Assembly: GCA_910574195.1 (NCBI GenBank)
Contig: CAJTBF010000023.1
Location: 1 to 35,783 of the forward strand
Length of the DNA: 35,783 nucleotides
Source of the DNA: Lachnospiraceae bacterium
GTDB taxonomy: Bacteria > Bacillota > Clostridia > Lachnospirales > Lachnospiraceae
Reading direction: 5' to 3'
A model generated the notes under the pieces. It saw only the letters and a list, made by a program, of their open reading frames with translations. It made no database searches and was not told where the DNA came from. Shown piece after piece: positions 1 through 35,783 of the stretch (the first letter of the stretch is position 1; the number at the start of each line of letters is the position of its first letter). The position numbers and the translations under genes are program-made.

Positions 1-33
1 GTATTCATGGTCGTATTGTCTGTTTTCTGCCAT
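1..33 (-). CDS. N-terminal fragment of a probable IS3-family transposase OrfA
   Basis: Only the first 11 codons lie in the window (MAENRQYDHEY, running off the left edge). The start is supported by an AAGGAG ribosome-binding site eight bases upstream on the minus strand. The short sequence resembles the beginning of IS3-type OrfA helix-turn-helix proteins, which often open with a 'YD.E(F/Y)K' motif. The DNA just upstream ends in what looks like an IS3 terminal repeat, which agrees with that reading. Eleven residues are too few for a firm call, and another transposon-encoded protein is possible. Confidence 0.4.
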   Translation of the reverse strand, partial: MAENRQYDHEY

Positions 34-85
34 TTTTGTTCACTCCTTATTCTCTTGATTATATCTCAATTCCTTGAGAATGGGC

Positions 86-107
86 TGTCAACTTTTTTTA
101 TACCACA
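86..107 (-). repeat. Probable terminal inverted repeat of an IS3-like element
   Basis: Read on the minus strand, this stretch begins TGTGGTATAAAAAAAG and continues into TTGACA, about 50 bases upstream of the transposase-like start at base 33. IS3-family ends begin with TG and often carry this layout. The homology of the adjacent orf8-like reading frame starts right after base 107, which marks the insertion edge. The partner repeat lies outside the window. Confidence 0.45.
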
Positions 108-205
108 TCATGCATAGTCGTAGACATGGAATTAAAAGGACGTATCAGAGAAGCACTTATTAAAATGATTTTGGACTTTGATATTCCTTTAGAAACCGAA
201 GAATA
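108..205 (+). pseudogene. 3' remnant of a Tn916 orf8-like helix-turn-helix gene
   Basis: The open frame through 108-205 encodes a tail containing VDMELKGRIREALIKMILDF and a short end. It resembles the C-terminus of the small regulatory protein (Orf8 of Tn916, helix-turn-helix type) that lies upstream of xis in Tn916-family elements. No start codon with a ribosome-binding site is present, and the N-terminal part is replaced by the IS-like end at 86-107. I infer that the gene was disrupted by an insertion. The match is from memory of the family, not a search. Confidence 0.5.
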
Positions 206-580
206 ACAAGCAGTAACCGCAGAGCATGATTTGTTCAATCCCCTCTTTCCTGCTCTGCCCCTGTTTTTACATGAAAGCAACACGCTTTCGCCACAGCTCT
301 TTGACAACTGAATAAAGCAGACAGATACGTTTGTGAGATAGCGAGCCACGGGGACTGTACGCCACGACCTTTTCAAAAGAAAGCGAGCGACCCACGCAGT
401 GATCCGAGAGCGACTAGTGGAAAAGTCGTTTTGCCACGACCTATCCTCACAGAATAATGATACGTCCGCATGGTGCGGTTCTGCCCACAAGAATGGGAAT
501 AGTTGAGATACTAACGGAGCTTTCCAAAGCCGTCTGCCTGCTTGTAAAAAATGACACACAGTAAAGGGGGTGCATAGATT
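206..580. other. Non-coding control region upstream of xis
   Basis: About 375 bases lie between the orf8 remnant and xis with no credible gene. A 153-codon frame on the minus strand here has no ribosome-binding site and no recognisable motif. The stretch carries a TTGACA hexamer at 301-306 and several short hairpins, such as the CCACGACC copies near 362 and 436. Tn916-type elements have a long untranslated leader at this place. Its job here is inferred from position. Confidence 0.4.
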
Positions 581-784
581 ATGAACAATACTGATGTGCC
601 TATCTGGGAAAAATATACGCTGACGATTGAAGAAGCGTCCAAATACTTCCGCATTGGCGAAAAGAAATTGCGTAAATTAGCCGAAGAAAATATTGACGCT
701 GGCTGGGTTATCGTGAACGGTAATCGTATTCAGATTAAGCGAAAACAATTTGAAAAAATCATAGATACATTGGACGAAATCTAA
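581..784 (+). CDS. xis: Tn916-family excisionase Xis
   Basis: This 67-residue basic protein is nearly the same length and sequence pattern as Tn916 Xis. It has a conserved [20 protein letters not shown] opening, a central [10 protein letters not shown] segment, and the ending [17 protein letters not shown]. It is a small winged-helix DNA-binding protein that assists the integrase during excision of the element. The start follows a GGGGGTG ribosome-binding site. The gene lies 78 bases upstream of int in the same direction, the usual order at the right end of Tn916-type elements. Length and all motifs look intact, so it is probably functional. Confidence 0.93.
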
Positions 785-790
785 TGTCAT

Positions 791-835
791 TGAGCCGTAG
801 ATATGGTATAATAAAGTATAGCGTATCACGGCTCA
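791..835. promoter_or_regulatory. Stem-loop between xis and int
   Basis: TGAGCCGT at 791-798 pairs perfectly with ACGGCTCA at 828-835. The loop contains a GGTATAATAAAG segment that looks like a -10 box. It sits between the xis stop and the int ribosome-binding site. It may be a separate int promoter or a regulatory hairpin; the sequence does not decide. Confidence 0.45.
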
Positions 836-862
836 TTCCATGACGGAAAGGAGCTTTACACT

Positions 863-2053
863 ATGTCTAATGTGAAACGAAAAGACAGTAAAAATCGCAA
901 TTTGCGTAATGGAGAGAGCCAGCGAAAAGACGGAAGATACGTTTATAAATATACCGATATATACGGAAAGCCACAATTTATCTATTCTTGGAAACTTGTA
1001 CCGACAGATAAGACACCTGCTGGAAAACGTGATGATATTTCATTGAGGGAAAAAGAAGCACAAATTAAAAAAGACCTTAACGACGGTATCGACATAGCAG
1101 GCGGTAAAATGACAGTCTGCCAGCTCTACGACAAGAAGAACAGCCAAAGAAAGAACATCAAAAGGGCTACTGAAAAGGGACGACAGTATCTTATGAACGC
1201 TCTGAAAAATGACCCGTTGGGCATGAGGGCGATTGATACTGTTAAGCAGTCAGACGCTAAAGAATGGGCTATCAGAATGAGCGAAAAAGGATATGCCTAT
1301 AAAACGATTGATAACTATAAGCGTTCCTTGAAAGCGTCATTTTACATGGCGATACAAGACGACTGTATCAGAAAGAACCCGTTTGAATTTAAGCTAAGTG
1401 ATGTTCTGGAAGATGATACGGAGCAGAAAGTTATCCTTACACCAGAGCAGGAAGAACGCCTGCTTGCCTTTATGGAAAAGGACAAGATTTACAGCAAGTA
1501 TTATGATGAGGTTGTGCTTCTGCTGGAAACGGGACTTCGTATTTCTGAATTTTGCGGATTGACGACGCATATTGATATGCAGAATAGAATACTCAATATA
1601 GACCACCAGTTATTGAAAGATAGCGAAATGGGCTACTATATTGAAACGCCAAAGACCAAAAACGGAAAACGGGAACTTCCATTGACAGAACGTGCTTATC
1701 AAGCAATCCAAAGAATACTAAAGAACAGAGGAAAAGCACAACCGCTGATTGTAGGTGGTTACAGCAATTTCCTATTCTTAAACCGTGAGGGCTTGCCTAA
1801 AGTTGCAGGAAACTATGAGGGCATGGTGCGAGGACTAATTAAGAAGTATAACAAGTATCACACGGATAAGTTACCGAACATCACACCACATTCATTCAGA
1901 CATACTTATTGTACGAATATGGCAAATAGAGGAATGAACCCAAACACCCTGCAATATCTCATGGGACACGCTAATATAACCATGACACTTGGTTATTACG
2001 CACACGGTACATTTCAATCTGCAAAAGCAGAACTGGAAAGGCTGGCTTGTTAA
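863..2053 (+). CDS. int: Tn916-family tyrosine integrase
   Basis: This is a 396-residue site-specific tyrosine recombinase that integrates and excises the conjugative element. The N-terminal ~65 residues match the arm-binding beta-sheet domain position in Tn916 Int, followed by a core-binding SAM-like domain (about 80-180) and the catalytic domain. Catalytic residues are visible: R226 in GLRISE, K264 in TPKTKNGK, H343 and R346 in HSFRHTY, H369 in LMGHANI, and nucleophile Y379 in LGYYAH. The start has an AAAGGAG site ten bases upstream. Length is close to the 405 residues of Tn916 Int. It appears intact. It is followed by direct repeats of the arm type at 2067-2087. Confidence 0.95.
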   Translation: MSNVKRKDSKNRNLRNGESQRKDGRYVYKYTDIYGKPQFIYSWKLVPTDKTPAGKRDDISLREKEAQIKKDLNDGIDIAGGKMTVCQLYDKKNSQRKNIKRATEKGRQYLMNALKNDPLGMRAIDTVKQSDAKEWAIRMSEKGYAYKTIDNYKRSLKASFYMAIQDDCIRKNPFEFKLSDVLEDDTEQKVILTPEQEERLLAFMEKDKIYSKYYDEVVLLLETGLRISEFCGLTTHIDMQNRILNIDHQLLKDSEMGYYIETPKTKNGKRELPLTERAYQAIQRILKNRGKAQPLIVGGYSNFLFLNREGLPKVAGNYEGMVRGLIKKYNKYHTDKLPNITPHSFRHTYCTNMANRGMNPNTLQYLMGHANITMTLGYYAHGTFQSAKAELERLAC

Positions 2054-2066
2054 TATCGGAGCTTAT

Positions 2067-2087
2067 ATTTACTACTCATTTACTACT
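2067..2087. repeat. DR2-like arm-type integrase binding repeats
   Basis: ATTTACTACT occurs twice, at 2067-2076 and 2078-2087, just after the int stop codon. On the other strand this reads AGTAGTAAAT twice, like the DR2 repeats bound by the N-terminal domain of Tn916 Int. The 11-base spacing places both sites on one DNA face. Confidence 0.6.
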
Positions 2088-2107
2088 TTTGGTTGCATTT
2101 TCATGCT

Positions 2108-2190
2108 GGTAAATGCCAGCTTATGCAAGGTATCTTCCAAAAATAAAATACCGATAAAGCCCTAAAATACGGGATATATCGGCATTTACC
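2108..2190. repeat. Nested inverted repeats near the presumed element end
   Basis: GGTAAATGCC at 2108-2117 pairs with GGCATTTACC at 2181-2190. Inside lies a second hairpin, CCGATA at 2151-2156 with TATCGG at 2177-2182, and an outer short hairpin GCTGG/CCAGC flanks the left arm. The structure is beyond the integrase arm sites and before the AT-rich host-facing genes. It may be the right terminus of the element, or a terminator for int. The exact attachment core is not visible. Confidence 0.4.
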
Positions 2191-2215
2191 AACTTATGAA
2201 AAGATAATCAGAAAT

Positions 2216-2908
2216 TTAGTAAGTTTTTATATGTAAAAATACCACAAATAAACTAATACTTTGCTGCCCCCAGTCAAAAATACCTGTAAGAACTGCATTT
2301 TGAGGAAGTAACTTTACTAAAACAATAGACAACATCATCACCAATATCGGATTAACCCAAATAAACCACTTTGCAGTAGACCACACGCCTTTTATAGCTG
2401 CAATAAACATAACAAATGACAGCATTGCAAATCCTACCGCTGCTAATGCAGAAACAAATATAAATGTAAAAAAGAACTCTTCACTAATTTGTTTTGCACA
2501 TATTACGTTATAATTTGTCAATCTATTGTATAACCATGCAGTAATTGCAAATACGCAATGATACAATGTCCCTACAGCAACAAATACAAATGATGATATT
2601 AAAAATATTTTTCTATATAATGTATTCCATTTTTCCATTAATAAATAAATAGCAAAAAATCCCCAAAATATTAGTAATAGCGCAACTACCCCGCATATAC
2701 CGCCAAAAACAAATCTTATGGCATTTACTTCAGACCATTCCTCAGAAAACGCAGGGAAAAACTTTGCCATTCCTTTTGAACCAGATGGATTAAAACAGCC
2801 TAAAAGCATATCACCAACAAAACATATTATTGAACCAATGATTGCAATCTTAAAATACATAGCCAGTGTCTTATCTTTATATTCCTTTTGTAATCTATTC
2901 TTTTTCAT
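2216..2908 (-). CDS. AT-rich polytopic membrane protein, function unknown (DUF6796-like?)
   Basis: This 230-residue protein has six or seven hydrophobic segments, at about residues 20-37, 65-92, 102-125, 143-172 and 180-225, after a short basic N-terminus. The FVGDMLLGCF segment in the first helix and a later LYHCVFAI segment recall a family of uncharacterised membrane proteins (DUF6796), but I am unsure of that assignment. It starts three bases after the stop of a TetR-family gene and is surely co-transcribed and co-regulated with it. Such pairs usually make the membrane protein an exporter or stress protein under TetR control. Its base composition is clearly more AT-rich than the operon beyond 4.3 kb, which suggests recent acquisition. 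Confidence 0.6.
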   Translation of the reverse strand: MKKNRLQKEYKDKTLAMYFKIAIIGSIICFVGDMLLGCFNPSGSKGMAKFFPAFSEEWSEVNAIRFVFGGICGVVALLLIFWGFFAIYLLMEKWNTLYRKIFLISSFVFVAVGTLYHCVFAITAWLYNRLTNYNVICAKQISEEFFFTFIFVSALAAVGFAMLSFVMFIAAIKGVWSTAKWFIWVNPILVMMLSIVLVKLLPQNAVLTGIFDWGQQSISLFVVFLHIKTY

Positions 2909-2911
2909 AAT

Positions 2912-3532
2912 TTATTCTCCATAAAAATCAACGTCATCCATAATCATTTTCCATCCACTGTCAAAAAATGTAGAAACAACTTCCAAACAACTTTCTGCTT
3001 CTTCCTTTGAATACCCATTTTGAATAACTTGTTTATAAACAGAAAATTGTGCAACAATAATTAATTCCAGCGCTTTTTTATTGATACTATCTCCCAAAAA
3101 ACTATAATAAAATTGTTGTGCTTCTGTTATAATTCGCTGAATCGTTTGCTCAAACCAATTTTCTACAGAACTGCCTTTACTGCAATTTAAAAGCAAAATG
3201 CAGGCATCATAGTTTGAATACATTAGACTCAAAATATTTTGTGTTTCAAGATGCACAATTTGAACATATTTATCAATGCTTTTATTTTCAATAGCTGTAT
3301 AGAATAGTGGCATTAAATAAGTGAATTGCTCATCAAATTTTTTACAAACATCAGAAACAAGGCTGCAAAATAATTCATCCTTATTTTTATAGCGAGTATA
3401 AAGTGCTCCTGTAGTAATGCCTGCTTTTTGAGCAATTCTCCGTAAAGATGCTTTTGTAAATCCCTCTTTTAAAAATTCTTTATTCGCAGCATTTATAATT
3501 TTTTTATCAAGTTCAAAATTTCTAATCGCCAT
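2912..3532 (-). CDS. TetR/AcrR-family transcriptional regulator
   Basis: The 206-residue protein has a classic TetR N-terminal DNA-binding domain at about residues 8-55. It shows the helix-turn-helix sequence SLRRIAQKAGITTGALYTRY followed by KNKDELF. The remaining ~150 residues are a poorly conserved helical ligand-binding domain. The start ATG follows GGAGGG. The gene is first in a two-gene unit with a membrane protein, and its own promoter is covered by two palindromes (3542-3570), so autorepression is very likely. The inducer is unknown. The region is AT-rich and lies between the conjugative element and transposon remnants. Confidence 0.88.
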   Translation of the reverse strand: MAIRNFELDKKIINAANKEFLKEGFTKASLRRIAQKAGITTGALYTRYKNKDELFCSLVSDVCKKFDEQFTYLMPLFYTAIENKSIDKYVQIVHLETQNILSLMYSNYDACILLLNCSKGSSVENWFEQTIQRIITEAQQFYYSFLGDSINKKALELIIVAQFSVYKQVIQNGYSKEEAESCLEVVSTFFDSGWKMIMDDVDFYGE

Positions 3533-3541
3533 ATTCCCTCC

Positions 3542-3570
3542 AATAACAATGTTATTGATAACAACGTTAT
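3542..3570. promoter_or_regulatory. Tandem palindromic operators of the TetR-type regulator
   Basis: Two palindromes with the same half-site lie side by side: AATAAC-AAT-GTTATT at 3542-3556 and ATAAC-AAC-GTTAT at 3558-3570. They cover the -10 box edge and the predicted transcription start of the tetR-like gene. Centre-to-centre distance is 15 bases. This is the expected layout for a self-repressing TetR protein bound as two dimers. Confidence 0.75.
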
Positions 3571-3597
3571 TATACTTGAAATTTTTTAATTTGTCAA
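3569..3597 (-). promoter_or_regulatory. Consensus sigma-A promoter of the tetR-membrane gene pair
   Basis: On the minus strand TTGACA (3592-3597) and TATAAT (3569-3574) are separated by exactly 17 bases. Both hexamers are perfect consensus. The predicted start falls in the palindromic operators, so this strong promoter is presumably kept off until induced. Confidence 0.85.
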
Positions 3598-3788
3598 ATG
3601 AAAAGATAAAGTGATAACTGCAATTTCACAATGCTGCTACTGCTACGGAATTCATTGCATACTTCATATCTTTTTATATCCAAATCTGAAAGATACCTAT
3701 CCGATATCGCTCCGTATCCCATCCCGTCATGAATATGAAGTTCTATTGCTTCAATCTTCTCTTCAATTGTAAATTCCTTTTTGCCCAT
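3594..3788 (-). pseudogene. Truncated transposase-like N-terminus
   Basis: From the ATG at 3788 (preceded by GGGGAGTG) the frame encodes MGKKEFTIEEKIEAIELHIH and then DGMGYGAISDRY. It looks like the helix-turn-helix start of an IS3-type OrfA. After about 32 residues the likeness is lost and the frame runs through unrelated sequence into the -35 box of the tetR promoter. I read it as a transposase gene cut off by a deletion or insertion. The family assignment is tentative. Confidence 0.45.
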
Positions 3789-3795
3789 AAAATCA

Positions 3796-3852
3796 CTCCC
3801 CATAGTGTAGTCTCGAAATTTTTGTTTTTTCGAGCGTCTACTCTATGGGGAG
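3796..3852. repeat. Long palindrome beside a transposase remnant
   Basis: CTCCCCATAGTGTAG at the left pairs with CTACTCTATGGGGAG at the right. Inner arms CTCGAAA and TTTCGAG flank a short T-rich loop. Similarity of both outer arms, including the GGGGAG that serves as the ribosome-binding site of the truncated transposase, suggests two insertion-sequence ends facing each other. A simple hairpin terminator is the alternative. Confidence 0.55.
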
Positions 3853-3878
3853 CATATCAACCCTCTGCCGCCTGTCTG

Positions 3879-4253
3879 TTATGCGTAGATTATTTCCTCA
3901 TTCACAATCTCCATTGCACAAGCCCTTATGTTATTCATTCTTCCTGTCCATTCTAACGCATTTTCAGCCTTTAGCTGTTCCGTTATGCCTTGTGCCTGTT
4001 TCATACCCTCTACGAGCCATTCCAAGCGTTCCTGCGCCTGCCTGTCAATGTCGGCAAGGTATGTATTCAGCCTGCCGCTTGTGAGAAGATTGGTGTATGT
4101 AACCTTACGGTACTGTTTCAGATAGTCCAAGTGCCGCTGTCCCCATGTGCCTATCAGCTGTTCTTCTTCGGCTGGTAAAGCTATACATGGAATTAGATAA
4201 TCCCCCTGCTTTTCGTATCTGCCGCCCATTTCCTCAAAAAATGATTTTGCCAT
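3879..4253 (-). CDS. tnpV: Transposon-encoded protein TnpV
   Basis: The 124-residue protein matches the TnpV family of Tn1549-like and related Clostridia elements. It opens with MAKSFFEEMGGRYEKQGDYL, followed by a P-A-E-E-E-Q segment, GQRHLDYLKQYRKVTYTNLL, and an ending with AENALEWTGRMNNIRACA. The biochemical role of the family is not known; it accompanies conjugative and transposable elements. The start has a GGAGG site nine bases upstream. Its length looks complete. It marks the right part of the mobile zone, about 80 bases before the end of the catabolic operon that is transcribed toward it. Confidence 0.85.
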   Translation of the reverse strand: MAKSFFEEMGGRYEKQGDYLIPCIALPAEEEQLIGTWGQRHLDYLKQYRKVTYTNLLTSGRLNTYLADIDRQAQERLEWLVEGMKQAQGITEQLKAENALEWTGRMNNIRACAMEIVNEEIIYA

Positions 4254-4331
4254 TTTGTAATTCCTCCAAATAAGATTATTCTCTCCACCTTATTATGTCT
4301 GCTGTCTTAAACACAATTTTAAGTTTTCTCC

Positions 4332-5252
4332 TTATCTGGGTTCATACATCAGTGAAAATTGTCTGCGCACATAATCCAGATGACGGTCCAGAAGCGCGAT
4401 GGTATGTGCATCCGGATAGTTATCCGGTTTTCTGCATACTGTGTTCTTCATGATCCCCCGCCGTTTTAAAATTATTTTTTCCATAGCCACGAAGGACTCT
4501 ATATCTCTCTGCATCAGGTGAATATGGGGAAGATAACGGTTAAACAGATCAAACGCAAGCTCAGTCTCCCCTTTCTCAAACGCATCGTAAATCATACGAT
4601 ACGGACGGATCAGCGCCGCGCCCGGCATGACGGCGCACGCTCCCCTTGTCAGCGCTTCAAACATACATTCCCCACCGTTTCCGACGATGATATCATACTG
4701 GTCTCCCACAGCATTTCGAAGGGCTGTGATGGCCGGCCCCGTGGGGGAAGCCTCCAGTTTGATATAAAGTTCATGTTCCTGGCCTTTGCTGATCCTAGCA
4801 AATGTATCCGCCGCAATCGTCATTCCATTCAGCGCCGGAGCATACTGAATGATCATCGGAATATGGACGGCGCTGCTGATCTCCGCCAGATGCTGTGTCA
4901 CCATACTCTGGGACGGCGCCGCAAAACTGGGCGGCATAATATTCAACGCCTGCGCGCCTTTGCTTTCATAATAAAGAGCTTCCCGCAGCGCCAGAATCGT
5001 CGCGTGACTGCTCACTGTCGCAATCAGAGGAACTCTGCCCCTGTTGGCACGTACCGCCCGTATAAACAATTCTTTTCGTTCTTCCATTGTAAGTTTGTAA
5101 AACTCTGCTCCTGCCGCAAAAAGACACAAAGCATGCGCGCCGTCCTGAATGGCCATGTGCACCAGTTTTTCAAAGTTCTCGTAATCCACATACTGCCCGT
5201 TCTCCGTAAACGGCGTTGGTATCACCGGAATAATTCCACGTAAAAGCCCCAT
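4332..5252 (-). CDS. DHDPS/N-acetylneuraminate lyase-superfamily protein (operon-distal lyase)
   Basis: This 306-residue TIM-barrel protein belongs to the class I aldolase group that forms a Schiff base with a 2-keto acid. The start at 5252 (MGLLRGIIPVIPTPF) is preferred over an upstream ATG because AAGGGG lies eight bases before it. The expected Schiff-base lysine is K165 in YIKLEASPTG and the tyrosine is Y127 in IIQYAP. The usual G(S/T)TGE loop near residue 46 is replaced by FAAGAEF, which suggests a different substrate or a dehydratase-type reaction. The gene is last in the operon, four bases after the MBL hydrolase gene. I infer a role in cleaving or dehydrating a 2-keto-3-deoxy sugar acid. 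Confidence 0.82.
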   Translation of the reverse strand: MGLLRGIIPVIPTPFTENGQYVDYENFEKLVHMAIQDGAHALCLFAAGAEFYKLTMEERKELFIRAVRANRGRVPLIATVSSHATILALREALYYESKGAQALNIMPPSFAAPSQSMVTQHLAEISSAVHIPMIIQYAPALNGMTIAADTFARISKGQEHELYIKLEASPTGPAITALRNAVGDQYDIIVGNGGECMFEALTRGACAVMPGAALIRPYRMIYDAFEKGETELAFDLFNRYLPHIHLMQRDIESFVAMEKIILKRRGIMKNTVCRKPDNYPDAHTIALLDRHLDYVRRQFSLMYEPR

Positions 5253-5256
5253 CTGC

Positions 5257-5985
5257 TCACCCCTTTTCGAAAATTGAAAAATCATGTGACGGATAAATTC
5301 TTGCCGGTTTCAATCCCGCAAGCACTTTTAAGACTTCCTCACATTCTTTATGATTCACACACAATCCCACCGGAAGGCTCTCGCGCACATTTTTTTCCGT
5401 CATAACCACATCACCGGTTATCACTGCAAGTCCCTGCGCCGTATCCACCAGAACCATCTGGGAACCATATGTATGGCCGCCCGCATACCGCACCCGAATT
5501 CCCGGAAAAATCTCCTTCTCAGACTCTTCCCGTATCAGACGGATTCTCTCATTGTTCCTTTTCAAATCCTCCATCCATATCTCCGGATATTCGTCCGGAT
5601 ACCCCACCGCACGATCCCACTCCTTTTCGTGGCAGTAAAAAACAGCATTTGAAAAACTTCCTGCATTTCCGGCATGATCCCAGTGCAGATGAGTAAAAAT
5701 CACAGCCTCCACCTTTTCCCGGTCAATACCGGCCTCCGTAAGGATTTCCTCATAAGACTTTTTTCTCTCCACAAAAAGCGACAGCTGTTCCGCACATTCC
5801 CGCGCTTCCCCGAACCCCGTATCCACAACCACCTGCCGCTCCCCCTTTTCCAGAAGAAACAAAACCGACGGCACATAGTCTACAACAGAGGGATCACCGC
5901 CGCGATATCTGATATCATCACGTACCATCCCAAACTTTCCTGTCAAAACAGGAGTGACTGTCCAGTATCTGTTTTCTTTCCACAT
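5257..5985 (-). CDS. MBL-fold metallo-hydrolase, candidate sugar lactonase
   Basis: The 242-residue protein is a metallo-beta-lactamase-fold hydrolase of the lactonase-like (AiiA-related) branch. The two-metal site looks complete: HLHWDH at 99-104, a His in GGHTYGSQ, an Asp in TGDVVM and a His in YPSHDF. The ATG at 5985 follows GGAGGGG at good spacing; a TTG one codon upstream is not needed. Annotation pipelines may call it N-acyl homoserine lactonase, but its place between a dehydratase and a lyase gene in a sugar operon favours hydrolysis of a sugar lactone made by the co-encoded dehydrogenases. That role is inferred. The ribosome-binding site of the next gene overlaps its stop codon. Confidence 0.85.
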   Translation of the reverse strand: MWKENRYWTVTPVLTGKFGMVRDDIRYRGGDPSVVDYVPSVLFLLEKGERQVVVDTGFGEARECAEQLSLFVERKKSYEEILTEAGIDREKVEAVIFTHLHWDHAGNAGSFSNAVFYCHEKEWDRAVGYPDEYPEIWMEDLKRNNERIRLIREESEKEIFPGIRVRYAGGHTYGSQMVLVDTAQGLAVITGDVVMTEKNVRESLPVGLCVNHKECEEVLKVLAGLKPARIYPSHDFSIFEKG

Positions 5986-6105
5986 CAAAATCCCCTCCTT
6001 TCTGTCCCCAGTTTCTTCTCAGACAAAATATCTCCTTTGGGATGCCTCATAATCTGTGTTCCTGCCAAAACAGCGAATTTTGTATCTGAAAAAACATATC
6101 CATCC

Positions 6106-6210
6106 GGGCATCCCGTAATTCATGCCCTTCGGGCGGACGGACAGCACCGCTGTCCGATAAGGTATACCCATTCATGCATCCCGCATCAAACGCCCTTCGG
6201 CAGACGGACA
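6106..6210. repeat. Intergenic dispersed repeat, copy 1
   Basis: The stretch begins GGGCATCCCGTAATTCATG and later contains a 'cataccca-like ... CATCCCGCAT ... CTTCGG' pattern. The same order of blocks occurs in the same orientation at 15413-15501. It also holds short self-complementary parts such as GCCCTTCGGGC. It fills the gap of about 230 bases between the dehydratase and the MBL gene inside the operon. Confidence 0.5.
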
Positions 6211-6217
6211 CCTACAT

Positions 6218-7393
6218 CTAAAAAACAGGTACAAACTCCCCTTTATTTACCGCATCCACATCATTGTACGCATACTTTTGTAGTATCTCTTCCGTAAGTT
6301 CCACACCCAGTCCCGGAAGATCCTGAATCAATTCTACGTAACCGTCTTTGTATACGATCGGTTTGATCAGAAGCGCTTCCCTAAGCGGATTCAAAGTCTG
6401 GTCATGCTCCATCACAAACGCTTCCGGCTCGGATGCCATAAAGTGCATATTTGCCATAAACCCAACGCCGCTTCCGAAAATATGCGGCGCCATACGCATA
6501 TGGTGCGCCGATGCGATTGCCGCAATCCTCTTACATTCCGAGATTCCCCCGGAACGTGTCACATCCGGCTGAATCATATCTACGGCATGTTGTGTAATCA
6601 ATGGCGTAAATCCATATCTGGTAAACTCATTTTCTCCTGCAACAATCGGAATACTGGTATTTGCGGTCAGCCGTTTGAATCCCTGCACGTCGTCCGGATG
6701 AAGAGGTTCTTCCAACCAGAACAAATCACAGTCCTCCAATTTTTTACATACCCGGTACGCCGTATCATAGGTCCATGGAAAATTCGTATAACACTGCCCC
6801 GCATCTACAAAGAGCTTTGCCTTCGGTCCCACACGTCTCCGCAGCTCACGGATCAGTGCAATATCCTCGTCGGGATCCTCATTTCCGATGCGGACCTTAA
6901 ATCCAAAATATCCTCTGTCAAGATACCCTTGCGCTTCTTCCGCCAGATCATCTACTGATTTTGCCATACCGCCGCTGGCATACGCTTTGAATCTGGTACG
7001 GTATTTTCCTCCGATCAGGTCATATACCGGACGCTCCAGTACTTTTCCCATGATATCATAAAGAGCAATATCGATTCCACTGATCACCGTTGCGATCACG
7101 CCCCTGCGTCCATAATGCGCCGACTGAATATAAAGTTTCCGCCAGATCTTCTCAATATTAAAGGGGTCTTCCCCCAACAGCATTGGTTTAAACCGTGTCT
7201 CAATCATTTTTTCGACGGTTCTCGGAAGGTATGCAGACTCTCCAATCTCGCCGAGCCCTGTATACTTATCGTCAACCGTAATCCGTACCAGCACACAATT
7301 CCTTTGTAATGTGGCGCCGCCTGACCATTTCCATTTTTCATCCTGCTCATAACGGTAGCACAACAAAATTGTCTCTACATTCGTAATCTTCAT
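6218..7393 (-). CDS. Enolase-superfamily (mandelate racemase/muconate lactonizing) sugar-acid dehydratase
   Basis: The 391-residue protein has the full N-terminal capping domain and a TIM barrel of the mandelate racemase group. Visible active-site parts are K166-x-R168 on strand 2 (FKVRIG), metal ligands D197, E228/E229 in WLEEP and E254 in AGENEF, the His-Asp pair D277 and H304 (APHIFGSG), and E329. Members of this group abstract a proton next to a carboxylate; in sugar operons most are acid-sugar dehydratases yielding 2-keto-3-deoxy acids. K-x-R instead of K-x-K may bear on stereospecificity. Its start overlaps the stop of the upstream dehydrogenase gene (ATGA), which indicates translational coupling. 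The exact substrate cannot be told. Confidence 0.9.
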   Translation of the reverse strand: MKITNVETILLCYRYEQDEKWKWSGGATLQRNCVLVRITVDDKYTGLGEIGESAYLPRTVEKMIETRFKPMLLGEDPFNIEKIWRKLYIQSAHYGRRGVIATVISGIDIALYDIMGKVLERPVYDLIGGKYRTRFKAYASGGMAKSVDDLAEEAQGYLDRGYFGFKVRIGNEDPDEDIALIRELRRRVGPKAKLFVDAGQCYTNFPWTYDTAYRVCKKLEDCDLFWLEEPLHPDDVQGFKRLTANTSIPIVAGENEFTRYGFTPLITQHAVDMIQPDVTRSGGISECKRIAAIASAHHMRMAPHIFGSGVGFMANMHFMASEPEAFVMEHDQTLNPLREALLIKPIVYKDGYVELIQDLPGLGVELTEEILQKYAYNDVDAVNKGEFVPVF

Positions 7394-8445
7394 GCCGATT
7401 CCCCCGTCCCATAGTTTACTTTTACAATACTTCCTGTCCGCAAAGCCTCATATACGGCCCAGGTAATTTCCGTTGCTCTCGCGCCGTCCTCAATTCCGAT
7501 CATCGGTGTCTCGTCCAAACGGATACAACGCATGAAATATTCATCCAGACGTTTCACACCGCCTGCAATCGCAGAATGCCACATCACATCCTTATGTGTC
7601 ATTCCGTCCGTAAACATTCCCGGATTATTTTCAATCCCCTTCTCACTTTTTACAGTCAGATAATTCCGAAATTCATCCAAATAGATACATCCTGCATCCC
7701 CCACAATCTCAAACCGCTTATCCGTATCCGAATTGTCCGGCAGCCAGCCATTCATATCGATCGAAGCGATTCCGCCGCCGCTCAGATTCGCAATGCAGAA
7801 AAAACTGTCCTCAAAATCCATGTCAGGATGACAATGCGCCACCGCTCCGACAGAAACCACTTCCTGCCCCGTCATATATCTTACCGCATCCCACAGATGC
7901 ACGCTGGATTCCAGGATCAGGCCGCCGCCGCGTTTTCTGTCAAATACCCATTCTCCGTGCAGAGCGGCATGCCGCTTCATGGAAAAACGGAAATTTCCTC
8001 TCATAAACTGGATTTTTCCAAGAGAACCTTTTTTTATCTCACACATGGCTTCCTCTGTGGCAACAGAAAACCGCTGTGGAAAATCAACCATGATTTTTCC
8101 TTTGTATCCCCGGGAAAGACGTCGTACTTTCGAAAGTTCCTCCGCCGTTAAAACCAGCGGTTTTTCGCACAGGATATGTTTTCCGGTCAAAAGAGCGGCT
8201 TTCAATATCTCAAAATGATACATCTGAGGCGTCACAATATATACCGCATCTACCGCATCCTCTTCCAGAAGCAGATGATAGTCCGTAAAGGCCCTGGCGC
8301 CGTACTTTTCCGCAGTTTCCCCCGCCCTTTTTTCGTCCACATCACATACCGCCTCTATTATACACCCTTCCATCTCTGACAAATATTGTAAATGGAGCTG
8401 CCCCATCCATCCAAGTCCGATTAGCCCAATTCTTACTTTATCCAT
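7390..8445 (-). CDS. Gfo/Idh/MocA-family NAD(P)-dependent dehydrogenase (second of two)
   Basis: The 351-residue protein has an N-terminal Rossmann domain with GLIGLGWMG at about residues 8-16 and the EKP catalytic lysine motif in CEKPLV. The C-terminal beta-sheet domain carries the conserved GGGLILESSVHLWD segment with its His-x-x-Asp. I chose the ATG at 8445 (MDKVRIGLIG) because GAGGT lies before it and the longer frame adds 39 residues that do not resemble the family. It overlaps the upstream dehydrogenase by 13 bases and the downstream dehydratase by four. Such enzymes oxidise sugars, cyclitols or their acids at a ring carbon. The substrate is not determined. Confidence 0.9.
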   Translation of the reverse strand: MDKVRIGLIGLGWMGQLHLQYLSEMEGCIIEAVCDVDEKRAGETAEKYGARAFTDYHLLLEEDAVDAVYIVTPQMYHFEILKAALLTGKHILCEKPLVLTAEELSKVRRLSRGYKGKIMVDFPQRFSVATEEAMCEIKKGSLGKIQFMRGNFRFSMKRHAALHGEWVFDRKRGGGLILESSVHLWDAVRYMTGQEVVSVGAVAHCHPDMDFEDSFFCIANLSGGGIASIDMNGWLPDNSDTDKRFEIVGDAGCIYLDEFRNYLTVKSEKGIENNPGMFTDGMTHKDVMWHSAIAGGVKRLDEYFMRCIRLDETPMIGIEDGARATEITWAVYEALRTGSIVKVNYGTGESA

Positions 8446-9404
8446 TCGCTTACCTCCACAACCTTTTTTTCTTCGATTGCTTTCATCACCAGCCCGTGAA
8501 GACGACACACCCACTTTGCATCCTCCATGGTCGAAAGCGGCTGATTTCCCCGGCCGATACATTCCTCAAGGAACCATTTCATCTCCCGGTCAAACATTTC
8601 CTGATACAGACTCTGTTCGAATCCTTCTCCCACATTTTCTACAAAATCTCTTCTCGAAAAATGCATACTTCCCTGATTCCCAATGATCTTTATTTTGAAC
8701 GTCCAGGGATCCGAAGAATGATCTTCCGCCGCCCAGGATACAAAAATCTGCGCCACGGTACCTCTGTCATATTCCATCATGACAGAGATCTGCGGGCCTC
8801 CCGTCTGATTTGCCCCACCTTCTATATTGGTTCGAAAAGCGCTAAGGCGGATTGGTTTCCCCAGAAACGCCAGACTTAAATACAGTTGATGGCACAGGAC
8901 GTCCGTTTCAGGGCCTGTATATTTCACGGTCAGTTCCGGCGGCATATAGTAATTCTCCGCCAGATATAGATACCCCGGATTTCCCAGCCGTTTCTCTTCG
9001 AGCGTTTTCTTCATCCTGACCAGCTCCGCAAGATAGAGATAACTGTGTCCCGGCATACAGACCACCCCCTTTTCTTCCGCCGCCCATTTCATCTCTTTTA
9101 TCTCATCCACAGAAAAACTGACCGGTTTTTCTACCAGCACATGCTTTCCCGCTTTGATCGCTTCCATTGTATATCGGTAATGAAACTGCGGCGGTGTTAA
9201 AATGCACAATGCATCCACCAGCGAAGAAGCACAGATTTCTTCCACGTCCAGAACTTTTGCCCCGATCCGCTTCCCCAATTCTCCTGATTTGCGTCCGCCT
9301 GCTACCGCGGTAATTTCCACATCCGCACATTTACCTGCCGCAAGAATATGATTTTCCGCCACTCTTCCGCAGCCCACCAGTCCCATTCGAATTTTTCTTC
9401 CCAT
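8433..9404 (-). CDS. Gfo/Idh/MocA-family NAD(P)-dependent dehydrogenase (first of two)
   Basis: This 323-residue oxidoreductase has a Rossmann fingerprint MGLVGCGRVAENH at the N-terminus and the catalytic EKPVSF motif near residue 92. The second domain contains a D-x-x-x-H motif in ETDVLCHQLYL. The start is placed by an AGGAGGT site just upstream. Together with the next gene it forms a dehydrogenase pair with little sequence in common beyond the fold motifs, so the two likely act on different substrates or in opposite redox steps. It follows the transporter genes by 35 bases and belongs to the same transcript. Confidence 0.9.
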   Translation of the reverse strand: MGRKIRMGLVGCGRVAENHILAAGKCADVEITAVAGGRKSGELGKRIGAKVLDVEEICASSLVDALCILTPPQFHYRYTMEAIKAGKHVLVEKPVSFSVDEIKEMKWAAEEKGVVCMPGHSYLYLAELVRMKKTLEEKRLGNPGYLYLAENYYMPPELTVKYTGPETDVLCHQLYLSLAFLGKPIRLSAFRTNIEGGANQTGGPQISVMMEYDRGTVAQIFVSWAAEDHSSDPWTFKIKIIGNQGSMHFSRRDFVENVGEGFEQSLYQEMFDREMKWFLEECIGRGNQPLSTMEDAKWVCRLHGLVMKAIEEKKVVEVSEWIK

Positions 9405-9438
9405 GATCTACCTCCTATGCCAAATCTTTTTTATTCCG

Positions 9439-10281
9439 CTATTCCTTGATCGCACCCATCGTGAAGCCCTGTACCAGATATTTCTCCAAATAGGTGAATA
9501 ACGTCAATCCGGGAATACAGGCAAGCACAGAACCGGCCATGATCTGTCCCCAGTTTACACTTCCATGCTGCCCCTGCATCAATGCAATCCCTACGGTGAT
9601 CGTCCGCATCCCTTCCGTTCTTGCAAAGGTCAAAGCATACATATACTCCTGCCAGGAAAGAATAAACGCGAACATGGCTACCGTAACAATCCCGGGAGCG
9701 GCAAGGGGCATGATGATCTGAAACAGAATACGCAGTCTTCCGCAGCCGTCAATTCTGGCCGCCTCTTCCAGGGAAACCGGAATTGTATCAAAGTATCCTT
9801 TGATCATCCATGTACAGAACGGCATGGCAAATGTGGTATAGGCAATCACCATAGACAGATGTGTATCCAAAAGTCCCATTTTACTCATAATAAGATACAT
9901 AGGAATCAACAGAAGCATGGACGGAAACATCTGCACAACAATCAATGTCACGGAAAAAAAGGTCCTTCCGCGAAATCGGAAACGGGAGATTCCATAGCCG
10001 GCAAACATTGCGACAATCAGAGAAATTCCCATAGTGGCGAAGGATACCAGCAAAGAATTGACAAAATAGGTCTTAAAATATCCTCTGTTCCAGATTTCCC
10101 AATAATTTCGAAAACTGAACTTCCGCGGCAGCCATTTGGGAATTTCCTGAAACACCTCGTCCGCCTCTTTAAAAGAGGTAGAAATCATCCATAGAAACGG
10201 CAGGATCAATATCAGTGTCAAAACCAGAATCAATATCGTAAGTCCAACCCTGCTGCATTGTCTTTTTTGTGCTCTTGTCAT
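9439..10281 (-). CDS. Sugar ABC transporter permease, MalG type
   Basis: The 280-residue inner-membrane protein has six predicted transmembrane helices, the first at about 15-32. The EAA loop reads EAARIDGCGRLRILFQIIMP, the contact point for the transport ATPase. The ending GFTMGAIKE is typical for MalG/UgpE-type carbohydrate permeases (CUT1 class). It pairs with the MalF-type permease six bases upstream, and its ribosome-binding site overlaps that gene's end. No ATPase gene is present in the operon, so a shared MsmX/MsmK-type ATPase elsewhere in the genome probably energises transport. Confidence 0.93.
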   Translation of the reverse strand: MTRAQKRQCSRVGLTILILVLTLILILPFLWMISTSFKEADEVFQEIPKWLPRKFSFRNYWEIWNRGYFKTYFVNSLLVSFATMGISLIVAMFAGYGISRFRFRGRTFFSVTLIVVQMFPSMLLLIPMYLIMSKMGLLDTHLSMVIAYTTFAMPFCTWMIKGYFDTIPVSLEEAARIDGCGRLRILFQIIMPLAAPGIVTVAMFAFILSWQEYMYALTFARTEGMRTITVGIALMQGQHGSVNWGQIMAGSVLACIPGLTLFTYLEKYLVQGFTMGAIKE

Positions 10282-10287
10282 TTTCTC

Positions 10288-11163
10288 TCACTCCTTTAAT
10301 AGTTTCCTGACATAAATAATGCAGGGAATAATCAGTACGATCATCATCATAACTGCAGCAGCAGACGCATAACTTGTCTGGAATGTCTGCATGAACAGAC
10401 GGTAAATATAAACAGGAAGCGACAGGGTTGCTTCTCCCGGTCCTCCTTTTGTCACCACCTGAATAATCTCCAATTGATTAAAGTTCCATATGGATGTAAG
10501 AATCGCCGTAATCAGCATGATGTTCTGCAGCATCGGTATGGTAATGAAACGGAAACACTGACTTTCTTTCGCCCCGTCCACCTTTGCAGCTTCGTAAAGA
10601 TCAGAAGGAATTGCCTGAATTCCCGCCAGCAGTGTGATCGCGACAAACGGAATGCTTTTCCAGATAATCACCATAACAACTGAGGCCGCCGCCAGCTTCT
10701 CATCAGACAGCCAGGCCAGATTATGATTGATCAGACCAATCTGCTTTAACAGATAATTCATCATTCCGAAAGATTCATTCAGAAACCATTTCCAGATAAT
10801 TCCGGCAATGGCATTGGGAATCACCCAGGGGATCAGCACCAGACAGCGAAACAACTTTTTACAATAAATATCTTTGTTTAACATCACTGCGAACAAAAGT
10901 CCCAAAATCATTTCAAAAATAAGAATTACAATGGTCCAGACCACAGATCTTCCCAGTGCATCCAGAAACATGGAATCTTTCAGAAGTTTTCCGTAATTCT
11001 CAAATCCCACAAATTCCTTTGCAATCGGCCGAATCAGATTTTCATTATAAAAACTATTGACCAGTCCGGAAAAAACCGGATAGATCAATACCACAAGAAT
11101 CAGTATTGCACAGGGAAGCAGAAATAAATAGGGAGCCATTCCTGTTTTTAATCTTCTTTTCAT
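10288..11163 (-). CDS. Sugar ABC transporter permease, MalF type
   Basis: This 291-residue protein has six transmembrane segments, the first at about 11-33, and the EAA-loop EAAKVDGAKESQCFRFITIP that docks the ATPase. It matches the MalF/UgpA/LacF-type permeases of the CUT1 class, which move mono- to oligosaccharides or their acids. The start has GGAGG seven bases upstream. The gene lies 172 bases after the binding-protein gene, separated by a hairpin followed by T residues (11301-11326) that may lower expression of the permeases relative to the binding protein. Confidence 0.93.
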   Translation of the reverse strand: MKRRLKTGMAPYLFLLPCAILILVVLIYPVFSGLVNSFYNENLIRPIAKEFVGFENYGKLLKDSMFLDALGRSVVWTIVILIFEMILGLLFAVMLNKDIYCKKLFRCLVLIPWVIPNAIAGIIWKWFLNESFGMMNYLLKQIGLINHNLAWLSDEKLAAASVVMVIIWKSIPFVAITLLAGIQAIPSDLYEAAKVDGAKESQCFRFITIPMLQNIMLITAILTSIWNFNQLEIIQVVTKGGPGEATLSLPVYIYRLFMQTFQTSYASAAAVMMMIVLIIPCIIYVRKLLKE

Positions 11164-11192
11164 CTTTACTCCTCCAAATCATGCAGGCTTTC

Positions 11193-11285
11193 CACATACG
11201 ATGGTATTCAGAAAACATGCCGCTGATAGTCTTTGCACATACGATAAACAGAAAACATACCGCCGGCAGCCTTTTTGCATACGTA
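11193..11285. repeat. Imperfect tandem repeats of about 43 bases
   Basis: A unit beginning CACATACGAT and containing AGAAAACAT and CCGC occurs at 11193-11235 and 11236-11277, with a partial third start CATACG at 11278. A related segment lies at 19100-19135. The repeats lie in the leader of the permease gene, downstream of the attenuator-like hairpin. Confidence 0.55.
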
Positions 11286-11300
11286 TGTATTTAAAAATCC

Positions 11301-11326
11301 GGGGGCTGTCTAAATGACAGCGCCCC
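11301..11326 (-). terminator. Attenuator-like hairpin after the binding-protein gene
   Basis: On the minus strand GGGGCG-CTGTC pairs with GACAG-CCCC around an ATTTA loop. It is followed by GGATTTTTAAAT. The position, ten bases after the binding-protein stop and inside the operon, fits a partial terminator or a 3' end that stabilises the binding-protein message. Confidence 0.65.
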
Positions 11327-11335
11327 GACTTACAT

Positions 11336-12667
11336 CTATTCACCATGCATTTCTTTCAACTTTTCATCCAGTGTACCCAGACCTTCTTCCACCGATACAC
11401 TTCCCTGAATCATTTGCTGTACCGTAGAATTTCCATACATACTGGTCAAAGACTGCCACTGTGGATCCAACGGCGGAATCATACATCCGTCCACCTCATC
11501 CAGGAAAGGCTGAAGCAGATCATTGTAATTTTCTCTGGCATATTCAATAAATTCTTCGGAATAAAGCATTCCGCCTGCCGCATTACAGAACGCGCCCGCA
11601 ATCGTGAGACCCTCTACATCGCTCGGTGTATTGTAGAAGTATTCCAGGAATTTCCATGCCGCATCCTTTTTCTCGGATGCTTCCAGAATATTAAAGGTAT
11701 TGGGATAACCTCTGTACGCAGCCTGCACCGGTCCGTCAAAAAGCACTGCGGTTCCCCATTTGCCATCCAGATCCGGACCTTTTTCCGCCACAGAACCGGT
11801 TACCCATGCGCCGTTGTGCATCATCGCAACTTCCCCCGCGACAAACGCATTGGTCACTGCTTCCCAGTCATAATCTACCACACTTTTCGGACTTACCTCA
11901 TACTTCTGTACCAGGTCTACCATAAGCTGTGTTCCTTCTTTTGCCGCATCATCAGAAAGCTTTGAGGACCATGCACCGTCTTCATATACGGAAATATCCG
12001 CGCCGCACATCTGCATAAAGTTTACCCAGTAATCGGATGCATTCTCTGCCTGTACCGGCCATCCATATCCATACTGATCAATCTTGCCGTCTCCGTCCGT
12101 ATCTTTTGTAAGCGCCTTTGCACACTCCAAAAATTCATCCCATGTTTTCGGTGGCTTTTCGGGATCCAATCCTGCCTTTTCAAACAGGTCTTTGCGATAA
12201 AACAGCGCCCAGTTACACCCCTCCTGCGGAAGCCCGTCCACCTTACCGTCCTCTGTGGTGATCATCGCTTTCGCACTTGGCAGAAAACTGTCAATCAGTT
12301 CCGAAGGAACCAGATCTGTCAAATCTGCCAGTGCACCGATCCCTCTGTATTCCGCTAACATAGAAGTATTACACATGATCAGATCCGGCGCTTCGCCGCT
12401 GACAATGGACGTCATAATCTGCCCCGGAGCATCCGTCCAACTGCTTCGTGTCTCTACAATTTTAATATCCGGATTCTGTTCCTGAAAATCGGCAATGGCC
12501 TGTTCCAGAATCTCCAACTGCGCCGGAACCCATGCCGTGTGCAGAAACTGCAGTTCCACAGTCTCTCCTGTCGTTCCCTCCTCTGTCTTCTCCGACTGCG
12601 ACGCGCAGCCGGAAATACCGGCGAGCATTGCCACACATAGAAGCATGCTTAACACCTTTTTCTTCAT
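11336..12667 (-). CDS. Extracellular sugar-binding lipoprotein (ABC transporter, CUT1/family 1)
   Basis: The 443-residue precursor has a basic N-terminus, a hydrophobic segment and a lipobox LAGISGC with the lipidated cysteine at position 21. It will be anchored on the outer face of the membrane. The mature part follows the pattern of family 1 solute-binding proteins. Examples are an early FQEQNPDIKIVETRSSW segment, GLPQEGCNWALFYRKDLFEK, and PKTWDEFLECAKALTKDTDG with an acidic loop. The start follows GGAGG. It feeds substrate to the two permeases downstream. The ligand is unknown; given the enzymes in the operon a sugar acid, lactone or glycoside is plausible. Confidence 0.93.
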   Translation of the reverse strand: MKKKVLSMLLCVAMLAGISGCASQSEKTEEGTTGETVELQFLHTAWVPAQLEILEQAIADFQEQNPDIKIVETRSSWTDAPGQIMTSIVSGEAPDLIMCNTSMLAEYRGIGALADLTDLVPSELIDSFLPSAKAMITTEDGKVDGLPQEGCNWALFYRKDLFEKAGLDPEKPPKTWDEFLECAKALTKDTDGDGKIDQYGYGWPVQAENASDYWVNFMQMCGADISVYEDGAWSSKLSDDAAKEGTQLMVDLVQKYEVSPKSVVDYDWEAVTNAFVAGEVAMMHNGAWVTGSVAEKGPDLDGKWGTAVLFDGPVQAAYRGYPNTFNILEASEKKDAAWKFLEYFYNTPSDVEGLTIAGAFCNAAGGMLYSEEFIEYARENYNDLLQPFLDEVDGCMIPPLDPQWQSLTSMYGNSTVQQMIQGSVSVEEGLGTLDEKLKEMHGE

Positions 12668-12737
12668 TGATTCTTTCCTCCTTCATTTTTTTATGATGTT
12701 GTTTTTCCTTCTGTTCCTCCCTCAATTTGCTTTTCTG

Positions 12738-13655
12738 TCAGACAAAGGATCTGATCCTCTGTACCAGCTCCACAGCCTGTGCAATCCAGGGAGAACAAAA
12801 TTCTACATTTAAGTTGTGCAGACTTCTCTGTGGTTTTCCCACGTCCACACCGGTAATCCCGGATAAAATCCGGTAGTTTTCCGGAAATGCAACCGCATCC
12901 AGATGACGTACCAACTGGATAATCTCCATCTGCATCCGGGATGCCTTCTGCATCTCATTTTTTCGATATGCCTGCCAGATTCCCGCCAGCACTTCGTCCA
13001 GTATCCAGCATAACGCAGACATACAACCGGAAATCCCAAGCGTCAAACCGGGCAAAAATGCGGAATCCTGTCCTGTAAATACTGCGAAATCCGGTCTCAT
13101 CTCCTCTACGATTCCCATAATTTTGGATAAATACATCATGTCCCCACTGCTGTCCTTCATCCCAATGATATTGGGGAGTCTTAGTAGCTTGTCCATATAA
13201 CGCAAAGGAATCTGCGGAGAACAAAATGGAATATTATAAAGCAGAATCTGCATTCCCTTCGGTGCATTTTCCGATATATTCTCGTAAAAACTTACAATAT
13301 CCTCCGGACTTTGCGGATAATAATAGGGTGGACAGATAATCGCATATGTATAACCCAGTCCCTTCATATAGTAGAGAAGATTCAATACTTTTCTCTCCGT
13401 AGCCGCACTGGCCCCTCCGATCAGAACTTTATGCTTCCCGCATTCTTCCATTCCGATACGAAGAAGCTTTCTCTGCTGTTCCACATCCAGATATACAAAT
13501 TCACCTGTGGAACCACAGAGAAGTAATCCTGTCGTCTGCGTACCGGCACAATAACGAAGCTCTCGCCGCAGAGTCTGCTCTTCCAGATGTCCTTCCCGGT
13601 CAAAGGGAGTAAGGAGCACTCCATATGTTCCTTTTTCTATTTTTGTTCGACTCAA
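12738..13655 (-). CDS. DHDPS/N-acetylneuraminate lyase-superfamily aldolase (operon-proximal)
   Basis: This 305-residue class I aldolase is the first gene of the operon. Its motifs are canonical: GSTGE at 48-52, the catalytic tyrosine Y140 in LLYNIP, and Schiff-base lysine K167 in GMKDSSG. I place the start at a TTG (13655), because AGGAGG lies six bases before it; the ATG at 13688 would put the ribosome-binding site inside the gene and would begin within an operator palindrome. Family members cleave or condense pyruvate with an aldehyde. With a dehydratase in the same operon, cleavage of a 2-keto-3-deoxy sugar acid to pyruvate and an aldehyde is the likely job. Confidence 0.88.
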   Translation of the reverse strand: MSRTKIEKGTYGVLLTPFDREGHLEEQTLRRELRYCAGTQTTGLLLCGSTGEFVYLDVEQQRKLLRIGMEECGKHKVLIGGASAATERKVLNLLYYMKGLGYTYAIICPPYYYPQSPEDIVSFYENISENAPKGMQILLYNIPFCSPQIPLRYMDKLLRLPNIIGMKDSSGDMMYLSKIMGIVEEMRPDFAVFTGQDSAFLPGLTLGISGCMSALCWILDEVLAGIWQAYRKNEMQKASRMQMEIIQLVRHLDAVAFPENYRILSGITGVDVGKPQRSLHNLNVEFCSPWIAQAVELVQRIRSFV

Positions 13656-13682
13656 TTCCTCCCTCCTTTCGTTCTTATATAT

Positions 13683-13705
13683 GAACATATTCTATATATA
13701 TGTTC
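13683..13705. promoter_or_regulatory. Operator palindrome for the catabolic operon
   Basis: GAACATAT at 13683-13690 and ATATGTTC at 13698-13705 form perfect eight-base arms around a seven-base spacer. The site lies five to thirty bases after the predicted start of the operon transcript. It is the natural candidate site for the IclR-type regulator encoded divergently. Confidence 0.7.
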
Positions 13706-13717
13706 TTTGTTTTTATA

Positions 13718-13746
13718 ATAATACCACAGTGTACTCAGGCTGTCAA
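13718..13746 (-). promoter_or_regulatory. Promoter of the sugar catabolic operon
   Basis: On the minus strand a perfect TTGACA (13741-13746) is followed after 17 bases by TATTAT (13718-13723). Transcription would start near 13711, just upstream of the operator palindrome. Confidence 0.75.
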
Positions 13747-13845
13747 TCATTATATGAAAATGCCGTTGGTATTTTATAACAGTCAGGGTATCGTACCAGC
13801 AGTTTTTTTGATATGCATATTGAAAAAGATTTTTGCATATATGAC

Positions 13846-13873
13846 TTGCGTTTTCTAAAAAACGCGGTAAGAT
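13846..13873 (+). promoter_or_regulatory. Probable promoter of the iclR-type gene
   Basis: TTGCGT (13846-13851) and TAAGAT (13868-13873) are 16 bases apart. A small hairpin GCGTTTT/AAAACGC overlaps the spacer. The rest of the 344-base gap between the two divergent genes holds the operon promoter and operator and no other gene that I can see; an in-frame extension upstream of iclR (from 13895) lacks a good ribosome-binding site. Confidence 0.5.
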
Positions 13874-13999
13874 ATATATATATGAATTTTCTTCATGTAT
13901 ATAAACTTATTTGCCGATGAATCTGCAAAGGACAGAAAAAAAGAATCCTTATTGGCAAAGACCAGAAAAATCACGTATGAATCAGAGAGGAACTTCACT

Positions 14000-14764
14000 A
14001 TGGAACAAAAAAATCACCGACTTTTACAATGTGCTTTGGAAATTATGAAATATATATCGGAACAGCCCAAAGGCGTCTCCTTTAAAGAAATCTGTACCGT
14101 CATTGATCTGCCCAAAAGTTCCACCCACAATCTTGTACAGACCATGTGCAACATGGGTTTTTTACAGAAAAAAGAAAATTACAACGAATATCGGATCGGA
14201 TTAAAATGCTTTGAGGTTGGAAATGCCTATCTGTCCACCAACCCGTTTTATTCCATCGCCAGAGATATTGTGGAAAACGTTTCCGCCAGATGTAATCAAA
14301 CCTCACATTTTGCTATTTTAAATGAACATGACACTATCTACCTTTATAAATTTGACAGCAATCAGCCGCTGCGGATCGCTTCCCATACCGGCAAACGGAT
14401 TCCTGCCCATGCGACAGCCATAGGAAAAGCTCTTTTATCCGGTTTTACCAGAGAAGAATTACTGGAATTATATCGGAATTATGAGTTAAAACCCATGACA
14501 TCACATACCATCACCTCTTTTGAAGAGCTTGCTTCTCAGGTAGAAAATGTACGCAAAACACAGACCGCTTACGAGTCCGAGGAATCCTCCCCCTATATCC
14601 GCTGTATTGCCGTCCCTATACATAATCCGACCGGACATGTAATCGCCGCGATTTCTATATCCTTTCCGGTTTATCAGACGGACTTAAACCCGGAAGCTTT
14701 CCATGCCATTCTCCTGGATGCCAAAAAGCAACTTGAGGCTGCCCTGCTGACTCTGAATAATTGA
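14000..14764 (+). CDS. IclR-family transcriptional regulator
   Basis: The protein is 254 residues long from the ATG at 14000, the usual size of the family, with AGAGAGG nine bases upstream. The N-terminal winged helix shows GVSFKEICTVIDLPKSSTHN and then LVQTMCNMGFL. The C-terminal effector domain contains HFAILNEHDTIYLYKF, IPAHATAIGKALLSGF and an IAVPIHNPTGHVIAAISIS segment. It is transcribed away from the nine-gene operon and is expected to control it, most likely through the palindrome at 13683-13705. The effector is probably the substrate or a pathway intermediate, as usual for IclR regulators of sugar-acid and aromatic pathways. Confidence 0.93.
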   Translation: MEQKNHRLLQCALEIMKYISEQPKGVSFKEICTVIDLPKSSTHNLVQTMCNMGFLQKKENYNEYRIGLKCFEVGNAYLSTNPFYSIARDIVENVSARCNQTSHFAILNEHDTIYLYKFDSNQPLRIASHTGKRIPAHATAIGKALLSGFTREELLELYRNYELKPMTSHTITSFEELASQVENVRKTQTAYESEESSPYIRCIAVPIHNPTGHVIAAISISFPVYQTDLNPEAFHAILLDAKKQLEAALLTLNN

Positions 14765-14770
14765 TCCGTT

Positions 14771-14924
14771 GTTACTTTTCACGGCTCAGGAATGCGCTGT
14801 ACTGCGCATTCCGTGAGACCAGACTTACGCAACGACAACAGTGAAGGGCGATTTTTGCGCAGCAAAACTTTAAATATCGCCCCGAACCGTTACTATGAGC
14901 AGCCTCCAGGCCGTGAATAGTAAC
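14771..14924. repeat. Dispersed ~154-bp repeat with inverted ends, copy 1
   Basis: The stretch starts GTTACTTTTCACGG and ends CCGTGAATAGTAAC, so its ends are inverted repeats. Its reverse complement aligns along the whole length with 23301-23453, sharing blocks such as AACGGTTCGGGGC, ATTTAAAGTTTTGCTGCGC and CTCACGGAATGCGCAG. It lies just after iclR. Confidence 0.85.
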
Positions 14925-14963
14925 GATCCGTTTCTGCTTCTGAATGAGGATTTGCAATATGAC

Positions 14964-14992
14964 TTTACAAAAATGAGGAAATGAACTAAAAT
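14964..14992 (+). promoter_or_regulatory. Probable promoter of the PilZ gene
   Basis: TTTACA at 14964-14969 and TAAAAT at 14987-14992 are 17 bases apart, about 37 bases before the PilZ start codon. Confidence 0.5.
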
Positions 14993-15028
14993 ATAAGAAA
15001 ATGCAGCCGTGAAAGGAGTATGCAAGAT

Positions 15029-15376
15029 ATGATAGAAAAAAGAAACAGCAGACGTATGAGCCTATCCGCTCATTTATTGATCAAAAATATGAATGATGCT
15101 TCTTCAAAAGAAGAGGAAACAGAAATCGAAGTGTTAGATGTATCCAAAACCGGCGTGGGATTTATGTGCGATACCCCGTTGTCCATCGGAGCCGTATATG
15201 AAACCAAACTGACACTATGGACCGATGAAATCATCCACGCTTTTCTGAAAGTAGTTCGTATCGAACAGACGCAGGATGAACGATATATCTGCGGAACAAT
15301 TTTTATCGGATTGCCGGAGATCAATGCCAAAAGAATTGAGGTATATGATCTGTTGAATCGAATTGACGAAGGCTGA
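15029..15376 (+). CDS. Stand-alone PilZ-domain protein (c-di-GMP receptor)
   Basis: This 115-residue protein is a single PilZ domain. The N-terminal arginine motif reads RNSRR (family pattern RxxxR) and the second motif is DVSKTGVGF (family pattern (D/N)xSxxG). Both are the residues that hold cyclic di-GMP. I prefer the ATG at 15029 because GAAAGGAG is ten bases upstream; a nearer ATG at 15020 is too close to that site. It has its own promoter and no partner gene on this strand, so it probably acts as a free cytoplasmic c-di-GMP adaptor. Targets cannot be told from context, although a set of envelope genes lies next to it on the other strand. Confidence 0.85.
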   Translation: MIEKRNSRRMSLSAHLLIKNMNDASSKEEETEIEVLDVSKTGVGFMCDTPLSIGAVYETKLTLWTDEIIHAFLKVVRIEQTQDERYICGTIFIGLPEINAKRIEVYDLLNRIDEG

Positions 15377-15412
15377 TTTTTTGAGAAGCAGAAAAACGCG
15401 GGATGCTCGGAA

Positions 15413-15501
15413 GGGCATCCCGTAATACATTCTCAAGTCAAATATCCCTGCAAGGCATACCCACAGGACATCCCGCATTTCATGCTCTTCGGGATGAACG
15501 G
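15413..15501. repeat. Intergenic dispersed repeat, copy 2
   Basis: The stretch begins GGGCATCCCGTAATACAT and contains GGCATACCCA, CATCCCGCATTTCATGC and CTTCGGGATG, in the same order and orientation as 6106-6210. The first part pairs with GGGATGC just upstream (15400s), forming a hairpin between the convergent PilZ and cvpA genes that could stop transcription. Confidence 0.5.
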
Positions 15502-15524
15502 AAATCAATCTATCTATTGCAATT

Positions 15525-16343
15525 TCAGAACGCTACCAGCTTCGCCAGCAGCGGATTATTTTCATACAAAAAACGCAGCGCTTCACTCTGCCCGATCATA
15601 TCAAAACAGACTTTCCCGAACTCTGTGGAATAGCAGGCCGCAATCACAAGAAACAGAATCCACACGATCAGCAGTCCCGACACGACGCCCAATACGGCCC
15701 CGCCTATATGATTAAACGCGCCCACCATGGGGAGTTCTCCCAGAATATCCACTGCCGACATGAGAGCTTTCACAATCACAAACGCCAGCACAAATGTCAC
15801 CAGAAACGAAACGATATGAATCAACATCCGGGAAATATACGCCGCAATATAACTTACAAACGAATGCACTCCCAATTCTTCATAAATAGCCGTATTATTA
15901 TTTTCCAGAAGCAGTTCTTTCAAAAAATCCGGAATCGCAGATTCCTCAATCTCTTTAATCTGCTGATCTTTTGGAACCTCCCCAAAAATTTTCTGTATAT
16001 CCTCCGAAGTGATCTCCAGACGTTCCCAATCCAGGTCACTGAGTGTCTTCAGATCTTCCGGCGCAATATTCTCCAGCGGAGTCCCGCTCAGATCATGCCC
16101 TGCAAGTGTTTCCGCCGATACGTCCGGCAAAAACAATTCCATACACTTTTCCTGAATCATCTCATCCGCCGGGGTATACTTTATCAGTGCATCCCCCACA
16201 TAAGGAGTTAGAAATCCAACCACTACTATGGTCAGAATCGTAGAAACCAGGGATAATCCGATTTTAAAAAATCCGCGGATTGCCCCTACTACAATGCTGA
16301 CCAAAAAGATAACCCCTACAATGATCAATAACCAGTTGTCCAT
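15525..16343 (-). CDS. cvpA: CvpA-family membrane protein
   Basis: The 272-residue protein begins with a hydrophobic helix and the CvpA-type sequence IIVGVIFLVSIVVGAIRGFF near residues 7-26. Further membrane segments are at about 30-50, 175-200 and 215-240, the last pair holding the conserved 'GGAVLGVVSGLLIVW' helix. Between them lies a long extracytoplasmic or cytoplasmic insert of about 110 residues, which makes it longer than the ~160-residue E. coli CvpA. CvpA proteins are linked to colicin V production and envelope homeostasis; the mechanism is not settled. It is last in a three-gene unit with the DUF5711-like and LysM proteins. Confidence 0.8.
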   Translation of the reverse strand: MDNWLLIIVGVIFLVSIVVGAIRGFFKIGLSLVSTILTIVVVGFLTPYVGDALIKYTPADEMIQEKCMELFLPDVSAETLAGHDLSGTPLENIAPEDLKTLSDLDWERLEITSEDIQKIFGEVPKDQQIKEIEESAIPDFLKELLLENNNTAIYEELGVHSFVSYIAAYISRMLIHIVSFLVTFVLAFVIVKALMSAVDILGELPMVGAFNHIGGAVLGVVSGLLIVWILFLVIAACYSTEFGKVCFDMIGQSEALRFLYENNPLLAKLVAF

Positions 16344-16421
16344 ATCCTTTTCTCCTATCTTTTGTAATCAAAATCAGCGTTCCTGTCTATTGTTCACTCC
16401 TGCAGAGTGGGAACAGCCGCG

Positions 16422-17615
16422 CTATCCGGCCAGATACACCACCTGCAGTTCTGCCGCATTCATTACCAGATACTTATTGATTCCGGCTACGGGAACTATC
16501 AGTAAAACCTCTTCTTTCAAATTTCCCTCAAACCGATGCAGACCGGCGCTTGTATAAATACTGCATCTGGAGCCTTCATACATCACAATTTCATTTCCTA
16601 CCATCTGTACATTACTGTACTCCCCGATAAACTGCCGATTCATCTTCTGCTTCCCGAAGCGGTCAAACAACCGAAGTTCATAACCGGACTTGTCCTCCCG
16701 CAAAAGAACAAATCCAATATACCTGCCCGTATGAAACACACTTTTCACTTCCTGGGTAATCGCAATCTCTTTCTTTTTTTTCGGAACCTCCGCGCCCTCG
16801 TAGATCACAAAGGAATGATCCCCCACCACAACGGATGTATCTGCGTCCATAAAAAAAATCTCCGGCATGACGGAATCCTCATATTCCTCCATACTCACCT
16901 GATGATTCTCTTTTTCCTCTCCCGCCTCTGCAAAATTATAATACACTACCCGGGATTTCAATGCATCGCTTTTGGTGTCCAGATAAGACACTGCAAGAAC
17001 CGTTCCGTCCGGAGACATCTCCAGTGCGACCGGGTATCCGGCATTGGATGCCGTAATCTGATTCTCCACCAAAATATTGCCCTTTGAATCATAGGTTACA
17101 ATCATCGGCAGATTCTCATCCTTTAAAATGGCGCTGACAATTCCCTGATTCGATATGGAAAATTTTTCGATAGGAAGATTCGTCTCAATCTCTCCCTTCA
17201 AACCTTTTTCCGTAAATACCTGTATGGCATTCCCACCGGAATCCGCCACTGCAAAGGTCTGATTATTGACCTCAATCACCGGACGCTGAAACTGACCTGG
17301 CTGTACCCAAATCACCTCATTCTTTTGATTCAGATATGCCACACCGTCTCTGCTGTAACGTACAATCCCATTCTGATATACGGCGTATCGGTTATTATCA
17401 GAAGTCTCCCGCTTATAGGACGCCGCCTGATAAATTGCATGGTAAAAATGATTCGCCAACAGCAAATAGGTCCCAAAAATAACCATCCCCGCAAGGAACA
17501 TCACTGCAAACACTTTTTTGGGCCTGATTCTTTGGTGTCTTTCCTTATTCTTTTTTGTACCTTCCGACTCTTCCCGCTGCATCAGTCTGAGATTCGGATT
17601 TTTCTTTTGCACCAT
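16422..17615 (-). CDS. Membrane-anchored beta-propeller-like protein (DUF5711-like)
   Basis: The 397-residue protein has a lysine- and arginine-rich cytoplasmic start, one transmembrane helix at about residues 36-56 (VFAVMFLAGMVIFGTYLLL), and a ~340-residue outer domain. That domain shows repeated short beta-strand blocks such as RYAVYQNGIVRYSRDGVAYL, IQVFTEKGLKGEIET and ALEMSPDGTVLAVSYLD, which suggest a propeller fold. It fits my memory of the DUF5711 family. The start is uncertain: a GTG at 17654 adds 13 residues, but the ATG at 17615 has an AGAAGG element upstream. It sits between the LysM and CvpA genes, so an envelope role is likely. No reaction can be assigned. Confidence 0.7.
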   Translation of the reverse strand: MVQKKNPNLRLMQREESEGTKKNKERHQRIRPKKVFAVMFLAGMVIFGTYLLLANHFYHAIYQAASYKRETSDNNRYAVYQNGIVRYSRDGVAYLNQKNEVIWVQPGQFQRPVIEVNNQTFAVADSGGNAIQVFTEKGLKGEIETNLPIEKFSISNQGIVSAILKDENLPMIVTYDSKGNILVENQITASNAGYPVALEMSPDGTVLAVSYLDTKSDALKSRVVYYNFAEAGEEKENHQVSMEEYEDSVMPEIFFMDADTSVVVGDHSFVIYEGAEVPKKKKEIAITQEVKSVFHTGRYIGFVLLREDKSGYELRLFDRFGKQKMNRQFIGEYSNVQMVGNEIVMYEGSRCSIYTSAGLHRFEGNLKEEVLLIVPVAGINKYLVMNAAELQVVYLAG

Positions 17616-17720
17616 CTGTTCCCTGATCCTTCTACACCTCTTACAATCACTCACTTATGTATCCGCCAAAACACGTTACGGACACCACTTTCTATACTCC
17701 ATTGCCAGTATAACATTTTT

Positions 17721-18929
17721 TTACGGCAATAGCAATTTCTGACCAATATAAATCAAATTTCCGTCCGTCATTCCATTCATACGGCAAATTGCATCTACAT
17801 GGGAGATATCTCCGTACACCTTCTGACTGATAATTGCCAGCGTATCCCCCTGCTCCACCACATAAATTCCGTCGCCCCCATTATTTTCCTGCACTGTTGT
17901 TGATGCGTTTCCTGTATCCGGCACTCCCTCTGATACCACGTTTCCGCCAGTCTCCACCGCAGCGCCTTCCGCCGGGAAGCCTTCACTTCCTGAATCATTT
18001 GCGGCAGTTGATTCTGTTTCGTTACCTGCATCACCCTGTAAATCAGGATTTCCTTCCGTCGTCTGCTCCGCTTCCCCCGTCGTCGGTTCCCCTCCACTTT
18101 GCAACTCCTCTGTACCGGAAGACTTGTCCTGCTCTTTTGTTTCAGAAAAATCTTTGGTAGAGACGGAATCCGACAAGGTATCCAAAGAACTTTGCACGGA
18201 TTTCATTTTATCAAAATTATTCATGGTTGCCACGCCCATAATCAGAACCATTAATACCAGACAGGCGCTGAGGACATACATGGCACGGTTCGCCCGCTGT
18301 TTTTGCATTTGCTCCTCACGGGAACGAATGATACTACGGAAATCCTTTGCAACCCGGTCTTCCACCGTTTCCGACGGACTTGCACCGTTTTTCTTTCTGG
18401 TCGAAATCATATAATTCTGCATACATGGGTTCTTTTCATAATATGTATAATGTCCGCCGATCTCCATCAGATCTCCGAATTTGCTGGCATAATAGATTTC
18501 ATCTTTTTCCCCCGGGTCTTTCATAATAAAAATGGTATTTTCTTTGGGAAATGATTTCTTATGCAGCTTCACCGTATCGTCTTCCGGGGAGAGCGGCACG
18601 CCCGCATGCGCTACAAACCAGCCAAGCATTTCACCATCTTCAAAATATTGTTTACAATCCTCGTACGCCCGTTTCCAGGTATCCTCGTCAATGATATACT
18701 CCCTTCCCGAAAATTTCAGTTCATGCATCTGGATGGCGCCATAGATATAGACATACTCTTCTTCATCACTCTTCTGCATATCCCCCACCAGGAATGCTCC
18801 GATCGGCACCTCCCCCGTTTTTTCACATAATTGTGTAAAAAATGTATCCACATAATCCTCCACGTAAATTTTCGGAGTATCACTTACGTTCCCAATCTGA
18901 CGAACATTTTTCGGTATCTGTCTTTCCAT
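17721..18929 (-). CDS. Membrane LysM protein with a JAMM/MPN-like cytoplasmic domain
   Basis: The 402-residue protein has three parts. Residues about 20-150 form a domain that resembles the JAMM/MPN fold: EVPIGAFLVGD, then GWFVAHAGVPLSPED at 103-117. The family metal motif (HxHPx7SxxD) is only partly kept, since the first His is Val. Residues 217-236 are a transmembrane helix after a charged stretch. A low-complexity Ser/Glu/Gly/Thr linker (about 255-350) leads to a C-terminal LysM domain at 355-401 (VEQGDTLAIISQKVYGD) that would bind peptidoglycan outside. It heads a unit with the DUF5711-like gene and cvpA. It may link wall status to the cytoplasm, which is inference. LysM and membrane helix are clear; the MPN reading is tentative. 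Confidence 0.8.
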   Translation of the reverse strand: MERQIPKNVRQIGNVSDTPKIYVEDYVDTFFTQLCEKTGEVPIGAFLVGDMQKSDEEEYVYIYGAIQMHELKFSGREYIIDEDTWKRAYEDCKQYFEDGEMLGWFVAHAGVPLSPEDDTVKLHKKSFPKENTIFIMKDPGEKDEIYYASKFGDLMEIGGHYTYYEKNPCMQNYMISTRKKNGASPSETVEDRVAKDFRSIIRSREEQMQKQRANRAMYVLSACLVLMVLIMGVATMNNFDKMKSVQSSLDTLSDSVSTKDFSETKEQDKSSGTEELQSGGEPTTGEAEQTTEGNPDLQGDAGNETESTAANDSGSEGFPAEGAAVETGGNVVSEGVPDTGNASTTVQENNGGDGIYVVEQGDTLAIISQKVYGDISHVDAICRMNGMTDGNLIYIGQKLLLP

Positions 18930-19262
18930 CCCACTTCACCTCTGCTATATTTTTCTAAATACAGGGGACACTGCGGCAACTGCTTGTCCCTGATATCCTT
19001 CTAAAGCATAGCATAAAAAAAGGGCCGAATTTATCGTTCCCTGTCAAGTGCGTTCGACAAAAATCACATACAAAAAAGCTGTCGCAGCCGGTTTTTCCAC
19101 ATACTATGGCATACGGAAAAAATGTCGTTCATAATTCCCCATATACTAAGAAATATAAAAATGCAGCAGGAAGTTCCTTCCGTCATCCATACTCTGACAG
19201 GCTGTATGGAACTTTCCGCTGCATTCTCTGTTTTCCGAAAAGAGATTTTTATTCTCCTGTTT
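18930..19262. other. Intergenic region between htrA and the LysM gene
   Basis: This 333-base gap contains no credible gene. On the minus strand a hairpin CAGGGACA/TGTCCCCTG lies in the leader of the LysM gene. A repeat-like segment related to 11193-11235 lies at about 19100-19135. A long terminator hairpin for htrA is at 19160-19225. Confidence 0.5.
19160..19225 (-). terminator. Intrinsic terminator after htrA
   Basis: On the minus strand AATGCAGCGGAAAGTTCC and an inner CCATAC pair with GTATGG and GGAACTTCCTGCTGCATT. The stem is about 25 base pairs with small bulges, and is followed by TTTTATATTT. It lies about 40 bases past the htrA stop. Confidence 0.8.
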
Positions 19263-20588
19263 TTAAGATGTTTTTCCCAGAACTACCTCCACGTTCTTCC
19301 CGGTATACTCTCCGTTATTCTCCGGAATGTGAATGGACAAGGTAACCGTTTCTCCTGCCGCATAATAGGTCAGCTCCTTTTTTAATTCCTCCATATTCTT
19401 CACGGTGGAACCGTTCACGGCAGTAATGATATTCCCCTGGGTGATCCCTGCTTTCTCCGCTCCGCTTCCTTTTGTTACTTCATTAATATATACCCCTTCC
19501 GGCATCTGATACATGGAAGAGATCTCTGCGGTTACATCATAGCCCCGAATGCCGATATATCCCTGCTGGTCTTCCGCCACTTTCCGCTTGGTCTTCTGAT
19601 TCATCAAAGTATCAATGATATCGGACACATCGCTGATGGGAATTGCATATCCCATTCCTTCAATTGTGGTCTGCGCCAGTTTGGAAGAATTAATGCCCAC
19701 GACCTCACCGTTGAGGTTCACCAGCGCGCCGCCGCTGTTCCCAGGATTGATTGCTGCGTCCGTCTGAATCAGGTTCACCCCTTCTTCCGATGTCACATTT
19801 TGTTCTCTCATCTGCTGCCCTTCGTCCATATTCAACTGACGATTCACCGCACTGATTACGCCCGTGGTGACGGACTGTCCGTAACCCAATGCATTCCCTA
19901 TGGCAATGGCCGGTTCTCCCACTTTCAGCATATTGGAATCTCCCAGAGTGGCAACCGCAATGGCATCCATTGTATCGGAAGACACCTGCTTCTTCTCCAC
20001 CGCAATTACCGCAATATCATACACGGAATCCGCACCTTTGACATTGGCTTCCACACTGGCCTCATTGGCAAATGTCACCGTCAATGTCTCACTGTCTGCA
20101 ATCACATGGTTATTCGTCACAATCAGCAGTTCCTCGTCTGTCTGGGAAATGATAATTCCCGTTCCGGCGCTCTGAATCTCCTGCTGATAGACTCCTCCGA
20201 AAAAGCTCTGTACCTGCTGCACGCTCAGATTTGTGATCGACACCACGGAAGGCATCACACTTTCCACAATTTCAGAAACATCGGTAGTTACCGCCGAAGC
20301 TGATTTTTGCGCCGAACTGTTGATTGGCGTACTTTGCTTTGCATCCGTTCCACGTGAACCGGAGTCGTTCAATCCCAGAATCTTATTTCCAATCATGTTT
20401 GAGGTAAGAAATGTAGCGCTGGATACCACTCCAAACAAGACTGCCAGCCCGATAATTGCGATCACTTTCGGCAATGCCTTTTTCTGCTTTTTTTCTTTGT
20501 GCTCCCGATGCGGATATTCCGGCTGTCCAGAATTCTGATAATTCCTCTGATAATCTTCCTGATTATAATAATTATACTGGTTCTCCAT
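19263..20588 (-). CDS. htrA: HtrA/DegP-family membrane-anchored serine protease
   Basis: The 441-residue protein has a tyrosine-, asparagine- and lysine-rich cytoplasmic start, a transmembrane helix at about 41-64, a trypsin-like domain and one C-terminal PDZ domain (about 340-430). The catalytic triad is H161 in TNNHVIAD, D191 in VYDIAV and S285 in NPGNSGG. It degrades or refolds damaged proteins outside the membrane, as HtrA/HtrB/YyxA of Bacillus do. It stands alone with its own terminator and a probable promoter. Length and single-PDZ layout are typical for Firmicutes. Nothing is missing. Confidence 0.95.
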   Translation of the reverse strand: MENQYNYYNQEDYQRNYQNSGQPEYPHREHKEKKQKKALPKVIAIIGLAVLFGVVSSATFLTSNMIGNKILGLNDSGSRGTDAKQSTPINSSAQKSASAVTTDVSEIVESVMPSVVSITNLSVQQVQSFFGGVYQQEIQSAGTGIIISQTDEELLIVTNNHVIADSETLTVTFANEASVEANVKGADSVYDIAVIAVEKKQVSSDTMDAIAVATLGDSNMLKVGEPAIAIGNALGYGQSVTTGVISAVNRQLNMDEGQQMREQNVTSEEGVNLIQTDAAINPGNSGGALVNLNGEVVGINSSKLAQTTIEGMGYAIPISDVSDIIDTLMNQKTKRKVAEDQQGYIGIRGYDVTAEISSMYQMPEGVYINEVTKGSGAEKAGITQGNIITAVNGSTVKNMEELKKELTYYAAGETVTLSIHIPENNGEYTGKNVEVVLGKTS

Positions 20589-20622
20589 AAAACATCCTTC
20601 TTTCGCTTCTTTAGATTTTATA

Positions 20623-20650
20623 AATTTATCATAAGCAGTCTTTGTGACAA
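20623..20650 (-). promoter_or_regulatory. Possible htrA promoter
   Basis: On the minus strand TTGTCA (20645-20650) and TAAATT (20623-20628) lie 16 bases apart and about 35 bases before the htrA start. The -10 box is imperfect. No CssR-type site was recognised. Confidence 0.4.
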
Positions 20651-20748
20651 AATTGTGTTCATTTCATTAATAAAAAGTGTACTGCAGATCCTCACTTTTT
20701 CATGATTCCCTACGGTACACTTTTTCATGTCTGCTTCCTGACTTCTTT

Positions 20749-21687
20749 CTACAAGAATGCTTTTACCTTTGTATAAATACTCTCCGCATCCAGTCCGTAT
20801 TTTTTCACCAGCTCCACTGCCGGGCCGGATTCACCGAAGGTATCATTGATTCCGATTTTCAGAACTTTCGTGGGCGCCTGCTCACACAATACATCGCACA
20901 CCGCGCTTCCCAGTCCCCCAATAATGGAATGTTCCTCCACGGTCACCACTTTTCCGGTCGCTTTCGCAGCCGCTACAACCAACTCCTCATCCAGCGGTTT
21001 GATAGTGTGGATATTGATGACTTTTGCCTCAATGCCTTCCTCTGCAAGCTTTTCAGCGGCCTCCAGGCAGTTCGCAACCGGAAGTCCTGTTGCGATAATC
21101 GCCACATCTTTTCCCTCCCGAAGTACCACGCCCTTGCCCAGTTCAAAATGATAATCCGCCTGATCGTTGATCACCGGCACCGCCAGTCTGCCGAAACGCA
21201 GATAAACAGGGCCCTGATGCTCATAAGCTGCCTTTACTGCCGCCTTCGCTTCCACATCATCGGATGGATTAATCACGACCATCCCCGGAATGGTACGCAT
21301 CAGCGCGATATCTTCATTACACTGATGAGAAGCGCCGTCTTCTCCCACGGAGATTCCCGCATGGGTAGCGCCGATCTTTACATTCAACTTCGGATACCCT
21401 ACGGAATTCCGCACCTGCTCAAACGCACGCCCCGCCGCGAACATGGCAAATGAACTTGCAAAAGGCACCTTCCCGGTCGTGGATAAGCCCGCTGCTACCC
21501 CAATCATATTACATTCCGCAATTCCGCAGTCAATATGACGCTCCGGAAACGCCTTCTTAAATACACCTGTCTTCGTCGCCGCCGCCAGATCGGCGTCCAG
21601 TACCACAAGGTCCTCATGCTCTTTTCCCAGCTCGGCCAAAGCATTTCCATAGCTTTCTCTCGTCGCAATTTTCTTTTTTTCTGCCAT
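20749..21687 (-). CDS. Transketolase, C-terminal subunit
   Basis: The 312-residue protein covers the pyrimidine-binding and C-terminal domains of transketolase. Motifs include LDADLAAATKTGVFKKAFPE, HIDCGIAECNMIGVAAG with the catalytic glutamate, THAGISVGEDGASHQ and YLRFGRLAVPVI. It forms a heteromeric enzyme with the N-terminal subunit, moving two-carbon ketol units in the non-oxidative pentose phosphate pathway. Its ATG overlaps the TAA of the N-terminal subunit gene by one base, so synthesis is tightly coupled. Split transketolases are common in Clostridia and archaea. Confidence 0.95.
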   Translation of the reverse strand: MAEKKKIATRESYGNALAELGKEHEDLVVLDADLAAATKTGVFKKAFPERHIDCGIAECNMIGVAAGLSTTGKVPFASSFAMFAAGRAFEQVRNSVGYPKLNVKIGATHAGISVGEDGASHQCNEDIALMRTIPGMVVINPSDDVEAKAAVKAAYEHQGPVYLRFGRLAVPVINDQADYHFELGKGVVLREGKDVAIIATGLPVANCLEAAEKLAEEGIEAKVINIHTIKPLDEELVVAAAKATGKVVTVEEHSIIGGLGSAVCDVLCEQAPTKVLKIGINDTFGESGPAVELVKKYGLDAESIYTKVKAFL

Positions 21688-22511
21688 TATGCTTCACCTG
21701 CTTTCTCTAAGTCTTTCATCGCCACGGCATACTGCTCGTCATTGGGAGCCGCACCGTGCCATCCGACCTGATTCTCCATAAAGGAAACACCCTTTCCCTT
21801 TACGGTTTTGGCAATAATCGCCGTCGGCATCCCCTTGGTCGCACGCGCCTCTTTAAAAGCGGCGTCAATCTGATCAAAGTCATTGCCGTCTATATTAATT
21901 ACATGGAAATTAAATGCTTCGAATTTCCGATCAATGGGATAGGGCGAATTGACTTCCGTGATCGGTCCGTCAATCTGCAGATTATTGTTATCCACAATCA
22001 CCACCAGATTATCCAGCTTCCGAAATCCTGCCAGCATGGCGGCTTCCCAGATCTGTCCTTCCTGAATCTCTCCGTCTCCAACCAGAGTATACACCCGGTA
22101 ATCCGCGCCCGACAGCTTCGCGCCGATTGCCATACCGACCGCCGCGGATACTCCCTGTCCCAGAGAGCCGGAAGACATGTCCACTCCCGGAATATGCTTC
22201 ATATCCGGATGCCCCTGCAGATAAGAGCCGGTATGACGCAGCGTCGTCAAATCCTCTACCGGGAAAAATCCCCGGTGTGCCAGCGTCGAATATAACCCCG
22301 GCGCCGTATGTCCTTTCGATAATACAAACCGGTCGCGATCCGCATTTTTCGGATCCTTCGGATCAATATTCATCTCTTCGAAATACAGATAAGTATAGAT
22401 ATCTGCCGCAGACAGGGAACCGCCCGGATGACCGGACTTCGCGCTATGTACCGCCGTCACGATCCCTTTCCGGATCTCGTTGGCCTGCTTTTTTAATTCT
22501 GTCTTGTTCAT
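21687..22511 (-). CDS. Transketolase, N-terminal subunit
   Basis: This 274-residue protein is the thiamine-diphosphate-binding half of a split transketolase. It shows HSAKSGHPGGSLSAADIYTY, RDRFVLSKGHTAPGLY, and the ThDP motif GDGEIQEGQIWEA through VDNNN. The start follows AGGAGG. It lies 11 bases after the transaldolase gene and overlaps the C-terminal subunit gene. Together the three genes supply the sugar rearrangements of the non-oxidative pentose phosphate pathway from one promoter. Confidence 0.96.
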   Translation of the reverse strand: MNKTELKKQANEIRKGIVTAVHSAKSGHPGGSLSAADIYTYLYFEEMNIDPKDPKNADRDRFVLSKGHTAPGLYSTLAHRGFFPVEDLTTLRHTGSYLQGHPDMKHIPGVDMSSGSLGQGVSAAVGMAIGAKLSGADYRVYTLVGDGEIQEGQIWEAAMLAGFRKLDNLVVIVDNNNLQIDGPITEVNSPYPIDRKFEAFNFHVINIDGNDFDQIDAAFKEARATKGMPTAIIAKTVKGKGVSFMENQVGWHGAAPNDEQYAVAMKDLEKAGEA

Positions 22512-22522
22512 CCGTGTTCCTC

Positions 22523-23176
22523 CTATTCTCCAAACACCGCTCTGTAATCTGCCTGGAACTTTTCAATTCCCGCGTCCGTCAGCGGATGATGAATCATCTG
22601 CTCAATGACTTTATAAGGAACCGTCGCGATATCCGCACCCGCCAGCGCACAATCCGTCACATGGATGGTGTTGCGTACACTTGCCGCGATAATCTCCGTC
22701 TCAATTCCCGCCACTTCAAACATCTGCGCAATCTCTGCGATCAGATCCGTTCCGCGAACCGAGATATCATCCAGTCTTCCTAAAAACGGAGAGACATAGG
22801 TTGCGCCCGCTCTTGCCGCAAGCAAAGCCTGATTCGCCGTAAAAATCAGAGTTACATTCGTCTTAATTCCCTCGGAGGAAAGTACCTTGCAGGCTTTCAA
22901 TCCTTCCGCCGTCATTGGAATCTTTACGACCATATTCGGATGAATCTTTGCAATGGCCCTTCCTTCCTCAATCATGCCTTCCGCATCGACCGTAGTCGCT
23001 TTTACTTCCCCGCTGATCGGTCCGTCTACAATCGAAGCAATCTCTGCAATCACTTCCTCAAATACGCGTCCTTCTTTTGCAATCAAAGACGGATTCGTCG
23101 TAACGCCGCAGATCACACCCATATCGTTTGCTTTCTTAATATCCTCTACTTTCGCCGTGTCGATAAATAACTTCAT
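22523..23176 (-). CDS. tal: Transaldolase of the short TalC/FSA-like type
   Basis: The 217-residue TIM-barrel protein begins [20 protein letters not shown] and carries [13 protein letters not shown], typical for the short transaldolase / fructose-6-phosphate aldolase subfamily. The Schiff-base lysine lies in MVVKIPMT. Because it is encoded with both transketolase subunits, transaldolase activity is more likely than the free aldolase reaction. The ATG follows AGGAGG, and a near-consensus promoter is found at 23233-23261. Length is normal for the subfamily. Confidence 0.93.
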
Positions 23177-23232
23177 ACTTTTGCATCCTCCTGAAAATAA
23201 ACTATCGTAAATGATATTTACTCTTGCTTTTG

Positions 23233-23261
23233 ATTATAGACAACAAAAGAAAAATGGTCAA
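23233..23261 (-). promoter_or_regulatory. Promoter of the transaldolase-transketolase operon
   Basis: On the minus strand TTGACC (23256-23261) and TATAAT (23233-23238) have a 17-base spacer. The start would be near 23226, about 50 bases before the transaldolase start codon. Confidence 0.8.
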
Positions 23262-23300
23262 TATATTCCCTCAAAAATCTCTCACTTGTTTATAATCTGT

Positions 23301-23453
23301 GTTACTATTCACGGTCTGGAAAGCCGCTCATAGCAACGGTTCGGGGCCATATTTAAAGTTTTGCTGCGCAAAAACGCCCCTCACTGCCGTCTCTATTGAA
23401 TCATGTTCTCACGGAATGCGCAGCTCAGCACATTCCTGAGCCGAGAACGGTAA
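23301..23453. repeat. Dispersed ~154-bp repeat with inverted ends, copy 2
   Basis: It begins GTTACTATTCACGG and ends CCGAGAACGGTAA. The whole stretch is a diverged reverse-complement copy of 14771-14924. It fills the gap between recR and the transaldolase promoter. No reading frame is conserved between the copies. Confidence 0.85.
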
Positions 23454-23462
23454 TTAATCTAT

Positions 23463-24059
23463 TCATAATTCCGTTCTTCCTTCCAGCGCGCGCAGCAGAG
23501 TCACCTCGTCGATATACTCCAGATCTCCGCCCACCGGCACGCCGCTTGCAATACGGCTGACTTTGATTCCGGCAGGTTTGATCAGTTTGCTGAGATACAT
23601 GGCGGTCGTCTCCCCCTCCAAACTGGAATTGGTAGCAATGATCACTTCGCTCACATCTCCCTGCAAACGCTCCATTAATTCTTTCAGCCGGATATCTCCC
23701 GGACCGACTCCAAGCATGGGCGAGATCGCGCCATGCAGCACATGGTACACACCCTCATACTTTCCCGTCTTTTCATACGCTGCCAGATCCCGCGGCGTCT
23801 CTACCACCATAATCGTACTTTGATCCCGGTCCGGATTCTTGCAGATCGGACAGAGTTCCCGATCTGTCAATGTACAGCACTGTGCACAATACTGTACATG
23901 ATTCCGCGCATCTACAATCGTCTTCGCCAAAAGATCCACCTGTTCCTTCGGCATATTGATCACATGGAACGCCAGCCTCTGCGCCGATTTTGTACCGATC
24001 CCCGGCAGACTGGAAAAGGCCTCGATCAACTGGCTGATCTGATTACTATAATATTCCAT
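23463..24059 (-). CDS. recR: Recombination mediator RecR
   Basis: The 198-residue protein has the family layout: an N-terminal helix-hairpin-helix (LIEAFSSLPGIGTKSAQRLA), a four-cysteine zinc finger (CAQCCTLTDRELCPIC), and a Toprim domain starting IMVVETPRDLAAYEKTG with HVLHGAISPMLG. RecR works with RecF and RecO to load RecA on single-stranded DNA gaps. It starts two bases after the ybaB stop. The ribosome-binding site is weak, which suggests coupling to ybaB. The dnaX-ybaB-recR order is the widespread Firmicute arrangement. Confidence 0.97.
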   Translation of the reverse strand: MEYYSNQISQLIEAFSSLPGIGTKSAQRLAFHVINMPKEQVDLLAKTIVDARNHVQYCAQCCTLTDRELCPICKNPDRDQSTIMVVETPRDLAAYEKTGKYEGVYHVLHGAISPMLGVGPGDIRLKELMERLQGDVSEVIIATNSSLEGETTAMYLSKLIKPAGIKVSRIASGVPVGGDLEYIDEVTLLRALEGRTEL

Positions 24060-24061
24060 AC

Positions 24062-24415
24062 TTAGAACATCCCCGGCATGGAACCGCCCAGTCCGCCTGT
24101 CAGCTTCGACATCGCGGCGCCGGATTCCTCTTCCACTTTCCGAAGCGCTTCATTGGTTGCCGCCACGATCAAATCTTCCAGCATCTCGATATCATCCGGA
24201 TCTACCACTTCTTCCTGCAATTTTACCTTCAGCACTTCCCGCTTTCCGGAAACCGTTACCTCCACGGCGCCGCCTCCGGCCGTCGCCGTGAATTCTTTTG
24301 TTTCCATCTCCTTTGCCTGTTCTTCCATCTGGCGCTGCATCTTCTGTGCCTGTTTCATTAAATTTGCCATGTTTCCGGGCATTCCGCCGCCTGGGAATCC
24401 ACCTCTTTTTGCCAT
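24062..24415 (-). CDS. ybaB: YbaB/EbfC-family nucleoid-associated protein
   Basis: This 117-residue DNA-binding protein has the expected helical core ([20 protein letters not shown]), a beta hairpin with [12 protein letters not shown], and the [18 protein letters not shown] helix. Glycine-rich tails flank it. I prefer the ATG at 24415 because GGAGG is seven bases upstream; the ATG at 24421 lies almost on that site. It begins two bases past the dnaX stop. EbfC proteins bind DNA as dimers and shape the nucleoid. Confidence 0.95.
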
Positions 24416-24417
24416 GC

Positions 24418-26025
24418 TCATTCCTCCACAATGATTTTCATATGAATCTTTTTTTCGATATCTATGAAGGTATCCTCAAAAGGACGTCCCTCCTCCATCT
24501 GCCGAATTTCCAATTCCACTTTCTTTCCAATCCGCTGTTCAATCAAAGATTCCAGTTCCTTTTTATGATCCTCGCGGCTTACAATTGCCGTGCCCATACT
24601 GTCCGGCAGAACAATCAACAGTCGATTCTCTCCGTCCAGGCTCAGCCGCGCCTTTTTCAGATAGGACCGAACGGGCTCCGAGACTCCCTCTGTAATCGAG
24701 CGGAAATTTTTCACCACATTTTGTACGTCTTCCGGAATGGCTAACGGAACTTCCCTTTGTCTCTGCTCTCCCACCCCGTCATTCTTTGCCGCGGATGCCG
24801 CCGCGCCAAATCCGGCTGAAACATGCTCTCCGCCATACATCCCCTGCGCTCCCGCAGGCGGCATTGCAATCCCCTTCTCTATCTTTTCTTCCACCGCGCG
24901 AATCCGCTCCAGCAGGCTGTCTGTCTCCACTTCCATTGCCGGAATGCATAATTTGATCAGAGCAACCTCCAAAAGTACCCTTTTCTGCGTGGCATACCGT
25001 AACTGCCCTGACAATTCCGAAAAGATACGAATATACCGAAGCAGCATATCCACCTCTGTCATCTGCGCTTCCTCTTTTAGCTGAACGAGATTCTCTGCCG
25101 AAACATCCAGCGCTTCTTCCATTCCGTCCGAAGTCTTCACCAGAAGCAGATTTCGCAAATACCATGTAAAATCCGCGGATAACTGTGGCAGTTCCCGCCC
25201 CTGCATCACCAGTTCCTCTACGGTATCCAGTACTTTGGGAATATCCCGGCGAAGAATATCACGCAGAAGCCGGCTGAACACATCCGTATCTACGGCTCCC
25301 AGCACTTCCAGTACATGATCATAAGTCAACTTTTGTCCCAGATAGAATGCAATACACTGATCCAGAAGACTCAACGCGTCCCGCATAGATCCGTCCGCTG
25401 CCTTCGCAATATAACGAACCGCCTTCTCCTCTGCCTCCACCTGTTCCACCGCCAGCAATTCCTTCATGCGATCGCTGATGGTCTCAACCGTAATCCGTTT
25501 AAAATCATAACGCTGGCACCGTGACAGAATCGTAACCGGAATCTTATGGGCTTCCGTCGTCGCCAGAACAAAGATAACATACTCCGGCGGCTCTTCCAAA
25601 GTTTTCAGAAGTGCGTTAAATGCGCCTGGTGTCAGCATATGCACCTCATCAATAATGTAGACTTTATACCGCCCCTCCGTAGGCCGGTACGTCACTTCCT
25701 CCCGGATCTCCCGAATATTCTCCACTCCATTATTCGACGCGGCGTCAATCTCAATCACATTCATCGATGTACCTGCGGCAATGGTGCGGCACATCGCGCA
25801 TTCGCCACAGGGGCTTCCCCCTACCGGATGTTCACAATTCACCGCCCGCGCAAAAATCTTCGCCGCAGTTGTCTTTCCTGTCCCGCGGGTTCCGCAAAAC
25901 AAGTACGCATGTCCGATACGGTTTGCCTTAATCTGATTCTGCAACGTGGTAACAATATGCTCCTGTCCTTTCACGTCCTTAAACTTTGCAGGACGGAACT
26001 TTCTGTATAATGCCGTATATGACAT
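24418..26025 (-). CDS. dnaX: DNA polymerase III subunit gamma/tau
   Basis: The 535-residue protein is the clamp-loader ATPase. It shows [19 protein letters not shown] at the N-terminus, Walker [13 protein letters not shown], the zinc-binding cysteines (C..C.EC..C in [16 protein letters not shown]), Walker [10 protein letters not shown], and the sensor 1 region [19 protein letters not shown]. Domain III and a tau-like C-terminal part follow. I see no A-AAA-AAG-type slip site that would yield a shorter gamma form. It is 62 bases after the 6-phosphofructokinase gene and two bases before ybaB. Confidence 0.97.
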
Positions 26026-26087
26026 GAACTACACCTCTGCTTTTTTTGTTTCCTGTTCTTTTCTTTCTGTCGCATCTTATCCCGATG

Positions 26088-27320
26088 TTATTTCTTGCCT
26101 TTTTTCGTCTCTTTTTTTCTTTTACTTTTCTCTTTTTTTATTTTTTTATTTTTTTCTTTCTTTTCCTCTGGTTCCGCAGAACAGCCCGCACTCGGCGCTT
26201 TCGCCGGACACGGTGCGGTCATATCCTCCTGCTGCCCGGGCTCCTGGCTTTCTCCAAAGCTGATGCCGACCATACGCGCTTCCCTGATGAGACTACAGTT
26301 GGGATCCACATACTTCAACTTTCCTGCCACTTCTCCCAACGGAACCTTCACAGTCTCTCCGCCCCGCATACCGACCATATATCCATATTCTCCATTCAGA
26401 ATCAATTCTGCCGCTTTTGCCCCTACCCGGGAGGAGAACACCCGGTCATACGGAACCGGAGAGCCGCCTCTCTGCGTATGTCCCGGAACTGTAATCCGCA
26501 CTTCTTTTCCTGTCTTGTTCTCAATCTGTTCGGCCAGCTCATAGGCAATAGACGGATACTTTCGGTTTGCCAGTTTTTCTTTATATTCCTTTTTCGACAG
26601 CTTCGCATCCTCTTTGGAGATTGCGCCCTCCGCCACTGCCAGAATCGTAAACGACTTTCCTGCTGCGGTCCGTCCCTGAATCACATCCGCAATCACATCA
26701 ATATCGTATGGAATCTCCGGAAGCAGTACAATATCCGCGCCGCCGGCAATTCCCGCGTGCAGCGTCACATGCCCCACTTTATGTCCCATTACTTCTATAA
26801 TAAATACGCGACTGTGCGAGGTTGCCGTTGTATGAATCCGGTCAATGGTATCTGTTGCAACATCCACCGCACTCTGGAAGCCAAAGGTCATCTCCGTTCC
26901 CCACAGGTCATTATCAATCGTCTTGGGCAGTGTCACCACATTCAATCCTTCTTCACGCAGAAGATTGGCTGTCTTATGTGTTCCGTTTCCACCCAGGACC
27001 ACAAGGCAGTCCAGACTCAGCTTATGATACGTATGCTTCATAGCCGCCACTTTATCCAGACCATCCTGATCTGGTACGCGCATCAGCTTAAACGGTTGTC
27101 TGGAGGTTCCCAGAATGGTGCCGCCCCGCGTCAAAATCCCGGAAAAATCCCTGGAGGTCAGCATCTTAAAATTAGAATAAATCAACCCTTTGTAGCCATC
27201 CTGAAATCCGTAAATCTCCACGTCACTCCGCTTGGAACACACTCCCTTTACCACGCCACGCATCGCTGCATTCAATGCCTGGCAGTCTCCGCCACTCGTC
27301 AACATCCCGATTCGTAACAT
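26088..27320 (-). CDS. 6-phosphofructokinase with a lysine-rich C-terminal tail
   Basis: The 410-residue enzyme phosphorylates fructose 6-phosphate in glycolysis. Visible motifs are LTSGGDCQALNA near the start, GGNGT at 110-114, PKTIDND at 132-138 with the catalytic aspartate D136, and MGHKVGHVTL. Gly113 fits ATP use, but Lys133 is typical of the pyrophosphate-type or mixed-substrate (long) group, and Asn112 replaces the usual Asp. The phosphate donor is therefore unclear. The last ~30 residues are almost all lysine and glutamate and are not part of the fold. The start follows GGAGG. A MITE lies upstream in the leader. Confidence 0.9.
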   Translation of the reverse strand: MLRIGMLTSGGDCQALNAAMRGVVKGVCSKRSDVEIYGFQDGYKGLIYSNFKMLTSRDFSGILTRGGTILGTSRQPFKLMRVPDQDGLDKVAAMKHTYHKLSLDCLVVLGGNGTHKTANLLREEGLNVVTLPKTIDNDLWGTEMTFGFQSAVDVATDTIDRIHTTATSHSRVFIIEVMGHKVGHVTLHAGIAGGADIVLLPEIPYDIDVIADVIQGRTAAGKSFTILAVAEGAISKEDAKLSKKEYKEKLANRKYPSIAYELAEQIENKTGKEVRITVPGHTQRGGSPVPYDRVFSSRVGAKAAELILNGEYGYMVGMRGGETVKVPLGEVAGKLKYVDPNCSLIREARMVGISFGESQEPGQQEDMTAPCPAKAPSAGCSAEPEEKKEKNKKIKKEKSKRKKETKKGKK

Positions 27321-27408
27321 CCTACATCTCCTCCTTACCTTTTACGACGTCTTTATTCCGCTGCCGCATTTCATATCCTCTATCTTATCATAAATACAAA
27401 AAAAATCC

Positions 27409-27572
27409 TAGAGTGTGTTTGAAAATTCATCCCTGCAATCTGCCGCCCCACTTCACACCAGATTTTACGCTGAATTTGGTCAATGTAGCCCGCTACGCCT
27501 CCCAAATTCGGCGTAAAATCTGATGCAAATTGGAACAACATCTTGCAGAAAGCAATTTTCAAACACACTCTA
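27409..27572. mobile_element. 164-bp MITE with perfect 19-bp inverted ends
   Basis: TAGAGTGTGTTTGAAAATT at 27409-27427 is repeated in perfect inversion at 27554-27572. A second inner inverted repeat (AGATTTTACGC and GCGTAAAATCT) lies around 27462 and 27523. It has no reading frame of its own that makes sense. The size and structure are those of a non-autonomous miniature transposable element. The right end overlaps the niaR stop codon. Confidence 0.9.
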
Positions 27573-28085
27573 AAACTTCTTTTCTACCAAAAATCCTTTC
27601 TCCTGCAGCACTTGCTCTATGACGTCCAATGTCTCCTCGCTGTCCGCCTCGATTTGATGATAATGATAGTCTGAGGTAATATTTTTCAACGGACTGGACT
27701 TTCCGTTTCGAATATCCTGCATAAACTCCAGTACCTGTCTTCTGGAGCGAATCCCCAACTCCGCCTCCATCCGGCCGTATACCCGGTGACGTACCATCAC
27801 ATTCTTCACACATCCCCCCTGATCTACAATGGCACAGAGTTCCTCCTCCATCCGCTCATCCGTATGCCGGACCTTCACCGTCCGGCTCGCCATATGCGGC
27901 ATATGCAGCACATATCCCCGATGTGTGGAAAGAATTTCATACCCTGCCGCACGAATCAGCGCAATATCCTGCACAATCACCTGACGGCTGACAGCGCAGA
28001 GTGCGGACAACGTTCCCCCGGAAACCGGTACCGTACTGCTTTGAATTGTTTCTACGATTTTCTTTCTCCGTTCCGCTCCCGTCAT
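27570..28085 (-). CDS. niaR: NiaR-type NAD biosynthesis repressor (HTH plus 3H domain)
   Basis: The 171-residue protein has an N-terminal winged helix (GAERRKKIVETIQSS, then LSALCAVSRQVIVQDIALIR) and a C-terminal 3H domain with its conserved histidines in RHTDE, VRHRVYG and DYHYHQIE. NiaR proteins sense nicotinic acid and repress NAD synthesis or niacin uptake genes. The start at 28085 is chosen because AAGGAAGGG lies upstream; a longer frame has no good site and makes the protein too long. It is last in nadA-nadB-nadC-niaR, so it controls its own operon. The TAG stop codon is the first triplet of the MITE end. Confidence 0.92.
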   Translation of the reverse strand: MTGAERRKKIVETIQSSTVPVSGGTLSALCAVSRQVIVQDIALIRAAGYEILSTHRGYVLHMPHMASRTVKVRHTDERMEEELCAIVDQGGCVKNVMVRHRVYGRMEAELGIRSRRQVLEFMQDIRNGKSSPLKNITSDYHYHQIEADSEETLDVIEQVLQEKGFLVEKKF

Positions 28086-28129
28086 ACCGGAAATCCCTTC
28101 CTTTCTATCTCTGTCTGCTTCTTTCATCC

Positions 28130-28981
28130 TTAGATTGCATGTAGGTTTTTCAAAGAAATATCCAGAATCGGAGCCGAGTGCGTCAGAGCCCCGCTGGAAA
28201 TATAATCCACACCCAGGGAAACCAGATGTCCGATATTTTCTTTGGTCACATTGCCGGAACATTCCGTCTCCGCTCTTCCGTCAATTATCCGGATTGCCTT
28301 CTGCATCTCTTCCGTAGACATATTATCCAGCATAATGATATCGGCGCCGGCCTCTACCGCTTCCCGAACCATATCCAGATTTTCTACCTCTACTTCAATC
28401 TTTCGGACAAACGGCGCATATTCCTTTGCCATCTGCACGGCCTTTGTCACGCTTCCCGCCGCTCCGATATGATTATCCTTCAAAAGAATTCCGTCGGACA
28501 GATTATAGCGGTGATTATATCCGCCGCCCACACGTACCGCATATTTTTCAAAAATACGCATATTGGGTGTCGTCTTTCTGGTATCCAGAAGTTTTGTTCT
28601 GCTGCCTTCCAAAAGCGCTGCCACCGAATGCGTATAGGTTGCAATCCCGCTCATCCGCTGCAGATAATTCAACGCCACCCTTTCTCCGGAAAGCAGCGCC
28701 CGGATATCCCCGGTTACTTTTCCCATCTGCTGCCCCTTTTTTACCGCATCCCCGTCTTTACAGTAAAATTCTACTTTTACCTGTCCGTCCAGAAGGGTAA
28801 ATACTCTCTGGAACACTTCCAGACCGGCAATGATTCCATCCTGCTTACAGATCAGATCCACTTCCCCCGCCACAGCCTCTTTCATCACCGAATTGGTGGT
28901 CACATCCTCACTGGAAATGTCCTCTCTCAATGCTTCCAACAATAAATGGTCTACCTGCAAAGTCATTGTAATCTCATTCAT
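28130..28981 (-). CDS. nadC: Quinolinate phosphoribosyltransferase (carboxylating)
   Basis: The 283-residue enzyme converts quinolinate and PRPP to nicotinate mononucleotide. It shows EDISSEDVTTNS near the N-terminus, LLSGERVALNYLQRMSGIAT, LDTRKTTPNMRIFEKYAV, GGGYNHRYNLSDGILLKDNH and the C-terminal SLGVDYISSGALTHS. I place the start at 28981, eight bases after AGGAGG; the upstream extension in frame is a purine-rich, low-complexity stretch. It follows nadB by 77 bases and precedes niaR by 44. Confidence 0.96.
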   Translation of the reverse strand: MNEITMTLQVDHLLLEALREDISSEDVTTNSVMKEAVAGEVDLICKQDGIIAGLEVFQRVFTLLDGQVKVEFYCKDGDAVKKGQQMGKVTGDIRALLSGERVALNYLQRMSGIATYTHSVAALLEGSRTKLLDTRKTTPNMRIFEKYAVRVGGGYNHRYNLSDGILLKDNHIGAAGSVTKAVQMAKEYAPFVRKIEVEVENLDMVREAVEAGADIIMLDNMSTEEMQKAIRIIDGRAETECSGNVTKENIGHLVSLGVDYISSGALTHSAPILDISLKNLHAI

Positions 28982-29058
28982 CTTTTCTTCCTCCTGTCGT
29001 TTCTCTATCTTCTGCATCTTTCTTATCTTCTGTATCTTTTCTGTCTTTCACAGCTTTC

Positions 29059-30267
29059 CTATCTCTCTGCTTCTTTTCTGTCTTCCGCAATTTTTCCGGC
29101 GGCACGTTTTGCAAACACCAGGCTCTCCAATAAAGAATTGCTGGCAAGCCGATTTGCCCCATGTACGCCGTTGCAGCTTGTCTCTCCAACGGCAAAAAGC
29201 CTCTGCATCGAAGTCTGACTGTCCAAATCCACCCAGATTCCGCCCATAAAATAATGCTGTGCCGGAACCACCGGGATACATTCTTTCGTCAAATCATACC
29301 CCTCTTCCAGACAGTGCTCATAAATATGTGGAAAATGCTTTAAAATTATTTCTTTGTCCATATGTTCCATAGACAGCCATACGTGATCGGTTCCGTCTTT
29401 CTCCATCTGCTTTCGAATGGCCGCCGTCACCACATCTCTGGGCAGAAGTTCATCCACAAAGCGGTTCCGGTTCTTATCGTACAGCACGGCGCCTTCTCCC
29501 CGCACAGATTCCGAGATCAAAAAACGTCTCCCCGGTTTCTTCGAATACAGTGTCGTAGGATGAAACTGCACATAGTCCAGATGTTCCAATCGGATCCCAT
29601 ATTTTTTCGAAAGCTCCAGTGCGTCTCCGGTCAGATGGGGAAAATTCGTTGAATGCCGGTAACGTCCTCCAATCCCCCCGCTGGCAAGCACTGTATACGC
29701 CGCACGAATCTCCCTCTGTTCTCCTGAAGCAGACGCCGCACGGATTCCCCGGCAGGCGTCGTTTTCTATCAACAAATCTGTCATCGTCGTGTATACATGC
29801 ATCGTGATGTTTTTTCGTTTCTTTGCCTGGGATAAAAGTTTACTGGTAATTTCCCTGCCCGTAATATCTTCATGGAATAGAATCCGTGGCCTGGAATGTG
29901 CGCCCTCCCGTGTATAAACGAATGATTCTCCCTCCGGATTCTTCTCTGCTTCAGATTCACCGTGCTTCTGCCGTTCAAATTCCACACCGTATCCCACCAG
30001 ATCCCAAATGATCTCCTGTGAGCTCCGAATCATGACATCCACCGATTCTTTTCGGTTTTCATAGTGCCCTGCTTTCATCGTATCCTCAAAATAACTGTCA
30101 TAATCTTCCTCATCCCGCAGCACACAGATTCCGCCCTGCGCCAAAAAAGAATCACTGCTCTCCAAATCTGATTTCGAAATCATCACAATCTCCAGATCTT
30201 CCGGCAGATTCAGGGCACAGAATAATCCTGCGACTCCTGTTCCTACGATTACAATATCCGCTTCCAT
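29059..30267 (-). CDS. nadB: L-aspartate oxidase (short form)
   Basis: The 402-residue flavoprotein oxidises L-aspartate to iminoaspartate. FAD binding is shown by DIVIVGTGVAGLFCALNL and SSDSFLAQGGICV. Catalytic-region motifs include REGAHSRPRILFHEDITGRE, LASGGIGGRYRHSTN, and the C-terminal GETSCNGVHGANRLASNSLLE. It ends about 130 residues earlier than the E. coli enzyme and so lacks the C-terminal helical domain, as other clostridial NadB proteins appear to do. The last residues (AEDRKEAER) run into a purine-rich stretch. Confidence 0.95.
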   Translation of the reverse strand: MEADIVIVGTGVAGLFCALNLPEDLEIVMISKSDLESSDSFLAQGGICVLRDEEDYDSYFEDTMKAGHYENRKESVDVMIRSSQEIIWDLVGYGVEFERQKHGESEAEKNPEGESFVYTREGAHSRPRILFHEDITGREITSKLLSQAKKRKNITMHVYTTMTDLLIENDACRGIRAASASGEQREIRAAYTVLASGGIGGRYRHSTNFPHLTGDALELSKKYGIRLEHLDYVQFHPTTLYSKKPGRRFLISESVRGEGAVLYDKNRNRFVDELLPRDVVTAAIRKQMEKDGTDHVWLSMEHMDKEIILKHFPHIYEHCLEEGYDLTKECIPVVPAQHYFMGGIWVDLDSQTSMQRLFAVGETSCNGVHGANRLASNSLLESLVFAKRAAGKIAEDRKEAER

Positions 30268-30310
30268 GTCTTCATCCTTCTTCGTTCTTTTTATTCGCTA
30301 TATCCCCTGT

Positions 30311-30334
30311 CACCAGACAGTACAGTGACTGGTG
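30311..30334. promoter_or_regulatory. Hairpin between nadA and nadB
   Basis: CACCAG at 30311-30316 pairs with CTGGTG at 30329-30334, and the interior is itself nearly palindromic (CAGACAGTACAGTGACTG). The site lies in the 109-base gap between the nadA stop and the nadB ribosome-binding site. It could be a processing element or a second NiaR site. Confidence 0.35.
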
Positions 30335-30376
30335 TACGTAAACACTCACTCTTTCCTGACGTTCCTAAATAAAAGC

Positions 30377-31282
30377 TTATTTCGCCAGTTCCAGCATCCG
30401 TTCCAGCGGTTTCTGCGCCGCTTCACGCAATGCTTCGTTCACCTCCAGCGCCTGTTCCCCTGTTTTTAATACATGCAGAATCTTCTCCAATGTAATTCGT
30501 TTCATATCCCGGCATACCGGCTCGGTTTTTGTAAAATAAAATGTCTTACCCGGATTTTCCTGTTCCAGCTTCCACCGGACACCATTTTCTGTACCAATAA
30601 TAAATTCCCGGCATGCGCTTTCCGCTGCATACCGGATAATCCCCGAAGTGCTTCCTACATAATCGGCCAGTTCCAATACCGCCTTTGGGCACTCCGGATG
30701 ACACAGAATCTCCGCTTTGGGATGCTGTTCCTTCACGTCCAGAAGTTCCCGCACCTGCATCTTCTCATGAACCGGACAGTAACCGTCATTATATACGAAA
30801 TGTTTTTCCGGAACCTGCTCTGCCACAAAATGCGCCAGATTTTTGTCCGGAATGAAAAAAATATTCTGATTCGGCAGCGCCCTCACAATCTGAACCGCAT
30901 TTGCCGAAGTCACGCATACATCCGAATGCCGCTTTAATTCCGCCGTAGAATTGATATAACATACCACCGCCAGATCTTCATATTGTTCCCGCATCCGACG
31001 GATCGTCTCCGCATCCGCCATATGCGCCATCGCACAGTCTGCTTCCACATCCGGCATCAACACCTTTTTATCCGGATTCAGGATCTTTGCGCTCTCTCCC
31101 ATAAAAGACACACCGCAGAATACAATGGTCTGTTCCTTCAATCCTACCGCTACTTTACTCAGATAAAAGGAATCTCCTATGTAATCCGCAATCTCCTGTA
31201 CCTCCGGATTTACATAATAATGTGCAAGAATCACCGCGTTCTTTTCCTTTTTTAATGCCTGAATTTCTTCGGTTATCGTCAT
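30377..31282 (-). CDS. nadA: Quinolinate synthase A (4Fe-4S enzyme)
   Basis: The 302-residue enzyme condenses iminoaspartate with dihydroxyacetone phosphate to quinolinate. The three cluster cysteines are visible: C83 in EADCAMAH, C198 in CHPECPK and C257 in EPVCRDM. Other family motifs are ILAHYYVNPEVQEIADYIGD, VCVTSANA and ADYVGSTSGII. The start at 31282 follows GGGAGGAAGAG; 16 codons upstream also lie in frame. It is first in the nad operon and has a strong promoter at 31369-31397. Confidence 0.96.
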   Translation of the reverse strand: MTITEEIQALKKEKNAVILAHYYVNPEVQEIADYIGDSFYLSKVAVGLKEQTIVFCGVSFMGESAKILNPDKKVLMPDVEADCAMAHMADAETIRRMREQYEDLAVVCYINSTAELKRHSDVCVTSANAVQIVRALPNQNIFFIPDKNLAHFVAEQVPEKHFVYNDGYCPVHEKMQVRELLDVKEQHPKAEILCHPECPKAVLELADYVGSTSGIIRYAAESACREFIIGTENGVRWKLEQENPGKTFYFTKTEPVCRDMKRITLEKILHVLKTGEQALEVNEALREAAQKPLERMLELAK

Positions 31283-31368
31283 GTTCTCTTCCTCCCGCTT
31301 TTCCAAATACACGCTTCTTTGTATTCTCAAATAAACTTCTTCCGTATTGCCATTTCAAAATTCAAGTC

Positions 31369-31397
31369 ATTATATCATAGTTCTTTACATGTGACAA
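31369..31397 (-). promoter_or_regulatory. Promoter of the nadABC-niaR operon
   Basis: On the minus strand TTGTCA (31392-31397) and TATAAT (31369-31374) are 17 bases apart. The -35 box is embedded in GTGTCTTGTCACATG, a near-palindrome that is a candidate NiaR site. The leader is about 80 bases. Confidence 0.8.
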
Positions 31398-31692
31398 GAC
31401 ACTTCTCCGCGTAAAGCGTTACATTTTACACCCACGCCAGTTATCTAAAACGATTTCACACAAGCCGGTGTGAAATGCAGCGAATTCGGCTCATCTAAAG
31501 TTGCTTTTCGGCAAAAATCCAGATTCCTCATAGCGGTTATGGCATACAAAAAGGGGCCGTCCAGCGGATTCCTCCATATGAACCGGCCCTTTCTTTTTAT
31601 TTGCTACAATAATATTCATAGCCCCTGTTCCTGATTAACGGCCAAAATGAAACATATTCCCTTCAAAAATGAAAATCCTTCCATATCATTTT
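31398..31692. other. Intergenic region between nadA promoter and the NYN gene
   Basis: No gene is visible here. A palindrome TTTCACAC/GTGTGAAA lies at 31454-31475, upstream of the nad promoter. A strong bidirectional terminator lies at 31548-31598. The remainder is unremarkable. Confidence 0.5.
31548..31598. terminator. Bidirectional intrinsic terminator
   Basis: AAAGGGGCCG pairs with CCGGCCCTTT around a ~22-base loop. A T tract follows on the plus side (CTTTTTAT) and on the minus side (TTTTTGTATG). It probably ends the YfcE-NYN transcript coming from the right. Confidence 0.8.
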
Positions 31693-32661
31693 TTATATAT
31701 TCCGATTATAAATTGCCCAGTTCTGTTCTCCGTCATCTTCCACCCGGACATGTGCGTAACTCTGAATATATTGTTTAAACTGAGAATATCCATAATCCCG
31801 CACTTTAAAATCTCCAAACTTATTCCGGATCCGGTTTCCCAGCGTTCCCAAAGACACCCCCTGCTTCCCTGCACTCTGGATCTGCTGCATAATATATTCC
31901 TCCAGCATGTCCTTCCGGCTTTTATCTTCATACAACATTACCGATACTTTGGTTCCATCCTGCTTTAACTTCAACTTGGGAAACGTCTCCAAAAACTTGG
32001 ACAGCAAACTATACCCATAACGCCGTACATCAAAATCGGGATACAGTTTTACCAGACGGCTTCCCACTTCGCCAAGCCCTGTTTCACGGTCGTCGTTTTG
32101 ATTTTCCATAATAATACGGACAACCGCCTCCTCAATCTGGCTTTGGGATACCCCTTTCGCACTGCTTGGCTTTGTCTCTCTATTATGAACCGTCGCGGCA
32201 GCGGCTTTCTCTTCCTTTTCCATCGTGCTGTCCTCCAACAGCAATTCCAGTACTGTAAAAATATCACAGGCTTTCCGGAAAGGCGCCGGGGTTTTGTCTT
32301 CGCCCATACCAATCACTTTTTTCCCGTTCTCCCGCAAACGGCTTGCAAGTTTCGTAAAATCACTGTCACTGGATACCAGACAAAATCCTTCCAATTCGCT
32401 GGTATAGAGCATGTCCATCGCATCAATAATCATCGCCGAATCCGTTGCGTTTTTCCCATACGTATAACTAAACTGTTGAATTGGTGTAATCGAATTCTGA
32501 AGAAGTTCCTCTTTCCAACTGGAATTATAAGTGCTCGTCCAATCCCCATAAATTCGTTTATAGGTTACATTCCCATACCGGGACAATTCATCCAAAATCG
32601 GCTTAATATACTTGGCCGATACGTTATCTGCGTCAATCAAAAGCGCAAATCTCTCTTCCAT
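31693..32661 (-). CDS. NYN-domain protein with two OST-HTH/LOTUS domains
   Basis: The 322-residue protein starts with a NYN/LabA-like PIN-fold domain: FALLIDADNVSAKYIKPILD, YGKNATDSAMIIDAMDML and LVSSDSDFTKLASRLRENGK. These supply the acidic residues of a metal-dependent RNase. Two C-terminal OST-HTH (LOTUS) repeats follow, at about 165-235 and 250-320. Each has a 'F(D/K)VR(R/D)YGYS' core, and the region is predicted to bind RNA. I choose the ATG at 32661 (MEERFALL). It overlaps the phosphodiesterase gene by 25 bases, so the two are translationally coupled. A role in RNA turnover is likely, but targets are unknown. Confidence 0.9.
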   Translation of the reverse strand: MEERFALLIDADNVSAKYIKPILDELSRYGNVTYKRIYGDWTSTYNSSWKEELLQNSITPIQQFSYTYGKNATDSAMIIDAMDMLYTSELEGFCLVSSDSDFTKLASRLRENGKKVIGMGEDKTPAPFRKACDIFTVLELLLEDSTMEKEEKAAAATVHNRETKPSSAKGVSQSQIEEAVVRIIMENQNDDRETGLGEVGSRLVKLYPDFDVRRYGYSLLSKFLETFPKLKLKQDGTKVSVMLYEDKSRKDMLEEYIMQQIQSAGKQGVSLGTLGNRIRNKFGDFKVRDYGYSQFKQYIQSYAHVRVEDDGEQNWAIYNRNI

Positions 32662-33191
32662 ACTTGATACACCCTTCCATCTAAATCTTTCCACTCAAAG
32701 TTGCCATTTTCCAAAATCATATAACTATGAACCGAGCCTGCTTTCGGAATCGAAACGGATCCCGGATTCATATACATAAACGCCCCCTTTTCTTCACACG
32801 CCGGTATATGCGTATGCCCGTTTAACAAAATATCTCTCTCTGTAAGCATGGGAAGATTCTGTGGATGAAATACATGTCCATGGGTCGCAAATATCGTTTC
32901 TCCATTCAGTTCCAGAAGACAGTACTCTGCCAGAATCGGAAATTCCAGCACCATCTGGTCCACCTCTGTATCACAATTCCCCCGTACACACAACAATTCC
33001 TTTTTCATGCCGTTCAGCATAGAGATCACTTCCTTCGGCGCATACTCCTTCGGAAGCTCATTGCGGGGACCATGATACAAAATATCACCTAATAATAATA
33101 GTCTATTCGCCTTCTCCCTCTGATATGCCTCCAACATCTTCCGGCAGTAATATGCAGAACCATGTATATCCGAGGCAATCATTAATCTCAT
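32637..33191 (-). CDS. yfcE: YfcE/MJ0936-type metallophosphodiesterase
   Basis: The 184-residue enzyme has the calcineurin-like motif set: IASDIHG, LLLGDILYHGP, RGNCD, FATHGH and LNGHTHIP. These bind two metal ions and hydrolyse phosphodiesters. The natural substrate of YfcE proteins is not settled. The start follows AAGGAG. Its coupling to a NYN-LOTUS RNA-binding protein is notable and may point to a nucleotide or RNA-end substrate. A possible promoter lies at 33266-33294. Confidence 0.92.
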   Translation of the reverse strand: MRLMIASDIHGSAYYCRKMLEAYQREKANRLLLLGDILYHGPRNELPKEYAPKEVISMLNGMKKELLCVRGNCDTEVDQMVLEFPILAEYCLLELNGETIFATHGHVFHPQNLPMLTERDILLNGHTHIPACEEKGAFMYMNPGSVSIPKAGSVHSYMILENGNFEWKDLDGRVYQVWKRDLRF

Positions 33192-33265
33192 ACTCCGAAA
33201 CTCCTTCCTGTTCGCGCCTGTTTTTTACCGGGGACCAAACCGGCCTCTTTATCTTCTTCCTGTTT

Positions 33266-33294
33266 ATTCTACCATACTCTTCCAGCAGTGAACA
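33266..33294 (-). promoter_or_regulatory. Possible promoter of the yfcE-NYN pair
   Basis: TGTTCA (33289-33294) and TAGAAT (33266-33271) on the minus strand are 17 bases apart. The leader of about 70 bases has a small GGCCGG/CCGG hairpin. Confidence 0.4.
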
Positions 33295-33428
33295 GAAAAA
33301 GTTGAAACAGATTGTAATACCTTTCAGCAAAAAAGATAGAAAAATATCTATTGGTTTGATTTGGGAAATACCAGAATGCATTTCTATCTTCTGCAGAACT
33401 GACAGAACTCCAGGCGTAACTCCCCACC

Positions 33429-33525
33429 CTCTGGGAACAGTATATTGAGCGGCTGTCCGGATACATGGAATCCACCGGAAAGGGATATAAGAACCATGCC
33501 GCCACAATCCGGCGCCGGCGAATGC
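33429..33525 (+). pseudogene. Fragment of a mobile-element replication protein
   Basis: One open frame encodes YIERLSGYMESTGKGYKNHA followed by ATIRRR. It resembles the C-terminus of replication initiator-type proteins from Tn1549-like or plasmid elements, where a 'STGK.Y.NH.ATIR' pattern is common. The frame has no start and its end is scrambled. The assignment rests on memory of the motif only. Confidence 0.4.
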
Positions 33526-33556
33526 CGATAAAAAGCAAGAAGATTGGCCTGACTTG

Positions 33557-33652
33557 CCTACATTGTGCGGATTCATTTCAGCGAGACGAGCAGGGAGACC
33601 ATGAGCGACAAAATCAACCGTACGCTGAAAAATGAGATACGGCAGATGTAAA
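33557..33652 (+). pseudogene. TnpW C-terminal relic
   Basis: The frame ending at the TAA at 33650-33652 encodes YIVRIHFSETSRETMSDKIN, then RTLKNEIRQM. This looks like the ending of the transposon-encoded protein TnpW, in which an 'HFSETSKETM.DKI.R' pattern is typical. A stop codon lies in frame a few codons upstream, so only the tail survives. Confidence 0.5.
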
Positions 33653-33749
33653 AAAGCGATAGCGGAAACAGGCCGGGAGTCAGAAATGCGCTGGCTCCCG
33701 GCTTGTAAAACCGGAAGGTTTATGATAGTATGGAGATACGAAAGATGAT

Positions 33750-33971
33750 ATGAATTTTGAATTGATGGCAAACCGAACACGGTATCTAAAAGAGAACCCA
33801 AAAGGAGTGAGCGAAATGTGTAAAATTATGGAGGATATGAGAAGTGAATCTTTAAAAGAAGTCGCTCTTCGTATGTTGGTAGCTGGAAAATATGCTCTGG
33901 AAGAAATTGCGAATATTTCTGGACTTCCACTTGATGAAGTGAAAAAACTGAAAGCAGAACGGACCGTATAG
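33750..33971 (+). pseudogene. C-terminal remnant of an Rpn-type nuclease/transposase, possibly still translated
   Basis: The 73-codon frame encodes MANRTRYLKENPKG..MCKIMEDMR and a helical tail ALEEIANISGLPLDEVKKLK. This is the pattern at the C-terminus of Rpn-family (PD-(D/E)XK nuclease/transposase) proteins. The catalytic N-terminal domain is missing. A perfect AAAAGGAG ribosome-binding site stands before an internal ATG at 33816, so a 51-residue protein may be made on its own. The unit ends in a strong terminator at 33981-34021. Confidence 0.55.
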
Positions 33972-33980
33972 TAAAACCGT

Positions 33981-34021
33981 AGGCCGGGAATCTAAAAACA
34001 GGTTCCCGGCCTTATTTTTTT
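33981..34021 (+). terminator. Intrinsic terminator of the Rpn-tail gene
   Basis: AGGCCGGGAA at 33981-33990 pairs perfectly with TTCCCGGCCT at 34003-34012, and is followed by TATTTTTTTA. Confidence 0.9.
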
Positions 34022-34158
34022 ACCCTGAAATGTATATTTTCTGTGAATCTGATTAAAAAGTCGGATCTTTCCGAAGTTAGTTGAAATAAAGCTTTTATCA
34101 AATGGTAAAACATGGTATAATAAGCATGAATTTTAAAGCGTTTGCGGGAGCTGATACC

Positions 34159-34599
34159 ATGGATGAATTTATCAAGGAGCTTGATCCAAATCTGGATTAT
34201 CTGGAGCATAAAATAATTGGGAATGAAGTCATTATTTATGCAGCCTCAAACAGAAAAATATGCAGATGCCCTTATTGCGGCTCTGAATCGGCGCGAATAC
34301 ATAGCCGTTACGAAAAAAGTTTTCAGGATCTTCCAATCATGGGCAAAAAAACAAAAGTCGTTATTGAAAACAGAAAATTCTTCTGCGACAATCCAGACTG
34401 TGGATTCACTACTTTTGCAGAGCGTTTCGACTTCCTGGCACAGAAAGGGAAAAAGACAAAACGCCTGATTGAAAAAATCGTGGATGTTTCCCTGAATACA
34501 AGCTCCACCACTGCTTCAAGGACGCTGAAAGACGGGATTGCGGATGTTGGCAAAAGCACCATCTGCAGTCTCTTAAAAAAAAGATATGCCAGTTTCTGA
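34159..34599 (+). CDS. ISL3-family transposase, N-terminal part (zinc finger)
   Basis: This frame encodes 146 residues from the ATG at 34159, which follows a GGGAG site. It begins MDEFIKELDPNLDYLEHKII. The ISL3 zinc-binding domain has CPYCG near residue 39 and CDNPDC near residue 76. It is followed by the helix-turn-helix region up to GKSTICSLLKK. At the run of eight A (34575-34582) the frame diverges from the rest of the transposase and stops 14 codons further. The family protein continues in the other frame (34586-35779). The N-terminal portion binds the element ends. Confidence 0.9.
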   Translation: MDEFIKELDPNLDYLEHKIIGNEVIIYAASNRKICRCPYCGSESARIHSRYEKSFQDLPIMGKKTKVVIENRKFFCDNPDCGFTTFAERFDFLAQKGKKTKRLIEKIVDVSLNTSSTTASRTLKDGIADVGKSTICSLLKKRYASF

Positions 34600-35779
34600 G
34601 AAAGAAGCCGTTACAAAAGTCTGCATTGACGATTTCGCATTTCGGAAAAGAAAAACCTATGGGACTGTCATGGTAGACATTGACACGCACCGGATCATTG
34701 ACCTGCTGGCGTCCCGGGAAAGCGCGGACGTAGCGGAATGGCTGAAAAGCTATCCGAATCTTGAAGTTGTATCCAGGGATGGCTCTGTTTCCTATAAAAG
34801 CGCCATTGAACAGGCTGGAAGCCATCTGCAGCAGGTCAGTGACCGTTTTCACCTGATGAAGGGGCTTACGGATGCGGCAAAGAAATTTCTGTCACGTCTT
34901 CTGGCGGCAAATTTTATTCTCCCAACGGAAGCATCCCATTATGACGGAAAACCTACGGGGGATTACTGGGATAAACCTGTCAAAGAAGACGCGCCTGCCG
35001 CTGAGCACAACGCAAATGTTAAAAAGAAAATGAAGACGGTGGAACAAGTACGGGAATTCGGGAAACAGGGATTGAACAAAAGTGAGATTGCAAGGATTGT
35101 CGGAATAAACAGGGTGACGGTTGCAAAATACCTGAAGGATGATTTTAACCCTTCCAGCGCTTATTACCATACGACGATCCCCAGTAAAATAAAGCCCTAT
35201 TCTCAGGAAATAAAAAATATGCTCAGTGAGGGGAAAACTTTCAAGCAGATCAGCGCGGTGATTCGGGAAAGGGGATATGATGGCGCGGATGGAACAATCC
35301 GTATGTTTGCCACAAGGGAACGGCGGCTCATGAAGGAAGCTGCCGAACAGGGAGGAAGTGGAGAAAAGATCGAACGGAAGTGGCTGGTCAGCCTTTTGTA
35401 CCACCCTGTTGATGAGGTTCGTTCCCTCAGCCAGGATCAACTGGACAGGATCATAGAAGAATATCCCATCATAGGGCGTGTTTATGATGCTGTGGCAGGA
35501 TTCAAAAGGGCACTGTTTGGCAAAAAAGAGGCCGAGCTTGATAAATGGGCAGAAGAAACCGAAGCTCTTGAGATAGATGAACTGGAGAGCTTTATAAACG
35601 GAATCAAAAGAGATATTACCGCAGTAAAAAACGCCATTCGTCTTGATTACAATAATGGACTGGCAGAAGGAAGCGTGAACAAGCTGAAAGTTGTCAAAAG
35701 GATCATGTATGGCCGCAACAGTTTTGAGTTGCTGAAAGGGAAACTGTTGCGGCTTGAATTAAAACGCAAAATCAACTAA
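34586..35779 (+). CDS. ISL3-family transposase, catalytic part
   Basis: The 397 codons encode the DDE catalytic region of ISL3 transposases. They start in KVCIDDFAFRKRKTYGTVMV, with the second aspartate in VVSRDGSVSY and the glutamate near the end in NNGLAEGSVNKLKVVKRIMYG. An inserted helix-turn-helix stretch (LNKSEIARIVGINRVTVAKY) lies in the middle. The ATG at 34586 lacks a good ribosome-binding site. The part should be read as a fusion with the upstream frame, needing a +1 shift or loss of one A in the run of eight. The stop codon lies inside the right terminal repeat. Confidence 0.9.
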   Translation: MPVSEKEAVTKVCIDDFAFRKRKTYGTVMVDIDTHRIIDLLASRESADVAEWLKSYPNLEVVSRDGSVSYKSAIEQAGSHLQQVSDRFHLMKGLTDAAKKFLSRLLAANFILPTEASHYDGKPTGDYWDKPVKEDAPAAEHNANVKKKMKTVEQVREFGKQGLNKSEIARIVGINRVTVAKYLKDDFNPSSAYYHTTIPSKIKPYSQEIKNMLSEGKTFKQISAVIRERGYDGADGTIRMFATRERRLMKEAAEQGGSGEKIERKWLVSLLYHPVDEVRSLSQDQLDRIIEEYPIIGRVYDAVAGFKRALFGKKEAELDKWAEETEALEIDELESFINGIKRDITAVKNAIRLDYNNGLAEGSVNKLKVVKRIMYGRNSFELLKGKLLRLELKRKIN

Positions 35780-35783
35780 CTTC

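What the first reader, a model, noticed from the sequence alone, without database searches (positions are those of the whole stretch)
4332..13655. A complete oxidative (non-phosphorylating) sugar catabolic pathway in one operon, substrate unknown
Seen: nine minus-strand genes with short gaps or overlaps encode a binding protein, two permeases, two Gfo/Idh/MocA dehydrogenases, an MBL hydrolase, a mandelate-racemase-type dehydratase and two DHDPS-type lyases. Known: sugar dehydrogenase, lactonase, acid-sugar dehydratase and 2-keto-3-deoxy acid aldolase are the four steps of Weimberg/DeLey-Doudoroff-type routes. Inferred: the operon is such a route with an MBL-fold lactonase in place of SMP-30 or Pgl, unusual for an anaerobic gut Firmicute.
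Basis: partly seen in the sequence, partly recalled or inferred. Interest (0 to 1): 0.8.

Follow-up and report, generated by a model that had tools for sequence, protein, structure and literature searches.

The report
Bacterial sugar-oxidation operon, substrate unknown
A rare set of nine genes appears to let some anaerobic bacteria import a sugar or sugar acid, oxidise it and break it down without phosphorylating it, with two different candidate enzymes for the last step; which sugar it serves still has to be tested.

Summary
The nine-gene minus-strand operon is real, with a promoter-like site, a palindrome shared with related operons, and a divergent IclR-type regulator. It recurs, whole or in part, in nine other loci, among them Lachnospiraceae and Treponema (MR/MLE 76-90% identical in the six closest), but is rare (1 of 12 genomes of the genus). 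Gene content supports an oxidative route: a Gfo or SDR dehydrogenase and an MBL protein occur together in 8 of 10 loci; neither was seen in the other 2. One correction: only the first DHDPS gene is aldolase-like. The last belongs to a clade with Gln in place of the aldolase Tyr and Glu two after the Schiff-base Lys (14 of 14; 0 of 11 other DHDPS proteins), as in 2-keto-3-deoxy-L-arabinonate dehydratase, though a second catalytic Glu is not conserved. The operon thus probably has two exits from one 2-keto-3-deoxy acid: aldol cleavage and dehydration. It is not complete: no transporter ATPase gene in it, and no ketoglutarate-semialdehyde dehydrogenase recognised in the genome. All reactions are inferred; the substrate is unknown. 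A new variant of a known kind of pathway.

The parts
13895..14764 (+). IclR-family regulator, divergent from the operon
   Evidence: Pfam IclR_C and HTH_IclR; best NCBIfam KdgR 154 bits, cut-off 275 not reached; an IclR-like gene adjoins or ends the operon in L009, L010, L012, L014 and L071
13873..13886 (.). second operator-like site (2 mismatches to TTCATATATATGAA)
13718..13746 (-). sigma-70-like promoter TTGACA-17-TATTAT with TG before the second hexamer; best score of the scanned region (11 of 12)
   Evidence: the number of promoter-like sites in the region is not above chance (15 found, 18.8 expected)
13671..13686 (.). palindromic operator-like site GTTCATATATAAGAAC just before the first gene
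   Evidence: 1 mismatch to the perfect palindrome of L010; 3 places in the whole genome at up to 2 mismatches, the other two inside ORFs
12738..13655 (-). DHDPS/NAL-family protein, aldolase-like (Tyr and Lys present, GSTGE motif); inferred 2-keto-3-deoxy acid aldolase
   Evidence: PF00701; Tyr/Lys/Ser pattern; best PDB hits a DHDPS, KDG/KDPG aldolase 4uxd and NAL
11336..12667 (-). ABC sugar-binding protein (SBP_bac_1)
   Evidence: PDB hits are sugar-binding proteins of ABC transporters
10288..11163 (-). ABC permease 1
9439..10281 (-). ABC permease 2
8433..9404 (-). Gfo/Idh/MocA dehydrogenase 1 (EKP motif conserved in 6 of 6)
7390..8445 (-). Gfo/Idh/MocA dehydrogenase 2 (EKP motif conserved in 4 of 4); start placed at MDKVRIG, 39 codons inside the ORF, by comparison with L010, L012 and L013
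6218..7393 (-). MR/MLE (enolase superfamily) protein, inferred acid-sugar dehydratase; K166-x-R168, D197, E228, E254, D277, H304, E329 invariant in 8 of 8 aligned sequences
   Evidence: roles of these residues recalled
5257..5988 (-). MBL-fold hydrolase of the AHL-lactonase group, inferred aldonolactonase; HxHxDH and further ligand motifs conserved in 6 of 6
4332..5252 (-). DHDPS-family protein of the Gln/Glu clade (Q147, K176, E178 in ORF numbering), relative of L-2-keto-3-deoxyarabonate dehydratase; inferred dehydratase of the 2-keto-3-deoxy acid

Best explanation
A locally regulated operon for uptake and oxidative, non-phosphorylating breakdown of a sugar and/or its sugar acid. An ABC importer (its ATPase not in the operon) brings the compound in; the Gfo/Idh/MocA dehydrogenases oxidise the aldose to an aldonolactone; the MBL enzyme opens the lactone; the MR/MLE enzyme removes water to give a 2-keto-3-deoxy acid. 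That acid then leaves by one of two exits: aldol cleavage to pyruvate plus a short aldehyde (DHDPS protein 12738-13655), or dehydration through a Schiff base by the Gln/Glu-clade DHDPS protein (4332-5252). The IclR protein probably acts at the palindrome between promoter and first gene. Shown here: gene content, motifs, sequence and fold relationships, conservation, operator-like motif. Inferred: every reaction, the order of steps, and regulation by IclR.
For: Families. MR/MLE: residues of the mandelate racemase subgroup's active site (roles recalled) invariant in 8 of 8; nearest NCBIfam model arabinonate dehydratase, 242 bits, cut-off 650 not reached. MBL: the first 12 fold matches are AHL lactonases, and 38 of the 50 rows shown are lactonases, many of them chains of one entry; the other 12 are methyl parathion hydrolase, organophosphate hydrolases and uncharacterised hydrolases (some labels). 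In 10 loci a dehydrogenase and an MBL protein are both present in 8 (Gfo in 7, SDR in L067); neither was seen in L014 and L072. Exits: MR/MLE occurs with the Gln/Glu DHDPS alone (L014), with the aldolase-like DHDPS alone (L013, L071) or with both (window, L009, L010, L067, L072); L011 and L012 cannot be scored fully. Gln/Lys/Glu signature 14 of 14 against 0 of 11. In Clostridia the Gln/Glu protein also sits next to IlvD/Edd-type dehydratases in 4 of 8 further loci; the two of these that I scanned pass a broad dihydroxy-acid dehydratase subfamily and rank L-arabinonate dehydratase next, below its cut-off. Operator.
Against: No protein reaches a curated NCBIfam equivalog cut-off in the rows shown. 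The genome's ALDH-family genes do not reach the cut-off of a ketoglutarate-semialdehyde or 2,5-dioxovalerate dehydrogenase model, so the dehydration exit ends in a product of unknown fate. Glu200 of the characterised dehydratase is not conserved. The fold match of the last gene hardly discriminates: other DHDPS and NAL structures reach TM 0.81-0.87 too. L072 has neither MBL nor dehydrogenase although it keeps both exits. The 10 loci are related, so the co-occurrence counts are few independent events. The two other MBL matches found in 391 class genomes lie in unrelated gene surroundings.
Confidence: 0.68

Rival explanations
1. The operon primarily takes up a ready-made sugar acid (for example an aldonate or a glycosylated aldonate); the dehydrogenases and the MBL enzyme are add-ons that deal with side substrates or lactones.
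For: L014 has only regulator, importer, MR/MLE and the Gln/Glu DHDPS protein; in L072 neither Gfo/SDR nor MBL was seen.
Against: 8 of 10 loci carry both add-ons. Beside the regulator gene of L014 lies a gene that looks by eye like a 2-hydroxyacid dehydrogenase.
Confidence: 0.3
2. The MR/MLE enzyme is a cycloisomerase or epimerase rather than a dehydratase, as in galactarolactone or 3,6-anhydrogalactonate cycloisomerase, and the route runs through an aldarate or anhydro sugar acid.
For: 4ggb/4hpn (recalled to be a galactarolactone cycloisomerase; the PDB name is uncharacterised) and 3,6-anhydro-L-galactonate cycloisomerase 5xd7 are among the PDB matches (202.9 and 139.3 bits).
Against: The scores do not single them out (3sjn 218.8, galactonate dehydratase 5olc 211.2, same call); NCBIfam ranks arabinonate and galactonate dehydratases first.
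Confidence: 0.15
3. The Gfo enzymes act at C3 of a glycoside, as in disaccharide or C-glycoside 3-oxidation, and the rest degrades the released keto sugar.
For: Gfo matches include DgpA structures and glycoside 3-dehydrogenase models, at low score.
Against: I recognised no partner of those systems in the operon (from the families; partners recalled); an SDR takes the place of the Gfo enzymes in L067; the model matches are far below cut-off.
Confidence: 0.08
4. The last gene is an aldolase or another Schiff-base enzyme, not a dehydratase, so that the two DHDPS proteins serve two substrates.
For: Glu200, the second base of the dehydratase, is missing in 14 of 14; in L065 and L066 the clade member sits beside KDG-kinase-like and Eda-like genes, which could process the 2-keto-3-deoxy acid by themselves.
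Against: The aldolase Tyr is replaced in 14 of 14; best sequence and fold match is the dehydratase.
Confidence: 0.3

Closest known systems
Weimberg-type (Route II) pentose pathway with L-2-keto-3-deoxyarabonate dehydratase of the DHDPS family (Azospirillum; PMC9795676, passages seen)
   Same: order of reaction types; last gene shares Gln143, Lys171 and Glu173 and has this enzyme as best sequence and fold match
   Different: MR/MLE in place of an IlvD/Edd dehydratase, MBL lactonase, no ketoglutarate-semialdehyde dehydrogenase recognised, Glu200 not conserved, 26% identity
Dahms / De Ley-Doudoroff route (2-keto-3-deoxy acid aldolase)
   Same: candidates for dehydrogenase, lactonase, MR/MLE-type dehydratase and DHDPS-type aldolase are all present
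   Different: a second DHDPS protein of a dehydratase clade in the same operon; lactonase of the MBL fold
Archaeal arabinonate dehydratase and galactonate dehydratases of the MR/MLE superfamily
   Same: superfamily, active-site residues, best NCBIfam ranks
   Different: below the curated cut-offs
AHL lactonases / 4-pyridoxolactonase (MBL fold)
   Same: fold and metal-binding motifs
   Different: conserved N-terminal GMVRDDI motif (not compared with the known lactonases), sugar-operon context, below the curated cut-offs

Membership tests
L-2-keto-3-deoxyarabonate dehydratase (DHDPS family) | DHDPS/NAL barrel, best fold match among solved structures | tested here: met
   PF00701; AlphaFold model pLDDT 82.6; the first eight PDB rows are this enzyme, TM 0.87, but other DHDPS/NAL structures follow closely
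L-2-keto-3-deoxyarabonate dehydratase (DHDPS family) | Schiff-base Lys, Tyr replaced by Gln143, Glu173 | tested here: met
   14 of 14 clade members, 0 of 11 other DHDPS proteins for Gln and Glu; positions checked against 3fkk; roles from passages of PMC9795676
L-2-keto-3-deoxyarabonate dehydratase (DHDPS family) | Glu200, base for the C5 proton | tested here: not met
   the column holds Gly, Ala or Asn in 14 of 14; gap placement there is uncertain, and a Glu two residues on is present in 4 of the 5 closest sequences
L-2-keto-3-deoxyarabonate dehydratase (DHDPS family) | activity on L-2-keto-3-deoxyarabonate | not testable with these tools
   needs an enzyme assay
Weimberg pathway | ketoglutarate-semialdehyde dehydrogenase | tested here: not met
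   none in the operon; the genome's PF00171 matches fall in four genes, best matched by MdlD (below cut-off), PRK15398, AdhE and ProA models; the ketoglutarate-semialdehyde model gives the first 135.7 bits, cut-off 770. Assembly 98% complete
Dahms / De Ley-Doudoroff pathway | 2-keto-3-deoxy acid aldolase with Tyr and Lys | tested here: met
   residues only: 12738-13655 has LYNIP, GMKDSSGD and GSTGEF; substrate and activity not shown
MR/MLE acid-sugar dehydratases | metal ligands, K-x-K/R, Asp-His pair | tested here: met
   invariant in 8 of 8; assignment of roles recalled
MR/MLE acid-sugar dehydratases | curated cut-off of a named dehydratase | tested here: not met
   best 241.6 bits, cut-off 650
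MBL-fold lactonases | HxHxDH and further metal ligands, lactonase fold | tested here: met
CUT1-type ABC importer | binding protein, two permeases, ATPase | tested here: inconclusive
   binding protein and two permeases present; no ATPase among the operon's nine genes; the genome was not searched for it

The most novel reading that the evidence does not exclude
A single anaerobic operon with two Schiff-base exits serves two sugars of one stereochemical series (for example D-galactose and L-arabinose, which agree at C2 to C4; recalled): shared dehydrogenase, MBL lactonase and MR/MLE dehydratase, aldolase exit for the C6 acid and Gln/Glu-clade exit for the C5 acid. The Gln/Glu clade would be a recurrent, unnamed branch of the DHDPS family that lacks Glu200 and so runs a variant of the dehydratase reaction. 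LacZ-type beta-galactosidase genes near two of the operons (L013, L071) fit galactosides as the source.
Probability: 0.15. Interest if true: 0.62.

Novelty: new variant of a known kind. Interest (0 to 1): 0.45.

Why it matters
Oxidative non-phosphorylating sugar routes have been worked out chiefly in aerobic bacteria and archaea (recalled; the passages seen of PMC9795676 and PMC6336799 deal with such organisms). A compact, regulated version shared by Lachnospiraceae and Treponema would add a route by which anaerobes use a sugar or sugar acid, would give a probable role to an MBL lactonase subgroup, and would turn a clade of DHDPS-family proteins without assigned function here into testable sugar-acid enzymes.

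Tried and rejected
Plasmid collection, megablast of the operon: no match. Biosynthetic DapA for the two DHDPS genes: rejected, the genome has a DapA elsewhere that passes the equivalog cut-off (341 bits, cut-off 206), the operon's two do not (90.5 and 113.3 bits). Substrate from homology: not possible; MR/MLE, Gfo and binding-protein matches are spread over many functions at similar scores. MBL context in other genomes: 2 further genomes of 391 with a match at E up to 1e-30, in unrelated surroundings. Regulon search: no second upstream site of the operator in the genome at up to 2 mismatches. Papers: in searches I saw no description of this operon, judging by titles and starts of abstracts; searches returned no paper. 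Passages were seen of PMC9795676, PMC6336799 and PMC7374468; no paper was read whole, and the library holds open-licence papers only. RNA families at gathering score and tRNAs: none in the window. Relatives in the Treponema family were not searched.
Full report
What is there. The window is contig C23 of an unnamed 3.96 Mb genome, 98% complete. Between 4332 and 13655, nine genes lie on the minus strand. In the order of transcription they are: an aldolase-like DHDPS protein, an ABC sugar-binding protein, two permeases, two Gfo/Idh/MocA dehydrogenases, an MR/MLE enzyme, an MBL-fold hydrolase and a second DHDPS protein. An IclR-type regulator lies divergently upstream. No protein reaches the cut-off of a named NCBIfam equivalog in the rows shown, so every function below is inferred.

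Control region. The first gene most likely starts at a TTG at 13655, behind AAAGGAGGGAGG. The best promoter-like site of the region, TTGACA-17-TATTAT, ends at 13718; the number of promoter-like sites as such is not above chance in that scan (15 found, 18.8 expected). Between this promoter and the start lies GTTCATATATAAGAAC. Within the window the motif TTCATATATATGAA with up to 2 mismatches occurs 4 times against 0.27 expected, three of them at this control region. The perfect palindrome stands at the same place in L010. Sites with up to 2 mismatches stand before the operon in L009 and L014 and at the 5' end of the first gene's frame in L071; L012 has one only at 3 mismatches, and L013 has none in the 250 nt available. 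In the whole genome the 16-base palindrome with up to 2 mismatches occurs at 3 places, the other two inside ORFs; the backwards control gave 1 place. The regulator therefore looks dedicated to this operon. That it represses is an inference from the site's place.

Distribution. A scan of genome contigs with the MR/MLE protein, which reaches close relatives only, gave 31 loci: six at 76-90% identity and 25 at 29-36%. The six are Blautia glucerasea, Diplocloster modestus, Clostridium sp. C105KSO13, a Lachnospiraceae MAG and two Treponema MAGs. In whole-genome samples the close form is rare: 1 of 12 genomes of the genus (the own one), 6 of 299 of the family at E up to 1e-60, of which only one besides the own is close, at 77% (by its coordinates the same MAG as L013), and 3 of 398 of the phylum at E up to 1e-105, the own included. 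The Treponema MR/MLE proteins are 76-77% identical to the window's, whereas threonyl-tRNA synthetase (labelled by eye) from the L014 contig is 48% identical to that of the window's genome. With the trees, in which the two Treponema rows fall among the Firmicute rows, this points to transfer between phyla. The trees are small, some forks are weakly supported, and the direction is not settled. That some of the MAGs come from termite gut is my reading of isolate names (recalled, not tested).

Gene content of ten loci (window, L009-L014, L067, L071, L072). Dehydrogenase plus MBL protein: both in 8; neither seen in 2 (L014, L072). Beside the regulator gene of L014 lies a gene that looks by eye like a 2-hydroxyacid dehydrogenase; I did not count it. 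In L067 an SDR stands where the Gfo enzymes stand elsewhere; its NCBIfam match passes a broad 'glucose 1-dehydrogenase' subfamily cut-off. L072 has an amidohydrolase of PF04909, a family recalled to include sugar lactonases. Gln/Glu DHDPS protein: present in 7 (window, L009, L010, L011, L014, L067, L072), not found in 2 (L013, L071), not scorable in L012, where the contig ends. Aldolase-like DHDPS: present in 7 (window, L009, L010, L013, L067, L071, L072), absent in 2 (L012, L014), not scorable in L011, where the upstream part is broken. The window's order of the two Gfo genes is the reverse of that in L010, L012, L013 and L071; L009 and L011 lack the second Gfo gene. L067 has no transporter genes beside it, and L067 and L072 are distant (MR/MLE 41% identical). 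These loci are related, so the counts are few independent events.

The two DHDPS proteins. In an alignment of 25 proteins the last gene's clade has Gln at the place of the aldolase Tyr, the Schiff-base Lys, and Glu two residues on in 14 of 14; none of the 11 other DHDPS proteins has that Gln or that Glu (8 aldolase-like ones beside MR/MLE genes and 3 further paralogues of the own genome). These are Gln143, Lys171 and Glu173 of the Azospirillum dehydratase (positions checked), for which a review states that a tyrosine has been replaced by Gln143 and that Glu173 is not conserved among other members of the family (PMC9795676, passages). The same review names Glu200 as a second base; that column holds no Glu in 14 of 14, though gaps make the place uncertain. 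Sequence search and fold search (model pLDDT 82.6) both rank this dehydratase first, at 26-27% identity; in the fold search other DHDPS and NAL structures follow closely (TM 0.81-0.87). I therefore say that it works like this dehydratase in part, and do not file it as one. Of the 8 further loci found with this protein in 391 class genomes at E up to 1e-30, 4 have it next to an IlvD/Edd-type dehydratase and an SDR, and 3 next to an MR/MLE gene; in one the contig is too short. The labels of the IlvD/Edd and SDR genes rest on NCBIfam for L060, L061, L065 and L067 and on the eye for the rest.

The lactonase. The MBL protein keeps the metal-binding motifs in 6 of 6 aligned sequences. The first 12 fold matches are AHL lactonases; 4-pyridoxolactonase, methyl parathion hydrolase and some uncharacterised hydrolases follow. 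Together with the co-occurrence with dehydrogenases this supports an aldonolactonase; I know of no assay.

What is missing. There is no ATPase gene in the operon (the genome was not searched for one). The genome's PF00171 matches fall in four genes, best matched by the models MdlD (benzaldehyde dehydrogenase, below its cut-off), PRK15398, AdhE and ProA; the first scores 136 bits against a ketoglutarate-semialdehyde dehydrogenase cut-off of 770. If the dehydration exit runs, its product may be reduced or used in another way. This speaks against a plain Weimberg pathway.

Substrate. It cannot be read from homology. Hints are LacZ-type beta-galactosidase genes near L013 (incomplete, with a regulator gene between) and L071 (both below the equivalog cut-offs), a GH1 beta-glucosidase near L072, and a DUF5107/TPR protein after L009. 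L014 suggests that at least there the imported compound is already an acid.

Verdict. An ordinary kind of pathway in an unusual host and make-up: a new variant of a known kind, worth enzyme assays mainly for the Gln/Glu DHDPS clade and the MBL enzyme.

Noticed in passing
window 6040-6217 (-), between MR/MLE and MBL genes: An interspersed repeat: 49 matches in the genome including itself, 44 at E below 1e-6, core of about 70 nt, up to 97% identical, on many contigs. As RNA a 138-nt part folds a little better than shuffles (z -2.0, 3 of 200 shuffles as good). In L009, L010, L011 and L013 the frames of the two neighbouring genes leave little or no room between them.
   Followed up: partly
L060, L061, L063, L064: A recurring small gene cluster in Clostridia: IlvD/Edd-type dehydratase, Gln/Glu DHDPS protein and SDR, with an Eda-type aldolase in L061 (some labels by eye). 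Perhaps another sugar-acid route.
   Followed up: partly
L065, L066: MR/MLE and Gln/Glu DHDPS genes beside KDG-kinase-like and Eda-like genes; L065 also has an MBL-superfamily protein that recalls UlaG (Lactamase_B_2/3) and genes that look by eye like a TRAP transporter.
   Followed up: partly
L011 5161-7293: One ORF joins a part that looks by eye like a sigma-54 activator in frame to residues 180-443 of the binding protein, without any N; a chimeric assembly or a recombination.
   Followed up: partly
L071 7520-9043: A plus-strand ORF of 508 aa, transposase-like by eye, sits inside the operon between the Gfo and MR/MLE genes.
   Followed up: no
L012 3246-4637 and 6312-7766: Two binding-protein genes in one operon, each about 60% identical to the window's.
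   Followed up: no
window 863-2053 and 34102-35779: A tyrosine-integrase-like gene near the left end and transposase-like ORFs at the right end of the contig (labels recalled from the translations, not searched).
   Followed up: no
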